A DNA stretch of 64,000 nt from Streptomyces sp. P9-A4 (GTDB lineage: Bacteria; Actinomycetota; Actinomycetes; Streptomycetales; Streptomycetaceae), in contig NZ_JAZIFY010000001.1 of assembly GCF_036634195.1 (NCBI RefSeq), forward strand, positions 3,792,501 through 3,856,500. Reading direction: 5' to 3'. Position 1 is the stretch's first letter, and every line of letters starts with the position of its first letter. Below are positions 1 through 64,000 of the stretch, one piece after another. The notes under the pieces were generated by a model that saw only the letters and a list, made by a program, of their open reading frames with translations, made no database searches and was not told the origin of the DNA. The position numbers were made by a program, and so were the translations under genes.

Positions 1-219
1 ATGGCCGTGCAGCAGATTCTCGCGGGGATGCCCTGGTGGGTGAAGTGGGTCGCCATACCGGCCCTCGCCCTGCTCGTCTTCGGCGGACTGATCACCAGCG
101 TCCTGGCCTTCGTGGTCGGGCTGCTCTTCAAGGTGCTGCTGTTCGTGGCCCTTGTCGCCGGACTGGTCTACGTCGTACGGAAGTTCAGCTCCTCGAACCG
201 CTCGAGAGAGGACTGGTAG
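1..219 (+). CDS. DUF5326-type small membrane protein
   Basis: This 72-residue protein is made almost entirely of hydrophobic segments (about residues 13-33 and 35-60), with a short polar tail rich in Ser and Arg that ends in EDW. Its size and sequence fit the DUF5326 family of small Streptomyces membrane proteins, whose function is unknown. The frame opens with ATG at the first base of the window. The expected family length of about 72 residues suggests it is complete, but the upstream ribosome binding site cannot be seen. It lies ahead of the ssgR-ssgA pair on the same strand, about 240 bases away, so it is probably a separate transcription unit. Confidence 0.75.
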   Translation: MAVQQILAGMPWWVKWVAIPALALLVFGGLITSVLAFVVGLLFKVLLFVALVAGLVYVVRKFSSSNRSREDW

Positions 220-456
220 CACAAGCTACCGATCGGTATGAGGCCGACGGAGGGGATTAGCCCGGCTGGGGGAACGCGCTGGTCGAATCAGAGCATGGGC
301 CCAGGGGCTGCCATTAGAGTGGAATCTCTCCGCCGTGTTGGGGACTACAGACGTAGACCTCCCTACTGACCAGCGGTTTCCCAGGCCCGGCGGGCGCGCG
401 GGGGCGGCCCCCGCGGGCGGGTGCGATGCATCCGTCGTCACGCCTGGGGGTGACCT

Positions 457-1227
457 TTGGCCACGGCTTCGCAGACGGCTGCGCCAACCCTGATCGGCTC
501 GGTGCAGCGTGCGCTGAGACTTCTGGAGGCCGTGGCCTCCCATCCGGAAGGCGCCCCGGCCAAACAGCTCGCCCGTGAGACGGGCCTTCCGCTGCCCACC
601 ACGTACCACCTGCTCCGCACCCTGACGCACGAGGGCTATCTGCGCCGCGAGAAGGGCGTGTTCGTGCTGGGTGAGGCCGCCGTCCGACTGGCCGGCGGCG
701 AAGCTGTGCAGAATCGTCGCATCAAGATCGAAGACTCCCTTGCCCGCTGGCGGGACGAGATCGGTGTGCCGGTCTACTTCGCCCTCTACCGCGAGGGCGA
801 GATCGAGCTCGTCGCCGTAGCCGACACCCCTTCCGCCCCCGCAGTGGAGGAATGGGCCGACTTCCGCGAGACCGGGCACGCCCATGCGATCGGGCAATGT
901 CTGCTGAGCCAACTCGATCTGAAATCTCGTCAAGACCACCTCGACCGGCATCCGGTCGAAGCCATCACCCCGTATACGGTGCGTAACCGCCACGTCCTTT
1001 TGGATCGTTTGGGCGGTTTGGGGCGAATGGAGCCCCTGGTGGAGCGTCAGGAATATGCGCTCGGCACGGTCTGTGCCGCGATCCCCATCACCGCGGGCTC
1101 CGTGGCGGCCGCAATGGCGATTTCCCTCCCTCTTCACCAGGAAGAACGGTTGCTCCCAGCAGTTGAGCGGCTACGTACGGAGATCGGAAGGCTCTTCGGC
1201 TCGTTCGCGTTCTCTATCAGTATCTGA
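457..1227 (+). CDS. ssgR: IclR-family regulator SsgR, activator of ssgA
   Basis: This is an IclR-type regulator of 256 residues, with an N-terminal winged helix (about 12-73, starting SVQRALRLLEAVASH) and a C-terminal effector-binding domain (about 80-250). The start is TTG, preceded by GGGGGTGA at a suitable distance. The gene immediately downstream is unmistakably ssgA, and in S. coelicolor and S. griseus the IclR gene just upstream of ssgA is ssgR, which activates ssgA transcription during sporulation. The assignment rests on that pairing plus family membership. The role in this strain is inferred. Confidence 0.88.
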   Translation: MATASQTAAPTLIGSVQRALRLLEAVASHPEGAPAKQLARETGLPLPTTYHLLRTLTHEGYLRREKGVFVLGEAAVRLAGGEAVQNRRIKIEDSLARWRDEIGVPVYFALYREGEIELVAVADTPSAPAVEEWADFRETGHAHAIGQCLLSQLDLKSRQDHLDRHPVEAITPYTVRNRHVLLDRLGGLGRMEPLVERQEYALGTVCAAIPITAGSVAAAMAISLPLHQEERLLPAVERLRTEIGRLFGSFAFSISI

Positions 1228-1230
1228 AAA

Positions 1231-1245
1231 ATCACTCCTTGTGAT
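1231..1245. promoter_or_regulatory. Short inverted repeat between ssgR and ssgA
   Basis: The sequence ATCAC-TCCTT-GTGAT starts just after the ssgR stop codon, about 120 bases ahead of ssgA. Five-base arms with a five-base spacer could be a regulator site in the ssgA promoter or a weak hairpin. SsgR is known to control ssgA, but its exact binding site is not known to me, so the link is inference. Confidence 0.3.
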
Positions 1246-1365
1246 CTGCTAGCGCTTACAGCACGATTGCGTCAAGAGGGCCACGGGGGATCATTCCTGG
1301 CCGTTTCGGTCACAGCTTTCAGCAGCTGTGTTTACACAACTGCTTCATCTACTGCGGGGTACATG

Positions 1366-1809
1366 ATGCGAGAGTCGGTTCAGGCCGAGGTCCTGATGAG
1401 CTTCCTCGTCTCCGAGGAGCTCTCCTTCAAGATCCCTGTCGAGCTGCGATATGAGACCCGGGATCCCTACGCGGTGCGGATGACCTTCCACCTCCCCGGG
1501 GACGCGCCGGTGACCTGGGCGTTCGGTAGGGAACTGCTGCTCGACGGGATCAACAGGCCGAGCGGGGACGGCGATGTGCACATCGCCCCGACGGAGCCCG
1601 AGGGGCTCTCGGACGTCTCCATCCGGCTCCAGGTCGGCGGCGACCGCGCCCTGTTCCGGGCCAGCGCGCCGCCGCTCGTCGCCTTCCTCGACCGAACGGA
1701 CAAGCTCGTTCCGCTCGGTCAGGAACGGACACTCGGCGACTTCGAAGATCACTTGGAGGCTGCGCTGGGCCGGATTCTGGCCGAGGAGAACGCCGGGCCG
1801 GCCGCCTGA
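1366..1809 (+). CDS. ssgA: Sporulation and cell-division activator SsgA
   Basis: SsgA is the founding member of the SALP family, found only in sporulating actinomycetes. It localises to future septum and branch sites and stimulates sporulation-specific division by helping position SsgB and FtsZ. This 147-residue protein begins MRESVQAEVLMSFLVSEELS and carries the family core around YAVRMTFHLPGD and the FLDRTDKLVPLGQE region near residues 105-120. Two ATGs are adjacent. The second (1366) is chosen because GCGGGGT sits at better spacing and the N-terminus then matches known SsgA proteins. It is probably activated by the upstream ssgR product. Confidence 0.93.
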   Translation: MRESVQAEVLMSFLVSEELSFKIPVELRYETRDPYAVRMTFHLPGDAPVTWAFGRELLLDGINRPSGDGDVHIAPTEPEGLSDVSIRLQVGGDRALFRASAPPLVAFLDRTDKLVPLGQERTLGDFEDHLEAALGRILAEENAGPAA

Positions 1810-1866
1810 CGCCGCCCGACCCGGCTGCCTGCCCCGGCCGCCCGACGCTGCCGACCCGGCGGCTCG

Positions 1867-3345
1867 TCACTTGGCGCGACGGCGCCGTCCGCCCCGTACC
1901 TCGGCAGGCCTGGGGCCTCCCGGCCGGCCGATCGTTCCCGCACGGCCGCCCGCTCCCGGCCCGGCCCCGGGGTCCGTCCGGTCGGCGGAGACGACCAGGG
2001 CCGCGAGCGCCGTGGTGACGGGCACGGAGGCGACCAGACCGATCGACCCGACGAGCGTACGGACGATCTCCTCGGCGACCAACTCGCTGTTGGCCACCGT
2101 CCCCGTGCTGCTCTGCGCGATCGAGAAGAGAAGCAGCAGCGGGAGGGCGGCGCCCGCGTACGCCAGCACGAGCGTGTTCACGACCGAGGCGATGTGGTCG
2201 CGGCCGATCCGGATCCCGGCCCGGTACAGCGCGCGCGGCCCCATGGCCGGATCGGCCTGGTGCAGCTCCCAGACCGCCGAGGTCTGGGTGACCGTCACGT
2301 CGTCGAGCACGCCGAGCGAACCGATGATGATGCCGGCGAGCAGCAGACCGGACATGTCGATGTCCGGGTACAGGCCGTGGATCAGGCCGGTGTAGTCGTC
2401 GGTGTTGCCGGTGAGCGAGGCCCAGCCGATGAAGAGCGAGCCGAGCAGACCGATGAGCAGCAGGGAGATCAGCGTCCCCAGCACCGCGACCGAGGTACGG
2501 GCCGAGAGGCCGTGGCACATGTAGAGCGCGATCAGCATGATCGCGCTCGACCCGACCACCGCCACGACCAGCGGATTCGATCCTTCCAGGATCGCCGGCA
2601 GGATGAAGAACGTCAGGATCAGGAAGCTCACGACGAGCGCGACGAGCGCCATCACGCCCCGCATCCGGCCGACGAGCACCACCGCGAGGGCGAAGATGCC
2701 GGCGAGGACAGCCATCGGGACCTTGCGGTTCACGTCCGTCACCGAGTACTGCAGGTCGCGGGGGGCGTCGGGGGCGTACGCCACCACCACGCCCTGCCCC
2801 TCGCGCAGTTGGCGCGTCGCGTCGGGCTGGATGATCTCGGTGAACCGCCGCCCCTTCTCAGCGCCGGTGGTGACCTCGATCGTCGCCTTCTCGCACTGGT
2901 CCTGCTGGGCGTCGGCCGCCTCGCGCCCCTCCGGGGTCGAGGTGTCCCCGGTCGGCGGGCCCTGGCCGGCGTTCACGGAGGCGCAGTCGACCTGCTCCAC
3001 GGAGACGACCTTGCCCTGCTCCGTCTGCCGGTCGAAGCCGACGCCGGTGCGTTCGTGCGCCGGGGCGCCGCCGGGCCACAGGACCGCGAGCCCGACCACG
3101 ACGGCCGTCGCGAACGGGATCAGGATCGCGGCGATGACCCTGCGCAGATGACGGGATACGGGGGCGGCGGGGCCGTGGCTGTGGCTGTGGCCGTGCCCGT
3201 GGGAGGGACTGCCGCCGTGCCCGCCACCAGGGCCGGGGTCGTGCCCGCCACCAGGGCCGGGACCGTGGCCCCCGCCGTGGCCGGGACCCTGGTCCGGACC
3301 GTGGTGGTGGCCGTGCGGCTCGGGAGTCTGCTGGGGGAGAGTCAC
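1867..3345 (-). CDS. YibE/F family multi-pass membrane protein with His/Gly-rich N-terminus
   Basis: The gene encodes about 492 residues in three parts. First comes a cytoplasmic N-terminus (about residues 8-55) packed with His, Gly and Pro (HGHHHGPDQG, HGHGHSHSHG). After one membrane segment there is an extracytoplasmic domain (about 90-200), then a C-terminal block of about seven membrane segments that is the YibE/F domain (GSLGVLDDVTVTQTSAVWEL). The family's function is unsettled; transport has been suggested. The GTG at 3345 (TLPQQTPEPHG) is preferred, and an upstream GTG at 3378 would add 11 residues. No strong ribosome binding site decides between them. The gene is divergent from thiC and convergent with ssgA. 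The His-rich tail could bind metal, which is inference. Confidence 0.8.
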   Translation of the reverse strand: MTLPQQTPEPHGHHHGPDQGPGHGGGHGPGPGGGHDPGPGGGHGGSPSHGHGHSHSHGPAAPVSRHLRRVIAAILIPFATAVVVGLAVLWPGGAPAHERTGVGFDRQTEQGKVVSVEQVDCASVNAGQGPPTGDTSTPEGREAADAQQDQCEKATIEVTTGAEKGRRFTEIIQPDATRQLREGQGVVVAYAPDAPRDLQYSVTDVNRKVPMAVLAGIFALAVVLVGRMRGVMALVALVVSFLILTFFILPAILEGSNPLVVAVVGSSAIMLIALYMCHGLSARTSVAVLGTLISLLLIGLLGSLFIGWASLTGNTDDYTGLIHGLYPDIDMSGLLLAGIIIGSLGVLDDVTVTQTSAVWELHQADPAMGPRALYRAGIRIGRDHIASVVNTLVLAYAGAALPLLLLFSIAQSSTGTVANSELVAEEIVRTLVGSIGLVASVPVTTALAALVVSADRTDPGAGPGAGGRAGTIGRPGGPRPAEVRGGRRRRAK

Positions 3346-3420
3346 CGACCGATCATCGCAAGAACGTCGGGGGCCCACTGTTCAGCACGCCAGGGATGCC
3401 GCTAGCGTGGTGGCACCTTT

Positions 3421-5347
<1,927 letters not shown>

Positions 5348-5363
5348 CCGGGGGCACCCGGCA

Positions 5364-5402
5364 GCACCGGCCCGCGACCCTGGGGGCGTCATGGGCCGGT
5401 GC
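5364..5402. terminator. Hairpin after thiC
   Basis: GCACCGGCCC (5364-5373) pairs perfectly with GGGCCGGTGC (5393-5402) across a 19-base loop, between the stop codons of the converging thiC and membrane-protein genes. There is no T-run, which is normal for Streptomyces. It could serve both strands. Confidence 0.5.
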
Positions 5403-5405
5403 CCG

Positions 5406-6041
5406 TCAGGGGTCCGGTGGGGACGTGGCGGCGAGGACGTCGTGGAGGAACGGCAGGATGCCGCGCTCCAGGAGGGCCAGGCGCCAGGCATCGCGGGCGC
5501 GGGACAGTTCGTCGTCCGGGGCGGCCCCGAGCGGGCCGCCCACCTCGGTCGGGCTGTTGCGCAGGGCCGTCACGAGGAGTCCGGCGGCTGCGAAGAGCAG
5601 TCCGGCGGCGGCCACGACGCCGAAGACCAGGCCTGCCGTGAGCAGGGTCGCGCCGAAGACCACGGTGGGAGCGAGGGCGTGCAGGACCGCGCCGACCAGC
5701 AGGAAGATGACGGCGGCGGCGCCCGCGAGGACGGGCACCAGGACGGTGAAGACCGCGACGACGCCCGCGCCGGGGCCCTGCGGATCGGAGAGTGTCGGCG
5801 TACGGGTCCCGAGGGCCGCGCGGTGCTGTTCGCGGACCTTCACGTAGTGGTCGTACTCGCTCGCCGCCGCGCTGGTGACGAGGGTGGTCGCGTTCAGCGT
5901 GAGGGCGCGCAATTGCGCCAGGCTGAGCCGGGTTCCGGCCCCGGCGAGATCCGGACGTGCGTGGGCGGTGCTCAGTGCGTCGTCGAGAACCCGCTCGTAC
6001 TCGGCGCGGTCCTCGGTCAGCAGGTGCGGAGCCACGTTCAT
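5406..6041 (-). CDS. Membrane protein of unknown function
   Basis: The product of about 211 residues has a soluble N-terminal half (about 1-95) with a helical, mildly charged character. Two or three long membrane segments follow (about 95-165, rich in Ala, Val and Leu), then a short acidic tail. I do not recognise a named domain. The start at 6041 (MNVAPHLLTEDR) is chosen because GGGGGA lies six bases upstream, whereas the ATG at 6047 would abut that site directly. The gene converges on thiC across a hairpin. Confidence 0.6.
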   Translation of the reverse strand: MNVAPHLLTEDRAEYERVLDDALSTAHARPDLAGAGTRLSLAQLRALTLNATTLVTSAAASEYDHYVKVREQHRAALGTRTPTLSDPQGPGAGVVAVFTVLVPVLAGAAAVIFLLVGAVLHALAPTVVFGATLLTAGLVFGVVAAAGLLFAAAGLLVTALRNSPTEVGGPLGAAPDDELSRARDAWRLALLERGILPFLHDVLAATSPPDP

Positions 6042-6207
6042 GTGCATCCCCCGATGCTCCGTAGGCCCGGATCAGCCGTGGGAAACGGTCGGTTGGGCGG
6101 AAACGGAGGAGAGCCTGCTACGGATGGACCCGATGGTATTGCGGTGATGCCACAGGCTGACAGGGTGTTTCCGGAATTCGACTTCCCCGGATGCGCAGGG
6201 TTATGCC

Positions 6208-7602
6208 TCAGCCGTTCAGCGGGAGTTGGACGACCAGCAGCTTTCCGGCCATGGTCACTCCGCCGTCCATGGCGATCGCCAGACCGTCCGCGTACACGTG
6301 CGGTCCGTCGACGACCGGGCCCGCGTCGCTCTCGCCGTCCTCCGTGCCGACCTGGCCGAGGAGGTACGGGATCGGGCTGTGGCCGTGGACGATCCGGTGG
6401 CCGCCGTAGGTGGAGAGCAGCTCCTGAACGGCCTGCGGGCCGCCCTCGTCGCGGAAGGCGAAGCGCTTGGTGAACTTCCGGAAGACGTCCCAGACCTCGT
6501 CGGCGTCGTTCCGGTTGAGGATCTCGTGGACCGTGTCGTTGACGTCCTCGATGGTCTGGCCGTATTCGAGGTACGCGGTGGTGTCGGAGTGCAGGAGGAG
6601 GTGGTCGTCCTCGCGCACCACGGCGTCGAGCCGGGACATCCACTGGAGGTGGACGTCCTGGAGCCGGTCCATGTCGTGCTTCTGGCCGCCGTTGAGCAGC
6701 CAGGCGGCCTGGAAGGTGGCGGTGCCCGCGCCGGAGTTCACCGGGGTGTCGCCGAAGCGCTTGGCGCCGATGAGCAGCAGCTCGTGGTTGCCCATGAGGG
6801 CCTTGCAGTAGCCGCCGGCGGCGGCGGCCTCGGCGGAGAGGCGCATGACCAGGTCGATGACGCCGATGCCGTCGGGGCCGCGGTCGGTGAAGTCGCCGAG
6901 GAACCAGAGGCGGGCGTTTCCGGCGGACCAGTTGCCGTTCTCGTCGATGAGGCCCTGGGCGTGGAGGGCGGAGACGAGTTCGTCGAGGTAGCCGTGGACG
7001 TCGCCGACGACGAAGAGCGGGCCGGGTCCCTCGCCGTTCCCGGGGGCGGGCTCGGCGGCGGGGGCGGGCTCGGGGGTGACCGGGACCTGGACCGTGTCGC
7101 CGCGGTTGATGATCGGGAGGTCGCGCTCGGTCGGGGTGTACCCCTCGGGGAGGCTGCCCTCCGGGAAGGCGTTGCCGGGGTGACCGGTGGCGACGGAGAC
7201 GATGGAGGAGCCGGCCGCGACGGCGTACGCGGGCGTGGTGCGGCGCCCGAGGAGCAGGGTCGGCTCGGCGGGCAGCGGCGCGGTGGGGGCGGGCGCGGGT
7301 GCCGACACGGGCATCGGCGCGGTCGCCGGAGGACTCGCGGGTGCCGGTGGGGTCGCGGGAGGGCTCGCCGGTGCGGTCGCGTACGCCGCGGCGGGGTGCG
7401 GCTGCGCCGGGTGCGGGGCGTGCTCGGGGTGCGGCGGGTGTTCGGTGGGTGGGGTCTCGGCCGGTGGCGGGACCGGCAGTGGCTCCGTGGACGTCGGATC
7501 GGTGGCGTGGCCCTGTACGGGCACACGGGCGTACGGCGGTACACGGAAGTCACGCAATGTCGCCGTGCGCGCCACGGGCTCCTGCCCGGCCCCCTGAGTC
7601 AT
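6208..7602 (-). CDS. Metallophosphoesterase (calcineurin-like)
   Basis: The protein has about 464 residues. The N-terminal 160 or so are Pro/Ala/His-rich and look disordered. The C-terminal half carries the full set of calcineurin-like phosphoesterase motifs in order: VVGDVHGYLDEL, LGDFTDRGPDG, LMGNHELLL and VHGHSPIP. These bind two metal ions and hydrolyse phosphomonoesters or diesters; the substrate cannot be told from sequence. The ATG giving MTQGAGQEPVART is chosen because GGAGGGG lies just upstream. The frame stays open a further 49 codons to a GTG at 7749, but that stretch lacks family similarity. It is a single-gene unit. Confidence 0.83.
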   Translation of the reverse strand: MTQGAGQEPVARTATLRDFRVPPYARVPVQGHATDPTSTEPLPVPPPAETPPTEHPPHPEHAPHPAQPHPAAAYATAPASPPATPPAPASPPATAPMPVSAPAPAPTAPLPAEPTLLLGRRTTPAYAVAAGSSIVSVATGHPGNAFPEGSLPEGYTPTERDLPIINRGDTVQVPVTPEPAPAAEPAPGNGEGPGPLFVVGDVHGYLDELVSALHAQGLIDENGNWSAGNARLWFLGDFTDRGPDGIGVIDLVMRLSAEAAAAGGYCKALMGNHELLLIGAKRFGDTPVNSGAGTATFQAAWLLNGGQKHDMDRLQDVHLQWMSRLDAVVREDDHLLLHSDTTAYLEYGQTIEDVNDTVHEILNRNDADEVWDVFRKFTKRFAFRDEGGPQAVQELLSTYGGHRIVHGHSPIPYLLGQVGTEDGESDAGPVVDGPHVYADGLAIAMDGGVTMAGKLLVVQLPLNG

Positions 7603-7872
7603 GGACCCCTCCACCACCGTCGCGATGCCCTGCACATCGCGGACCGGCCTGGTGGGGGTGGCCCGCGATGTCGTGCGCCCATCATAGGAATGAGGGTCCT
7701 CCTGTGTGACGCACCAGGGGTGGTGAATCCGGGTCCACTCCGGGTTCACCGGTTGTTTCGCCCGAATTGAGAAGGTCCAGTCCAGGGTTGGGGCCGGTGT
7801 GCCGGCTGGTTTCGCCGTCCCGGCCCACGGGCAGGGGCGGGACGGCGGTGGGGTGACGACCCGTCGGAGAGT

Positions 7873-8979
7873 TCAGTCCTTCGAGGGTTGGCGCGGTGGA
7901 CTGACCGTCGTACGGGGTGAACGGCGCTGCGAGGAGGTGCGGACGATGAGTTCGGTCGGTATCACCCGCTCGACCGGTCCGTCGGCGTCGATCCCCTCGA
8001 TGGCGTCGATGAGGAGCTGGACGACGGCCGTGCCGATCCGGCGTGGTTTGAGCGAGAGCGTCGTGATGGGCGGTTCGGTGGTGGCGTAGACGGTCGACTC
8101 GCTGCAGCACACCAGCAGCAGGTCGTCCGGGACGCGGAGTCCGTAGCGGCGCGCGGCCGCGAGGAGGTCGGTTCCGTTGGGGTCGAAGAGGCCGTACACG
8201 GCGTCGGGCCGGTCCGGTCGGGCGAGCAGCCGGTCGGCCGCGACGGCGCCCGCGCACGGGTCGTGCGCCGGGTAGGCCTCGTAGACGGGGTCCTGGCCCA
8301 CCCGTGCGCACCAGTTCAGGTACGCGGTGGTGGACAGGCGGGTGTACGTGTCGGTGGTGGTTCCGGTGAGGAGGCCGATGCGGCGTGCGCCGGCGTCGGC
8401 GAGGTGGTCGAGCAGATCGAGGACGGCGGCTTCGTGGTCGTTGTCGACCCAGGCGGTGACCGGAAGGGTGCCGGCGGGGCGTCCGTCGGAGACGACGGGC
8501 AGGCCCTGGCGGACCAGTTCGGTGACGACCGGGTCGTGGTCGGAGGGGTCGATGACGACGGTGCCGTCGAGGGCGACGTTCGACCAGACGTCATGTCGGG
8601 AGGTGGCGGGGAGGATGACCAGGGCGTAGCCCCGGGCGAGTGCGGCCGATGTGGCGGCTCTGGCCATCTCCGCGAAGTACGCGAATTCGGTGAAGGTGAA
8701 AGGTTCATCCCCGTACGTGGTCACGGTCAGGCCGATGAGTCCCGACTTACCGGTGCGGAGCGTGCGGGCCGCCGCGGAGGGGCGATAGCCCAGCCGGTCG
8801 GCGACTTCGCGGACGTGGCGCCGGGTGGCGTCGGGGAGTCGGCCCTTGCCGTTGAGCGCGTCGGAGACAGTCGTGATGGAGACTCCGGCGGCGGCGGCCA
8901 CGTCCCGGATGCCTGCCCGGCCTTGCCGGTTTCCCCGGGTCTGTGCCCGGCTCACCTGGTGCTTCCCTGCTGCTGTCAT
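7873..8979 (-). CDS. LacI-family transcriptional regulator
   Basis: This 368-residue regulator has an N-terminal LacI helix-turn-helix (IRDVAAAAGVSITTVSDALN, about residues 24-43) followed by the hinge and a periplasmic-binding-protein-like effector domain with the usual layout (GLIGLTVTTYGDEPF, then VVIDPSDHDPV, DNDHEAAVLDLL, and ALYGLFDPNGTDLL-like segments). The ligand is unknown; there is no sugar locus beside it. It is divergent from the aminotransferase gene across 416 bases. The start at 8979 (MTAAGKHQVSRAQ) fits related Streptomyces proteins. The ribosome binding site is weak. Confidence 0.85.
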   Translation of the reverse strand: MTAAGKHQVSRAQTRGNRQGRAGIRDVAAAAGVSITTVSDALNGKGRLPDATRRHVREVADRLGYRPSAAARTLRTGKSGLIGLTVTTYGDEPFTFTEFAYFAEMARAATSAALARGYALVILPATSRHDVWSNVALDGTVVIDPSDHDPVVTELVRQGLPVVSDGRPAGTLPVTAWVDNDHEAAVLDLLDHLADAGARRIGLLTGTTTDTYTRLSTTAYLNWCARVGQDPVYEAYPAHDPCAGAVAADRLLARPDRPDAVYGLFDPNGTDLLAAARRYGLRVPDDLLLVCCSESTVYATTEPPITTLSLKPRRIGTAVVQLLIDAIEGIDADGPVERVIPTELIVRTSSQRRSPRTTVSPPRQPSKD

Positions 8980-9395
8980 GGCGAGCCGATAGTAGGGCGA
9001 CGAGGGGCGGTTGAGCCGGTCGCATATGCAGGCAGTGGCAGGCACGTTTCTGCATGATCGAGAAGTGCCAAGAGGCTCTGAATCCAAGGTAGTTAGGGTC
9101 ATTACCGTGGGTTCCACGCTCGTCGAACGGTGTAGGCCTGGCGAGGGGGCGAGGTCTCGAAGAGGTCTCAACTCACCTCTACGGGGGATGCGCGCCACGG
9201 CGCCCGCCACCCGCGCACGCCACCCAGCCGCGCGCCCCCCTGTTTCGGAGCCGCGCCGGGCACTCCGTACGCACCCTGCCGGGGTCGCCGTTTCCGCAGC
9301 GTGTCCCTCCTGTTGTCCGCAGCCCATTCGCAGCGGGAGGGAATCCTCTTAAGGTGAGGAGCATTGGCGGTACGGACGGTCGAGGAGGCCACACT
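8980..9395. other. Divergent 416-bp non-coding region
   Basis: This region must hold the promoters of the LacI-type gene (leftward) and the aminotransferase gene (rightward). I see a short GGCA-rich direct repeat around 9030-9045 but no convincing LacI operator palindrome, RNA gene or conserved ORF. The last 15 bases carry the GAGGAGG ribosome binding site of the aminotransferase. Confidence 0.4.
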
Positions 9396-10508
9396 GTGAG
9401 CGAGACCAGCGGGACGAGCACGGGCAGCCCGAAGCTGCGCGCCGAGCTGGACGGCGTCCCCACCTACAAGCCGGGCAGGCCGGCGGCCTCGGGCGGCCCG
9501 GTGGCCTTCAAGCTGTCCTCCAACGAGAACCCCTATCCGCCGCTGCCGGGGGTCATGGAGAGCACGCTGGCCGCCGCCGCGAGCTTCAACCGGTACCCGG
9601 ACATGGCCTGCACCGGGCTCACCGAGGAGCTGGCCGACCGCTTCGGCGTGCCCGTCTCCCACATCGCGACGGGCACCGGCTCGGTCGGCGTCGCGCAGTC
9701 GCTCCTCCAGGCGACCTCGGGCCCCGGCGACGAGGTCATCTACGCCTGGCGCTCCTTCGAGGCGTACCCGATCATCACGCAGATCAGCGGTGCCACCTCG
9801 GTGCAGGTGCCGCTGACCGACGGCGAGGTGCACGACCTCGACGCGATGGCCGCGGCGATCACCGACCGGACCCGGCTGATCTTCGTCTGCAACCCCAACA
9901 ACCCCACGGGCACCGCGGTGCGCCGGGCCGAGCTGGAGCGCTTCCTCGACCGGGTGCCCTCCGACGTCCTGGTGGTGATCGACGAGGCGTACCGCGAGTT
10001 CGTCCGTTCCACCCCCGGTGAAGGAGGGGAGATCCCGGACGGCATCGAGCTCTACCGCGACCGTCCGAACGTCGCCGTGCTGCGCACCTTCTCCAAGGCG
10101 TACGGCCTGGCGGGGCTGCGGGTCGGCTTCGCGGTCGCCCACGAGCCGGTGGCGGCGGCGCTGCGCAAGACGGCGGTGCCGTTCGGCGTGAGCCAGCTGG
10201 CGCAGGACGCGGCGGTGGCCTCGCTGCGGGCCGAGGACGAACTGCTCGGGCGGGTCGGTTCCCTGGTGGCCGAGCGCGAGCGGGTCCACGCCGGGCTGGT
10301 GGCCCAGGGCTGGACCGTGCCGGACGCCCAGGCCAACTTCGTCTGGCTGCGGCTGGGCGAGCGGACCATGGACTTCGCGGCGGAGTGCGAGCGCCACGGT
10401 GTGGTGGTGCGGCCGTTCGCCGGCGAGGGCGTGCGCGTCACGATCGGCGAGACCGAGGCGAACGACCTGTTCCTGAAGGCGGCGGAGGGCTTCCGCAAGG
10501 AGAGCTGA
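9396..10508 (+). CDS. HisC-like aminotransferase (aromatic or histidinol-phosphate)
   Basis: This fold-type I PLP enzyme of 370 residues carries [10 protein letters not shown] near the N-terminus, [11 protein letters not shown], the DEAYREF region and the Schiff-base lysine in [14 protein letters not shown]. It belongs to the HisC/Pat branch. Because it stands alone, away from a his operon, an aromatic amino acid (phenylalanine) aminotransferase role is as likely as histidine synthesis. The GTG start at 9396 has GAGGAGG seven to eight bases upstream. It is followed by a strong terminator hairpin and then the cyd operon, so it is not co-transcribed with cydA. Confidence 0.85.
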
Positions 10509-10550
10509 CGAGGCCGGCGGTCGGCCACCGCCCCGCCCCGGCAGACCCGG

Positions 10551-10579
10551 ACCCCCGCGAGCGCCCCGCTCGCGGGGGT
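10551..10579 (+). terminator. Strong hairpin after the aminotransferase gene
   Basis: ACCCCCGCGAGC (10551-10562) pairs with GCTCGCGGGGGT (10568-10579) over a five-base loop. The 12-bp perfect GC-rich stem lies 43 bases after the stop codon and isolates the cyd operon. Confidence 0.85.
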
Positions 10580-10663
10580 CTCCGCGTGTGCGGGGACCCC
10601 TGGAGAGCGGGAGGGGACCCCGGTAGAAGATACGGATTTCGTATGAGTCATAATGCTTGTGAA

Positions 10664-10679
10664 TGTGAACGCGTTCACA
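10664..10679. promoter_or_regulatory. Rex operator upstream of cydA
   Basis: TGTGAACGCGTTCACA is a perfect 16-bp palindrome, 85 bases before the cydA start. It matches the consensus for Rex, the NADH/NAD+-sensing repressor that is known to control cydABCD in S. coelicolor. It predicts that the operon is repressed while NAD+ is high and released when NADH accumulates under oxygen limitation. Confidence 0.92.
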
Positions 10680-10763
10680 AGCGTGTCCTGGTTGCTCCCG
10701 TAATTTGTGGGATTAACAGGGCAAACTGCCGATGTGACCACGGCGATGTAAGGAGAAAACGAC

Positions 10764-12272
10764 GTGGACCTCGCTCTGGCGCCAGAGACCCTGGCGCGCT
10801 GGCAGTTCGGCATCACCACCGTCTACCACTTCCTCTTCGTCCCCCTGACGATCTCCCTCGCCGCGCTCACCGCCGGACTCCAGACCGCCTGGGTGCGGAC
10901 GGAGAAGGAGAAGTACCTCAGGGCGACGAAGTTCTGGGGCAAGCTCTTCCTGATCAACATCGCCATGGGTGTCGTCACCGGCATCGTCCAGGAGTTCCAG
11001 TTCGGCATGAACTGGTCCGACTACTCCCGGTTCGTGGGTGACATCTTCGGAGCGCCGCTCGCCTTCGAGGCGCTCATCGCCTTCTTCTTCGAGTCGACCT
11101 TCATCGGTCTGTGGATCTTCGGCTGGGACAAGCTCCCGAAGCGGATCCACCTCGCCTGCATCTGGATGGTGTCGATCGGCACCGTCCTCTCCGCGTACTT
11201 CATCCTCGCGGCCAACTCCTGGATGCAGCACCCGGTGGGCTACCGCATCAACGAGGAGCGCGGCCGGGCCGAGCTCACCGACTTCTGGCACGTGCTCACC
11301 CAGAACACCGCCCTCACCCAGTTCTTCCACACGATGACGGCGGCCTTCCTGGTCGGCGGCGCGTTCATGGTCGGCATCTCCGCCTTCCACCTGGCACGCA
11401 AGAAGCACATCCCGGTGATGCGGACCTCGCTGCGGCTCGGCCTGATCACCCTGATCATCGCCGGCCTCGGCACCGCCATCAGCGGTGACCTGCTCGGCAA
11501 GGTCATGTTCAAGCAGCAGCCCATGAAGATGGCCGCCGCGGAGGCGCTCTGGGACGGCGAGGCGCCCGCACCCTTCTCGGTGTTCGCCTACGGCGACGTC
11601 GAGAAGGGCCACAACACGGTCGCCATCGAGATCCCCGGGCTGCTGTCCTTCCTCGCCAACGACGACTTCAGCTCGTACGTCCCGGGCATCAACGACGTCA
11701 ACAAGGCCGAGCAGGAGAAGTACGGGCCCGGCGACTACCGGCCCAACATCCCCGTCGCGTACTGGGGATTCCGCTGGATGATCGGCTTCGGCATGGCCTC
11801 GCTGGGCATCGGTGTGCTCGGCCTCTGGCTGACCCGCAAGAAGTTCATGCTGGCTCCCGGGATGAGGACCGGTGAGGACGAGGTGCCGAACCTGGTCCTG
11901 TTCAAGCGGAAGGCACTCAGCCCCCGCCTGGGCAAGTGGTACTGGATCATCGCCCTCTGGACCATGGCGTTCCCGCTCATCGCCAACTCCTGGGGCTGGA
12001 TCTTCACCGAGATGGGCCGCCAGCCCTGGGTCGTCTACGGCGTGCTGCGCACCCGGGACGCGGTCTCCCCCGGTGTCTCCCAGGGCGAGGTGCTCACCTC
12101 GATGATCGTCTTCACGGCGCTCTACGCGATCCTCGCCGTGATCGAGGTCAAGCTCCTCGTGAAGTACATCAAGGCGGGCCCGCCGGAGCTCACCGACGAC
12201 GATCTCAACCCGCCCACCAAGATCGGCGGGGACTCTCGTGACCCCGACCGCCCGATGGCCTTCTCGTACTGA
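10764..12272 (+). CDS. cydA: Cytochrome bd ubiquinol/menaquinol oxidase subunit I
   Basis: CydA carries the three haems of the bd-type terminal oxidase, which oxidises menaquinol and reduces oxygen with high affinity. The 502-residue protein shows the family landmarks: an N-terminal His in the first membrane helix (TTVYHFLF), the acidic haem ligand region AFEALIAFFFESTFIGLW, a second His in TQFFHTMTAAF, and GRQPWVVYG near the C-terminus. Nine or so membrane segments are expected. The GTG start has AAGGAGAA six to seven bases upstream. It is the first gene of cydA-cydB-cydCD and lies below the Rex operator. Confidence 0.97.
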   Translation: MDLALAPETLARWQFGITTVYHFLFVPLTISLAALTAGLQTAWVRTEKEKYLRATKFWGKLFLINIAMGVVTGIVQEFQFGMNWSDYSRFVGDIFGAPLAFEALIAFFFESTFIGLWIFGWDKLPKRIHLACIWMVSIGTVLSAYFILAANSWMQHPVGYRINEERGRAELTDFWHVLTQNTALTQFFHTMTAAFLVGGAFMVGISAFHLARKKHIPVMRTSLRLGLITLIIAGLGTAISGDLLGKVMFKQQPMKMAAAEALWDGEAPAPFSVFAYGDVEKGHNTVAIEIPGLLSFLANDDFSSYVPGINDVNKAEQEKYGPGDYRPNIPVAYWGFRWMIGFGMASLGIGVLGLWLTRKKFMLAPGMRTGEDEVPNLVLFKRKALSPRLGKWYWIIALWTMAFPLIANSWGWIFTEMGRQPWVVYGVLRTRDAVSPGVSQGEVLTSMIVFTALYAILAVIEVKLLVKYIKAGPPELTDDDLNPPTKIGGDSRDPDRPMAFSY

Positions 12273-12290
12273 GGCTCAGGAGATCGAGGC

Positions 12291-13292
12291 ATGGAACTCC
12301 ACGACGTCTGGTTCGTACTCATCGCCGTCCTCTGGATCGGCTACTTCTTCCTGGAGGGATTCGACTTCGGGGTCGGCATCCTGACCAAGCTGCTCGCCCG
12401 CGACCGGGCCGAGAAGCGGGTCCTCATCAACACCATCGGGCCCGTCTGGGACGGCAATGAGGTCTGGCTGCTCACCGCCGGCGGCGCGACCTTCGCCGCC
12501 TTCCCCGAGTGGTACGCGACGCTCTTCTCCGGCTTCTACCTGCCGCTGCTGATCATCCTGGTCTGCCTGATCGTCCGGGGCGTCGCCTTCGAGTACCGGG
12601 CGAAGCGGGCCGAGGAGAACTGGCAGCGCAACTGGGAACAGGCCATCTTCTGGACCTCACTGATCCCCGCGCTCCTCTGGGGCGTGGCCTTCGGCAACAT
12701 CGTCCGGGGCGTGAAGATCGACGGGGACATGGAGTACGTCGGCAACTTCTGGGACCTGCTCAACCCGTACGCGCTCCTCGGCGGCCTGGTCACGCTCACT
12801 CTCTTCACCTTCCACGGCGCGGTCTTCGCCTCGCTCAAGACGGTCGGTGACATCCGGATGCGGGCACGGGCGCTCGCGCTCAAGCTGGGCCTGGTCACGG
12901 CGGTGCTCGCGCTCGGCTTCCTGATCTGGACCCAGGTCGACACGGGTGACAGCTGGAGCTTCGCGGCCATGCTGGTCGCCGCGGTGGCCCTGGTCGGGGC
13001 GATCGTCGCGATCAAGGCCGGGCGTGAGGGCTGGTCGTTCGCGCTCTCGGGCGTCACTGTCGCCGCGGCCGTGGCGATGCTCTTCCTCGCGCTGTTCCCG
13101 GACGTCATGCCGTCTTCGCTCAACCCCGAGTGGAGTCTTACCGTGACGAACGCGTCGTCGAGCCCGTACACGCTCAAGATCATGACCTGGTGCGCGGCGA
13201 TCGCGACCCCGTTGGTGCTGCTCTACCAGAGCTGGACCTACTGGGTGTTCCGCAAGCGGATCGGTACCCAGCACATCGCCGAGTCCCACTAG
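12291..13292 (+). CDS. cydB: Cytochrome bd oxidase subunit II
   Basis: CydB is the second structural subunit of cytochrome bd oxidase and has no haem of its own. This 333-residue protein has about eight or nine membrane helices, begins MELHDVWFVLIAVLWIGYFF and shows the conserved LEGFDFGVG and GPVWDGNEVWLL stretches. It starts 18 bases after the cydA stop codon with an AGGAGATCG ribosome binding site, and the downstream exporter follows after 20 bases, so the three genes form one operon. Confidence 0.97.
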   Translation: MELHDVWFVLIAVLWIGYFFLEGFDFGVGILTKLLARDRAEKRVLINTIGPVWDGNEVWLLTAGGATFAAFPEWYATLFSGFYLPLLIILVCLIVRGVAFEYRAKRAEENWQRNWEQAIFWTSLIPALLWGVAFGNIVRGVKIDGDMEYVGNFWDLLNPYALLGGLVTLTLFTFHGAVFASLKTVGDIRMRARALALKLGLVTAVLALGFLIWTQVDTGDSWSFAAMLVAAVALVGAIVAIKAGREGWSFALSGVTVAAAVAMLFLALFPDVMPSSLNPEWSLTVTNASSSPYTLKIMTWCAAIATPLVLLYQSWTYWVFRKRIGTQHIAESH

Positions 13293-13312
13293 CCGGCCCT
13301 TTCCAGGGGAGC

Positions 13313-16300
13313 ATGTTTCACGTGAAACCGATCGATCCGCGCCTGCTCCGGTACGCCAGGGCCACCCGTGTCTTCCTGATCGCGGTGGTCGCGCTCGGCC
13401 TGGTCGGGGCGGTGCTGGTCATCGCCCAGGCGATGCTCATCGCCGAGATCGTGGTGGGGTCCTTCCAGAAGGACCAGTCGGTTTCCGCCCTGACCACCCC
13501 CCTGCTGCTGCTCGCCGGAGTGGCGGCGGCACGGGGGCTGGTCTCCTGGCTGACCGAGCTCGCCGCCCACCGGGCGAGTGCGGCGGTCAAGTCCGAACTG
13601 CGCGGCCGGCTGCTCGATCGGGCGGCCGCCCTCGGGCCGGGCTGGCTCAGTGGCCAGAAGGCCGGTTCGCTGATCGCCCTCGCGACGAGGGGCGTGGACG
13701 CCCTCGACGACTACTTCGCCCGCTATCTGCCGCAGCTCGGGCTCGCGGTGGTCGTGCCGGTCGCGGTGCTGGCCCGGATCGTCACCGAGGACTGGGTCTC
13801 GGCGGCGATCATCGTCGTCACCCTGCCGCTCATCCCGGTCTTCATGATCCTGATCGGCTGGTACACCCAGGCCAGGATGGACCGCCAGTGGAAGCTGCTG
13901 TCCCGGCTCTCCGGGCACTTCCTGGACGTGGTGGCCGGGCTTCCCACCCTGAAGATCTTCGGCCGGGCGAAGGCCCAGGCCGAGTCGATCCGCACGATCA
14001 CCTCCGAGTACCGGCAGGCGACGATGCGCACCCTGCGGATCGCCTTCCTGTCCTCCTTCGCCCTGGAACTCCTCGCGACGCTGTCGGTCGCGCTGGTCGC
14101 CGTGACCATCGGCATGCGGCTCGTCCACGGCGAGCTGGACCTGTACACCGGACTCGTCATCCTGATCCTGGCGCCGGAGGCCTATCTGCCGCTGCGGCAG
14201 GTGGGAGCCCAGTTCCACGCGGCGGCGGAGGGGCTCGCGGCGGCGGAGGAGATCTTCGACGTCCTGGAGCAGCCGGTACGGGAGAGCGGTACGGGCGCCG
14301 TCCCCGCGTCCGTACGCCTGGATCTTGACGGGGTGGTGGTACGTCACGCCGGGCGGGCCGAACCCTCCCTCGACGCGACGACACTGACGGTCGAGCCGGG
14401 CGAGACGGTGGCCCTGGTCGGGCCGAGCGGGGCCGGGAAGTCGACGCTGCTCGATGTCGTCCTCGGGTTCGCGGTGCCGGAAGAGGGCGGTTCCGTCCGC
14501 GTCGGCGGCCAGGATCTCGCCACGCTCGACCTGGAGGCCTGGCGGTCGCGGATCGCCTGGGTGCCGCAGCGGCCCTACCTCTTCGCGGGCACGATCGCCG
14601 AGAACGTCCGCCTCGCCCGCCCGGACGCCTCCGACGAGGCGGTACGGCAGGCACTGCGGGACGCCGGTGCGGACGGGTTCGTCGCCGGGCTCCCGCAGGG
14701 GCTCGACACCCCGCTCGGCGAGGACGGCGTCGGGCTCTCGGCCGGGCAGCGGCAGCGCCTCGCGCTCGCCCGGGCCTTCCTGGCGGACCGTCCGCTGCTG
14801 CTGCTCGACGAGCCGACGGCCGCGCTCGACGGCGAGACGGAGGCGGGCGTGGTCGACGCGGTCCGCCGCCTCGCCGCCGGCCGGACCGTGCTCCTCGTCG
14901 TCCACCGCCCGGCGTTGCTCGCGGTGGCGGACCGGGTGGTGCGGGTGGACCCGGCGGGGGCTGGTTCTGAGGCCGGTGCTTCTGAGGCCAGTGGTTTTGT
15001 GGCCGGTGGTTCTGAAGCGGGTGGTTCCGAAGCCGCCGCTTCCGGGGCCGCCGCTTCCGGGACTGCCGTCCCCGAGCCGGCCGCCCCCGAGACCCCCGAG
15101 GCCGTCGGCGCCGTGAGCACCCCCAGCTCCGTGCTCGGCCGGGTCCGGGGCATGGCCGGGGAGCTCAAGGGGCGGATGGCCCTCGCCCTGCTGCTCGGCA
15201 GCCTCGCCCTCGGCTCCGCCGTCGGCCTCATGGCCGTCTCCGGCTGGCTCATCTCCCGTGCCTCCGAACAGCCGCCCGTGCTCTATCTGATGGTGGCCGT
15301 CACCGCCACCCGCGCCTTCGGCATCGGGCGGGCGGTCTTCCGGTACGCGGAGCGGATCGTCTCGCACGACGCCGTCCTGCGGATGCTCGCCGAACTCCGG
15401 GTCTCGGTCTTCCGGCGGCTGGAGCGGATCGCCCCGGCCGGACTGCGCCGCACCCGGCGGGGCGACCTGCTCGCCCGGCTCGTCCAGGACGTCGACGCCC
15501 TCCAGGACTACTGGCTGCGCTGGCTGCTCCCGGCGGGCGCCGCGCTCGTGGTGGGCGTCGCCTCCGCCGGGTTCACCGCCTGGCTGCTGCCCGAGGCCGG
15601 TGCCGTCCTCGCCGTCGGCCTGCTGGTCGCGGGTGTCCTCGTACCGGCCGCTGCCGGAGCCCTCGCCCGGCGCGCCGAACGACGGCTCGCCCCCGCGCGC
15701 GGAGCCCTCGCGACCGCCGTGGCCGATCTGCTCCGCGGCTGCGCCGAGCTGACCGTGGCCGGTGCGCTGCGCGGCCGGATCGAGCGGGCGCGGACCGCCG
15801 ACCGGGCGCTCACCGGCATCGCCTCCCGGCAGGCCGCCGCCACCGCGCTCGGAGCCGGACTCTCGGCCCTCGTCTGCGGCCTGACCGTGGTGGCCGCCGC
15901 GCTCGTCGGCGTCCGGGCCGTGGCGGACGGCCGGCTCGACGGCGTCGCCCTCGCCGTGGTCGTCCTCACCCCGCTCGCCGCCTTCGAGGCGGTCACCGGA
16001 CTTCCGCTCGCCGTCCAGTACCGCCAGCGCGTCAGGCACAGCGCCGAGCGGGTCTTCGAGGTGCTGGACGCGCCCGTGCCCGTACGGGAGCCGGTCCGGC
16101 CCGAGACTCCCCCGGCGAGCCCGTTCCCGCTGGTGCTCGACGGGCTCTCCGCCCGGCACGCCGGTCAGGAACGGGCCGCGCTCACCGACTTCCGGCTCAC
16201 CCTGGAGACCGGGCGCCGGGTCGCCGTCGTCGGCGCCTCCGGCTCCGGCAAGACCACGCTCGCCCAGGTGCTGCTGCGGTTCCTGGACGTGGAGCACGGC

Positions 16301-16924
16301 ACGTACCGGATCGGCGGCGTGCCCGCCTGGGAGCTCGACGGCGACGCGGTCCGCCGCCTCGTCGGGCTCTGCGCCCAGGACGCGCACCTCTTCGACAGTT
16401 CCGTCCGCGAGAACCTGCGGCTCGCCCGTACCGGCGCGAGCGACGAGGAACTGCGCGAGGCGCTCCGCAGGGCCCGGCTGCTCGACTGGGTGGACGCTCT
16501 GCCCGCCGGGCTCGACACCCTCGTGGGCGAGCACGGCTCCCAGCTCTCCGGCGGTCAGCGCCAGCGCCTCGCGCTCGCCCGTGCCCTCCTCGCCGACTTC
16601 CCCGTACTCGTCCTCGACGAGCCGGCCGAGCACCTGGACCTGGCCACCGCCGACGCCCTCACCGACGATCTGCTCCGGGCCACGGAAGGCCGTACGACCC
16701 TCCTCATCACCCACCGCCTGCACGGACTCGAAGCGGTCGACGAGGTCCTCGTCCTGGACGGGGGCCGGACCGTGCAGCACGGACCGTACGCGGAACTGGC
16801 CGCCGCGGAAGGCCCGCTGCGCCGGATGCTCGACCAGGAACGGGCGACCGACCTGCTCGTCGTCGGCCCGGAGACGTCCCTGCCCGCCCCCGGCGGCGAC
16901 CGGCCGACTTTTCTCGCCAAATAG
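13313..16924 (+). CDS. cydCD: Fused CydD-CydC ABC exporter for bd oxidase assembly
   Basis: Two full ABC half-transporters are joined in one 1203-residue chain. The CydD-like half (about 1-545) has six membrane helices, Walker A GPSGAGKST near residue 370 and signature LSAGQRQRLALA near 476. The CydC-like half (about 605-1203) has Walker A GASGSGKTT near 974 and signature LSGGQRQRLALA near 1079. CydDC exports thiols and haem-related compounds and is needed to assemble cytochrome bd. The halves are joined by a low-complexity Ser-Glu-Ala-Gly linker (about 546-600) encoded by decayed short repeats. The ATG overlaps a parS palindrome. Fusion of the two halves is common in actinobacteria. Confidence 0.96.
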   Translation: MFHVKPIDPRLLRYARATRVFLIAVVALGLVGAVLVIAQAMLIAEIVVGSFQKDQSVSALTTPLLLLAGVAAARGLVSWLTELAAHRASAAVKSELRGRLLDRAAALGPGWLSGQKAGSLIALATRGVDALDDYFARYLPQLGLAVVVPVAVLARIVTEDWVSAAIIVVTLPLIPVFMILIGWYTQARMDRQWKLLSRLSGHFLDVVAGLPTLKIFGRAKAQAESIRTITSEYRQATMRTLRIAFLSSFALELLATLSVALVAVTIGMRLVHGELDLYTGLVILILAPEAYLPLRQVGAQFHAAAEGLAAAEEIFDVLEQPVRESGTGAVPASVRLDLDGVVVRHAGRAEPSLDATTLTVEPGETVALVGPSGAGKSTLLDVVLGFAVPEEGGSVRVGGQDLATLDLEAWRSRIAWVPQRPYLFAGTIAENVRLARPDASDEAVRQALRDAGADGFVAGLPQGLDTPLGEDGVGLSAGQRQRLALARAFLADRPLLLLDEPTAALDGETEAGVVDAVRRLAAGRTVLLVVHRPALLAVADRVVRVDPAGAGSEAGASEASGFVAGGSEAGGSEAAASGAAASGTAVPEPAAPETPEAVGAVSTPSSVLGRVRGMAGELKGRMALALLLGSLALGSAVGLMAVSGWLISRASEQPPVLYLMVAVTATRAFGIGRAVFRYAERIVSHDAVLRMLAELRVSVFRRLERIAPAGLRRTRRGDLLARLVQDVDALQDYWLRWLLPAGAALVVGVASAGFTAWLLPEAGAVLAVGLLVAGVLVPAAAGALARRAERRLAPARGALATAVADLLRGCAELTVAGALRGRIERARTADRALTGIASRQAAATALGAGLSALVCGLTVVAAALVGVRAVADGRLDGVALAVVVLTPLAAFEAVTGLPLAVQYRQRVRHSAERVFEVLDAPVPVREPVRPETPPASPFPLVLDGLSARHAGQERAALTDFRLTLETGRRVAVVGASGSGKTTLAQVLLRFLDVEHGTYRIGGVPAWELDGDAVRRLVGLCAQDAHLFDSSVRENLRLARTGASDEELREALRRARLLDWVDALPAGLDTLVGEHGSQLSGGQRQRLALARALLADFPVLVLDEPAEHLDLATADALTDDLLRATEGRTTLLITHRLHGLEAVDEVLVLDGGRTVQHGPYAELAAAEGPLRRMLDQERATDLLVVGPETSLPAPGGDRPTFLAK
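13315..13328. promoter_or_regulatory. parS site (ParB binding palindrome)
   Basis: GTTTCACGTGAAAC is the perfect 14-bp parS core recognised by ParB. With flanks it reads TGTTTCACGTGAAACC, one base from the 16-bp consensus. Streptomyces chromosomes carry many parS sites around oriC. This one begins on the last base of the cydCD ATG and encodes FHVK, so partition-complex binding sits on the translation start of the gene. Confidence 0.9.
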
Positions 16925-16943
16925 GACTTACTAGGCTCAAGCC

Positions 16944-18656
16944 ATGACCGCCGAAGCGTCCGACGCCCCGGACCCCCTGGAAGCCGCCACTCAGGCCACC
17001 CGCAGCCTCCAGGGCCTGTCCACGGAACTCACCGCCCGCGTACCGCAGCTCCTGGAGGCCATGCGTTCGGTCGGCACCGGGCTCGAACTCCACTCCACCC
17101 TCGACCGCATCTGCGAGACCGCCGCCGAACTCGCCGACGCCCGCTACGCCGCGATCGGCGTCGTCGACGACGAGGGCAAGGGCCTGTCCGACTTCGTCAC
17201 CTTCGGTGTCGACGAGGAGGTGGCCCGCCGCATCGGACACCGGCCCGACGGCCACGCCGGGCTGCTCGGCGCGCTGATCCAGGCCCCCCAGACGATCCGC
17301 CTCGCCGACCTCTCCGCCGACCCGCGCTCGGCCGGCTTCCCGCCGGGACACCCCCCGATGCGGACCTTCCTCGGCGTTCCCATCCGCGTCCAGGGCGAGA
17401 TCTTCGGCAATCTGTACCTCGCGGAGAAGCACGGCGGCGGCGAGTTCAACGACTACGACGTGCACATGGTCCGGGTGCTGGCCACCGAGGCGGGCATCGC
17501 CATCGGCAACGCCCGTCTGTACGAGGCCGCCCGGCAGCGCGAGCGGTGGATCGACGGCTCGGTCGCCGTCACCACCGCGCTGCTCTCCGGCGGCGACGCC
17601 GACGACGCCCTCGCCGTCGTCGCCGAACAGGCCCGGCGGCTCGCCGACGCCGACGCCGGCATCGTGCTGCTGCCCGCCGAGGACGGCGGCCTGGAGATCG
17701 TCGCCGTCTCCTCGCCCCGGCCCACGAAGTCGCTGGGCGTGGTGATCCCGCCCGAGAGCGCCGTGGTGGAACAGCTTCTGGCCGGCGAGGCGGTCTTCAT
17801 CGCGGACGCGTCGAAGGACCCGCGCATGATCAGCCGGCTGACCTCCCCGTACGGCCCCAGCATGATGCTGCCGCTGCAGAGCGGCGGGCGGGTGCTCGGC
17901 GCGCTCGCCACCCCCCGGGTGCGGGGCGCGCGCCAGTTCACCGAGGCGGAGCGGACGCTCGCGACCCAGTTCGCCTCGCAGGCGGCGCTCGCCCTGATGA
18001 TGGCCGACGCGCAGCGGGACCGGGAGCGCCTCGCCGTCTACGAGGACCGCGACCGGATCGCCCGTGACCTGCACGATCTCGTGATCCAGCGGCTCTTCGC
18101 CACCGGCATGATGCTGGAGGGTGCCCAGCGCAGGTCGATCGTGCCGGCCGTGCGCGAGGGCGTCGGCAAGGCCGTGGACGAACTGGACGTGACCATCCAG
18201 GAGATCCGTACGGCGATCTTCGCGCTCCAGCAGGGCCCCGCCGAGGCCCCCTCGGGGCTGCGCACCCGCGTGCTGCGGGAGATCAACATGGCGGCGGTGC
18301 CGCTCGGCTTCAAGCCCGCGCACCGCTTCCTCGGCGCGATCGACACCATGGTCGGCGAACTCACCGGCAAGAACCTCATCGCCGCGCTGCGGGAGGCGCT
18401 CTCCAACGCCTTCCGGCACGCGGAGGCGAGCCGTATCGAGGTGGTCGTCGACGCGGGCGTCACCCTGCCGGACGGCTCCGCCGGGGTACGGCTCGAAGTC
18501 GCCGACGACGGCATCGGCATTCCGGCGGGCGGGCGGCGCAGCGGTCTGCGCAACCTGGCGCGGCGGGCCGAGTCGCTGGGCGGCGCGAGCTGGTGCGGAC
18601 CAGGCATCGGGGAGGACGGCGGCGGCACGACGGTGGTGTGGGAGGCGCCGCTGTAG
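16944..18656 (+). CDS. GAF-GAF sensor histidine kinase, DosS/DevS-like with haem-ligand residues
   Basis: This cytosolic kinase of 570 residues has two GAF domains (about 55-195 and 215-352), a HisKA_3 dimerisation region with the phospho-acceptor His377 in RDLHDLVIQRLFATG, and an HATPase domain (about 475-570, N-box ALREALSNAF). The first GAF domain strongly resembles mycobacterial DosS/DevS. His136 in GFPPGHPPMRTFLGVP sits exactly 22 residues before Tyr158 in FGNLYL, the same spacing as the haem ligand His149 and distal Tyr171 of DosS. Oxygen, NO or redox sensing is therefore likely but inferred. It starts 19 bases after cydCD, which suggests co-expression with the bd oxidase. No response regulator gene is adjacent. 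Confidence 0.87.
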   Translation: MTAEASDAPDPLEAATQATRSLQGLSTELTARVPQLLEAMRSVGTGLELHSTLDRICETAAELADARYAAIGVVDDEGKGLSDFVTFGVDEEVARRIGHRPDGHAGLLGALIQAPQTIRLADLSADPRSAGFPPGHPPMRTFLGVPIRVQGEIFGNLYLAEKHGGGEFNDYDVHMVRVLATEAGIAIGNARLYEAARQRERWIDGSVAVTTALLSGGDADDALAVVAEQARRLADADAGIVLLPAEDGGLEIVAVSSPRPTKSLGVVIPPESAVVEQLLAGEAVFIADASKDPRMISRLTSPYGPSMMLPLQSGGRVLGALATPRVRGARQFTEAERTLATQFASQAALALMMADAQRDRERLAVYEDRDRIARDLHDLVIQRLFATGMMLEGAQRRSIVPAVREGVGKAVDELDVTIQEIRTAIFALQQGPAEAPSGLRTRVLREINMAAVPLGFKPAHRFLGAIDTMVGELTGKNLIAALREALSNAFRHAEASRIEVVVDAGVTLPDGSAGVRLEVADDGIGIPAGGRRSGLRNLARRAESLGGASWCGPGIGEDGGGTTVVWEAPL

Positions 18657-18688
18657 CGCCGGGAAGGCAGTGCCCGGCGGGGCGGGAG

Positions 18689-19582
18689 CTAGTCGCCGTG
18701 CGGTCGGCGGAGCTGGTCGCCGTGCGCGGCTGCCGTCGCTTCTGCCACCAGCTGCTCGATGACGACGGCCACGCCGTCCTCGTTGTTGCCGACCGTACGG
18801 CCGGAGGCGGCGGCGATCACGTCGGGGTGGGCGTTGCCCATCGCGTACGAGCGGCCCGCCCAGCTCAGCATCTCGATGTCGTTGGGCATGTCGCCGAAGG
18901 CGACGACCTCCTCGGCCGTGATGCCGCGCTCGGCGCAGCAGAGGGCCAGGGTGGAGGCCTTGGAGACGCCATGGGCGCTGATCTCGATGAGGGCGGTGGG
19001 GCTCGACCGGGTGAAGGCGGCGCGGTCCCCGGCCGTCTCCCTCGCCACCGCGAGGAACGCGTCGGGGTCGAGCTCCGGGTGCTGGGCGAGCAGCTTGAGC
19101 ACGGGGGCGGCGGCTCCCGGCTCCTCTTCGAAGAGGAGCTTCTCGGCGGTGGCGACGGTCGCGCCGGGGTCGAGGAAGAACGGCGGGTACTGCGGCTCGT
19201 AGTGGATGCCGGTGGTCAGCTCGACCGCGAAGGAGGTGCCGGGCGCGGCGGCACGCAGGGCCCGTACGACATCGAGGGCGACGGGCCGCTCCAGCGGACG
19301 CACCTCCAGGAAGGTGCCGCCCGTGTGGAGGTCGACGAGGGCGGCGCCGTTGGCGCAGATCGCCAGACCGTGCCCGTGGACGTGGTCGCTGACGACGTCC
19401 ATCCAGCGGGCCGGGCGGCCGGTGACGAAGAAGACCTCGATGCCGGCCTGCTCGGCCGCGGCGAGTGCGGCGACCGTGCGCGCGGAGACGGACTTGTCGT
19501 CGCGCAGCAGCGTGCCGTCGAGGTCGGTGGCGATCAGCCGGGGAGCCGGGGCGGACGGGTGCGGGGAACGGGGAGAGGTCAC
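18689..19582 (-). CDS. HAD-superfamily (Cof-type) phosphatase
   Basis: This protein of about 297 residues has HAD motif [12 protein letters not shown], motif II VTGRP and motif IV GDMPNDIEML, plus the large C2-type cap of the Cof subfamily. Such enzymes hydrolyse sugar phosphates, nucleotides or pyridoxal phosphate; the substrate is not predictable. The GTG at 19582 is preceded by GGGGCG, and its Pro-rich first residues precede the fold. It converges on the histidine kinase. A second Cof-type paralogue lies at 40443-41249. Confidence 0.84.
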   Translation of the reverse strand: MTSPRSPHPSAPAPRLIATDLDGTLLRDDKSVSARTVAALAAAEQAGIEVFFVTGRPARWMDVVSDHVHGHGLAICANGAALVDLHTGGTFLEVRPLERPVALDVVRALRAAAPGTSFAVELTTGIHYEPQYPPFFLDPGATVATAEKLLFEEEPGAAAPVLKLLAQHPELDPDAFLAVARETAGDRAAFTRSSPTALIEISAHGVSKASTLALCCAERGITAEEVVAFGDMPNDIEMLSWAGRSYAMGNAHPDVIAAASGRTVGNNEDGVAVVIEQLVAEATAAAHGDQLRRPHGD

Positions 19583-19701
19583 CGCCCCATTCTTCCGCAC
19601 CGGACGCACGGGCGTGCGGGGAGCCGCACATATGAGTGACTGGATTCCGGCCTTCCGTTCCTCCGGGCGTACTTCGAGGTGCGGAAGAGGCCGGCGGGCT
19701 C

Positions 19702-20382
19702 TCAGTACGCGACCTCCATGACGGCCCGATGGGTGCGGGGGTCGTCGACCCGGGTCAGGAGGCAGTGCGCGAGATCGGCGCGGGAGAGGGACTTCGGGCG
19801 GTCCAGGTGGCCGTTCTCGGCGGTCCGGTAGCGGCCGGTCAGCGGGCCGTCGGTGAGCATCGGCGGCCGTACCACCGTCCAGGCCGTGTCCCCTGTCGCC
19901 GCCGAGGTCATGAAGGTCTCCATCCGGGCCATGTCGGCGTAGCCGTGCCGGTAGAGGCGCTGGATCACGTACCGGGTGACCAGCCGTTGCGGCAGCGGCA
20001 CGTCGGGGGTGATCTCCAGGCCGGCGGAGGAGAGGCAGAGCAGCCGGTCCACGCCGGACGCGCGCATGGCTTCGACGATGTTCCGGGTGCCCCGCGAGTA
20101 GACGGTCGTCGGGTGCTTGCGGTCGGTGCTGCCGAGGCAGGAGAGGACGGCGTCGTGCCCGGCGACGGCCTGCCGCCAGGTCTCCGGTGCGAGCGCGTCC
20201 CCGCGCAGGACCGTCAGCCGGGACGCCGGGTCCGGGGCCGGGTCCGTCATCGGCGCTGGTACGGGCACCGGCACCCGGGCGGGGTCGCGGGCCACGGCGG
20301 TGACCTGGTGGCCCGCGGCGAGGGCCTGCGCGAGGAGCTGAGCGCCGGTGCCGCCGGTGACGCCGAAGAGCAGGAGCCTCAT
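19702..20382 (-). CDS. NAD(P)-binding atypical SDR (NmrA-like)
   Basis: This Rossmann-fold protein of 226 residues has the dinucleotide motif LLFGVTGGTGAQLL at its start. It continues as an atypical short-chain dehydrogenase of the kind annotated as NAD(P)-binding or NmrA-like (VLSCLGSTDRK, LLCLSSAGLE, TVVRPPMLTDGP). These act as oxidoreductases or redox sensors. It is the last gene of a three-gene operon. Its ATG overlaps the stop of the SGNH hydrolase by four bases, which implies translational coupling. Confidence 0.8.
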   Translation of the reverse strand: MRLLLFGVTGGTGAQLLAQALAAGHQVTAVARDPARVPVPVPAPMTDPAPDPASRLTVLRGDALAPETWRQAVAGHDAVLSCLGSTDRKHPTTVYSRGTRNIVEAMRASGVDRLLCLSSAGLEITPDVPLPQRLVTRYVIQRLYRHGYADMARMETFMTSAATGDTAWTVVRPPMLTDGPLTGRYRTAENGHLDRPKSLSRADLAHCLLTRVDDPRTHRAVMEVAY

Positions 20383-21275
20383 GACGCCGCCACCTCCGTC
20401 GCCTCGGCTGCCTTCGCCGCCGCCTTCGCCAGGGCCTCGACGAGCGCGACGGCGATGGCCCGCTGGCCTTCGGGGGTGAGGTGGATCCCGTCGTCGAGGT
20501 GCAGTCCCGCGGCGGCCGCCCGGGTGTCGACGGTGAGTTCGGGACGGCCGAGGAGGAAGTCGGCGACGCCGTCGACGTCCTCGGCGCTCCAGCCGATCCC
20601 GGCGCGGCGGAAGTGGGGGTAGGCGTCGGCCCGTTCCTGGTCGACGGAGCCGGGGGTGAGCCAGATCCAGCGGTCCGCCACCGGGGGAGCGGCGAGTTCG
20701 CGGAGGGCCAGGAGGTTGCGCTCGGTCTCGGGACCGCTGACCAGCCGGGTGCCGGGCCCGTCGGTGCCACGGCCGATCCGCTGGGTGTCGTTCGCGCCGA
20801 GCATGCAGAGGACCCAGTCGGGGCGCAGGTGGGGCAGCGGGGGGAGTTGGGCGAGGGCCTGGGTGGTGGTGAGCCCGGAGACCGCGAGGTCGACGAGTAC
20901 GACGCTGTCCGGGAGGAGGTGGCGCAGGATCGCGAACCAGGAGAGCCGGTCGGCGGTGGTGCTCTCGCCGAGCGCCACGATCCGCTGGCCGGGCCGGAAG
21001 GGCAGTGCGCCGACCCGGTCGGCGAAGGCGGGGTCCTTGAGGAGTTCGGCGGCGGTGTTCCGGGCCTGCTCGTCGAGGTCCCGCAGCAGGGCGCGGTATG
21101 TGTCGGGGTCGAGGCCGAAGAGGTCGGCGAGGCGGGCGTCGGAGAGTTCGCCCAGGTAGCGCAGGGACTTCTCGGGCTGCTGGAAGCGGAGGAGTTTGGC
21201 GATCAGGGCGGGGTCGGGGGCGCCGCTGGGCTTCGCGCTGTTGCGGGTCTCGTCGTGGGTGCGGCTCTCGGTCAT
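20379..21275 (-). CDS. SGNH/GDSL-type hydrolase
   Basis: This protein of 298 residues resembles SGNH esterases, with block I RIVALGESTTADRLSW, the glycine block AVSGLTTTQ, the Asn block MLGANDTQR and the catalytic Asp-His block DGIHLTPEGQR. Block I reads GES rather than the usual GDS; the catalytic serine itself is kept. An N-terminal helical extension of about 95 residues precedes the fold. No signal peptide is visible, so it acts in the cytoplasm. The start at 21275 has GGAG upstream, and it lies one base after the stop of the membrane-protein gene. Confidence 0.8.
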   Translation of the reverse strand: MTESRTHDETRNSAKPSGAPDPALIAKLLRFQQPEKSLRYLGELSDARLADLFGLDPDTYRALLRDLDEQARNTAAELLKDPAFADRVGALPFRPGQRIVALGESTTADRLSWFAILRHLLPDSVVLVDLAVSGLTTTQALAQLPPLPHLRPDWVLCMLGANDTQRIGRGTDGPGTRLVSGPETERNLLALRELAAPPVADRWIWLTPGSVDQERADAYPHFRRAGIGWSAEDVDGVADFLLGRPELTVDTRAAAAGLHLDDGIHLTPEGQRAIAVALVEALAKAAAKAAEATEVAAS

Positions 21276-21276
21276 G

Positions 21277-22071
21277 TCAGGACTCCTCACGGGTGCTGGT
21301 GCTGGTGGGGGTGCCGGTACTGGTGCGCGTACGGGTACGGGCGCCGGCGGTGGTCCGGGCGCGGTGCCGGGGCAGCAGGAAACCGGCGGCGATCAGCCAG
21401 CCGAGGCAGGTGAAGCGGGCCAGCGGCAGCAGCAGGGCGGCGCCGTCGAAGAGCAGGGTGAGGGTGGCCAGTTCCGCGACGGTCGCCAGCACCAGACCGG
21501 TCACCGCCAGGGCGCGGGGCAGCAGTCCGGCGAGGAGCCCGGGAACGGCGATTCCGGCCACGAGCAGGCCGAGCGTCACCACGTGCCCGGGGCCGCCGGT
21601 GGCGAAGGCCAGGTACTGGAGGGCCCGTACGAGCGGCGGGAGTTCGAGGACCTCCGTACGGGACAGGGTCCAGCTCACCAGCCCGCAGCAGGCCAGGAAT
21701 CCGGCGGCGAGGAGGCCGCCGGCCAGGGCGATCGTGGCGCCGGGGGCGCGGACGCCGAGCCGGTGCAGCCGGGCCGAGACGGTGGCGGCGTACACGGCCA
21801 GCGGGATCGAAGCGGCGAACTGGAGGGCGCCGGAGATCTGGACGGCGTCGGAGTGGGCGCGGAAGTAGGCCACGATCTCGCCGGTCTCCCCGAAGGGGGA
21901 GGGGAACGGGTCGCCTCCGGCGAGCACGGTGCTGAGGACGAGCCCGGCGAGGAACAGCGCGGTGAACACCACGGCGAGCACACCCGGCGGCGGCCCTCCC
22001 TGCGCTTCCCTGCGCTCTCGCTCCAAGGGGGCCTCGGTCGGCCGGGGGTCGGTCCAGCTCTCTGCAGACAC
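21277..22071 (-). CDS. DUF4386-like membrane protein
   Basis: A 264-residue protein with about six or seven hydrophobic segments between residues 30 and 230. It has a Pro/Glu-rich N-terminus and an Arg/Thr-rich C-terminal tail made of repeats such as RTRTRTSTGTPTSTST. The layout resembles DUF4386 proteins, but I am not certain of the family. It is the first gene of the operon with the SGNH hydrolase and the NAD(P)-binding protein. It is divergent from a MarR regulator across a 69-base region with two palindromes, so MarR control is likely. Confidence 0.65.
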   Translation of the reverse strand: MSAESWTDPRPTEAPLERERREAQGGPPPGVLAVVFTALFLAGLVLSTVLAGGDPFPSPFGETGEIVAYFRAHSDAVQISGALQFAASIPLAVYAATVSARLHRLGVRAPGATIALAGGLLAAGFLACCGLVSWTLSRTEVLELPPLVRALQYLAFATGGPGHVVTLGLLVAGIAVPGLLAGLLPRALAVTGLVLATVAELATLTLLFDGAALLLPLARFTCLGWLIAAGFLLPRHRARTTAGARTRTRTSTGTPTSTSTREES

Positions 22072-22100
22072 GGGTACGGTCCGTTCTCTGAGAAGAATAG

Positions 22101-22122
22101 TTCACAGTGAAGAATCATTCTT
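22101..22122. promoter_or_regulatory. Overlapping palindromes, likely MarR operator
   Basis: Two palindromes share two bases: TTCACAGTGAA (22101-22111) and AAGAATCATTCTT (22110-22122). They lie in the 69-base divergent promoter between the membrane-protein operon and the marR-type gene. This AT-rich stretch stands out from its GC-rich surroundings. MarR dimers bind such sites and usually repress both directions. Confidence 0.55.
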
Positions 22123-22140
22123 TTCGCGTACCCTAACTCC

Positions 22141-22677
22141 GTGAGCAGTGACCGGCAACCAGTGGAAGACCCGGACGACGCGGCGGCGCCCCCGCCCGCG
22201 CCTTCGCGCGGTGGCGCGTTTCTGCTCGCCCAGCTCGGGGCGCACGCGGCCGGCCGCTTCGGCGAACGCGTCGGCGCCCTCGGCCTCGCACCGCCGGACG
22301 TCGGTCTGCTGCGGATGATCGCCATGCAGCCCGGCCGGAGTCAGCGCTCCCTCGCCGCCGACCTCGGCGTCGTGCCGAGCCGTGTCGTCGCGCTGATCGA
22401 CAACCTGGAGCAGAAGGGTTTCGTCGAACGGCGGCGCAGCGTCGAGGACCGTCGTCACCACGAGCTGTACGTGTCCGAGGGGGGCCGCCGGGCCCTCGAA
22501 GGGGTACGGGAGGTGGCCGCCGCGCACGAGGACGAGCTGTTCGCTGCGCTGGACGAGGAGGACCGGGTACGGCTGACGGCGCTGCTCGGGCGGATAGCCG
22601 AGCAGCAGGGCCTCACGCCGGGAGTCCACCCCGGCTACCGGAACCTGCCGAAGCGCGCGGGTGGCCGGCCGAACTGA
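22141..22677 (+). CDS. MarR-family transcriptional regulator
   Basis: A 178-residue MarR-type winged-helix regulator with a disordered acidic, Pro/Ala-rich N-terminus (about 1-25). The DNA-binding domain lies at about 45-115: QRSLAADLGVVPSRVVALID as recognition region and RRSVEDRRHHELYVSEGG as the wing. The GTG start follows a short AT-rich promoter. It is divergent from the membrane protein-SGNH-NAD(P) operon, and the shared palindromes suggest that it represses that operon and itself until a small ligand binds. The ligand is unknown. Confidence 0.85.
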   Translation: MSSDRQPVEDPDDAAAPPPAPSRGGAFLLAQLGAHAAGRFGERVGALGLAPPDVGLLRMIAMQPGRSQRSLAADLGVVPSRVVALIDNLEQKGFVERRRSVEDRRHHELYVSEGGRRALEGVREVAAAHEDELFAALDEEDRVRLTALLGRIAEQQGLTPGVHPGYRNLPKRAGGRPN

Positions 22678-22780
22678 GCGGGAGGGGCGGCCCGTCCCGA
22701 CGTGGCCGTAAACGTCCGTTCGTTTTTCGTTCGACGGGGAAGATCCCTGGGAGCGGAAGGCGTCTCAGGGGGGCGGGGGC

Positions 22781-23260
22781 ATGGGCTCGGGCCGGAGAAG
22801 GGACGGGTGCGACTCCTGCGGGGTGCCGTACGGGACCTGGGTCGCGAGTCTCGGAATGGCGCTGTGCCCGGAGTGCGAGGGGACGGGCGCGAGCCCGCCC
22901 GCGCGGGACCCGGTGCTGGTGGGCGACGTGCTGGCGGGCCTGGTCGACGCCGTGGCGCACGGGCGACAGCCTCAGCCGTCCGTCGCGAACTGCCGTCGGT
23001 GCGGGGCGTCCGCCGCGTGGCACCGCACGGTGCGCGGGCGCTGGATCATGATCGAGCCGGGGGAGCTGGCGGCCGGTGTCGTCCCGGCGGGCAGCCGCTG
23101 GCGCGTCGCGGGTGACGGAACCGCCGTGAACCTCGGCTCCGCCGTGCCCTCCGACACCTGCCGGGTGAGCCACTTCGACGTCTGCCCGGCCGGCCCCGAG
23201 CCGGCCGGCTCCCCCGTCATGCAGGCGCTGTGGCGAGGCCACGCCCGACGGACCGCCTGA
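22781..23260 (+). CDS. DUF6083-like protein with two CxxC pairs
   Basis: A 159-residue soluble protein with zinc-ribbon-like cysteine pairs: CDSCG at about residue 10, CPECEG at about 29, and CRRCG at about 71. The rest (RGRWIMIEPGEL, AVPSDTCRVSHFDVCP) matches DUF6083 proteins that are common and often multi-copy in Streptomyces. Metal binding is likely; the function is unknown. The ATG is preceded by a GGGGGGCGGGGG purine run. Confidence 0.7.
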   Translation: MGSGRRRDGCDSCGVPYGTWVASLGMALCPECEGTGASPPARDPVLVGDVLAGLVDAVAHGRQPQPSVANCRRCGASAAWHRTVRGRWIMIEPGELAAGVVPAGSRWRVAGDGTAVNLGSAVPSDTCRVSHFDVCPAGPEPAGSPVMQALWRGHARRTA

Positions 23261-23300
23261 CCGGCGGTGGTCCCCCGTCTGACCGGGGCCGTGGCCCCAG

Positions 23301-23350
23301 CCGTGCCCAGCCGTGCCCGGCCTCTCCCGGCCGTGCCCGGCCTCGCTCCG
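23301..23350. repeat. 10-bp tandem repeats
   Basis: About five tandem 10-bp units, consensus CCGTGCCCGG with variants CCGTGCCCAG and CCTCTCCCGG, fill the space between two converging genes. This is probably a slippage-prone low-complexity spacer with no visible function. Confidence 0.6.
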
Positions 23351-23353
23351 TCG

Positions 23354-24247
23354 TCAGCCCAGCTGGGTGAGCGCCTCGGTGGCGATCCGCTCGAAGACGG
23401 CCTGGTCGGCGGCGAAGTCGGAGTCGGGGATCGGCCAGTGGATCACGATCTCGGTGAAGCCGATCTCGCGGTGGCGCCCGGCGAAGTCCACGAACGCGTC
23501 CACGGACTCCAGCGGCCGGCTCCGGTCCGGCGTGAAGCCGGTCAGCAGCACCTTGTCCAGCTCGGCGACCTCTCGGCCGGTCTCGGCGCAGGCCTTGCCG
23601 AGCTTCTCGACCTGGCCGCGCAGCGCCGCCACCGACTGCTCCGGAGTGCCCTCCTCGAAGATCTTCGGGTCACCGGTCGTCACCCACGCCTGCCCGTACC
23701 GCGCGGCCAGCTTCAGACCGCGCGGCCCCGTCGCCGCCACCGCGAACGGCAGCCGCGGGCGCTGGACGCAGCCGGGGATGTTCCGCGCCTCGTCGGCCGA
23801 GTAGAACGTGCCGGTCTCCGTCACCGCGTCCTCGGTGAGCAGCTGGTCGAGCAGCGCCACGAACTCGCCGAAACGGTCCGCCCGCTCCTTCGGCGTCCAC
23901 GGCTCCTGGCCCAGCGCGGTCGCGTCGAAGCCATTGCCGCCCGCGCCGATGCCGAGCGTGATCCGCCCGTCGGAGATGTCGTCGAGCGTCATCAGTTCTT
24001 TGGCGAGCGTCACCGGATGCCGGAAGTTCGGCGAGGTCACGAGCGTGCCGAGCCGCATCCGCTCGGTGGCCGTAGCCGCCGCGGTGAGCGTGGGCAGCGC
24101 GCCGAACCACGGGCCGTCCCGGAAGGTCCGCCAGGACAGGTGGTCATAGGTGTACGCGGCATGGAACCCGAGGTCCTCGGCCCGCCGCCAGGTCTTCTGC
24201 CCCTCGCTCCATCGGTGGATGGGGAGGATCACCGTACTCAGACGCAT
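23354..24247 (-). CDS. LLM-class (F420-dependent type) oxidoreductase
   Basis: This 297-residue TIM-barrel enzyme of the luciferase-like monooxygenase family begins MRLSTVILPIHRWSEG and carries the typical AEDLGFHAAYTYDHLSWR, ERMRLGTLVTSPNFRHP and LGIGAGGNGFDA segments. In Streptomyces most such proteins use coenzyme F420 or FMN; the substrate is unknown. An in-frame ATG four codons upstream (24259) is possible. Its first codons are repeated 2.46 kb away (26664-26713), on the other side of an accessory block. This suggests that the gene's 5' end was a junction in a past insertion or duplication. Confidence 0.83.
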   Translation of the reverse strand: MRLSTVILPIHRWSEGQKTWRRAEDLGFHAAYTYDHLSWRTFRDGPWFGALPTLTAAATATERMRLGTLVTSPNFRHPVTLAKELMTLDDISDGRITLGIGAGGNGFDATALGQEPWTPKERADRFGEFVALLDQLLTEDAVTETGTFYSADEARNIPGCVQRPRLPFAVAATGPRGLKLAARYGQAWVTTGDPKIFEEGTPEQSVAALRGQVEKLGKACAETGREVAELDKVLLTGFTPDRSRPLESVDAFVDFAGRHREIGFTEIVIHWPIPDSDFAADQAVFERIATEALTQLG

Positions 24248-24250
24248 GAT
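24201..24250. repeat. Direct repeat, copy 1 (5' end of the LLM oxidoreductase gene)
   Basis: This 50-bp stretch covers the start codon and first 15 or so codons of the oxidoreductase. It matches 26664-26713 at 46 of 50 positions in the same orientation; beyond it the similarity fades. It forms the left boundary of the block carrying two unknown genes and a toxin-antitoxin pair. Confidence 0.85.
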
Positions 24251-24347
24251 GCAGACCATACGCCGGGTTCTGCTCCGATGGCTGTGCCGGCGGAGCGGAT
24301 GAAGGAAACCGCACCGGCGCCGCTCTGACGGTCGCTACGGTGCCCTC

Positions 24348-24719
24348 ATGAGCACGTGGAGTGAGGCTGAACTCGCGGCCCTGGTCGATGAGGCGACGGT
24401 CGACGCGTACGGCGAGGAAGAGCAGCTGACCGGCCTGTTCACCATGCTTGAGGAGCACCTCGATGTGCCTTTCACGACCATGGTTCCCGGCGCCGAGGCA
24501 AGGATGCGGAGCATCGACCTCACGCCGGACGGCAGGATCGGCGCGTTGTGCTCTCACGGGCGCGTCCGACAGGCGGTCGGCATCCTGGAGCTGCCGTTGC
24601 CCAGCCCGGCTCCCGAGGGGGCGGAGCGGATCGAGGCGTACCGCCACTGGGCAGGTCGAGGCCGGACGCCTCGCCCCTCACGCGGAGGTGGCTCGCAGGA
24701 AAGGACTGAACGTGGCTGA
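24348..24719 (+). CDS. Small acidic protein of unknown function
   Basis: A 123-residue protein whose first 103 residues (MSTWSEAELAALVDEATVDA to EAYRHWAG) resemble a family of small acidic Streptomyces proteins often labelled calcium-binding. I know of no proven role. The last 20 residues are Arg/Gly-rich and unlike the rest, so they may be a recent extension into the next gene. It overlaps the next gene by eight bases in another frame, which suggests coupling. It lies just inside the left copy of the 50-bp direct repeat. Confidence 0.6.
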   Translation: MSTWSEAELAALVDEATVDAYGEEEQLTGLFTMLEEHLDVPFTTMVPGAEARMRSIDLTPDGRIGALCSHGRVRQAVGILELPLPSPAPEGAERIEAYRHWAGRGRTPRPSRGGGSQERTERG

Positions 24720-25920
24720 GGCCGTGCGGGGCGCGCATCAGGGCGCCGGCGAACCGCCGCTGAACGATCTCATCGCTCGCAGCGCCGAGTTGAAGAAGAA
24801 ACTGGTCGCCTTCGCTCAGAGCGCCCGCTTCGACCGGTGGTTGACGCCCCTTCTGCTGGAGGCCGCTGGGCCCGCACGGCAGCTGGACGAGGGCGAGGCG
24901 ATCCGGATCACCGACCACTTCATCCTGCGGTACCGCCTGCCGGACGGTTCGACCGTGGTGGACCGCTTCGTCGCCGGCCGGAAGGACTTGACCGCCGCCG
25001 AACGGGAGATGCTGCTCGGCTGGCGTGACCCGGTCGAGGGCGTCTTCGAGATCCAGCGTAAGGACGGGGATGCGGTCATCCTGCTCAACCTTGTCGACGA
25101 CCTGGAGTACCGCACGTACTCGAACGTCGGGCGGGCGGCGTTCCGCAGAGTGTCCGAGGGTGGATTCCTCCACACCTGCCTGGTGCCCGTTCAATCGGCC
25201 GGCGTGGCGTGGCTGGTGTCCGGGGCTATGGAGAGCTACCCCAGGTCAAGCGCCACCGAGATCGCCCAAGCCGCTCTGCGACTGGCCACGCACCACCCCG
25301 AACTGGTCTTCCGCAACGCCGAGAAGAGCGAGCAGGGGTGGCAGTGGATGCGGGAGGACCGGACCGCTTTCATGGACTTCTGCGGCGGCGACGAACTGGT
25401 CCTTCCGCCTGCCGAAGCCGAGGAACTCCTTGACGGGTACTACCGCCACCGCCATGAGGGCGCCGTCGCCGGACGGCCGGGCCACGCCCGGGGCAGACGT
25501 CCTCCCGGCCTGGACCTGCCGTTCTTCGAGCTTCCGCGAGAGCTCGCGGACTCCGACACGGTCGGTGTCATCTACGACCAGGTCGACGGGCTCAACTTCT
25601 ACGCCGACTACGGGATGCTGCGGGACCTCTTCGCGGACCCCGCCCTCACGGGGCGCAGACAGCACCAGGACCTGCTGCGCACGTACCTGCGCGAGGAGTC
25701 GATCACGCCACTGCCGATCCGCCGACTGGCCGCCGCTCATCCGGAGACAGCGGACGACGTGTTCCGGAAGCTGCTGAGGAAGCCTGGATTCACCTGGAGC
25801 GAGCACGGCGATGCGCTGCTGCGCCGGCGCAAGCCCTGGTATTACGAGAGCGACCCGCGCCCCGGGGTGTCCGTGATCGGCGACCGTCTGAGCGAGCTGC
25901 TCGGTGCGGGGCGGCGCTGA
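24712..25920 (+). CDS. Hypothetical protein, no recognised domain
   Basis: A soluble protein of about 402 residues with no signal peptide or membrane segment. It is rich in charged residues and has a mixed alpha/beta pattern (RITDHFILRYRLPDG, GVFEIQRKDGDAVILLNLVD, VGVIYDQVDGLNFYADYG). I do not recognise the family and assign no function. The GTG at 24712 has AAGGA six bases upstream. The frame stays open 88 codons further upstream, but there it is a shadow of the preceding gene. It sits between the small acidic protein and a VapBC-type pair inside the repeat-flanked block. Confidence 0.65.
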   Translation: MAEAVRGAHQGAGEPPLNDLIARSAELKKKLVAFAQSARFDRWLTPLLLEAAGPARQLDEGEAIRITDHFILRYRLPDGSTVVDRFVAGRKDLTAAEREMLLGWRDPVEGVFEIQRKDGDAVILLNLVDDLEYRTYSNVGRAAFRRVSEGGFLHTCLVPVQSAGVAWLVSGAMESYPRSSATEIAQAALRLATHHPELVFRNAEKSEQGWQWMREDRTAFMDFCGGDELVLPPAEAEELLDGYYRHRHEGAVAGRPGHARGRRPPGLDLPFFELPRELADSDTVGVIYDQVDGLNFYADYGMLRDLFADPALTGRRQHQDLLRTYLREESITPLPIRRLAAAHPETADDVFRKLLRKPGFTWSEHGDALLRRRKPWYYESDPRPGVSVIGDRLSELLGAGRR

Positions 25921-25975
25921 GCTCGTACGTGGAGAAGCTCGACCGATGGCGCGCATACCGCAGTATGCTGGATCC

Positions 25976-26224
25976 ATGGCTGATACGACCCGCATCACGG
26001 TCACTCTGCCCACCGAGCAGGTGGCGGAGCTGAAGAGGCTCACGGACAACGTCTCCGGCTACGTCGCGGAGGCCGTTGCCCGCCAGATCAGGCACCACCT
26101 GCTCGGTGAGGAGCTGCGCCGCTACGAGGAGGAACACGGCGCGTTCACCGACAAGGAGTTGGCCGCGGCCCAGGCCAGAATCTTCGGCACGGCCGAGCAC
26201 GAGGAGTCGGCGAGCGCCGCGTGA
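25976..26224 (+). CDS. Ribbon-helix-helix antitoxin (VapB-like)
   Basis: An 82-residue protein with an N-terminal ribbon-helix-helix: the strand RITVTLPTEQVAELKRLT is followed by two helices to about residue 42. An acidic C-terminal tail would wrap the toxin. Its stop overlaps the start of a PIN-domain gene by four bases, the standard antitoxin-toxin arrangement. It should neutralise the toxin and repress the pair's promoter. TATGCT just ahead of the ATG may be the -10 element. Confidence 0.82.
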   Translation: MADTTRITVTLPTEQVAELKRLTDNVSGYVAEAVARQIRHHLLGEELRRYEEEHGAFTDKELAAAQARIFGTAEHEESASAA

Positions 26225-26622
26225 ACAATCGCCTTGAGGCCGTCGTACTGGACTCCCAAGGGCTGTCCGCCTGGATCTCGCAGGACCGGGCCGTGCTCGC
26301 GATGATCAGATCCTTCCATTCGATGGCGGCCGATCTCGTGGTCTGCGCCAACACCATCGTGGAGGTCATGCACGCCCGGGTGAACACACCTCGACTGAAC
26401 TGGGTCCTCTCCCAGGTCAAGGTGGAAGCGGTGACCGAGCAGACGGCCAGAGCCGCCGCCGGGCTGCTGAGAGAAGCCGCCCTGCACGGCCACAAGTACG
26501 CGATCGATGCCACCGTCGCCGAGCTGGCGCTCCGCCAGCCGGGCCCGGTGGCCATGCTCACGTCCGACGTCGACGACATGGCCAAGCTGTGCGGGAACCG
26601 AGTCCGACTCATCGCGATCTGA
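26221..26622 (+). CDS. PIN-domain ribonuclease toxin (VapC-like)
   Basis: A 133-residue PIN-domain protein with the acidic metal-binding set at Asp11 (VVLDSQGL), Glu48 (TIVEVMHA), Asp96 (YAIDATVAELAL) and Asp116 (LTSDVDDM). VapC-type toxins cleave tRNA or rRNA and arrest growth when free of antitoxin. The GTG start overlaps the antitoxin stop. The full catalytic set suggests that it is active. Its downstream edge is the right copy of the 50-bp direct repeat. Confidence 0.82.
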   Translation: MNNRLEAVVLDSQGLSAWISQDRAVLAMIRSFHSMAADLVVCANTIVEVMHARVNTPRLNWVLSQVKVEAVTEQTARAAAGLLREAALHGHKYAIDATVAELALRQPGPVAMLTSDVDDMAKLCGNRVRLIAI

Positions 26623-26663
26623 TCCGCTTCGGGCGGGACCAAGGCGCCCCTGACGTACGTTTT

Positions 26664-26713
26664 CCCTCGCTCCATCGGTGGATGGGGAGGCTCACCGTAC
26701 TCAAGCGCATGAC
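26664..26713. repeat. Direct repeat, copy 2 (displaced oxidoreductase start)
   Basis: This copy matches 24201-24250 at 46 of 50 bases. On the minus strand it still reads as the first 16 codons of the LLM oxidoreductase (MRLSTVSLPIHRWSEG), with Ile changed to Ser at codon 7, and then runs into unrelated sequence. It is therefore a fragment of a gene start with no gene behind it. Confidence 0.85.
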
Positions 26714-26825
26714 GCCACCCTACGCGCGCGCGTGGAACGGGATCCGGACCTTCGAATACCGAGGCGGGGCACACCCCGTGGGGGGAAACTGTGCTCACTG
26801 CACGGGACTGAGGGGAGCGGGATCG

Positions 26826-27365
26826 ATGAACGAGACCGACGGTACGGGCGAGGCCGACGGTACGGGCGGTACGGGCGGTACGGGCGGGACCGGCGCTACG
26901 GGCGACGCCCCCGCAGCCCCCGGCCCCCGTTCCCTTGCCGCGCGCCGGCGCGACACCGCGCACCGGCTGGACCACGATGTCGACGTCTGGGTCGCCACCG
27001 CATCGGCGGACGGCGTGCCATACCTGGTGCCGCTGTCCTTCGACTGGGACGGGGCCGCTCTTCTGGTGGCCACCCCGGCGGACAGCCCGACCGGCCGGAA
27101 CCTGGCGGCCACCGGGACCGCTCGGCTCGGGCTCGGAGCCACCCGTGATGTGACCATGATCGAGGGCGATGTCGAGGTGCTGGAGATGGACGCGCTGCCG
27201 GAGGAGCGGAGGGACCGCTTCGCCGCGCGCACCGGCTTCGACCCGTTTGCGCTGACCACGGCGTACCGCTGGTTCCGCATCACCCCGCGCCGCGTCCAGG
27301 CCTGGCGCGAGGCGGACGAACTGCGCGGCCGTGAACTGATGCGGGACGGCGACTGGCTGGCCTGA
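26826..27365 (+). CDS. Pyridoxamine-phosphate-oxidase-fold flavin/F420-binding protein
   Basis: A 179-residue protein with a disordered N-terminus (about 1-35) made of Gly-Thr repeats, encoded by a GGTACGGGC-type tandem repeat. A split-barrel PNPOx-like domain follows (VWVATASADGVPYLVPLSFDW, LLVATPADSPTGRNL). Members bind FMN or F420 and reduce small molecules. It starts with ATG behind GAGGGGAGCGGG. It is the first intact gene right of the direct-repeat-flanked block and may once have been divergent from the oxidoreductase gene. Confidence 0.78.
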   Translation: MNETDGTGEADGTGGTGGTGGTGATGDAPAAPGPRSLAARRRDTAHRLDHDVDVWVATASADGVPYLVPLSFDWDGAALLVATPADSPTGRNLAATGTARLGLGATRDVTMIEGDVEVLEMDALPEERRDRFAARTGFDPFALTTAYRWFRITPRRVQAWREADELRGRELMRDGDWLA

Positions 27366-27383
27366 CCCGCCGCACCGCCGCGG

Positions 27384-27848
27384 TCAGCGGGTCAGGCGGC
27401 TCATCCACGGGGTGAGCGAGACGCCGGGGACGAGTTCCTTGTAGGTCTCGTCGCCGGGCAGCGGGACGATCAGCCACCAGCCGGGCGGGAAGAAACGGCC
27501 CTTCACATGGGCCAGGCCGCTGTGGAGGGAACGGACGAACGCGGGGACCGCGTCGCGGGGCACGTCCTCGAACGCGATGCCTTCCACGACGATCCTGGCG
27601 TCGTCCTCCGGGAAGATCTGAACCGTGACCGAGGGGGAGCCGCCCAGCTCCACGTACGCCTCGTGCGGCAGCGAACCGTCCGCGTCGAGGACGGCGAACG
27701 CGCCGGACGAGGTGCGCCGGGACGTCTGGTCCGCGCCGATGTCGTCGGTCACCGTCATCTCCAGCTCGAACTCCTGGGCGATCTCACGGATCGCGACGAC
27801 GGCGGCTTCGGTGCTGGGCAGGTGCGGGTGTGCCATGGGGGCGATCAT
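27384..27848 (-). CDS. Conserved hypothetical protein
   Basis: A soluble protein of about 154 residues with an alpha/beta pattern (EAYVELGGSPSVTVQIFPED, FFPPGWWLIVPLPGDETY). I do not recognise the domain. Either the ATG at 27848, two bases past the kptA stop codon, or the one at 27836 (MAHPHLPS) could be used; neither has a clear ribosome binding site. The tight spacing suggests co-transcription with kptA. Confidence 0.6.
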   Translation of the reverse strand: MIAPMAHPHLPSTEAAVVAIREIAQEFELEMTVTDDIGADQTSRRTSSGAFAVLDADGSLPHEAYVELGGSPSVTVQIFPEDDARIVVEGIAFEDVPRDAVPAFVRSLHSGLAHVKGRFFPPGWWLIVPLPGDETYKELVPGVSLTPWMSRLTR

Positions 27849-27851
27849 GCC

Positions 27852-28421
27852 TCAGCCGGGAAAGCGCAGGTACTCCGGCGGTACGGCATCGGCCAGCCAG
27901 ACGCCGTTGGCGCTGACGCGGAACACGTGTCCGGCCCGGTGCATGGCTCCGGCGTCGACGCTGAGCACCACCGGCCGGCCCCGGCGCGCACCGACCCGGG
28001 TCGCGGTCTCCCGGTCGGGGGAGAGGTGCACGTGGTGGCGGGCCATGGGGCGCAACCCCTCCGCCCGGATCGCGGGGAGCAGGGCGGCGACCGTACCGTG
28101 GTAGAGGTACGCGGGCGGTTCCGCGGCCGGCAGGTCCAGGTCCACCGCGATGGTGTGGCCCTGGCTGGCCCGGATGCGGGTGCCCTCGATCGCGAAGCGC
28201 TTCTTGTCGTTGGTCGCGACGACGTGGTCGAGTTCCTCGCGGGTGATCACGAAGCCGTTGCGTGCGGTGGCCTGGAGCAGCGCCTCGATCTCGGTCCAGC
28301 CGTGGGCGTCGAGGACGAGGCCGATGCGCTCCGGCTGGTGGCGCAGGTGCTTGGAGAGGTACTTCGAGACCTTCACCGTGCGGCGCTCGTCCGGCGGTTG
28401 TCGTCGTGCGGTTCCATTCAT
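27852..28421 (-). CDS. kptA: RNA 2'-phosphotransferase (Tpt1/KptA family)
   Basis: A 189-residue member of the Tpt1/KptA family, which moves an RNA 2'-phosphate to NAD+ to give ADP-ribose 1'',2''-cyclic phosphate. It carries the conserved SKYLSKHLRHQPE start, the LYHGT segment and RHHVHLSPD. The native substrate in bacteria, which lack 2'-phosphate tRNA splicing, is unsettled; RNA repair or NAD+-linked modification has been proposed. The start at 28421 (MNGTARRQPP) is preferred. The region upstream, towards the MerR gene, holds three DnaA-box-like sites. Confidence 0.87.
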   Translation of the reverse strand: MNGTARRQPPDERRTVKVSKYLSKHLRHQPERIGLVLDAHGWTEIEALLQATARNGFVITREELDHVVATNDKKRFAIEGTRIRASQGHTIAVDLDLPAAEPPAYLYHGTVAALLPAIRAEGLRPMARHHVHLSPDRETATRVGARRGRPVVLSVDAGAMHRAGHVFRVSANGVWLADAVPPEYLRFPG

Positions 28422-28477
28422 TGCGTCAGGATGCCGGAGCGCGGTTTTCCGGGGCCATCGATTTCCGCTGGGATGTT

Positions 28478-28531
28478 TGATCCACAGCCAAAGCGACTTA
28501 TCCACAGGCGAGTTGACGATTCTGTGGACAA
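28478..28531. other. Cluster of three DnaA-box-like sites
   Basis: Three 9-mers lie within 54 bases of non-coding DNA. They are TGATCCACA (28478-28486, one mismatch), TTATCCACA (28498-28506, perfect for the E. coli consensus) and TGTGGACAA (28523-28531), which read on the minus strand is TTGTCCACA, the preferred Streptomyces box. They lie between kptA and the MerR-type gene, where they could also affect kptA transcription. Confidence 0.7.
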
Positions 28532-28544
28532 CAGGGCAGTGTTT

Positions 28545-29495
28545 TCAGGTGGATTGAGTAACTTCGCCACCGATTGAGCGATTTGCGGAAAGCGCGTCCA
28601 ATGTTCTTTTGTGGACCTCTCGTTCCGTGGCGGCGGCGACGAAGGCCGCGACGCCCTCCGGACCCACCAGACCCTGAACCGCCCTTATCGTTCCGGCCGG
28701 AAGGGTCACCGGGCGCGGCTCGTCGTCCTTCACGGCCGGTGCCTCGGGCGGCGCCAGATGCAGCTGGAGATGCCGGGTCGCCAACAGGCGCATGGCCCGA
28801 GCCAGTTCGGCGTCCACCGTCTGCTGGGCGAGCGGCCGGAGCCGCCGCACCATCGTCGCCGCCTCGGCCGCGTCCGTGTCCGTCGGGGGGCGGTGCTCCA
28901 GATAGCGCGCGAAGACGTACTCGGTGGTGAACTCCAGGAAACGGGACGCTATGTGCTCCACCTGGTCCCGAAGTTCCCTCAGATGCCCGGTGATTGCCGC
29001 GAGCGGCACCCCGGCCGCGTACAACTCGGCCGCCACCGCGAGTTCCTGGGGACTCGGTACGAGGTACTCCTCGCCCTCCCGGCCCGGGAGCCGCTCCAGT
29101 ACGCCGAGCTCGACGGCCTCCAGGATGGCCGCCTCGTCCGGTGTGCCGCCGAAGCGGGCGTCCAGCTCCTCGCGGGAGATCCGGTCCGCCTCCTCGTCCG
29201 TCCACGGCCCGTGCACCTCCGCGACGAGGCCCAGCACCCCGCCGAGGCCCCGGCCGGTGTCCCAGGCCTCCAGGAGTTCCTTGATCGAGGCCAGGGTGTA
29301 GCCCCGGTCGAGGAGGTCGGCGATCTGCCGGAGCCGCGCCAGGTGCGCGTCCCCGTACACGTTCGACCTGCCCCGCCGCTCCGGGCGGGGCAGCAGCCCG
29401 CGGTCCTGGTAGGCGCGGATCGTCCGGACCGTGGCCCCGCTGTGATGGGCGAGATCCTCGATCCGGTACTCCGGCTGTGCTGACTGCTCGGACAA
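28545..29495 (-). CDS. MerR-family transcriptional regulator
   Basis: A regulator of about 316 residues with an N-terminal MerR winged helix (YRIEDLAHHSGATVRTIRAY, then GLLPRPERRGRSNVYGDAHL). A long C-terminal region (about 90-316) lacks the cysteine cluster of metal-sensing MerR proteins, so a small-molecule or protein signal is more likely. The TTG at 29495 (MSEQSAQPEYR) is preferred because GGGAG sits five bases before it; a GTG at 29507 would add four residues. Its target is unknown. Confidence 0.82.
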   Translation of the reverse strand: MSEQSAQPEYRIEDLAHHSGATVRTIRAYQDRGLLPRPERRGRSNVYGDAHLARLRQIADLLDRGYTLASIKELLEAWDTGRGLGGVLGLVAEVHGPWTDEEADRISREELDARFGGTPDEAAILEAVELGVLERLPGREGEEYLVPSPQELAVAAELYAAGVPLAAITGHLRELRDQVEHIASRFLEFTTEYVFARYLEHRPPTDTDAAEAATMVRRLRPLAQQTVDAELARAMRLLATRHLQLHLAPPEAPAVKDDEPRPVTLPAGTIRAVQGLVGPEGVAAFVAAATEREVHKRTLDALSANRSIGGEVTQST

Positions 29496-29618
29496 AACCG
29501 CTCCCACCGACCGCTCGCTCCACCCCGCCGCCGCGAGGCCCCTCCTGCAAGGGATCGTACGACCGCCGCCCCCGACCCGGCCCCGCGCGGGTCGGACGGC
29601 CCGCGCCGGTCCCCCTCG

Positions 29619-31433
29619 CTACGCCGGCGGCTGCCACCGTGCGAACGCCCGCAGTACTCCCGGGCTCAGCCGGGAGATGAAGTGCGCGCTCCGGGCCTCG
29701 GGGGTCACCGGGACCACCGCGCGGTCGTGCAGAACCGCACCCAGGATCGCGTCCGCGACCTTCTCCGGCGGATAGTTCCGCAGGCCGTACAGCCGGGACG
29801 CCTTCCGCTGGCGCCGCTTCTCCTCCGCCTCGTCCGTGACTCCCGCGAACCGCGCGGTCGACGTGATGTTGGTGTTGACGATGCCGGGGCAGATCGCGGA
29901 CACCCCGATGCCCTGGCCGGCCAGTTCCGCGCGCAGGCACTCGCTGAGCATCAGCACCGCCGCCTTCGACGTGCTGTACGCGGGCAGCGCGCGGGACGGC
30001 TGGAACGCGGCGGCGGACGCGGTGTTCACGATGTGACCGCCCTGGCCGCGCGCGGTCATCTGGGCGCCGAAGACCCGGCACCCGTGGATCACACCCCACA
30101 GGTTGACGTCGAGGACCCGCTTCCACTCCTCGCTCGTCGTGTCGAAGAAGGAACCGGTGAGCCCGATGCCCGCGTTGTTGACGAGGACATCGACGATCCC
30201 GTACTCGCTCGCCACCTTGGCGGCCAACTTCTCCATCGCCTGCTCGTCGGCGACGTCGACGGTCTCGCCCCAGGCCTCGGGCGCACCGATCAGCCGCGCC
30301 ATCTCGGCCGTGCGGACCGCGCCCTCGGCGTCCCGGTCGACGGCCACCACCCGGGCGCCGGCCTCCGCGAAGGCGAAGGCCGTGGCCCGCCCGATGCCGC
30401 TGGCCGCCCCGGTCACCAGCACCAGCCGGCCGCCGAACCGCTCCGCGTACTCCGGCTTCACCCCGCTCTTCGCCACCGTCTCCGCGACCGGCTTCGGCGC
30501 CCTCGTCGACGGTTCCTCGTTGGCCCGGACGAAGTCGCCGATCCAGGCGGAGAGCTGGTCGGGACGGGTGCGGGGCACCCAGTGCTTGGCGGGGATCGTG
30601 CGCCGGGTCAGGTCCGGCACCCAGCTGCCCAGGTCGTCGTAGAGCCGCTCGGAGAGGAACGCGTCCCCGGTCGGGGTGATCAGCTGCACGGGCGCGTGCG
30701 CGTACGCGTCGGCGCGCGGTCTGCCGAGACGCGCGCGGACGTTGTCCCGGTAGAGCCAGGCGCCGTTCGCCGCGTCGCTCGGCAGCGAGGGCGTCGGGTA
30801 GTCACCGGCGGGGACCTTCTCGACGCGCTCCAGGATCTTCGGCCAGCGCTTCCCGAGCGGCCCGCGCCAGGCGAGCTCCGGCAGGACGGGCGTGTGCAGC
30901 ATGTACACGTACCAGGACTTGGCGCCCTGGCCCAGGAGCTGGCCGACCCGGCGCGGAGTGGGCCGGGTCATCCGCCGCTTGATCCAGTGCCCGAAGTGGT
31001 CGAGGGAGGGGCCGGACATCGAGGTGAAGGACGCGATCCGGCCCTCGGTGCGCGCGACCGTGACGAACTCCCAGGACTGCACGGAGCCCCAGTCGTGGCC
31101 GACCAGGTGGACCGGCCGGTCAGGGCTGACGGCGTCGGCGACCGCCAGGAAGTCGTCCGTCAGCTTCTCCAGGGTGAAGCCGCCGCGCAGCGGGGCCGGC
31201 GCCGTGGACCGACCGTGGCCCCGGACGTCGTACAGCACCACGTGGAAGTCCTCGGCGAGGCGGCCCGCCACCTCCGACCACACCTCCTTGGAGTCCGGGT
31301 AGCCGTGGACGAGGAGGACGGTGGGCCGGTCCGGCTCGCCGAGCTCGGCGACGCACAGCTCGATCCCGCCCGTCCGTACCCAGCGCTCCCGCGCCCCCTT
31401 GAGCCCCGCCGTCGGACCGTTGAGCCCCGCCAT
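29619..31433 (-). CDS. Fused alpha/beta-hydrolase and short-chain dehydrogenase
   Basis: Two catalytic domains form one 604-residue chain. The N-terminal part (about 10-285) is an alpha/beta hydrolase close to epoxide hydrolases and haloalkane dehalogenases: HGYPDS oxyanion region and Asp114 as nucleophile in VGHDWGS. The C-terminal part (about 330-600) is a classical SDR with VTGAASGIGRATA for NAD(P), the NNAG motif, and Tyr-x3-Lys in AYSTSKAA. The fusion suggests sequential hydrolysis and oxidation of one substrate; the substrate is unknown. Its ATG overlaps the stop of the upstream M24 gene. Confidence 0.87.
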   Translation of the reverse strand: MAGLNGPTAGLKGARERWVRTGGIELCVAELGEPDRPTVLLVHGYPDSKEVWSEVAGRLAEDFHVVLYDVRGHGRSTAPAPLRGGFTLEKLTDDFLAVADAVSPDRPVHLVGHDWGSVQSWEFVTVARTEGRIASFTSMSGPSLDHFGHWIKRRMTRPTPRRVGQLLGQGAKSWYVYMLHTPVLPELAWRGPLGKRWPKILERVEKVPAGDYPTPSLPSDAANGAWLYRDNVRARLGRPRADAYAHAPVQLITPTGDAFLSERLYDDLGSWVPDLTRRTIPAKHWVPRTRPDQLSAWIGDFVRANEEPSTRAPKPVAETVAKSGVKPEYAERFGGRLVLVTGAASGIGRATAFAFAEAGARVVAVDRDAEGAVRTAEMARLIGAPEAWGETVDVADEQAMEKLAAKVASEYGIVDVLVNNAGIGLTGSFFDTTSEEWKRVLDVNLWGVIHGCRVFGAQMTARGQGGHIVNTASAAAFQPSRALPAYSTSKAAVLMLSECLRAELAGQGIGVSAICPGIVNTNITSTARFAGVTDEAEEKRRQRKASRLYGLRNYPPEKVADAILGAVLHDRAVVPVTPEARSAHFISRLSPGVLRAFARWQPPA

Positions 31434-32278
31434 CAGACCGCCCTCTCGTTCCAGCGCCGCACGTGCGGCAGATCGTCGTCCAGCCAGAACGCGCTCTGCT
31501 CGGGGTCCCGGGAGTCGGTGACGACCAGGATCTCCTCGAACTTCGCGCCCGTACCCCGGAATCCGAGGTGCGGCTCGACCGCCCACAGGCCCGGCTGCGG
31601 CTCGTGGTCGGAGAACGTGTACGGCGACCAGAGCGGCGACCAGCCGTCCCGGTGCCCGTGCAGGGCGTCGCTCGCGAGGCCCTTGAGCGCCTGGGTGCCG
31701 AAGCCGAAGAGCGTCGGCGACCAGCGGCGCTCCCTCACCCGGTCGATCTTGTGGGCTATGACCCCGAAGGGATAGGCCCGGTGCCGGTTCGCGTACCCCT
31801 GGCGGACCATGAGCCGGTCGACGTCCTGGTAGATCTCGCGGAGCGTACGGCGCTCGCGCACCTCGCGCAGGATCAGTTCGCGGTGGTCCCGGAGGTCGGC
31901 GAGCAGCTTGTCGTGCAGGGGGTTGAGGCCCAGGCAGCCGCTGTAGCCGATGTCGGCCGTGTGCCCCTTGTGGACCGGGGCCATGTCGAGGATGAACGGC
32001 ATCCCCGCTTCCAGGCGCTTGGTGGTCGGGAAGAACTGCAGAGGGATCTTGAAGTCGACGAAGGCCGTGCGGTCGCCGAACCAGGCGAAGGGCCGGTGGA
32101 ACCAGTCCCGCACCCCTCGCTCGTACAGCCACTCCCGCTGCATCCGGGCGGCCTCGCGCTCGGTCACCCCCGGCCTGAGCTGTGCCGCGACGGCCTCGGC
32201 GCACTCGTAGGCGAGGCGCTGCGTCTCTCTGAACCCCCGCAGCTCCGCGGAGAGTTCCCCTGTCACTGCTGAGGCCAT
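31433..32278 (-). CDS. M24-family metallopeptidase-like protein
   Basis: A 281-residue protein with the pita-bread fold of the M24 family (methionine aminopeptidase, Xaa-Pro peptidase, creatinase). Metal-ligand candidates are Asp98 (FILDMAP), Asp109 (GHTADIGYS), a later His, and Glu in AVEPHLGF. Such proteins may be peptidases or non-peptidase hydrolases. It starts at 32278 (MASAVTGELS), and an upstream in-frame start at 32368 looks unlikely. It is translationally coupled by a four-base overlap to the hydrolase-SDR fusion, so the two probably act together. Confidence 0.83.
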   Translation of the reverse strand: MASAVTGELSAELRGFRETQRLAYECAEAVAAQLRPGVTEREAARMQREWLYERGVRDWFHRPFAWFGDRTAFVDFKIPLQFFPTTKRLEAGMPFILDMAPVHKGHTADIGYSGCLGLNPLHDKLLADLRDHRELILREVRERRTLREIYQDVDRLMVRQGYANRHRAYPFGVIAHKIDRVRERRWSPTLFGFGTQALKGLASDALHGHRDGWSPLWSPYTFSDHEPQPGLWAVEPHLGFRGTGAKFEEILVVTDSRDPEQSAFWLDDDLPHVRRWNERAV

Positions 32279-32557
32279 GCCACCCGCCGTCCCGTGTGAG
32301 CGCCCGATTGCGCTACGCGTCCGTAACTTGACACCGATGAATGTGACAATGCCCGGCGGCTGCGTCAAGGGGTCGGACCGGGCCCTGTGGAAAACCGCCC
32401 GCCCCCGTCCCGGAGGCCCGGGGAACCCGCCGTCCCGAAAACCCCGGGAAAAAGACTTTCGTCGCGACCTCCCCTACTGGCTTGTACTCCTCTGGTCGGA
32501 GAAGGATCGAGCCGTTGGGCTGACGACCGCTGTGGCGCACGCCACTACCTTCGAAGC

Positions 32558-33538
32558 GTGACTGTGATCGCGACCGAAAGCCTCAGCAAGCGGTTCCCCC
32601 GGGTGACCGCGCTTGACCGGCTCTCCCTGGACATCGGGCCCGGTGTGACCGGACTCGTGGGTGCCAACGGAGCCGGCAAGTCCACCATGATCAAGATCCT
32701 GCTCGGACTCTCCCCCGCCACGGAGGGCCGCGCCGAGGTCCTGGGCCTGGACGTGCGGACGTCCGGCGCCGAGATCCGTGAGCGCGTGGGATACATGCCC
32801 GAGCACGACTGCCTCCCACCGGACGTCTCGGCCACCGAGTTCGTCGTCCACATGGCGCGGATGTCCGGGCTGCCCGCGACCGCCGCGCGCGAGCGGACCG
32901 CCGACACCCTGCGCCACGTCGGTCTGTACGAGGAGCGGTACCGCCCCATGGGCGGCTACTCGACGGGCATGAAGCAGCGGGTGAAGCTCGCCCAGGCCCT
33001 GGTCCACGACCCGAAGCTGGTCCTCCTCGACGAACCGACGAACGGCCTGGACCCGGTCGGGCGCGACGAGATGCTGGGACTGATCCGCCGGGTCTGGACC
33101 GACTTCGGCATCTCCGTCCTCGTCACCTCCCACCTCCTCGGTGAGCTGGAGCGGACCTGCGACCACGTCGTCGTCATCGACGGCGGACGGCTCCTCCGCT
33201 CCAGCTCCACCAGCGAGTTCACCCGCAGCACCACGACGCTCGCGGTCGAGGTCACCGATTCCGACACCCACCCCGACGGCACGGCGGCGCTCCGCGCGGC
33301 CCTCTCCGCCGCGGGTGTCGTCCTCCACGCGGGCGTGGAGGACGGTCTGCCCGGCGCCGGTCACATCCTGCTCCTGGATGCGCCCGGCGAGGAGACGTAC
33401 GACCTGGTGCGGGACACCGTCTCGGACCTCGGTCTCGGTCTCGTCCGCATGGAGCAGCGCCGCCACCACATCGCCGAGGTCTTCAAGCCGGAAGCCGCCG
33501 AGGCGTCCCCGCAGCACGAGGAGGTGCCGGCCCGATGA
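32558..33538 (+). CDS. ABC transporter ATP-binding protein
   Basis: A 326-residue ATPase with Walker A GANGAGKST, Walker B LVLLDEPTNGLD, an H-loop in TSHLL, and a signature region GGYSTGMKQR in place of LSGGQ, as is common in CcmA/DrrA-type exporters. A C-terminal extension (about 215-326) is typical of this group. The GTG at 32558 lies six bases after a TACCTT -10-like element with no ribosome binding site, so a leaderless transcript is plausible. It is the first of four tightly linked genes for an exporter; the cargo is unknown. Confidence 0.88.
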   Translation: MTVIATESLSKRFPRVTALDRLSLDIGPGVTGLVGANGAGKSTMIKILLGLSPATEGRAEVLGLDVRTSGAEIRERVGYMPEHDCLPPDVSATEFVVHMARMSGLPATAARERTADTLRHVGLYEERYRPMGGYSTGMKQRVKLAQALVHDPKLVLLDEPTNGLDPVGRDEMLGLIRRVWTDFGISVLVTSHLLGELERTCDHVVVIDGGRLLRSSSTSEFTRSTTTLAVEVTDSDTHPDGTAALRAALSAAGVVLHAGVEDGLPGAGHILLLDAPGEETYDLVRDTVSDLGLGLVRMEQRRHHIAEVFKPEAAEASPQHEEVPAR

Positions 33539-34446
33539 GCACACAGACCCCCCAGCCCTCCCAGGCCGCTCCCGACACGACCCGGATCCACAACATCGGC
33601 TACCGGTCGTACGACGGCCCGCGCCTGGGCCGGTCGTACGCGCGCAGGTCGCTGTTCTCGCAGTCCCTGCGCGGCGCGTACGGCCTGGGCCGCAGCGCCA
33701 AGTCGAAGGTGCTGCCGATGCTGCTCTTCGGCGTGATGTGCATCCCGGCGCTGATCTTCGTCGCGATCGCGGTCTTCACCAAGCAGTCCAAGCTGTCGAT
33801 CGAGTACACGCAGTACGCGGTCTTCCTCCAGGTCGTCATCGGCATCTACCTGGCCTCGCAGGCCCCGCAGTCGGTCTCCCGCGACCTCCGGTTCAGAACC
33901 GTGCCGCTGTACTTCTCCCGCCCGATCGAGCGCGCGGACTACGTCCTCGCCAAGTACGGCGCGATGGCGTCGGCGCTGTTCATCCTCACGGCCGTCCCGC
34001 TGCTGATCATGTGGATCGGCTCGATGCTCGCCAAGATGGACTTCGCCGAGCAGGCCAAGATGTTCGGCCAGGGGCTCGTCTCCGTGGCCCTGCTCTCGCT
34101 GCTCTTCGCCGGCGTCGGCCTGGTCATGGCCGCGCTGACCCCGCGCCGCGGCTTCGGCGTCGCCGCCGTGATCGGCGTGCTGACCATCTCGTACGGTGCG
34201 GTCTCGACGCTCATGGGCATCGCCTACACCACGGAGAACAAGGGCGCCATCGAGTGGCTCGGCCTGTTCTCCCCGATCAGCCTCATCGACGGCGTGCAGA
34301 CCGCCTTCCTGGGCGCACCGCCCATGTTCCCCGAGCTCGGGGGACCGGGTGCCGGTGTCGGCATGGTCTATCTGCTGGTCGTCCTCGCGCTCATCGCCGC
34401 CTCGTACGGCATCCTGATGCGCCGCTACCGAAAGGTCGGGCTGTGA
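33535..34446 (+). CDS. ABC transporter permease
   Basis: A 303-residue membrane protein of the ABC-2 type with about six helices between residues 55 and 300, beginning after a soluble N-terminus that includes IHNIGYRSYDG. The ATG overlaps the upstream ATPase stop by four bases, and its own stop overlaps the next ATPase gene, so expression is coupled. It likely pairs with one or both ATPases of the operon to form an exporter. Confidence 0.87.
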   Translation: MSTQTPQPSQAAPDTTRIHNIGYRSYDGPRLGRSYARRSLFSQSLRGAYGLGRSAKSKVLPMLLFGVMCIPALIFVAIAVFTKQSKLSIEYTQYAVFLQVVIGIYLASQAPQSVSRDLRFRTVPLYFSRPIERADYVLAKYGAMASALFILTAVPLLIMWIGSMLAKMDFAEQAKMFGQGLVSVALLSLLFAGVGLVMAALTPRRGFGVAAVIGVLTISYGAVSTLMGIAYTTENKGAIEWLGLFSPISLIDGVQTAFLGAPPMFPELGGPGAGVGMVYLLVVLALIAASYGILMRRYRKVGL

Positions 34447-35354
34447 CAACGCTCCACATCGACCACGTCTCCCGCTGGTTCGGGAACGTCGTGGCCGTGA
34501 ACGACATCACGATGACGGTGGGTCCGGGCGTCACCGGCCTCCTCGGCCCGAACGGCGCCGGGAAGTCGACCCTCATCAACATGATGGGCGGCTTCCTCGA
34601 CCCCTCCACCGGCGCCGTCACCCTCGACGGTCAGACGATCTGGGGGAACGAGTCGGTCTACCGCCAGATCGGTGTCGTGCCCGAGCGGGAGGCGATGTAC
34701 GACTTCCTGACCGGCCGCGAGTTCGTCCTGGCCAACGCGGAGCTGCAGGGCCTCGGCGCCAAGGAGGCCCAGCAGGCCCTGGCCACGGTCGAGATGGAGT
34801 ACGCCCAGGACCGCAAGATCTCCACGTACAGCAAGGGCATGCGGCAGCGCGTGAAGATGGCCTCGGCCCTCGTCCACGAGCCGTCGGTGCTGCTGCTCGA
34901 CGAGCCGTTCAACGGCATGGACCCGCGCCAGCGCATGCAGCTGATGGAGCTGCTGCGGCGGATGGGCGCGGAGGGCCGCACGGTCCTGTTCTCCTCGCAC
35001 ATCCTGGAGGAGGTCGAGCAGCTGGCCTCCCACATCGAGGTGATCGTGGCCGGACGGCACGCGGCCTCCGGTGACTTCCGCAAGATCCGCCGGCTGATGA
35101 CGGACCGGCCGCACCGCTACCTGGTCCGCTCCAGCGACGACCGGGCGCTCGCCGCCGCGCTGATCGCCGACCCGTCCACGGCCGGCATCGAGGTCGACCA
35201 CGCGGAGGGCGGCCTGCGCGTGCAGGCGGTGGACTTCGGGCGGTTCACGGAACTGCTGCCGAAGGTCGCGCGCGAGCGGGGGATCCGTCTCCTGACGGTC
35301 TCGCCCTCGGACGAGTCCCTCGAATCGGTCTTCTCATACCTCGTCGCGGCCTGA
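34443..35354 (+). CDS. ABC transporter ATP-binding protein, second
   Basis: This second ATPase of 303 residues has Walker A GPNGAGKST, signature-like STYSKGMRQR, Walker B VLLLDEPFNGMD and H-loop SSHILEEVEQ. It is a paralogue of the first ATPase in the same operon and shares the divergent signature sequence. It starts with GTG overlapping the permease stop codon (GTGA) and is followed 14 bases later by the second permease. Confidence 0.88.
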   Translation: MTTLHIDHVSRWFGNVVAVNDITMTVGPGVTGLLGPNGAGKSTLINMMGGFLDPSTGAVTLDGQTIWGNESVYRQIGVVPEREAMYDFLTGREFVLANAELQGLGAKEAQQALATVEMEYAQDRKISTYSKGMRQRVKMASALVHEPSVLLLDEPFNGMDPRQRMQLMELLRRMGAEGRTVLFSSHILEEVEQLASHIEVIVAGRHAASGDFRKIRRLMTDRPHRYLVRSSDDRALAAALIADPSTAGIEVDHAEGGLRVQAVDFGRFTELLPKVARERGIRLLTVSPSDESLESVFSYLVAA

Positions 35355-35368
35355 AAGGAGCCTGACCG

Positions 35369-36088
35369 ATGTACAACCCCACAGTCGCCCGGCTCACCTA
35401 CCGGGCCCTCCTCGGCCGCCGCAGGGCGCTGATCCTCTTCCTGCTGCCCGGCATGCTGCTGCTCATCTCGGCGGCGATCCGCCTCCTCAGCGGCGCCGAC
35501 GACCAGGCCGCGGCCGACGTCCTCGGCGGTTTCGCACTGGCCACGATGGTGCCACTGATCGGCGTGATCGCCGGTACGGGCGCGATCGGGCCCGAGATCG
35601 ACGACGGCTCGATCGTCTATCTGCTGTCGAAGCCGGTGAAAAGGCACACGATCATCTTCACCAAGCTGATCGTGGCCATCGCGGTCACGATGGTCTTCTC
35701 GGCGGTCCCGACGTTCATCGCCGGGTTCATCCTCAACGGCAACGGCCAGCAGGTGGCCGTGGCCTACACGGTGGCGGCGCTGGTGGCCTCCATCGCGTAC
35801 AGCGCGCTGTTCCTGCTGCTCGGCACGATCAGCCGCCACGCGGTGGTCATCGGCCTGGTCTACGCCCTGGTGTGGGAGGCCCTGTTCGGCTCCCTGATCG
35901 ACGGCGCCAGGACCCTGAGCGTGCAGCAGTGGGCGCTCGCCCTGGCGCAGAAGGTCACGGGCGACGGCCTGGTCACCTCCGAGGTCGGCCTCACGACGGC
36001 GGTGGTGCTCCTGGTGGCGGTCACGGTCGTGGCGACCTGGTTCGCCGGCTACAAGCTCAGCAAGCTGGCCCTGGCGGGCGAGGAGTAG
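35369..36088 (+). CDS. ABC transporter permease, second
   Basis: A 239-residue membrane protein with six predicted helices, beginning MYNPTVARLTYRALLGRRRA, which fits ABC-2 permeases (GSIVYLLSKPVKRHTIIFTKL). It is the last gene of the four-gene exporter operon. AAAGGAGCC precedes the ATG. A perfect 16-bp terminator hairpin follows within ten bases of the stop. Confidence 0.86.
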   Translation: MYNPTVARLTYRALLGRRRALILFLLPGMLLLISAAIRLLSGADDQAAADVLGGFALATMVPLIGVIAGTGAIGPEIDDGSIVYLLSKPVKRHTIIFTKLIVAIAVTMVFSAVPTFIAGFILNGNGQQVAVAYTVAALVASIAYSALFLLLGTISRHAVVIGLVYALVWEALFGSLIDGARTLSVQQWALALAQKVTGDGLVTSEVGLTTAVVLLVAVTVVATWFAGYKLSKLALAGEE

Positions 36089-36094
36089 CGGGCG

Positions 36095-36130
36095 GGAAGG
36101 AGAGGGGGCGGTCCCGCCCCCTCTCCTTCC
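36095..36130. terminator. Strong bidirectional terminator
   Basis: A 16-bp perfect stem, GGAAGGAGAGGGGGCG (36095-36110) with its complement at 36115-36130, has a four-base loop. It sits between the converging ABC operon and the MFS gene and can terminate both. Confidence 0.9.
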
Positions 36131-36132
36131 GC

Positions 36133-37425
36133 TCAGACCGTCCGGTTCCGCGCGGCGAGCAGTCCCACGCCGACGGCGGTCGCGCAGACGACGAGGACCA
36201 GACTGATCGGCAGGGTCCAGGAGCCGGTGGCCTGGTGGAGGGCTCCGGCGGCGATCGGACCCGCCGCGGCCATCAGATAGCCGACCGTCTGGGCCATCCC
36301 GGAGAGCCGGGCCGCGGTCGTCGCGTCCCCGGAGCGCAGCACGATCAGGGTCAGGGCGAGGCCGAGCGCGCCGCCCTGGCCGACGCCGAGGAGCCCCGAC
36401 CACAGCCAGGCACCTTCCGTCGGCGCCACCATCAGACCGGCGTATCCGGCCGCGACCAGGGTGGTGACCAGCACGATCAGCGGACGCTGGCTCCGCATCC
36501 GGCCGGCGAGCACGGGCACGACGAAGGCGCCCGCGATCTGGACCAGGTTGTTGAAGGCGAAGACGACACCGGCCGTGGAGCGGCTCATCCCGTGGTCCGT
36601 GAGGATCGTCGGCATCCAGGCGATCAGCACGTACGACCAGAGCGACTGCAGGCCCATGAACAGCGTGACCTGCCAGGCGAGCCCCGAGCGCCAGAGGTTC
36701 ACCGGGCGGGCGGCGCCGACGGCCGGGACGGCCCGTACCTCATGGCCGGTACGGCCCCGGGCGATCAGCACCTGCGGCAGCCAGGCGACGGCGGCCACCG
36801 CGGCGAGCAGCGACCAGACGCCGAGCGAGGCCTCCCAGCCGCCGCCGAGCGCCTTCTCCAGTGGCACCGCGCCCGCCGCCGCCATCGTGGCCCCGGCGAC
36901 CATCGCGCCCGTGTAGACCGAGGTCATCGCCGCGGCCCGGTCCGGGAAGTCACGCTTGATCAGGCCCGGCATGAGCACATTGAGCAGGGCGATCGCGGTG
37001 CCGACGAGGACGCCGCCGCCGTACAGCGCGTACGCGGAGGGCAGCAGGCGCGCGAGGATGCCGACGGCGAGCAGCAGCAGTGCCGCGAAGAGGACGCGTT
37101 CGGCGCCGAAGCGGCGGCCCAGCCACGGTGCCACCAGGGCGCCCAGGCCGAGGAAGAGCACCGGTACCGAGGTCACCAGGGAGCTCGCCGTCGAGGAGAG
37201 CCCGTAGTCGGCGGATATCTCGCCGACCAGGGGCGCCACGCTCGCGAGCGCGGCCCGCATGTTCAGGGAGGCCAGCACGATCCCGACGAGCAGCAGCGCC
37301 GGGTGCGCGAGCAGCGCCCGCCGGGCCGCCTTCCCCGCCGCCGTCTGTTCGACCCCGGCCTCGGCGTCGACGAGCAGGGGTGCCGGGGCGCCCGCCGGCT
37401 CCGTCGTACGTGTTCCCTCGCTCAC
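36133..37425 (-). CDS. MFS transporter, CynX/NimT type
   Basis: A 430-residue major facilitator with about 12 membrane helices after a soluble, acidic N-terminus of about 45 residues. Signature-like pieces include [18 protein letters not shown] and [20 protein letters not shown]. It resembles the CynX/NimT group, whose members move cyanate, nitroimidazole-type or other small anionic compounds; the true substrate is unknown. Its GTG overlaps the stop of the GntR gene, so regulator and transporter form one coupled unit. Confidence 0.85.
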
Positions 37426-38102
37426 CGGGAGCCCTCCGTCAGCGCCGCGATCGTCTCCATGGGCGCCCGCAGCAGTTCGCGGGCCTGTCGCTCCGCCGCC
37501 TCGGGGTCGCCCGACTCGATCGCGGCGACCAGTGCCTCGTGGGCGTCTATGTCGACCGGGGGCATCTCCCGGTCGCCGAGGGCCTTCACCAGGACGTCGT
37601 GGACCTGCGCGGAGAAGAAGCGGTACACCTCGACGAAGGGCGCGTTGTGCGTGGCGCCGACGACCGCGAGGTGGAAGGCGAGGTCCGCGTCCGCGTCCCG
37701 GTCGCCCTCCTCGCGCAGCCCGGTCAGGGCCGCCCGCAGCCGCAGCAGGTCGTGGGTGTCCCGCCGGGCCGCAGCGAGCCGGGCGGCTTCGGCCTCCAGG
37801 GCGACCCGCAGTTCGAGGACGTCGGCGGCGCCCGCGTGCCGGACCTCGCGCAGGACGGCGGCCGGATCGGCGGTCGACCTGACGAAGGTGCCGTTGCCCT
37901 GGCGGGACTCCAGGAGGCCCGCGTGGACCAGGACCCTGACGGCCTCGCGGACGGTGTTGCGGCCGACGCCGAGCTGCTGGGCGAGCTCGTGCTCGGTCGG
38001 GATGCGGTCGCCGACCGCCCACTCGCCGTCCGCGAGCTGCGTACGCAGCTGTTCCACCACGGAATCCACCAGCGAGGTACGCCCCGCAGCTCTGAGTGCC
38101 AT
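37422..38102 (-). CDS. GntR-family regulator, FadR/FCD subgroup
   Basis: A 226-residue regulator with an N-terminal GntR winged helix (about 10-75; [24 protein letters not shown]) and an all-helical FCD ligand-binding domain (about 85-215) with its typical metal-binding Asp/His positions ([23 protein letters not shown]). It is the first gene of a two-gene operon with the overlapping MFS transporter and is likely to control it in response to the transported compound. The start at 38102 ([11 protein letters not shown]) is preferred over 38141. Confidence 0.86.
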
Positions 38103-38225
38103 GCCGTTCCGACCCCTCCATTTGCCCGGTTGCCCAGTCATCCTACAACTGACCGGCCGAGGGACTCCCGACTACTGTGGGGCCGTACGCGGACCGAACA
38201 CCCTCACCACCCTCGGGAGTCAGTC

Positions 38226-39629
<1,404 letters not shown>

Positions 39630-39663
39630 GGTTTCTCACGACTTCGGTGATAGGCACTGAACC

Positions 39664-40341
39664 GTGCCGACCGAAGCCAGCGGAAACAGCGGAACCTCCC
39701 CGGGTGGCGAACCGTCCCGACCGATCAGGTCGTGGGTGCGTTCGTCACCCGGTACGCATCTCTGGCTCCTGGTCATCGCGATCACCAGCCTCGTCATCGC
39801 GCTGTCCCCCGAGGGCCTGGACACCTATCTCCTCCACCGCAACAGCAGCAACCTCCACCAGCTCGCGCACCACCCGCTCCGGGCCCTGCTCGGCAGCGCG
39901 TTCTGGATCGAGGACCCGGCCGACCTCCTGCTGTACGCGGTGCTCTTCGAGGTGCTCCACGCCCCCGTCGAGCGCTGGCTCGGCACCGCGAAGTGGCTCT
40001 TCACCGTCGCCACGGCGCACATCGCGGCGACCCTCATCAGCCAGCAGGTCGTCCTGGTGGCCATCCGCCTCCACGACGTGCCGCGCAGCATGGCGCACGT
40101 CGTCGACATCGGGGTCAGTTACGGGCTCGCCGCCTCGGCGGGCATCCTCACCTACCGGCTGGCCCGGCCCTGGCGCTGGCTCTACCTCGCGGCGGTACTG
40201 GCCTTCTTCCTCGTACCGTTCGCCGCCGACCGCACGTACACCGACCTCGGGCACCTGATCTCGCTGGCGATCGGCCTGGCCTGCTACCCGCTCACCCGCG
40301 GAAAACCGTTCGACCGCGAACGGGGGCCCGCCGCACACTAG
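39664..40341 (+). CDS. Rhomboid-like membrane protein
   Basis: A 225-residue protein with about six membrane segments between residues 33 and 210. It resembles the rhomboid-like family of actinobacteria. A serine in DIGVSYGLAASAG and a histidine in DLGHLISLAIG occupy positions that could match the rhomboid Ser-His dyad, but the canonical GxSG motif is altered, so protease activity is uncertain. The GTG start lies 34 bases after lpdA. Confidence 0.7.
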   Translation: MPTEASGNSGTSPGGEPSRPIRSWVRSSPGTHLWLLVIAITSLVIALSPEGLDTYLLHRNSSNLHQLAHHPLRALLGSAFWIEDPADLLLYAVLFEVLHAPVERWLGTAKWLFTVATAHIAATLISQQVVLVAIRLHDVPRSMAHVVDIGVSYGLAASAGILTYRLARPWRWLYLAAVLAFFLVPFAADRTYTDLGHLISLAIGLACYPLTRGKPFDRERGPAAH

Positions 40342-40374
40342 TTGTACGGGGGGCACGGGGGATCCCCCGGAAGG

Positions 40375-40423
40375 AGGGGCGGCCACTTCGAGCGCGCGGA
40401 CGGTGTCCGCGCGGGCCGCCCCT
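40375..40423. terminator. Long bidirectional terminator hairpin
   Basis: An outer stem, AGGGGCGGCC (40375-40384) with GGCCGCCCCT (40414-40423), encloses an inner stem, CGCGCGGAC (40393-40401) with GTCCGCGCG (40405-40413). It lies between the converging rhomboid-like and HAD genes. Confidence 0.8.
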
Positions 40424-40442
40424 TCTCTTTCCCGAAGACGGG

Positions 40443-41249
40443 TCAGACCGACAGCAGGCGCTCCAGGACGACGGCGATGCCGTCCTCCTCGTTCGAGGCG
40501 GTCACCTCGTCCGACACCGCTCGCAGCTCGGCGTGCGCGTTGCCCATGGCCACGCCGTGGGCCGCCCAGCCGAACATGGGGATGTCGTTCGGCATGTCGC
40601 CGAACGCGATCGTCTCCGCGCCCTTCACGCCCAGCCGGCGCGCCGCGAGCGACAGACCCGTCGCCTTGCTCAGGCCGAGGGGAAGGATCTCCACGATCCC
40701 GGGACCGGCCAGGACGATGTCCACGAGACCGCCGACGGTCTCCCGGGCGGCCCGGGTCAGCTCGTCGTCCGTCAGCGTCGGGTGCTGGATGTAGAGCTTG
40801 GTCAGCGGCGCCGACCACACCTCCGCCGGGTCCTCGTACGGCACGTACGGCAGCGGCCCTTCCTGGGCCCGGTAGCCGGGCCCGATCAGGACCTCGCCCT
40901 CCAGACCGTCACGGCTCGCGGCCAGCGCCAGCGGGCCCACCTCCGCCTCGATCTTGGAGAGGGCGAGCCCGGCCAGCTGCCGGTCCAGGGTCAGCGAGGT
41001 GAGCAGCCGGTGCTCGCCCGCGTGGTAGACCTGCGCGCCCTGCCCGCACACCGCGATGCCCTCGTAGCCGAGGTCGTCCAGGATGTGCCGGGTCCAGGGC
41101 ACCGCCCGGCCGGTGACGACGATGTGCGCGGCGCCCGCCGCCGTGACGGCGGCGAGCGCGTCCCGCGTACGGTCCGAGACGGACTCGTCGGCGCGCAGCA
41201 GCGTGCCGTCGAGATCCGTCGCGACCAGGCGGTAGGGGAAGGGACTCAC
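40443..41249 (-). CDS. HAD-superfamily (Cof-type) phosphatase, second
   Basis: A 268-residue Cof-type HAD hydrolase with motif [13 protein letters not shown], motif [10 protein letters not shown] and motif [23 protein letters not shown]. It is a paralogue of the protein at 18689-19582. The GTG start overlaps the serS stop by four bases (GTGA), so it is translated together with seryl-tRNA synthetase, an arrangement I recall from other Streptomyces. The substrate is unknown. Confidence 0.85.
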
Positions 41250-42535
41250 TTGGCGATCGGCTCCAGGACCTCACGGCCGCCGAGGTAGGGGCGCAGCACC
41301 TCGGGCACCCGCACCGAACCGTCGGGCAGCTGGTGGTTCTCCAGGATCGCCACGATCGTGCGCGGTACGGCGCACAGCGTGCCGTTCAGGGTGGCCAGCG
41401 GCTGCACGGTCTTCTTGCCGCCCTGCTCCTCGCGCATGCGGACGGAGAGGCGACGGGCCTGGAAGCTGTCGCAGTTCGAGGCCGAGGTCAGCTCGCGGTA
41501 CTTGCCCTGGGTCGGGATCCACGCCTCGCAGTCGAACTTGCGGGAGGCGGAGGCGCCGAGGTCGCCGGTGGCGACGTCGATCACCTGGAAGGGCAGCTCA
41601 AGACCGGTCAGCCACTGCTTCTCCCACTCCAGGAGGCGCTGGTGCTCGGCCTCGGCGTCCTCCGGCGCGACGTACGAGAACATCTCGACCTTGTCGAACT
41701 GGTGGACGCGGAAGATGCCGCGGGTGTCCTTGCCGTACGTGCCGGCCTCGCGGCGGAAGCAGGGCGAGAAGCCCGCGTACCGCAGCGGCAGCTTGTCCGC
41801 GTCGATGATCTCGTCCATGTGGTACGCCGCGAGGGGCACCTCGGACGTGCCGACGAGGTAGTAGTCGTCCTTCTCCAGGTGGTACACGTTCTCCGCGGCC
41901 TGGCCGAGGAATCCGGTGCCCTCCATGGCGCGCGGACGGACCAGCGCCGGGGTCAGCATGGGGATGAAGCCGGCCTCGGTGGCCTGCGCGATGGCGGCGT
42001 TGACCAGGGCGAGCTCCAGCAGGGCTCCCACGCCGGTCAGGTAGTAGAAGCGCGAGCCGGAGACCTTGGCGCCCCGCTCCACGTCGATGGCGCCGAGCGC
42101 TTCGCCCAGCTCCAGGTGGTCCTTGGGCTCGAAGCCCTCGGCGGCGAAGTCGCGGATGGTGCCGTGCGTCTCCAGGACGACGAAGTCCTCCTCGCCGCCC
42201 ACGGGCACGTCCGTGTGGACGATGTTCCCGAGCTGGAGGAGCAGCTGCTTGGCCGTCTCGTCGGCCTCGTTCTGCTCGGCCTCGGCGGCCTTGACGTCGG
42301 TCTTGAGCTGCTCGGCCTTCTGGAGGAGCTCGGCGCGCTCCTCGGGGGTGGCCCTGGGGATCAGCTTGCCGAGCGCCTTCTGCTCGGATCGGAGCTCGTC
42401 GAAGCGGACGCCGGACGACCTGCGCCGTTCATCGGCGGAGAGCAGGGCGTCGACGAGCGCGACGTCCTCTCCACGGGCGCGCTGGGAGGCGCGAACACGG
42501 TCGGGGTCCTCACGGAGCAGGCGAAGGTCAATCAC
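41246..42535 (-). CDS. serS: Seryl-tRNA synthetase
   Basis: A 429-residue class II aminoacyl-tRNA synthetase. The N-terminal coiled-coil arm (about 25-105) grips the long variable arm of tRNA-Ser. The catalytic core holds motif 2 ([20 protein letters not shown]) and motif 3 ([19 protein letters not shown]). The start ATG is [18 protein letters not shown]. It has a 506-base non-coding upstream region with DnaA boxes. Its downstream partner is the overlapping HAD gene. A tRNA-Ser gene is present elsewhere in the window (61897). Confidence 0.97.
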
Positions 42536-43001
42536 CCCACCAGGCTACCGGTGCGTGTTCGCCCGCCCCCACCGGATAACGGCACGCGTGTTGTCACGCG
42601 TGCCGTTTCGCCCGAATTGATACCCGTGAAAACGCCGGGAGCGGTGCAGGGCATTCAGTTATCCACAGGCTGTGCGGAAGATCTGTGGATTACGGAGAGG
42701 ATCGCGGGGATTTCCCGCCGCCCGCCTGGGAATTCCGTGATCAAACGCCATTGAGACACTCATTTGGGTGGGAATTGCTTGCTCCGCTTGCTCCAACGAG
42801 TGGGTCTGACGAGGAGTGCTGACGGGGGCGTTGCGGCGGCGCTGTGGACAGGTGGGGTGCTCGGGGGTGTGACTAGGGCGATTTGTCGACCTTGTCGGGG
42901 CGAGCTGTCGACTTGTCCCCAGGTCGAGTGTGAAGCCTGTGGATAACTGCTGTGGGTAACTGAAAAATATGCAGGTAGGACTAGTGGGTCGTACCTGTGG
43001 A
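42536..43001. other. Non-coding region with a cluster of seven DnaA-box-like sites
   Basis: Seven 9-mers close to the DnaA box occur between the serS start and the pheA terminator. They are TTATCCACA (42659, perfect), TAATCCACA (minus strand, 42684-42692), CTGTCCACA (minus, 42843-42851), TTGTCCCCA (42913-42921), TTATCCACA (minus, 42938-42946, perfect), TTACCCACA (minus, 42951-42959) and TCGTCCACA (minus, 42996-43004, running into the terminator). The serS promoter must also lie here. No ORF in this stretch looks like a gene. DnaA-box clusters away from oriC are known in S. coelicolor. Confidence 0.8.
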
Positions 43002-43029
43002 CGAACGCTCCCGCCTTCGGGAGCGTTCG
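43002..43029 (-). terminator. pheA terminator
   Basis: CGAACGCTCCC (43002-43012) pairs perfectly with GGGAGCGTTCG (43019-43029) over a six-base loop, 13 bases after the pheA stop codon. Confidence 0.88.
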
Positions 43030-43041
43030 GTCACCATCTGA

Positions 43042-43977
43042 TCAGGCCCGACCGTCCTGGGCCCTCGCCAGCCAGTCGGAGGCCGCCATGAACTCACTGT
43101 CCGAAGTACCGCGCCGCAGCGCCCGTACGTCCTCGACCACGACGCCCGCCCTCGGGTACGAGCCGAGGAAGCGCACCTGGGGGCACATCCGCTTGAGCCC
43201 CATCAGCGCCTCGCCCACCCGGCGGTCCGAGATATGGCCCTCGGCGTCCACGGCGAAGCAGTAGTTCCCGATCCCCGCCCCCGTGGGCCGGGACTGGATC
43301 AGCATCAGGTTCACCCCGCGCACCGCGAATTCCTGGAGCAGTTCGAGGAGGGCACCCGGATGATCGTCACCCAGCCACAGCACCACCGAGGTCTTGTCCG
43401 CACCCGTCGGAGCCGCCGGCCGGGCCGGCCGGCCCACCAGCACGAAGCGCGTCTCGGCGTTCTCCGCGTCGTGGATCTCGGTGACCAGCGCTTCGAGACC
43501 GTACGTCGCCGCCGCGAACTCCCCCGCGAAGGCGGCGTCGAAGCGGCCCTCCTGTACGAGCCGGGCGCCGTCAGCGTTGGAGGCCGCCGACTCCCACACG
43601 GCCTCGGGCAGATTCGCCCGCAGCCAGTTCCGCACCTGCGGCTGGGCCACCGGGTGACCCGTCACCGTCTTGATCTCCGAGAGCCTGGTCCCGGGCCGGA
43701 CGAGCAGGGCGAAGGCGATCGGCAGCAGCACCTCGCGGTAGATCATCAGCGGCCTGCCGGAGGCCAGCTCGTCGAGGGTGGCCGTCACCCCGCCCTCGAC
43801 CGAGTTCTCGATCGGCACGAGCGCGGCGGCGGCGTCCCCGTTCCGTACGGCGTCGAGCGCGGCCGGGACCGAGACCATGGGGACGAGTTCCCTCGTCGCG
43901 GCCTCGGGCAGCGTACGCAGCGCGGCCTCGGTGAAGGTGCCCTCGGGGCCGAGATACGTGAACCGGTTGGCGGACAT
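43042..43977 (-). CDS. pheA: Prephenate dehydratase
   Basis: A 311-residue monofunctional prephenate dehydratase that makes phenylpyruvate for phenylalanine synthesis. The catalytic domain (about 1-190) begins FTYLGPEGTFTEAAL and contains the active-site TRF in ENAETRFVLVG. The C-terminal ACT domain (about 205-285; GALLELLQEFAVRGVNL) binds phenylalanine for feedback inhibition. No chorismate mutase domain is fused. It is a single gene with its own terminator. Confidence 0.96.
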   Translation of the reverse strand: MSANRFTYLGPEGTFTEAALRTLPEAATRELVPMVSVPAALDAVRNGDAAAALVPIENSVEGGVTATLDELASGRPLMIYREVLLPIAFALLVRPGTRLSEIKTVTGHPVAQPQVRNWLRANLPEAVWESAASNADGARLVQEGRFDAAFAGEFAAATYGLEALVTEIHDAENAETRFVLVGRPARPAAPTGADKTSVVLWLGDDHPGALLELLQEFAVRGVNLMLIQSRPTGAGIGNYCFAVDAEGHISDRRVGEALMGLKRMCPQVRFLGSYPRAGVVVEDVRALRRGTSDSEFMAASDWLARAQDGRA

Positions 43978-44058
43978 ACCGTCACCCTAGTGGGCCCGGG
44001 GGCCACGGGCGGCCCGTCCGGCGGGAGCCATGTGCCGGTGGGCCGTCCGGGCCGGAGG

Positions 44059-45330
44059 TCAGGACTCCAGGAGGCGCTGGCCCACGTATTCGCCCTCGGC
44101 CGGGCCGCCCGGGACCGCGAAGAGGCCGCTGGCCTCGTGGCGGATGAAGGCGGACAGCGCGTCGCCCCGGTCCAGCTTGCGCTGCACCGGCACGAAGCCC
44201 CTGAGCGGATCGGCCTGCCAGCAGACGAAGAGGAGACCGGCGTCCGGCGTCCCGTCGGGAGCGATGCCGTCGTGGAAGGAGAACGGCCTGCGCAGCATCG
44301 CCGCCCCGCCGTTCTGTTCGGGGGCGGAGATCCGGGCGTGGGCGTTGTCCGGGATGACCAGCTTCCCGTCCGGCCCGAACTTGTTCAGGTCGAGCGCGGT
44401 GGTCTCCGTACCGCCGGTGAGCGGGGCCCCGTCGGACTTCCGGCGCCCGATGACCTGCTCCTGTTGGCCCGACGGCAGCTGCTCCCAGTCGTCGAGCAGC
44501 ATCCTGATCCGGCGCACCACCGCGTACGAACCTCCGGCCATCCACTCCGCCGCGCCGGTCGTCCCGGCCGGGACGAAGATCCGCCGGTCGAAGTCGGGCT
44601 CGGTGGGCTTCGGGTTCCTCGTGCCGTCGACCTGGCCCATCAGATTGCGTGCGGTCATCGGCTTCGCGGTGGCACCGGCCGAGCGGTTGAAGCCGTTCAT
44701 CTGCCAGCGCACCCGGGCCGCGTCGCCCGCGTCCTTCTGGATCGCGCGCAGCGCGTGGAAGGCGACCAGTGCGTCGTCGGCACCGATCTGCACCCACAGA
44801 TCGCCCTCCGAGCGCCGGGCGTCCAGCGCGTCGGAGGAGAAGGCCGGCAGCGGGTCGAGCGCCATGGGGCGGCGGGTGATGAGCCCGGTGCGGTCGAAGA
44901 AGGTACGGCCGAAGCCGAAGGTGACCGTGAGGGAGGACGGGCCCGCGTCGAGCGCGACACCCGTGTCCCCGGCCGGGGCCTTCCCCGACATCAGCGTCTT
45001 CGCCGTCGCCGACCAGCGGCGCAGCAGCGCGACGGCCTCCTTGCGCCCGGCGCCCGGGGCGAGGTCGAAGGCGACCAGATGCCCGCGGGACTGGAGGGGC
45101 GTGGTGATGCCGGCCTGATGTTTCCCGTGAAACATCACCTCGGTGGAGCCGACGGAGGCCAGCGCCGGGGCGCCGCCGGCGCCGGTTCCGGACGCGTCGT
45201 CGTCGCCCGACACCGCGGCGGAGACTCCGACGCCACCGGCCGCGCCGATGACGAGCCCGGCCGCGCCCACCGCGCCGACGCTGCCGAGCAGGCGCCGCCG
45301 GGAGATCTCAAGGTTGTCGTTCTCGCTCAC
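44059..45330 (-). CDS. dtpA: Tat-exported DyP-type haem peroxidase (DtpA/EfeB)
   Basis: A 423-residue dye-decolourising peroxidase with a twin-arginine signal (SRRRLLGS, residues 10-17, then a hydrophobic stretch to about 40). The catalytic GxxDG motif is at residues 232-236 (Asp235). A proximal-His candidate is His331 (DNAHARISAPE), followed by an Arg pair at 347-348. In S. lividans the orthologous DtpA works with copper chaperones ECuC and Sco and the copper oxidase GlxA in glycan deposition at hyphal tips. Here it is the last gene of the same copper locus, three bases after the CopC-CopD gene. Confidence 0.9.
   Translation of the reverse strand: MSENDNLEISRRRLLGSVGAVGAAGLVIGAAGGVGVSAAVSGDDDASGTGAGGAPALASVGSTEVMFHGKHQAGITTPLQSRGHLVAFDLAPGAGRKEAVALLRRWSATAKTLMSGKAPAGDTGVALDAGPSSLTVTFGFGRTFFDRTGLITRRPMALDPLPAFSSDALDARRSEGDLWVQIGADDALVAFHALRAIQKDAGDAARVRWQMNGFNRSAGATAKPMTARNLMGQVDGTRNPKPTEPDFDRRIFVPAGTTGAAEWMAGGSYAVVRRIRMLLDDWEQLPSGQQEQVIGRRKSDGAPLTGGTETTALDLNKFGPDGKLVIPDNAHARISAPEQNGGAAMLRRPFSFHDGIAPDGTPDAGLLFVCWQADPLRGFVPVQRKLDRGDALSAFIRHEASGLFAVPGGPAEGEYVGQRLLES
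45119..45134. other. parS-like palindrome inside dtpA
   Basis: TGTTTCCCGTGAAACA differs from the parS consensus TGTTTCACGTGAAACA at one central position. It lies inside the dtpA coding sequence (MFHGKH on the minus strand). Degenerate parS sites occur in Streptomyces; binding strength here is unknown. Confidence 0.6.
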
Positions 45331-45333
45331 GGG

Positions 45334-47235
45334 TCAGCCGATCTTCACGTTCTTCTCGATGGTGGTCTGGTCGATCTCGGAGGTACGGACGGTCACCTGG
45401 ATCCGCCACTCCCCGGGCATCGGGATCTGGACGCCGCTCGCGCTCCAGTGTCCGGTCTGGATCCGGTCGGGGGCGATGGGCAGCGGGCCGACGTCCTTCG
45501 CCTCCAGGGTGAGGGCGACCTTGATCTCCGGGACGTCCAGCGGCTTGCCGTTGGGGCGCTCGACGAAGAGGTGGAGCGCGTTGGCGCCGGTGCGGCCGGG
45601 GTCGAGGCTGAGCCGGACGACGCCCTTGCCGTCGACGCCGCCGGTGTCGAAGGGCAGCCGGATGTCGACGGGCCGGTCGGGCACGGCGGCCGGACCGGAG
45701 GCGGAGGTGCCGCGGCCCGCCTCCTCCTCCGTGCGGCCGGGCTCGGTCGAGGTGAGCACGGTGGTCACGGCGAGGAGGACGACGGCGACGGCCGCCTCGG
45801 TCAGCACCGAGCGGCGCAGGCCGGCCCGCTCGGGGTCGGCGTCCCGCTCGCGCTTGCGCCGCGCGGTGGCGACGGCCGCCCGCTGCCGGGCGAGCTGCGC
45901 GGCCCGCTCGGGATCGGCGGCCTCGGCCTGCTCCTTGGCTTCCTCCTGGGCTTCCTCCGCGTCCTCTTCCCGGGCCTCTTCCTCGGGCGTTGCCGGGGCG
46001 GCCAGGCGCTGGGTCCAGCGGCGGGAGATCCAGGCGATGCCGATCAGAACGGCCAGCAGACCGATCTTGACGAGCAGCAGCTGCCCGTAGCGGGTCCCGG
46101 TGAGCGCCGACCAGGAACCGACCTGGCGCCAGGACTGGTAGATGCCGGTGGCCGCGAGGACGGCCACGGAGCCGAAGGCCACCCTGGAGAAGCGTTCGAC
46201 CGCCCCGCGCGGGACGCTCGGGGCCCGGTAGAGGGCGACGAGCAGCACCGTGAGCCCACCGAGCCAGGCGGCGACGGCCAGCAGGTGCAGGATGTCGACC
46301 GGCATGGCGATGCCGGGCTGGATACCGGTCGAGGCGTGCTCGGCCAGGGCCCAGGTGCCGGCGATCCCCGCGGCGACGACAGTGCCGCCGAGGCCGAGAC
46401 CGAAGGCGAGGTCCTTCTTCTCCTTCGGGTCGGTGCGCCGGGCATAGGCCCCGAAGAGGACGGCGACGAAGAGCGCCGCCGCGCCGAGCAGCAGCAGCCG
46501 GGAGGTGAGCGCGGCCCCGGTCTTCGTCTCCAGGACGGCCTTCAGACCGGCCAGGTCGAAGGCGTCGGAGAGTTCGCCGGAGCCCGTGTACGGGCTGCGC
46601 AGGAGCAGCATGACGAGGGTGGCGCCGGTGAGGGTCAGCCAGCCCCGGACCACGGTCTGCTGGACGGGCGGGACGCTCGCGCCGCGCGGCCAGCAGACCA
46701 GGACGAAGGCACCGCCGCCGACGAGGACGGCGAAGCCCGCGTAGGAGAGGTAGCGCGCGATGCCGTAGAGGGCGCCGACGAGTCCGCCGCCGGCCGTCCG
46801 GTCGGGCAGCGCGACGGACGTCGTGGACGGGGCGCCGATGGAGAAGGTGAAGGCGCCCGAGATGGGGTGGCTGTCGGCCGAGACGGTCTGCCAGGCCACG
46901 GTGTAGGTGCCGTCGGGGAGTCCGGCGCGCAGTGCGACGCCGTAACGGACGACGGAGTCGCTGCACAGGTTGATTACCTCGCCGGTGTCGGCCCGGCGGC
47001 CCGCCGGGTCGAGGACCCGGATCGAGTCGGGGCTCATGGCGACCTGTTCGGAGAAGGTCAGGTTGACCTCCTTGGGAGCGGTGGCGACCACCGCCCCGTC
47101 CTTCGGATCGCTTCCGGTCAGCGCCGCGTGCGCGGACGCGGGGGCGGCGCCGGCGAGCAGCGTGCCGAGCAGCGCGGCCGCGAGGATCAGCAGCCGGGCC
47201 AGGGCGGTACCGAGGCGCGGGGCGGTGGTTGTCAT
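45334..47235 (-). CDS. CopC-CopD fusion copper protein
   Basis: A 633-residue protein. A signal peptide (1-35) is cleaved before His36, giving the N-terminal HAALTGSDP of a CopC copper-binding domain (about 36-130, second His in ADSHPISGAF). Eight or so membrane helices of a CopD domain follow (about 155-415), then a charged Glu/Ala/Arg-rich cytoplasmic segment (about 420-480), one more helix, and an extracytoplasmic C-terminal beta domain (about 530-633) resembling YtkA/FixH-type copper modules. CopC binds copper outside and CopD carries it inward or passes it on. It lies between ecuC and dtpA, so copper supply to secreted enzymes is the probable role. Confidence 0.88.
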   Translation of the reverse strand: MTTTAPRLGTALARLLILAAALLGTLLAGAAPASAHAALTGSDPKDGAVVATAPKEVNLTFSEQVAMSPDSIRVLDPAGRRADTGEVINLCSDSVVRYGVALRAGLPDGTYTVAWQTVSADSHPISGAFTFSIGAPSTTSVALPDRTAGGGLVGALYGIARYLSYAGFAVLVGGGAFVLVCWPRGASVPPVQQTVVRGWLTLTGATLVMLLLRSPYTGSGELSDAFDLAGLKAVLETKTGAALTSRLLLLGAAALFVAVLFGAYARRTDPKEKKDLAFGLGLGGTVVAAGIAGTWALAEHASTGIQPGIAMPVDILHLLAVAAWLGGLTVLLVALYRAPSVPRGAVERFSRVAFGSVAVLAATGIYQSWRQVGSWSALTGTRYGQLLLVKIGLLAVLIGIAWISRRWTQRLAAPATPEEEAREEDAEEAQEEAKEQAEAADPERAAQLARQRAAVATARRKRERDADPERAGLRRSVLTEAAVAVVLLAVTTVLTSTEPGRTEEEAGRGTSASGPAAVPDRPVDIRLPFDTGGVDGKGVVRLSLDPGRTGANALHLFVERPNGKPLDVPEIKVALTLEAKDVGPLPIAPDRIQTGHWSASGVQIPMPGEWRIQVTVRTSEIDQTTIEKNVKIG

Positions 47236-47285
47236 CTCTGGGTCACTCCGTCAGTTCTGTATGAACTCCGTCAACGCGCTGGGTG

Positions 47286-47738
47286 CTACCGCGGGTTGTG
47301 GTTGGCGGCTTCGACGGGAAGCTCGACCTTGATGGGGTCGGACTTCTCGAAGTGGAGCTCGATGCTGACCTTCTCGCCCTGCTTCGGCTTCTGCTTCAGC
47401 TCCATGAACATGATGTGGTTGCCACCACGTGCGAGCTTCAGCTCCCCGTTCGCGGGGATGTCGAAGGACTTCACCTCCTGCATCTTCTGGTTCTTCGTCT
47501 CGTGGATCGTGACGTCGTCGGAGATGGTGCTGGTGACCGAGGTGAGCTTGTCGGCGGTGGCGCTGTCGTTGGTGATGGTGAGGAAGCCGCCGGCCATGTC
47601 CATCACCGGCTGCGGCATGAACGCGCCGCTGACCTTGAGCTGGGGCTTGTCCCCGTCGGACGAGGACGAACAACCGGTTATGGCGAGCGCGGCGGCGAGA
47701 GCCACGGAGGCGGACAGGGCGGTGGTGCGGCGGTTCAC
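47286..47738 (-). CDS. ecuC: Extracytoplasmic copper chaperone ECuC (PCuAC family lipoprotein)
   Basis: A 150-residue lipoprotein with lipobox LAITGC (Cys23) and a PCuAC domain. The copper(I) ligands fit the family pattern: His in TIHETKNQKM, Met seven residues on, then 21 residues to HIM. In S. lividans ECuC hands copper to Sco. The GTG at 47738 overlaps the upstream sco stop codon, so the two chaperones are made together. Confidence 0.9.
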   Translation of the reverse strand: MNRRTTALSASVALAAALAITGCSSSSDGDKPQLKVSGAFMPQPVMDMAGGFLTITNDSATADKLTSVTSTISDDVTIHETKNQKMQEVKSFDIPANGELKLARGGNHIMFMELKQKPKQGEKVSIELHFEKSDPIKVELPVEAANHNPR

Positions 47739-48469
47739 GGGTTCTCCCCCTTGATGAGCTTCGGCAGGTCCTTGGTGTAGTCGTCGACGCTCGCGTCCTC
47801 GCCGTACAGGACGTAGCCCTGGTCGGTCGTCGGCGAGAAGGCGATCACCTGTGCTCCGTGCATGGAGACGACCTTGCCGTCCTTGTCCTTCTTCGCAGGG
47901 TCGATGCCGATGCCGATCTGCCGGGCGCCCGCCTGGATGGCGGAGAAGTCGCCGGTGAGACCGGTGAAGGAGGAGTCGCCCGCGGCGGGCAGCCACTTGG
48001 CCAGTTCGGCCGAGGTGTCCCGCTCGGGGTCGGTGGTGACGAAGACGACCTGGAGCTTGTCCTGGTCCGCCTTGGGGAGCTGCTTCTTGGCGATGGCGAT
48101 GTTGCTCATCGTCAGGGGGCAGACGTCGGGGCAGTGCGTGTAGCCGAAGTAGACGAGCGTCGGCTTGCCCTTGGTCCGCTCCCGCAGGTCGTACTTCTGG
48201 CCCTTGGTGTCGGTGAGGACGAGCGCGGGCTTGGTGAACGGCCGGTCGAGGACGGTGGCGGCCTTGGTGGACTCGTTACCGCCGGAGACCACGGCGACCG
48301 AGCCGGCGCCCCCGCCGGTGGGCTTGTCGTCGTCGCCGAGGCCGACGGCCGCGGTGATGCCGAGCGCGGCGACGATCGCGACCGAGGCGACGATCAGCGG
48401 GGTGCGCCGCCCGGGGCGGGCGGCGCCGTCGTCCCCGGGCTTCGGGGTGGGTGTCTTCTCTGCGGACAT
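47735..48469 (-). CDS. sco: Sco copper chaperone
   Basis: A 244-residue membrane-anchored thioredoxin-fold protein with one helix at about 24-45. The copper-binding cysteines are Cys113 and Cys117 in HCPDVCP, with His204 in SMHGAQV as third ligand. Sco loads the CuA centre of cytochrome c oxidase and, in S. lividans, delivers copper for GlxA maturation and development. It follows the YcnI gene by 47 bases and overlaps ecuC. Confidence 0.93.
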   Translation of the reverse strand: MSAEKTPTPKPGDDGAARPGRRTPLIVASVAIVAALGITAAVGLGDDDKPTGGGAGSVAVVSGGNESTKAATVLDRPFTKPALVLTDTKGQKYDLRERTKGKPTLVYFGYTHCPDVCPLTMSNIAIAKKQLPKADQDKLQVVFVTTDPERDTSAELAKWLPAAGDSSFTGLTGDFSAIQAGARQIGIGIDPAKKDKDGKVVSMHGAQVIAFSPTTDQGYVLYGEDASVDDYTKDLPKLIKGENP

Positions 48470-48516
48470 GCTGTTCTTTCCGCTTCCTTCCGGGTGCTCT
48501 GGATGAGGGGCGGCCG

Positions 48517-49266
48517 TCAGGCCGAGCGGCGGCGGCCGGCGAGGATGCCGAAGGCGACACCGGCGACACCGACGAGGATGCCGATGACACCGAGGATCCG
48601 GGCCGTGGTGTCGGAGGAGTCGGCGGCGGCCGTCTCCTTCTCCGCGGCCTTCTCGTCGTGGCCGGCCTTCCCGTCGGCCGAGGCGGACGGGGCGGCGCCG
48701 CCGTGGTGGTCCTCGGAGGCGGCGGAGAGCTTCAGGACGGGGGCGGGGTTCTGCGGCTCCTCCGCGCCCTCCTTCTGCTCCTCGATCCAGCGCACGACCT
48801 CCTTGTTGTCGTACGTCTGGATCGCCTTCAGGACGAGCTGGTCGGCGTCCTCGGGCAGCTGGCCGAGGGAGAGCGGGAACTGCTGGAACTGGCCGGGGCC
48901 GATCTTCGAGCCGTCGGCGGTCCAGGTCACCTTGGAGACGGCCTCGTTGATGGTCTTGCCGTGCAGCTCCAGCGGCTTGCTGAGCTTGCTCTTGGTCACC
49001 ACGGCCTTCCAGCCGGGGATGGGCTGCGGCATGACGGAGGCGAGCGGGTGGTCGAGCGGGAAGTTGACCTCCAGCTTCACGGTGGAGGCGTCGTCGCGCT
49101 CGTTCGGGACCTTGATGTTGACGGTGGCGTAGCCGCCCTTGGCGGCCTCGCCCTGCGGCTGCACGCTCACGTGCGCGAAGGCCGTGCCCGACAGCAGCAC
49201 GACGGAGGAGAGGGCGATGCCGCCGGCGAGGGCGACCCGGGTGGCGGAGAGACGGGAGACGGTCAT
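48517..49266 (-). CDS. ycnI: YcnI-type copper-binding membrane protein (DUF1775)
   Basis: A 249-residue protein with a signal peptide ending ALSSVVLLSGTAFA, so the mature protein begins at His32 (HVSVQPQG). In YcnI this N-terminal His with a nearby Trp (here GWKAVV) forms a mono-histidine brace for copper(II). A His/Asp/Glu/Ala-rich linker (SEDHHGGAAPSA) leads to one C-terminal membrane helix. The start at 49266 (MTVSRLSATR) has GGAG upstream. It is the first gene of the tightly packed part of the copper locus. Confidence 0.9.
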   Translation of the reverse strand: MTVSRLSATRVALAGGIALSSVVLLSGTAFAHVSVQPQGEAAKGGYATVNIKVPNERDDASTVKLEVNFPLDHPLASVMPQPIPGWKAVVTKSKLSKPLELHGKTINEAVSKVTWTADGSKIGPGQFQQFPLSLGQLPEDADQLVLKAIQTYDNKEVVRWIEEQKEGAEEPQNPAPVLKLSAASEDHHGGAAPSASADGKAGHDEKAAEKETAAADSSDTTARILGVIGILVGVAGVAFGILAGRRRSA

Positions 49267-49420
49267 GGCAGAAGACACTCCAGCTCGGAGAGGGAGACGG
49301 TGGGTCAGCACGCCGGAAGGGGAACCCGGGAAGTCCCGGGGGAATCCCGGTCCGGTGGCGTGCGGACGAGCGCGGTCCCGCTCCCGTTGAGCGGTCCGCG
49401 GCGGGCTGCGCCGGGCTGCG

Positions 49421-50203
49421 TCAGGCAGCGAGGACGCAGTCGGCGGCGGGCGGACCGCGCCTGATCACCGAGTGCTGGAGGGCCTCGGCCACCGGCGGCG
49501 GCGAGGAGTCGAAGGCGGTACGGACGGCGTGCGCCGGGCCCGTGCGCGGGGCGGCGGAGAGGCCGGTGAGGAGCGCCCGTACGAGACGCAGGGCGGCCCG
49601 CAGCGAGCGGACGAAGGCGCACTCGGCGAGCTCCGTCGCGCCCTGCTCGGAGAGTTCGACGAGCCGGACGAGGGCGCGGTCGCCGCGCCGCAGCAGCCAG
49701 CCCGTCGCGAGGGCGGCGAGCAGATGCCCGAGGAGCATGGGCAGTCCGGGCAGCAGTTCACCGGCCGGGACGGCGGTGGCCGTGTGTCCCATGTGGGCGT
49801 GGGCGCCGGCGGCGGCCGGGTCGAGTCCCGCGTCGCGGATGATGCGGGTGGCGTCGGTCGCGTCGAGGGACGAGGTGCCCGCTCCGCAGACCAGCCGGGC
49901 GGCCATCCGGACGAGGGCGTCGTCGGCCTGGGGGCTCAGCGTGAGCTGGCGCTGTCCGAGGCCGAAGAGGACGTGCAGGGCGAGCTGGCCGCCGGTGAGG
50001 GCGCCGACCACGAAGCCGAGGGAGCGGTCGCGTCCGGCGAGGAGCACCGTGACCCCGAAGACCCCGAGGAATCCGGCGAGGAGCGTCCACAGGGCGATCC
50101 CCGCGCAGGCGGCCAGGGCGTGCCCGAGCGCGGACAGCACGACGCAGACCGCGGTGAACACCGCGGCCCTCAGCAGCCGTGGAGCGAGCGCGGGGGCAGT
50201 CAT
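49421..50203 (-). CDS. Membrane protein of the copper locus, unknown function
   Basis: A 260-residue protein with about five membrane segments (about 10-35, 38-55, 62-85, 145-170 and possibly one more). A loop after the third holds the His-Met motif AHAHMGHT. It ends with Cys near the C-terminus (ADCVLAA). I do not recognise a named domain. It is oriented with the copper genes and lies 154 bases upstream of ycnI. The His/Met motif and position suggest a role in copper uptake or handling, as inference only. Confidence 0.65.
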   Translation of the reverse strand: MTAPALAPRLLRAAVFTAVCVVLSALGHALAACAGIALWTLLAGFLGVFGVTVLLAGRDRSLGFVVGALTGGQLALHVLFGLGQRQLTLSPQADDALVRMAARLVCGAGTSSLDATDATRIIRDAGLDPAAAGAHAHMGHTATAVPAGELLPGLPMLLGHLLAALATGWLLRRGDRALVRLVELSEQGATELAECAFVRSLRAALRLVRALLTGLSAAPRTGPAHAVRTAFDSSPPPVAEALQHSVIRRGPPAADCVLAA

Positions 50204-50416
50204 GGCGCGCCCATCATCGCACCACGGGCGGCACCGGCAGGAGGCAGGTCCGTAAGGTCGTTCTTGGGCCTCTTGGGGGTCTTCGCGGCGACATACACCG
50301 GCGTACCGGCGTGGTGCATCCGCCGAACGAGCGCTCTTGACGCCCTTCGGCGCTTACGAGGGGTTCCGTCCGGCAATAGGTATCGGTATGTCGAGCCGCT
50401 GCCGGGAGGCTGGAGC

Positions 50417-50866
50417 ATGAGCATCTGGTGGTCACTCCATCTGCGGCGGGAGGCGGCGAGCGTGCCGCTGGCCCGGAGGCTGCTGCTGGGCACGATGGAG
50501 ACGGCGGGTGTCGATCCCGATGTGTCCTACGAGCTGTCGGTGGCGCTGACCGAGGCGTGTGCCAACGCGGTCGAGCACGGCGGCGGCGTGGGCGGCTCCC
50601 GCGCGCCCGGCGGGGCGTATCGGGTGACGGCGTACCTGGACGGCGAGACCTGCCGTATCGAGGTGGCCGACTCGGGTCCGGGCTTCCCCGGCCGCGATGT
50701 GCCGGCGGCCCCGTCGGACGACGCCGAGCACGGCAGGGGGCTGCGCCTGATCGAGGAGCTGGCCGATCACGTCCAGTTCGGCAACCGCTCGGGCCGCGGC
50801 GGCGCGGTGGTCAGCTTCGACAAGATCCTGAAATGGCGGGACAGCCCTTCCCTGCTGCTGGCGTGA
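50417..50866 (+). CDS. RsbW-like ATP-binding regulatory protein
   Basis: A 149-residue GHKL ATPase of the anti-sigma-factor kinase type: N-box ALTEACANAVEHG, G1 box DSGPGFPG and G2 region GRGLRLIEELADHV. Streptomyces have dozens of these, acting on anti-anti-sigma factors or as stand-alone ATP-binding proteins; the partner is unknown. The ATG has GGGAGGCTGGAG upstream. Its stop codon lies in the first unit of a 25-bp tandem repeat. A PP2C-type phosphatase, the usual opposing activity, lies 1.8 kb away. Confidence 0.78.
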   Translation: MSIWWSLHLRREAASVPLARRLLLGTMETAGVDPDVSYELSVALTEACANAVEHGGGVGGSRAPGGAYRVTAYLDGETCRIEVADSGPGFPGRDVPAAPSDDAEHGRGLRLIEELADHVQFGNRSGRGGAVVSFDKILKWRDSPSLLLA

Positions 50867-50951
50867 TCCCCGAACGCCGCCCGCCGGTGTGACTCCGAAC
50901 GCCGCCCGCCGGTGTGACTCCGAAGGCCGCCCGCCGGTGTGATCCGCGAAG
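50864..50951. repeat. 25-bp tandem repeat after the RsbW-like gene
   Basis: Three near-perfect units (50864-50889, 50890-50914, 50915-50939) share CGCCCGCCGGTG at their ends, and a partial fourth follows. Each unit starts with TGA, and the first TGA is the stop codon of the RsbW-like gene. Expansion or contraction would leave that protein unchanged. Confidence 0.8.
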
Positions 50952-50980
50952 GTGCCGTACGGGACACCGGGCACGGGGAA

Positions 50981-51010
50981 GGGCCCCCGCCGGTCGGTCG
51001 GCGGGGGCCC
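50981..51010. terminator. Strong bidirectional terminator
   Basis: GGGCCCCCGCCG (50981-50992) pairs perfectly with CGGCGGGGGCCC (50999-51010) over a six-base loop, and TT follows. It separates the converging RsbW-like gene and pepP. Confidence 0.88.
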
Positions 51011-51033
51011 TTCGGTTCCAACGTACGCGGGGA

Positions 51034-52494
51034 TCAGCCCTTCAGCGCGGCCATCCACGCCTCGACCTCGTCGGAACGGCGCGGCAGCCCGTCCGAGAGG
51101 TTCCGGTTGCCGTCCTCGGTGACGAGGATGTCGTCCTCGATCCGGACGCCGATGCCGCGGTACTCCTCCGGCACGGTCAGGTCGTCGGCCTGGAAGTAAA
51201 GACCCGGCTCGACGGTCAGGCACATGCCCGGCTCCAGCGTGGTGTCCACGTACATCTCGGTGCGCGCGGCGGCGCAGTCGTGGACGTCCATGCCGAGCAT
51301 GTGGCCGGTGCCGTGCAGGGTCCAGCGGCGCTGGAGACCGAGCTCGAGGACGCGCTCGACCGGGCCCTCGACGAGGCCCCACTCGACGAGCTTCTCGGTC
51401 AGGACGCGCTGGGCGGCGTCGTGGAAGTCGCGGTAGGCGGCGCCGGGCTTCACCGCGGCGATGCCGGCCTCCTGCGCCTCGTACACGGCGTCGTAGATCT
51501 TGCGCTGGAGCTCGGTGTACCGGCCGTTGATCGGCAGGGTGCGGGTGATGTCCGCGGTGTACAGCTCGGTGGTCTCCACGCCGGCGTCGAGCAGCAGCAG
51601 GTCGCCGGAGCGCACGTCGCCGTCGTTGCGGACCCAGTGCAGGGTGGTGGCGTGCGGGCCGGCGGCGCAGATGGAGCCGTAGCCGATGTCGTTGCCCTCG
51701 ACGCGGGCGCGCAGGAAGAAGGTTCCCTCGATGTAGCGCTCGCTGGTGGCCTCGGCCTTGTCGAGGACCTTGACGACGTCCTCGAAGCCGCGGGCGGTGG
51801 AGGCGCAGGCCTTCTCCAGCTCGGCGATCTCGAAGGAGTCCTTGACGAGGCGGGCCTCGGAGAGGTGGACGCGGAGTTCCTCGTCGCGCTCGGCGGTGAC
51901 CTTGTCGGTCAGCGCGGCCTCGATGCCGGCGTCGTGGCCGCGGACGTTGCGGACGGGGCCGGTGGCCTCGCGCAGCGCCTCGGCCAGCTCGCGGACGTCC
52001 TTGGCGGGGACGCCGAGGAGCTGCTCGGCCTCGGTCAGGGAGTGGCGGCGGCCGACCCACAGCTCGCCCTGGCCGTCGAGCCAGAACTCGCCGTTCTCGC
52101 GGTCGGAGCGCGGCAGCAGGTAGATCGTCGCCTTGTGCCCGTCCTTCACCGGCTCCAGGACGAGGACGCCGTCCTGGGTCTGGTCGCCGGTGAGGTACGC
52201 GTACTCGGTGGACGCGCGGAAGGCGTACTCGGTGTCGTTCGACCGGGTCCTCAGGTTGCCCGCCGGGATCACCAGGCGCTCGCCCGGGAAGCGGGCGGAG
52301 AGCGCGGCGCGGCGCGCGGCGGTCTTGTCGGCCTGGGCGATCGGCGCCAGGCCGTGCAGCTCGGTGTCGGCCCAGCCGGACTTCATGTTCTCGGCCAGCT
52401 CGTCGGAGACGCCCGGGTACAGGCCGTTCTTCCGCTGCTTGATCGCCTGTTCCTCAGTCTCTTCCGGGGTCTCCGGCGTGAGCTCCTCGGCCAC
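51034..52494 (-). CDS. pepP: Xaa-Pro aminopeptidase (aminopeptidase P)
   Basis: A 486-residue M24B metallopeptidase that removes an N-terminal residue before proline. The N-terminal creatinase-like domain (about 40-215) precedes a pita-bread catalytic domain. The five metal ligands are visible: two Asp in LLLLDAGVETTELYTADITR, His in GTGHMLGMDVHD, Glu in TVEPGLYF and Glu in GVRIEDDILV. Streptomyces aminopeptidase P enzymes of this type are known. GAGGAGG lies just upstream of the ATG. Confidence 0.93.
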   Translation of the reverse strand: MAEELTPETPEETEEQAIKQRKNGLYPGVSDELAENMKSGWADTELHGLAPIAQADKTAARRAALSARFPGERLVIPAGNLRTRSNDTEYAFRASTEYAYLTGDQTQDGVLVLEPVKDGHKATIYLLPRSDRENGEFWLDGQGELWVGRRHSLTEAEQLLGVPAKDVRELAEALREATGPVRNVRGHDAGIEAALTDKVTAERDEELRVHLSEARLVKDSFEIAELEKACASTARGFEDVVKVLDKAEATSERYIEGTFFLRARVEGNDIGYGSICAAGPHATTLHWVRNDGDVRSGDLLLLDAGVETTELYTADITRTLPINGRYTELQRKIYDAVYEAQEAGIAAVKPGAAYRDFHDAAQRVLTEKLVEWGLVEGPVERVLELGLQRRWTLHGTGHMLGMDVHDCAAARTEMYVDTTLEPGMCLTVEPGLYFQADDLTVPEEYRGIGVRIEDDILVTEDGNRNLSDGLPRRSDEVEAWMAALKG

Positions 52495-52629
52495 GGGTCT
52501 GCCTCCTCTTGGTACGACACTGAACCCCCACCATCGTACGGTCGTACGGAAGGGGGCCCAGGGCCGGAAGACCCATTACCGGAATGTCACTCTCCGGTTA
52601 TCGCCGCCTACGGTTTCGCGCCGGGCCGC

Positions 52630-54099
52630 TCACTCGAAGCGGGCGGCGAGCAGGACCACGTCCTCGTCGTCCCCACCCCGGTCCAGGCCCTCGGGCAGCA
52701 GGGTCCGCAGGATGTGGTCGGCGATCGCGCCCGGGTCGCCCCGGTCCGCCTGCGGCACGCTCACCGCCGCCGCGTGGAGCCGTGCGAAGGCGCGGTCCAT
52801 GGCGTCTCCGGTACGGCGCAGCAGCCCGTCCGTGTAGAGAAGCACCGTTTCTCCAGGTGCCGGGGACAGCTCCACGCTGGGTGCCTCCCAGCAGGAGAGC
52901 ATCCCGAGCGGGGCCGAGAGCGAGGTCTCGACGAACTCGGTGCGCCGCTCGCCGATGACCAGCGGCGGCGCGTGCCCGGCACCGGACAGGACGATCCGGC
53001 GCCGCGAGGGTTCGGCGTACGCGAAGAGCGCGGTCGCCGAGCGGGCGGGTTCGGTGAGCCGGAGCAGGAGTTCCAGGTCGGAGAGGACGGCGACGGGGTC
53101 CTCGCCCTCCATCACCGCGTACGCCCGGAGGGAGGTGCGCAGCCTTCCCATGGCGGCGAGCGCGCTGGGGCCGGTCCCGGTGACGGAGCCGACGGAGAGC
53201 CCGAGGGCGCCCTCGGGCAGCGGCAGCGCGTCGTACCAGTCGCCGCCGCCCCGGGGTCCGGTGAGGTGGCGGGCGGCGAGCTGGACGCCGGGGACGCGGG
53301 GGAGCCGGCTGGGGAGCAGCTCCTCGGCGACGGTGGAGACCTGGGCGCTGGCGCGCTCGACCTGGAGGAGACGGGCGAGGTGCTCGGTGGCGAAACGGCC
53401 GTAGAGCCCGATGAGGTGGCGCTGCCGGTCGGTGGGTTCGGCGGGCTCGTCGTAGAGCCAGACGGCCGCGCCGAGCCGGCCGGCCTCCTCGGTGGCGAGG
53501 GGCAGGGCGTAGCTGGCGGCGTAGCCGAGGCGGGCGGCGACCTCGCGGTGACGCGGGTCGAGGCCTTCCTCGGTGCGGACGTCGGGGATGGCGATCGGGT
53601 CCGGCACCCGCTCGGGGCGGGCCGGATCGCGGAGGCCGTCCAGGAGGCGGCCGTAACTGCTGGTGCCGCGCGGGACGGTCTCGATGATTCCGAGGTCGGA
53701 GTGGGCGAGGCCGAGTCCGATGGTGGCAGCGGGGCCGAGCCCGTCGGCCGGTTCGAGCACCGCCATGCCGCGGCGGGCCCCGACCAGGGCGGCGCCCGCG
53801 CCGAGCACCTCGCGGAGGGCCCCGTCGAGGGAGGCCGTCCTGATGAGGCGCTCGGTGAGTTCGTGGAGGGTGGTGAGGTCGGAGACCCAGGCCGCCAGGC
53901 GGTCCTGGATCAGCGCCCCGGGCGGGGGGACCGGGTCGGAGGGTGCCGCCGCCGCGGGGACCCCGGGGAGGGGCGCCGTAGTGTGCGGGGGCCCGGGAAC
54001 CATGGAATCGATTCCGGCCACTTTCGGCATGTGTGGGGCGCTCATGTCAGTCGGCTTTCCGACCGGTGCGTTTGACGCCATAGCATCGCAAACCCCCAT
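52630..54099 (-). CDS. PP2C/SpoIIE-type serine phosphatase with GAF domain
   Basis: A 489-residue protein. A disordered N-terminus (about 1-65) leads into a GAF domain (about 70-240) and then a SpoIIE-like PP2C domain (about 260-489) with GGDWYDALPLPEGALGLSVG, ALFAYAEPSRRRIVLSGAGH and VLLYTDGLLRR. Such proteins dephosphorylate anti-anti-sigma factors and activate alternative sigma factors. Several starts are possible (54129, 54099, 54081); AGGA five bases before 54099 favours MGVCDAMAS. It is divergent from the prim-pol-like gene. Confidence 0.82.
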   Translation of the reverse strand: MGVCDAMASNAPVGKPTDMSAPHMPKVAGIDSMVPGPPHTTAPLPGVPAAAAPSDPVPPPGALIQDRLAAWVSDLTTLHELTERLIRTASLDGALREVLGAGAALVGARRGMAVLEPADGLGPAATIGLGLAHSDLGIIETVPRGTSSYGRLLDGLRDPARPERVPDPIAIPDVRTEEGLDPRHREVAARLGYAASYALPLATEEAGRLGAAVWLYDEPAEPTDRQRHLIGLYGRFATEHLARLLQVERASAQVSTVAEELLPSRLPRVPGVQLAARHLTGPRGGGDWYDALPLPEGALGLSVGSVTGTGPSALAAMGRLRTSLRAYAVMEGEDPVAVLSDLELLLRLTEPARSATALFAYAEPSRRRIVLSGAGHAPPLVIGERRTEFVETSLSAPLGMLSCWEAPSVELSPAPGETVLLYTDGLLRRTGDAMDRAFARLHAAAVSVPQADRGDPGAIADHILRTLLPEGLDRGGDDEDVVLLAARFE

Positions 54100-54617
54100 G
54101 TCATCCTGAGCCGCTCGGTGCATCCACATGTACACGCACAAGAGGAACGATGTCCAGCATTGTCCCCACGGGACTTGTGGTGTCCGTGAGGTTGTACGAG
54201 AGGGTTGAAGTCGGCGGGAAGTTGGCCGAAAATTGTCCCCGGTGTGCACCTTTTGCGGTCGACTGGCGTCGTTTGAAAGCGCGTCATTCCGAGCGTGCTG
54301 GGTACGTAATCGGTGACAGGCAGGGGCAGTTGGAGCTGTCCTGGAACGCGACGCGGAACCCCGGCGTCTTTCATGCCGCAGGCCGCAGCCCGTCACCGAG
54401 TGGCGGGGAACGTGTTCTGACCCGCCTCTGGTGCTGACCCGGCTCCACCTCGTTCTGACCTGGCTCCACGTGGTTTCCACCCGGTGACGGCCCGGACGGC
54501 CCCGCTGCGACGGGGCCGGGACCCCGCCGACCCGGTACGCGCTGATACGCACGGTGAAATGTCCTGCACATGGTGATGTGGATGGATTCGGCGTTCAACG
54601 GAAAGGAACGAGCGCTC
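54100..54617. other. 518-bp divergent non-coding region with short tandem repeats
   Basis: This region holds the promoters of the PP2C and prim-pol-like genes. At 54434-54454 and 54455-54475 lie two 21-bp units, CTGACCCGGCTCCACCTCGTT and a copy with four changes, preceded by a truncated unit. The stretch 54180-54310 is less GC-rich and is the likely promoter area. I see no RNA gene. Confidence 0.5.
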
Positions 54618-55409
54618 ATGCGCGAGATCCTCGGAAGGCGACGCAGGCTCCGGTTCCGGCGCAAGGCGAGGACCGCCCGGCTCGACGCGGCGGTCGCCTT
54701 CGCCGTCGAGTGGGACTGGCCCGTCCTGCCGGGAGTGGGCCTGAGAACGAAAGCCCGTACGTCGGCGGGCCTGGGCGCGACGGCCCGTACGGCCATGGGT
54801 TTGGGGCGGCCGGCGGCCCGCGCGGGCGAACCGGGCTCCGCTCCCTCGGGGGCGGGAGCGGCGAACCCGGCTCCGTCGGGGCCGGCCTGCGCCTGCCCCG
54901 ATCCCGAGTGCGTGGTGCCCGGCGCCCACCCCTACGACCCCGGTCTGCTCGCGGCCACCACGGACGAGCGCATGATCCGCTGGTGGTGGACCCGGCGCCC
55001 CGACGCCCCGGTGCTCCTCGCCACGGGCGGCGGCGCGCCCTGCGCGGTCAGCCTGCCCGCGCAGGCCGGCGCACGGGCGCTCGCCGCGCTCGACGCGATG
55101 GGCATGCGGCTCGGCCCGGTCGTGGCGACCCCGACCCGGTGGTCGATCCTGGTCGCCCCGTACGGCCTCGAACGGCTCGGCGAGCTGCTGTACGCGAAGG
55201 ACAGCGTGCCGAGTTCCCTGCGGTTCCATGGAGAGGGCGGCTATCTGCTTCTGCCGCCCTCGGTCTCCGGCACCGGACAGGTGCGGTGGGAGCGGGCCCC
55301 GCTCGCGGGCTCGGCCCGGCCGTGGCTGCCGGACGTCGAGGCGGTCGTGGACGCGCTGGTGGAGGCGAGTACGAGCACACCGGGCGGCGGGAGTCGGCTG
55401 GCGTACTGA
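54618..55409 (+). CDS. Prim-pol-like protein lacking catalytic acidic residues
   Basis: A protein of about 263 residues resembling the N-terminal half of bifunctional DNA primase/polymerase proteins found in Streptomyces (CPDPECVVPGAHPYDPG, RWWWTRRPDAPVLLATG). In active members the strand after the ATG-like turn carries an hhhDhD motif; here it reads CAVSLPAQAG, so the metal-binding Asp residues seem absent. It is therefore probably not an active polymerase. The ATG at 54618 (MREILGRRRR) is chosen over several upstream ATGs because AAGGA lies ahead and the upstream part is not conserved-looking. Its role is unknown. Confidence 0.72.
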   Translation: MREILGRRRRLRFRRKARTARLDAAVAFAVEWDWPVLPGVGLRTKARTSAGLGATARTAMGLGRPAARAGEPGSAPSGAGAANPAPSGPACACPDPECVVPGAHPYDPGLLAATTDERMIRWWWTRRPDAPVLLATGGGAPCAVSLPAQAGARALAALDAMGMRLGPVVATPTRWSILVAPYGLERLGELLYAKDSVPSSLRFHGEGGYLLLPPSVSGTGQVRWERAPLAGSARPWLPDVEAVVDALVEASTSTPGGGSRLAY

Positions 55410-55567
55410 CGGGCCCGGACGTTCACCCGAACGGGTGCGTCCTGGTCCGACTTCTCCGGCAAACGGGCGTGCGGCCGACCGGGTGCCCGTCGGCCGCCGC
55501 TATGTTCAGCCCACCGTTCGAGATCTCCTGCCCGAGATCTCCGGCCGAGCAGGAGCAGGTGGGACGC

Positions 55568-56176
55568 ATGGGTCCGGTGAACCTTCGTGTGATCGGACTC
55601 GGGGCCGTCGTCACGGTCGCCGTCCTGCTGCCGCTCGTCGCGATGGCGGGGCCGACCGGGGAGCCCGCAGGACCGGCGGACGCGAAGGCAGGGGCCGGAG
55701 ACGACGCGAAGGCGCGTGGCGGCGCCGGGGATCTGCTGGAAGGGCTCGGCCTCGGGTCCCGTACACCCGCGTCCCCCACCCCGTCCACCCCCGCCGTCGC
55801 CCCGGCCGCTCCGAGGCTCCCGGAGCGGGTCACGAACTGTGGGCCGGAACTCGCCTCCCCCGACGGGGTCGAAGCGCAGACCTGCGTCCTCGCCGAGGGG
55901 CCCGACACCTGGGCGCGTACGTACTACCGGAACGCGGCCGGCCAGGAGCTCGACGCGTTTCTGACCCTGATGGCGCCCGGCGGGCGGACCGTACAAGTCC
56001 GCTGCGCCGTCCCGGCGCAGGACGAACCGGGAACCTGTGAAACCCCCAGGGAGCGGGGGCGCGGCGCGGCCACGGCGTATACGGCGGTCGCGGAATTCGC
56101 GGGCAGCGGCGAGGGGGACAGCACCCCGCTGCTTCTGCGGGCGGGCAGCAACACCGCGGACAGCGAAGGAAGTTGA
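55568..56176 (+). CDS. Secreted protein of unknown function
   Basis: A 202-residue exported protein with an N-terminal hydrophobic segment (about 6-28, VNLRVIGLGAVVTVAVLLPL). A Gly/Ala/Pro/Thr-rich linker (about 30-85) follows, then a small domain with four cysteines (TNCGPELA, QTCVLAEG, VRCAVPAQ, GTCETPRE) that could form two disulphides. I do not recognise the family. The ATG has GAGCAGGTGGGA upstream. A terminator follows 41 bases after the stop. Confidence 0.72.
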   Translation: MGPVNLRVIGLGAVVTVAVLLPLVAMAGPTGEPAGPADAKAGAGDDAKARGGAGDLLEGLGLGSRTPASPTPSTPAVAPAAPRLPERVTNCGPELASPDGVEAQTCVLAEGPDTWARTYYRNAAGQELDAFLTLMAPGGRTVQVRCAVPAQDEPGTCETPRERGRGAATAYTAVAEFAGSGEGDSTPLLLRAGSNTADSEGS

Positions 56177-56216
56177 GCGTCGACGCTTCGGCCCTGCCGG
56201 AAGCGGACATGGAAAG

Positions 56217-56256
56217 GCCCGGTCGCTGGCGACGGGGGATGCACCAGCGACCGGGC
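56217..56256 (+). terminator. Terminator after the secreted-protein gene
   Basis: GCCCGGTCGCTGG (56217-56229) pairs perfectly with CCAGCGACCGGGC (56244-56256) over a 14-base loop, and TTCC follows. Confidence 0.8.
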
Positions 56257-56395
56257 TTCCAGAACGGTAACAAGAGATCTGCTGTTCGCAAATTCGATCT
56301 CGGTTATTCGGACAGGGATTTACCCGTCCGCAGACCGGGTTGTGGCGGAAGTCACCGACTGGTCGGTCTGTCAGTCACCGATACCACCTGGGGTA

Positions 56396-57373
56396 TCAGC
56401 TGAGAGTGACCTGACGGTTCGTGAGACCGCCCCGCGCGCGCCGCTCCTCCGCCGTCAGCGGGGCGTCCGAGGCGAGCGCCCCGGCGAGCCGCTCGGCGAA
56501 CTCGGCGGCCGGCTTCTCGCACTCCTCCGCCGTCATCGAGGTCGGCAGGTCCCACACCGGAACCATCAGGCCGTGGGCGCGGAACGAACCGACGAGCCGG
56601 GTGTCCGTGCCGAGGGAGGTGCCTTCGCCGGCCTGGAGGCGGGCGAGGGCGTCGAGCAGCTTCTCCTCCGGGTACGGCATGACCCAGCGCAGGTGGTTCT
56701 TGTCCGGGGTCTCGCACCAGTACGCCGAGTCGACGCTGTCCAGCTTCACGGTCGGGATCGCGGCGGCGTTGGCCCGCTCCAGGGAGGCGGCGACCTCCGG
56801 GTCGGCGCCGTCCGCGGACTTCGGGATCCAGAACTCGAACCCGGTGTGGACCTCCGGGGCGAACGCGGCGTCGGCGTCCAGCAGGTCCTGGAGGCGCGGG
56901 CCCTCGGCGGGGACGCGGCGGGCGGGGACCGGGGTGCCCGGCTCGACCTCGAGGGCGCGCTGGAGCGTGTCGGCGAGGTCGCGGGCGAGGTCGCCGGAGG
57001 TGGAGTCGTTCTGCAGGGCGAGCAGCACGGAGCCGTCGTCGCGGCGGAGCGCCGGCCACGCCATCGGCAGCACGGTCGCGAGCGTCACGGACGGTACGCC
57101 CTCCGGGAGGCCGCCCTTCAGGGTGAGCGGCACGGTGGCGGCGGGCACCAGCTCGCGCAGCGCGACCCAGTCGCACTCGCCGGGCAGGCCCTCGAAGGGG
57201 CGCTGGACGAGCTCGGTCACGGCGTGCGCGGCGGCCCGGCCGTGACACGCCTTGTAGCGGCGGCCCGAACCGCACGGGCACGGCTCGCGCGCGCCGACGA
57301 CCGGGATCTCCCCGCTGGTGACCTGTGCCTGGCCGGCCTTGCCGGCCTTCGTCTGGGGGCGCTTCTTGGCCAT
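56396..57373 (-). CDS. DUF5926 protein with SEC-C zinc motif
   Basis: A 325-residue protein with a basic N-terminus (MAKKRPQTKAGK), a SEC-C zinc-binding motif PCPCGSGRRYKACHG (Cys32, Cys34, Cys43, His44), as found at the C-terminus of SecA, and a large C-terminal domain of the DUF5926 type. SEC-C motifs bind zinc and often contact ribosomes or partner proteins. The function is unknown. It is a single minus-strand gene. Confidence 0.83.
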   Translation of the reverse strand: MAKKRPQTKAGKAGQAQVTSGEIPVVGAREPCPCGSGRRYKACHGRAAAHAVTELVQRPFEGLPGECDWVALRELVPAATVPLTLKGGLPEGVPSVTLATVLPMAWPALRRDDGSVLLALQNDSTSGDLARDLADTLQRALEVEPGTPVPARRVPAEGPRLQDLLDADAAFAPEVHTGFEFWIPKSADGADPEVAASLERANAAAIPTVKLDSVDSAYWCETPDKNHLRWVMPYPEEKLLDALARLQAGEGTSLGTDTRLVGSFRAHGLMVPVWDLPTSMTAEECEKPAAEFAERLAGALASDAPLTAEERRARGGLTNRQVTLS

Positions 57374-57527
57374 GGTGTGGCTTTCTCCCGATCGCGGCGT
57401 GCGGTGTCTGTTTCGGCCGCGAGCCTAGTCGCACGGGACACCACCGCCCCTCAGGCGGGCCGCGGCGGGCGGTCGGGGCCGTGCGTGGTGCGGTCAGGCC
57501 GGCCCCGCGGTCGGTTCCGCCCCGTGG

Positions 57528-58043
57528 TCAGTCCAGATCGTCGTACGCGTCCAGGAAGTCGAAGCCCGAGCCGCCTCCGACGCGGGTCGCGAAGTCCTCG
57601 CGGCGGTGTCCTTCGGTGACCACCACCCAGACCGTGACCTCGCCGGTCGCGCTGTCCCGTACGCCCCAGTCCTGGGCCAGCGCGCTGATGATGTTCAGCC
57701 CGCGACCGCCCCGTGCGGTGACCGAGGGCGTCGACGGGACGGGTCGCGTCGGACCCCCGCCGTCGGTGACCTCGACCCTGAGTCCGCCCGCCGGGTCCAC
57801 CCGCCAGGCCGCCCGTACGTCCCCGTCGCCCCGATCCGCCCGTCCCAGCGGCCTGCCGTACCGACAGGCATTGCTGAGCAGCTCGGAAAGGATCAGCACC
57901 GCGTCGTCGACGACCGAATCGGACACCCCGCTGCGGTACAGCTCGTCCCGCATCCGGTGTCGCGCCTCACCCACGCCCGCAGGGCCATGGGGTACGGCCA
58001 TGCTCGACGACGTGGGCACCTCCTGTGCCACCACCAACGCCAC
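57528..58043 (-). CDS. ATP-binding regulatory protein (anti-sigma kinase type)
   Basis: A protein of about 171 residues with a GHKL ATPase fold: N-box ILSELLSNACRYGRPL, G1 area VTDGGGP and G2 area ARGGRGLNIISALAQDWG. The N-terminus contains MAVPHGPAGVGEARHRMRDE. The GTG at 58043 is chosen because AAAGGAGGT, a near-perfect ribosome binding site, lies seven bases upstream. It belongs to the same broad group as the protein at 50417-50866. The target is unknown. Confidence 0.78.
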   Translation of the reverse strand: MALVVAQEVPTSSSMAVPHGPAGVGEARHRMRDELYRSGVSDSVVDDAVLILSELLSNACRYGRPLGRADRGDGDVRAAWRVDPAGGLRVEVTDGGGPTRPVPSTPSVTARGGRGLNIISALAQDWGVRDSATGEVTVWVVVTEGHRREDFATRVGGGSGFDFLDAYDDLD

Positions 58044-58232
58044 CCCCGAGACCTCCTTTGCCCCACGCCACCGTGTGGATGCCCCAATGGACTGGACCGG
58101 AAACCGGCCAATCCGCGTTCGATGAGGCACTCGTGACGATCGCGTACGCACGGAATGCGCCGGGGCACACCCCCTACGTCATGTGGGCCCTTGTGGCACA
58201 AGGGAAAGGAGGGGTTCAGGGGGGTGCGGGGA

Positions 58233-59054
58233 TCAGTCGCGGCCGAGCTGGGAGAGGACCTGCTTGGGACGGTTCGTGATGATCGCATCCACGCCGAGCC
58301 GCTCGCAGAGTTCCACGTCCTCCTCCTCGTCCACCGTCCAGACGTGTACCTGGTGCCCGGCCTTCTGGAGCCGCAGGATCACGGCGGGGTGGTGCCGCAC
58401 GATCCGGATCGAGGGCCCCGCGATGCGCGCGCCCGCGGGGAGCCGTCCGTCGCGCAGCCGCGGCGAGACGAACTGGGCGAGCGAGACGGTGGGCAGCGTC
58501 GGCGCGGCGGTGGCGATCCGGGCGAGGGAGCGGGCCGAGAAGCTCATGACGCGTACGGGGGAGTCGGCGGGGGACGCGGGCGCGTCGAGGCCGAAACGCT
58601 TGAGGAGGTGGAGGAGCCGCTCCTCGACCTGGCCCGCCCAGCGGGTGGGGTGCTTGGTCTCGATGGCCAGATCGACCCTGCGCCCGGCGTCGGAGACCAG
58701 CTCCAGGAGGCGCTCCAGGGTGAGGACGGAGGTGGACCCGGGGTCCCGCCGGTCGGGGCTCTCGCCGGAGTCGTCGCGGCCCTTCCAGGTGCCGAAGTCG
58801 AGCGCGGCGAGGTCGGCGAGTTCGAGGGCGGAGACGGCGCCGCGGCCGTTCGAGGTGCGGTCGACGCGCCGGTCGTGGACGCAGACGAGATGGCCGTCGG
58901 CGGTGAGCCGGACGTCGCACTCCAGGGCGTCGGCGCCGTCCTCGATGGCCTTCACATAGGCGGCCAGGGTGTGTTCCGGTGCGTCCTCGGATGCTCCACG
59001 GTGGGCGACGACCTGGAGGGGGACGCGGTGCGGGTGCTGCCGTGCGTGAGTCAC
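58233..59054 (-). CDS. Glycerophosphodiester phosphodiesterase
   Basis: A 273-residue GDPD-family TIM-barrel enzyme that splits glycerophosphodiesters into glycerol 3-phosphate and an alcohol. Catalytic elements are the N-terminal HRG in VAHRGASEDAPEHT, the Glu-x-Asp in ALECDVRLTADGH, and His in VCVHDRRVDRT. A lysine in AIETKHPTRW and TVDEEEDV near the end are also typical. No signal peptide is seen, so it is cytoplasmic. The GTG at 59054 (MTHARQHPHR) is used. It is divergent from htrA. Confidence 0.9.
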   Translation of the reverse strand: MTHARQHPHRVPLQVVAHRGASEDAPEHTLAAYVKAIEDGADALECDVRLTADGHLVCVHDRRVDRTSNGRGAVSALELADLAALDFGTWKGRDDSGESPDRRDPGSTSVLTLERLLELVSDAGRRVDLAIETKHPTRWAGQVEERLLHLLKRFGLDAPASPADSPVRVMSFSARSLARIATAAPTLPTVSLAQFVSPRLRDGRLPAGARIAGPSIRIVRHHPAVILRLQKAGHQVHVWTVDEEEDVELCERLGVDAIITNRPKQVLSQLGRD

Positions 59055-59204
59055 GGCGTCATGGTGCCATTGGCGAGGCGGCGCGGGCGCATCGGAAGGA
59101 GTCCGTTCTGTCCCTATATAAAGGTGGGGGTGCGAACGCACAGCTCCGCCTTACGGCGGCCCGACGTCCTGTGGGAAAAGCTGGTGCAGCACCCTGGAGC
59201 CTCA

Positions 59205-59242
59205 GGGACCGGTACGGGACCAGTAGGGGCCAGCAGGGGACC
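59205..59242. promoter_or_regulatory. Helically phased GGGACC repeats upstream of htrA
   Basis: Four GGGACC-like hexamers begin at 59205, 59216, 59227 (GGGCC variant) and 59237, about 11 bases apart, 45-82 bases before the htrA start. Spacing of one helical turn is typical of tandem response-regulator sites such as PhoP boxes. HtrA genes of S. lividans are known targets of the CssRS secretion-stress system. Confidence 0.5.
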
Positions 59243-59286
59243 ACGTAGGTACCACCACCCCGCGCAGTCAACGAGGAGAGCGAGCT

Positions 59287-60837
59287 GTGAGCACCGAGAA
59301 CGAGGGCACGGCGGTTCCGGCGGACCAGTCCGCCTCGTCCGCACCTGCGACGCCTCCCTCGCCGGCGACGCCTCCGACGCCGGGGACGCCTCCCGCGCCG
59401 GCGGCGCAGGAGCCGACGCACGAACCGGCGCAGGCGGCGCAGGAGCCGACGCACGAACCGAGACACGAACCGGCGCACGAGCCGACGCAGGCGCCGGAGG
59501 CGACGCCCGCCCCGGCCCCGGCGCAGACCCAGCCGCTGCCTGCGGCTCCGGCGTACAACCCGCCCCCGGCCCAGCCCCAGGCCCCCGGCCACCCCGCTCC
59601 GGCCGCCCCCGAGCCGGTCGCGGCCGGAGCGGCGGGTGGCTGGCCGCCGCCCCCGCCGGCCGTCCCGGCCTGGGGTGCCTCGCAGCAGCCCGCGCCCGCC
59701 GCTCCCGGCGCACCGCGCAGGCGGACCGGTGGCGTCGTGGCGGCGGTCCTGGTCGCGGCGCTCGTGGCGGGCGGTGTCGGCGGCGGCATCGGCTACTGGG
59801 CGGCGCAGCGCGGCGACGACGGCGTGAGCTCGACGACGGTCTCCTCGGGCGAGGCGCCGGCTTCCTTCAAGCGGGAGCCGGGGACGGTCGCGGCGGTCGC
59901 GGCGCAGGCGCTGCCGAGCGTGGTCACGATCCAGGCGAAGTCCGGCGGGTCGCAGGGCGAGGGCGGTACGGGCACGGGCTTCGTGTACGACCAGGAGGGC
60001 CACATCGTCACCAACAACCACGTGGTGGCGTCGGCGGCGGACGGCGGCACGCTCTCCGTGACCTTCGCGGACGGCAAGTCGTACGACGCGGAGGTCGTGG
60101 GCCGGGCCGAGGGCTACGACGTGGCCGTACTGAAGCTCACGAACGCGCCGAAGAAGCTGAAGCCGCTGCCGCTGGGCGACTCGGACAAGGTGGCGGTCGG
60201 CGACTCGACGATCGCGATCGGCGCGCCGTTCGGCCTGTCGAACACGGTGACGACCGGCATCATCAGCGCCAAGAACCGCCCGGTGGCCTCCGGTGACGGC
60301 TCCGGCGGCAGCAGCTCGTACATGAGCGCGCTGCAGACGGACGCGTCGATCAACCCGGGCAACTCCGGCGGCCCGCTGCTCGACGCGAGCGGCGCGGTGA
60401 TCGGCATCAACTCGGCGATCCAGTCCACCGGCAGCGGCTTCGGCCAGTCCCAGGCGGGCTCGATCGGCCTCGGCTTCGCGATCCCGGTCAACCAGGCGAA
60501 GAACGTGGCCCAGCAGCTGATCAAGACGGGCAAGCCGGTGTACCCGGTGATCGGCGCGACGGTGAACATGAACGAGAAGGGCGACGGCGCCACGATCGCC
60601 TCCCAGGGCACCGGCGGCACTCCCCCGGTCACCCCGAGCGGCCCGGCGGCGAAGGCCGGTCTGAAGGCGGGCGACGTGATCACGGGCTTCGGCGACCACC
60701 AGATCGACAGCGGCCCGACGCTGATCAGCGAGATCTGGACCCACAAGCCGGGCGACCAGGTCAAGATCACGTACGAGCGGGACGGCAAGACGGAGACGGC
60801 CACGGTGACGCTGGGCGAGCGCACGGGCGACAGCTGA
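59287..60837 (+). CDS. htrA: HtrA/DegP-like membrane-anchored serine protease with PDZ domain
   Basis: A 516-residue quality-control protease. Residues 1-147 are a disordered cytoplasmic tail rich in Pro, Ala, Glu and His with THEP/RHEP/AHEP repeats. One membrane helix (about 149-172) leads to an extracytoplasmic trypsin-like domain with catalytic His245 (TNNHVV), Asp278 (GYDVAV) and Ser360 (NPGNSGGPL), then a PDZ domain (about 415-505). It degrades or refolds misfolded secreted proteins. GTG start with GAGGAG upstream. Its position matches the HtrA gene near tRNA-Ser that I recall from S. coelicolor, a CssRS target. Confidence 0.93.
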   Translation: MSTENEGTAVPADQSASSAPATPPSPATPPTPGTPPAPAAQEPTHEPAQAAQEPTHEPRHEPAHEPTQAPEATPAPAPAQTQPLPAAPAYNPPPAQPQAPGHPAPAAPEPVAAGAAGGWPPPPPAVPAWGASQQPAPAAPGAPRRRTGGVVAAVLVAALVAGGVGGGIGYWAAQRGDDGVSSTTVSSGEAPASFKREPGTVAAVAAQALPSVVTIQAKSGGSQGEGGTGTGFVYDQEGHIVTNNHVVASAADGGTLSVTFADGKSYDAEVVGRAEGYDVAVLKLTNAPKKLKPLPLGDSDKVAVGDSTIAIGAPFGLSNTVTTGIISAKNRPVASGDGSGGSSSYMSALQTDASINPGNSGGPLLDASGAVIGINSAIQSTGSGFGQSQAGSIGLGFAIPVNQAKNVAQQLIKTGKPVYPVIGATVNMNEKGDGATIASQGTGGTPPVTPSGPAAKAGLKAGDVITGFGDHQIDSGPTLISEIWTHKPGDQVKITYERDGKTETATVTLGERTGDS

Positions 60838-60869
60838 CGGGTCGTCGTACGCGAGGGAGTCCCGCATAC

Positions 60870-60911
60870 GGGGGGAGGGGAGTACCGGATCGCCGGTACT
60901 CCCCTCCCCCC
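60870..60911. terminator. Strong bidirectional terminator
   Basis: A 19-bp perfect stem (60870-60888 with 60893-60911, GGGGGG...CCGG) has a four-base loop. It lies between the converging htrA and MHYT-protein genes. Confidence 0.92.
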
Positions 60912-60925
60912 GTTCTGCGACGGCG

Positions 60926-61768
60926 TCACATGGAGGCCGTGCGTGCCGTACGGGGCCTCCGGCGATCGGGGCGCCGGGGCTCGTCGTCGCCCATGATCAG
61001 CAGCGGGTCGAACATCACGACGGCCGCGGCGAGTACGAGGAAGATCAGCGGCCCGACCAGCATCGGGAGCACGTTGAGGAGCGAGGAACCCTCGGCGGCG
61101 TGCGAGGCCTCGACGACGTGGACGCTGACCGCGACCATGCCGGTGTAGTGCATGCCGGTCACGGCGATGCCCATGATCACGCTGGCGCCGAGGCTGGCCA
61201 GGAAGCCGCGGATGGAGACCGCGGCCCACAGGGCGGCGGTGGCGGCCACGACGGCGATGACGACGGAGAGGGCGACGACGAGGGGGTCGTAGCCGAGCTG
61301 TCCGTTCATCCGCATCGCGGCCATGCCCAGGTGGTGCATGCCGGCGACGCCGAGCCCGGTGAGGGTGCCCGCGAGGAGCAGCGGGGCCGGCCGGGCGCCG
61401 TGGTAGCCGACGATGAAGACCCCGATGCCCACGACGACCACGGCGACGACGAGGCTCAGGAACGTCAGGGACGCGTCGTACGAGATGGGCGTCTCCGCCA
61501 CGCGGAAGCCGAGCATGGCGATGAAGTGCATCGTCCAGATGCCGCACCCGATGGACGCCGCCCCGAGCGCCAGCCAGCCCGGCTTCCGCGCTCGGTCGGT
61601 GCTGAGGGAGCGGACTGTGCAGCGCAGCCCCAGGGCGCTGCCCAGGCAGGCCATCACGTACCCCACCAAGGGGGTGACCATGCCGTAGCTGAAGCCGTCG
61701 ATCGTGCCGTGCGCCGTGTTGCCCTCTGAACCTTCGGAATTGCGCACGCGCCGGGAGAAAGGGCGCAT
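60926..61768 (-). CDS. MHYT-domain integral membrane sensor
   Basis: A 280-residue membrane protein with seven helices and three MHYT-type motifs: MHFIAMLGF, MHHLGMAAM and MHYTGMVAV. These motifs are thought to bind copper and sense oxygen, CO or NO. Unlike many MHYT proteins it has no attached GGDEF/EAL or kinase domain, and ends in a short Arg/Pro/Asp-rich tail. The start is uncertain: ATG at 61768 (MRPFSRRVRN) or GTG at 61747; neither has a good ribosome binding site. It is the last protein gene before tRNA-Ser. Confidence 0.83.
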   Translation of the reverse strand: MRPFSRRVRNSEGSEGNTAHGTIDGFSYGMVTPLVGYVMACLGSALGLRCTVRSLSTDRARKPGWLALGAASIGCGIWTMHFIAMLGFRVAETPISYDASLTFLSLVVAVVVVGIGVFIVGYHGARPAPLLLAGTLTGLGVAGMHHLGMAAMRMNGQLGYDPLVVALSVVIAVVAATAALWAAVSIRGFLASLGASVIMGIAVTGMHYTGMVAVSVHVVEASHAAEGSSLLNVLPMLVGPLIFLVLAAAVVMFDPLLIMGDDEPRRPDRRRPRTARTASM

Positions 61769-61896
61769 GTGGAGATCTTGTGAACAAGGGACTTTAACCC
61801 AGCTCTCCCCCCGTTCCACCCCAAGCCGACCCATCGCACCCCCACCCCCTGAGCCGGTACGCTGTAGCCGCTCCGCCCCAGGTGGCCCGGGGCAAG

Positions 61897-61983
61897 GGTG
61901 GGTTGCCCGAGCGGCCTAAGGGAACGGTCTTGAAAACCGTCGAGGCAGCGATGTCTCCGTGGGTTCAAATCCCACACCCACCG
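61897..61983 (+). tRNA. tRNA-Ser (anticodon UGA)
   Basis: A class II tRNA of 87 bases. The acceptor stem is GGTGGGT (61897-61903) with ACCCACC (61976-61982) and discriminator G. The anticodon stem ACGGT/ACCGT closes the loop CTTGAAA, giving anticodon TGA. A long variable arm follows, and the T-arm is GTGGG-TTCAAAT-CCCAC. CCA is not encoded. The 3' end is a common integration site, and an integrase remnant lies just beyond. Confidence 0.97.
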
Positions 61984-62007
61984 CGCAGGTCAGAGAAGTA
62001 GCAGGTC

Positions 62008-62042
62008 AGAGGGCGGGCCCCGGAATCCGGGGCCCGCCCTCT
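62008..62042 (+). terminator. tRNA-Ser terminator
   Basis: AGAGGGCGGGCCCCGG (62008-62023) pairs perfectly with its complement at 62027-62042 over a three-base loop, 25 bases after the tRNA. Confidence 0.88.
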
Positions 62043-62126
62043 GTGCTCACCCTGTCTCACCCTGGATCGCCCATATCCCGGTTCTGACCAGTGCGTATGG
62101 GCCATGTGTGGGCCAGGATCGCGGAC

Positions 62127-62252
62127 TCAGCCGCCGTTGAGCCCCTTCTCGATGAGCGCGTTCGCACGGGACTGCTGGCCCTTGAGGATCTTGGCGTAGA
62201 ACCGGAAGAGCACGGTGAGGCTGTGCCCTGCCCGCTCACCGCGGATTGCCGT
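62127..62252 (-). pseudogene. C-terminal remnant of a tyrosine integrase
   Basis: Read on the minus strand, about 40 codons give GERAGHSLTVLFRFYAKILK, then GQQSRANALIEKGLNGG and a stop. This matches the extreme C-terminus of the tyrosine recombinases that integrate actinomycete elements at tRNA genes, including the Gly-His-Ser box and the catalytic Tyr. The frame is closed by a stop just upstream (62253-62255) and the rest of the enzyme is missing. It ends 144 bases from tRNA-Ser, the expected place for an integrase. Confidence 0.8.
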
Positions 62253-62583
62253 TCAACCAGTCGTGGCTGGGGCGGCCGGCCTCCACGGCTTTACCCACCT
62301 GTTCGGGCCGGGGCCCGCGTCGGGCAAGTCCAGGGGGCCACTCGTTCAAATTCCGGGCAGGGGCAAAGCCTGCCCGAGTTGCCGGGCCAGCGTACGGCCC
62401 CCCTGAACATGCCCGACCCCAACCCGAACAGGACACCGGCCAAAGCCGCTCCGGCCGACCGCGTGGAAACCCGCGCCTGCATGAGCGAACGGCCAGAGCG
62501 TGGGTGGTGGTTGGCGCGTGAAGACTCCGACACTCAGGGCGGGCGCCGGGGGCACGGGGACGGGTGCGTGCGGGAGCCCGGAA
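62253..62583. other. Non-coding stretch beside the integrase remnant
   Basis: About 330 bases with no gene I can support. At 62343-62352 the sequence GTTCAAATTC resembles a tRNA T-loop but no tRNA folds around it. It may be decayed element DNA. Confidence 0.4.
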
Positions 62584-63315
62584 CTATCCGCAGGGACCGG
62601 AGGAGCCACGCTGCCTTCCGGACGCTTCCGCGACCCACGTTCGCCAGACGTGGCGCGTGTTCGGTACCTCGGGGCGATCGAGAAGCCAGAGGACGTAGCC
62701 GGCGTGAAGGCGTGCCCATGGGTTGTCCGAGGCGGCGGCCGTACCGAGCCTGTGGCGGAGATCCTCACCGTCGACTGCTCGTGCGACGCGAACATACTCG
62801 CGGTCCTTGCAGCGGTAGGCCCGCTGGACGACGATCTCGACGAGGTCGATGAGCTTCGCCCTGGTCGGCTGATCCTGGTCGGCAACGGCCATGCGGCGGA
62901 TGAGCGACTGTTTCGTGCCCCACGCCTTTGCATACTCTGTCCACTCGCGGGGGAACCGCGCTTCCCACTCCAGAAAGAGAAGCGCATAGGGCAGGCTCGG
63001 CCCGCAGGCGCCCTCGCCCATCCACAGTCCTTCGGGCAGGGTACGGCTACACATGTCTGCGTACACCTCGCGCGCCCGCTTGAAGGCCGGCTCCTGATAC
63101 TGCTCCTCCGGCCCCAGCGGCCTCGTGAGATGCCACAGCTCGTTCCACCGGTCGAGAGCCGCCCAGGCATTCCTCCGGGCCCCATCCAGATGCGCGAGTG
63201 CCGCCTCTCGCTCAGTGGGATCGTCGGCTATGAGGCTGAACGCCCAGCCCAATCGTGCGCGCCAGGCGTTGGCCTCGTCGCCACCCGACCCTGCACCCGC
63301 CGCCCCGTTCGTCAT
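62584..63315 (-). CDS. Hypothetical protein beside the integration site
   Basis: A soluble protein of about 243 residues, mostly helical, rich in Trp, Arg and Glu (RNAWAALDRWNELWHLTRPL, LPYALLFLEWEARFPREWTE). No signal peptide or membrane segment. I do not recognise the family. The start is ATG at 63315 (MTNGAAGAG) or 63327. Its location next to an integrase stump and tRNA suggests that it came with a mobile element. Confidence 0.6.
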   Translation of the reverse strand: MTNGAAGAGSGGDEANAWRARLGWAFSLIADDPTEREAALAHLDGARRNAWAALDRWNELWHLTRPLGPEEQYQEPAFKRAREVYADMCSRTLPEGLWMGEGACGPSLPYALLFLEWEARFPREWTEYAKAWGTKQSLIRRMAVADQDQPTRAKLIDLVEIVVQRAYRCKDREYVRVARAVDGEDLRHRLGTAAASDNPWARLHAGYVLWLLDRPEVPNTRHVWRTWVAEASGRQRGSSGPCG

Positions 63316-63460
63316 GCCGGAGATCATCTCTCAGGCCGCGACGACGGACATCATGCATGCCTACAACACACGCATCGATGGTGACGAGGCACGGTGATGC
63401 GGTGGGTCACCCGAGAGGCACTGGACAGGTTGTGACCTCGTGGCGTCCCAGATCCGGCGG

Positions 63461-63994
63461 TTACGCCGCTGTGGTGTGGGTGAAGCCAAGGGAGGTAAGT
63501 CCTTCGGCCTGGCACAGTCGGTCAGAGGGGCCGTCGACCTCGGTCTGGAGGAGTTGGTAGGCAGCGCCGTGGGACTGGCCCCAGTGCATCGCGGCCCGCC
63601 ACAGGATGCGTCCGAGGCCCTGTCCTCGGGTCTCGGGCAGGACAGCGAAGTACTGGGGCATGAGTTGGGGGCGCCCGATGGCATCGGGGAGCACCTCCAT
63701 GGGGCCGATCGCGCCCACGATGCGGTCCTCGACGGCGGTGGCGAGGACCGGGCCGCACCGGTCGGCCTGCGTCTGGGTATGGAGGAAGGCCAGGCCATCG
63801 CCCGCCATGGCCTCGGCGAACGGGGCGAAGGTCTCCTGAACAGTGATCGGCCAGGCGGTGACGGGCCGGACCGGACCACCCGGGGCGGGGCAGGGGCCGG
63901 CGGTGAAGTCCTTCAGCTGGATGCGGGTGCCGCGCGGGTGCGTGGTCTCGGGACCGAGGGGGCGTACGACCCGGGCGCTGACCACGTCGTGCAC
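63461..63994 (-). CDS. GNAT-family N-acetyltransferase
   Basis: A protein of about 177 residues with the GNAT acetyl-CoA motif VLPETRGQGLGRILWRAAM (Q/R-x-x-G-x-G/A type), preceded by the MEVLPDAIGRPQLMPQYFAV strands. The acceptor substrate is unknown. The GTG at 63994 is six bases from the window edge and the frame stays open to the edge, so the true start may lie outside. It is the last gene seen of the region beyond tRNA-Ser. Confidence 0.8.
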   Translation of the reverse strand: MHDVVSARVVRPLGPETTHPRGTRIQLKDFTAGPCPAPGGPVRPVTAWPITVQETFAPFAEAMAGDGLAFLHTQTQADRCGPVLATAVEDRIVGAIGPMEVLPDAIGRPQLMPQYFAVLPETRGQGLGRILWRAAMHWGQSHGAAYQLLQTEVDGPSDRLCQAEGLTSLGFTHTTAA

Positions 63995-64000
63995 GGTCGC

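Follow-up and report, generated by a model that had tools for sequence, protein, structure and literature searches.

We describe here a cluster of seven DnaA-box-like 9-mers, on both strands of the intergenic DNA between pheA and serS in a Streptomyces chromosome, which is probably a DnaA-binding locus that restrains the initiation of replication. The cluster occupies positions 42659 to 43004 of the window, the whole 64-kb stretch of DNA analyzed (positions 3792501 to 3856500 of contig C1). Its boxes keep their order, orientation, and spacing, are conserved, lie near oriC, and survive without either neighboring gene. To our knowledge, the setting of initiation frequency on linear Streptomyces chromosomes is only partly understood. 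This kind of locus is already known; new here are the two-module layout, with its conservation and the constraint on it within the family, and also a box order like that of the Escherichia coli DARS cores at another spacing. A precisely spaced element near oriC, kept in most of the sampled family, is a small target in which boxes, N16 gap, and spacer can be altered singly, and a DARS-like order at a different spacing offers a way to test if such clusters in actinobacteria affect DnaA activity besides titrating the protein. No paper on the two-module layout was found in the literature searched (reviews and citations), and the statement extends to that literature only.

The cluster in the window

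The intergenic DNA is 506 bases long, and both flanking genes are on the minus strand: serS, encoding seryl-tRNA synthetase (41246 to 42535; TIGR00414, 450.7 bits, cut-off 301.65), and pheA, encoding prephenate dehydratase (43042 to 43977; NF008865, 298.2 bits, cut-off 219). Boxes were defined as having at most one mismatch to TTRTCCACA. All seven sites claimed in an earlier note on this DNA are present, two as perfect copies of TTATCCACA and five with one mismatch. A module was described as a forward box at 0 and a reverse box at +25, with N16 between them, often joined by a third (reverse) box at +55; read in the direction of serS, the facing pairs of the window are A1/A2 at 42946 to 42913 and B1/B2 at 42692 to 42659.

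The pheA-proximal module A has A1 as its strong box (TTATCCACA, 42938 to 42946, minus strand, perfect; column conservation, 1.00) and A2 as the convergent partner at a 25-bp offset (TTGTCCCCA, 42913 to 42921, plus strand, one mismatch; column conservation, 0.96). A0 (TTACCCACA, 42951 to 42959, minus strand, one mismatch) lies 13 bp outside A1 in the same direction, and the third place of the module holds a weak box (TTGTCGACC, 42883 to 42891, plus strand, two mismatches) with a weak yet conserved GTCGACAA core. The strong box of the serS-proximal module B is B2 (TTATCCACA, 42659 to 42667, plus strand; mean column conservation, 0.99 among 177 loci), and its convergent partner B1 (TAATCCACA, 42684 to 42692, minus strand, one mismatch) is again offset by 25 bp (N16); read from the sequence, no third box of module B is recognizable at 42629 to 42637. 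Two more one-mismatch boxes, both on the minus strand, are CTGTCCACA in the inter-module spacer (42843 to 42851), at a position not common among relatives, and the outermost TCGTCCACA (42996 to 43004), which also occurs in L003, L007, and L008 and overlaps a hairpin after pheA. This 12-bp hairpin, read from the sequence after the pheA stop (43002 to 43029) and lacking a T run, may end pheA transcripts. A terminator scan, which requires a T run, found none, as did a promoter scan, which does not cover Streptomyces-type promoters; an Rfam scan of 42400 to 43200 gave a single subthreshold match (E value, 0.66; 20.2 bits versus a gathering score of 112), which was set aside.

The earlier note had expected few such boxes by chance, and the counts agree: the window holds 17, whereas 100 dinucleotide shuffles averaged 5.34 (sd, 2.40) and never exceeded 12, an average that corresponds to about 0.03 boxes per 346 bases.

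Conservation and layout

DNA upstream of serS was read in 130 of 151 Streptomyces genomes, the window's own included. Each of the 130 loci carries 4 to 9 boxes within 800 bp of serS, at least two of them perfect, and the serS-pheA intergenic DNA (78.6 kb in all) contains 725 boxes, whereas the adjoining pheA sequence has 14 in 76.1 kb. Box positions were thus conserved in the comparison of serS-pheA intergenic regions that the earlier note had proposed, and its idea was not refuted by non-conservation. A chance grouping in a GC-poorer stretch would fit the base composition (intergenic DNA, 61% GC; 42940 to 42990, 45%; window, 71%), but the shuffles and the reversed-pattern controls given below stand against it, and the occurrence of at least four boxes at every locus excludes it, leaving a negligible probability. 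Of at least 560 named SerS relatives, the best 80 all carry the name Streptomyces bar one, Actinobacteria bacterium OV450. Of 80 named loci, 70 have both modules, and the 80 have 2 to 9 boxes per upstream kilobase; 5 of these 80 loci are identical over 600 bp to one of the 130.

Both modules (at most three mismatches) were recognized at 114 of the 130 loci, one module at 15, and none at 1. A reverse box stands at +55/56 of module B at 103 of the 114 two-module loci, and a forward box at −12/−13 of A1 at 84. B1 is variable, with at most one mismatch at 39 of the 114, and the third box of module A reaches that level at 13. Column conservation was calculated from 177 distinct sequences, all selected for both modules, a choice that by itself accounts for part of the conservation of A1, A2, B1, and B2. 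The column means were 0.96 to 1.00 for A1, A2, and B2, 0.90 for B3, 0.81 for B1, and 0.64 for A0, the last no better than the non-box columns, which average 0.65 and of which about one-fifth reach 0.9, in patches. The variability of A0, B1, and the third box in module A counts against a restraint locus, as do the 16 of 130 loci without one or both modules. Conserved non-box patches, e.g., TTnCCACnCGAA and GTTTG, occur in the spacer of the window (42693 to 42912) and its relatives, which indicates that the spacer contains more than DnaA boxes; a mid-spacer hairpin is not conserved (stem of at least 4 in 25 of the 177 sequences).

The two modules are 254 bp apart in the window versus usually 233 to 236 bp in relatives. 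This usual spacing was found at 89 of the 114 two-module loci, with 243 to 246 bp at 12, 253 to 256 bp at 9, and 225, 248, 263, and 270 bp at the remaining four. Spacer length has an sd of 7.3 bp, versus 49.5 bp for the module-to-serS distance, which ranges from 134 to 477 bp. The spacings cluster at about 225, 235, 245, and 255 bp. When spacer changes of 4 to 24 bp were inferred on a pheA tree that included 111 of the 114 two-module loci, 17 of the 18 were close to 10.5 or 21 bp. The flanking distances used as controls change in similar steps (26 of 32 and 32 of 36 changes), so helical phasing is not claimed.

The facing pair was searched for as TTRTCCACA-N16-TGTGGAYAA. Because this pattern was chosen after the window and the first loci had been viewed, its checks are a reversed control and its rarity in the genome. 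With at most two mismatches, three copies were found in the genome, all inside the window, and none of the reversed control; two are the serS-pheA modules, and the third lies at 28498 to 28531. Allowing three mismatches added two further copies elsewhere in the genome. At two mismatches, 148 of 151 Streptomyces genomes carry the pair and 4 the reversed control; in a second sample, drawn from the order and sharing some genomes with the first, 130 of 135 Streptomyces genomes carry the pair, so that 3 and 5 Streptomyces genomes, respectively, lack it. The pair is not exclusive to serS-pheA, as G129, an S. coelicolor-like genome, also has one at −29 kb. Of 12 genomes from other families in the second sample, 11 match the pattern at two mismatches, but the sequences listed look different, and no claim is extended to these families.

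Relation to serS and pheA

Outside Streptomyces, 40 loci were read from 16 other genera of Streptomycetaceae, out of 111 genomes (2 without a SerS match). At least three boxes lie within 900 bp upstream of serS at 32 of these loci, 31 of them with pheA there too, and the pheA-serS distance is greater at the other 8. Boxes are kept beside pheA at 35 of the 40 loci and beside serS without pheA at 1. In L282, L283, L284, and L287, the boxes stand directly after pheA and an intervening gene precedes serS; by Pfam, this gene encodes a polysaccharide deacetylase in L282 and DAGK/PAP2 domains in L287, while L283 and L284 were read by eye. The single locus without pheA, in G350, has boxes beside serS, no pheA within 5 kb, and a peroxidase-like gene (by eye) adjoining the boxes. 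Genera such as g18, g7, and g15 show a different arrangement on the serS side, and in the DNA read from 4 of the 40 loci (genera g6 and g9), boxes are absent both directly after pheA and before serS. Since the boxes survive the loss of either neighbor, they seem to belong to neither serS nor pheA.

The earlier note had also suggested a possible link of the boxes to serS transcription, and this link is not supported. DnaA-operated control of serS (or pheA) would couple seryl-tRNA synthetase to the replication cycle, perhaps with ScbR/ScbR2 acting in the spacer, and it would agree with the position of the boxes upstream of serS and with G350, where they remain beside serS. It would also agree with a 28-base sequence printed for sco3961/serS among S. 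coelicolor ScbR/ScbR2 targets in the accessible part of one report (PMC4595836), which matches two genomes, one of them G129, with one mismatch, between the DnaA modules. The target table in that part of the report, however, gives serS a value of 0.947, which we read as no real expression change (PMC4595836). Four genomes keep the boxes after pheA despite a gene between the boxes and serS, and the module-to-serS distance is loose, as given above. A promoter-like element also stands at the serS start itself: TAGCCT (42542 to 42547, minus strand), a −10-like element by sequence pattern, lies 6 nt before the serS GTG and 112 bp from the nearest box. At 127 of 130 Streptomyces loci, TA[AG]CCT lies in the 22 nt that precede the serS start, which suggests a leaderless serS transcript, and TAGCCT is probably its promoter. 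The displaced boxes and this element argue for independence from serS; G350 speaks the other way. We consider a serS operator unlikely, because the boxes outlive the loss of either neighbor, and DnaA-operated control of either gene is accordingly improbable.

The 28-base sequence sits between the two modules in L140 and L141. Segments of it are found with 4 to 5 mismatches in other Streptomyces, and a search of genome contigs for the ScbR2 sequence as printed gave no exact match.

Position near oriC

In 44 Streptomyces genomes, serS and dnaA are 77 to 136 kb apart (median, 86; midpoint to midpoint). In every one of them serS lies 5′ of dnaA, and in 43 the two genes share a strand. G130 and G112, whose contigs start at dnaA, were omitted from the 44; measured across contig ends, their distances are 105 and 79 kb. 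The distance is 79 to 193 kb in seven genomes of other genera, and in four of these (g18 twice, g7, and g15) serS lies on the other side of dnaA.

Around oriC, 301.5 kb of the chromosome contain 73 boxes, and with gaps of up to 250 bp allowed within a group, oriC alone (12 boxes in 563 bp, none perfect) outnumbered the serS-pheA group (7 in 346 bp, two perfect). Many boxes and a local GC dip might point to a cryptic or second replication origin or a remnant of one. Such an origin is very improbable: oriC lies beside dnaA (3745360 to 3747033) and has no N16 pair at up to three mismatches, and no replication gene was seen beside the serS-pheA cluster, which, unlike oriC, is about 88 kb from dnaA, far off as the earlier note had it.

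In the stretches of G129 that were read (3569901 to 3574999 left out), the groups of at least three boxes are oriC, the serS-pheA cluster at +82 kb, and two others at −29 and +36 kb. Smulczyk-Krawczyszyn et al. (2006; J Bacteriol 188:6184) reportedly found three clusters in S. coelicolor, H69, H24, and D78, of which D78 is said to bind DnaA most strongly. Deletion of D78 reportedly raises initiation, and extra copies are said to lower it. From name and place, we take the S. coelicolor cluster about 80 kb from oriC to be D78. Like D78, the serS-pheA group is a box cluster near oriC, and its place at +82 kb in G129 fits that distance; the locus in the window is probably the counterpart of D78. 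The two-module layout is described here from sequence, and the comparison with D78 is one of place near oriC. In the excerpts available, three papers that cite Smulczyk-Krawczyszyn 2006 state that S. coelicolor box clusters repress untimely initiation (PMC5742627, PMC4585315, PMC10950094). The perfect boxes at serS-pheA are TTATCCACA and not TTGTCCACA, which the text seen of another paper lists as the S. coelicolor high-affinity box (PMC4285127).

Predicted function

DnaA sequestration is the most likely role of the cluster. The two three-box modules would bind several DnaA molecules and leave less free DnaA for oriC; a locus about 90 kb from oriC would be copied early after initiation, and early copying would make the DnaA sink larger and postpone the following initiation. 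Binding of DnaA, contacts between the two modules, and an effect on timing are offered as the best explanation and lean on the S. coelicolor cluster being cited as a repressor. The earlier note had suggested a titration locus, and in part this stood: box positions are conserved in Streptomyces and at 32 of the 40 loci read from the other genera, and Streptomyces genomes also keep the cluster near oriC. Conservation and place make titration a well-supported prediction. DnaA-box clusters (DBC) of Bacillus subtilis are said to titrate ATP-DnaA and thereby repress untimely initiation, their position near oriC being important (PMC5010248); they are likened to the serS-pheA cluster by this description, not by sequence. 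E. coli datA is also a box cluster away from oriC and represses untimely initiation, but its essential boxes, according to the section available, all point in one direction and are accompanied by an IHF site (PMC5742627), whereas the strong boxes A1 and B2 at serS-pheA face each other.

Forward-reverse-reverse boxes at +0, −14, and −26 were found at two places in E. coli MG1655, with the same spacing in both. From their map places, we take these to be DARS1 and DARS2. A description in the portion seen of PMC5742627 was also used for this assignment. The DARS cores resemble the modules in having three boxes, with box I opposite to II and III, and differ in their offsets (14 and 26 bp versus 25 and 55/56 bp at serS-pheA); in the window itself, the DARS-like order includes a third box that is weak (module A) or not recognizable (module B). 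The shared order would favor a nucleotide-switch site, releasing ADP from DnaA like DARS or hydrolyzing ATP like datA, rather than a passive sink. We regard such a switch as doubtful. Its spacing differs from that of DARS, datA has its essential boxes in one direction, and loss of DARS lowers the number of origins in E. coli according to the excerpt of PMC4585315; repression of initiation is what citing papers attribute to the S. coelicolor cluster, which makes an activating role like that of DARS less likely.

Within the preferred reading of a restraining DnaA locus, a passive sink does not obviously need a fixed layout, and the cluster may plausibly form a built complex instead of acting as a loose sponge. 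Further points against this reading are the unrecognizable third box of module B in the window, the Streptomyces genomes that lack the N16 pair, the box-less loci of g6 and g9, the placement on the other side of dnaA in four other-genus genomes, and perfect boxes that differ from the listed high-affinity TTGTCCACA. A more elaborate version is a minor possibility: two modules in DARS order, a near-fixed spacer with conserved patches, and the ScbR/ScbR2 site listed in S. coelicolor might form a DnaA machine in which loop assembly or the nucleotide state of DnaA is set by a signal, tying initiation to development in Streptomycetaceae.

Other box groups

The third N16 inverted pair of the window (TTATCCACA-N16-TGTGGACAA, 28498 to 28531) lies at +76 kb from oriC, with a further box beside it at 28478 to 28486 on the plus strand. 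By Pfam, this group (28478 to 28531) stands between MerR-family (PF13411) and KptA-family (PF01885) genes. Among the matches listed, 17 of 26 genomes have a further N16 pair 8 to 12 kb from the serS modules; no group of at least three boxes was seen near the place of kptA in the stretches of G129 read. A cluster with three perfect boxes lies 20 kb on the other side of oriC (L040, 10045 to 10279; C1, 3725044 to 3725278), and the G129 group at −29 kb, with four perfect boxes, has nearly the same order and spacing. Three boxes at +35 kb from oriC (L043, 5187 to 5275; C1, 3780186 to 3780274) are directly upstream of dnaB, identified by its DnaB helicase domains in Pfam, and in G129 a five-box group is found at +36 kb. 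Finally, a sequence like TTATCAACAGCCTGTGGACAACTTCGGTGGACAA, recurrent in several Streptomyces, was found between glyoxalase-like and TetR-family genes (Pfam) in L044 (17719 to 17752; C1, 3134718 to 3134751).
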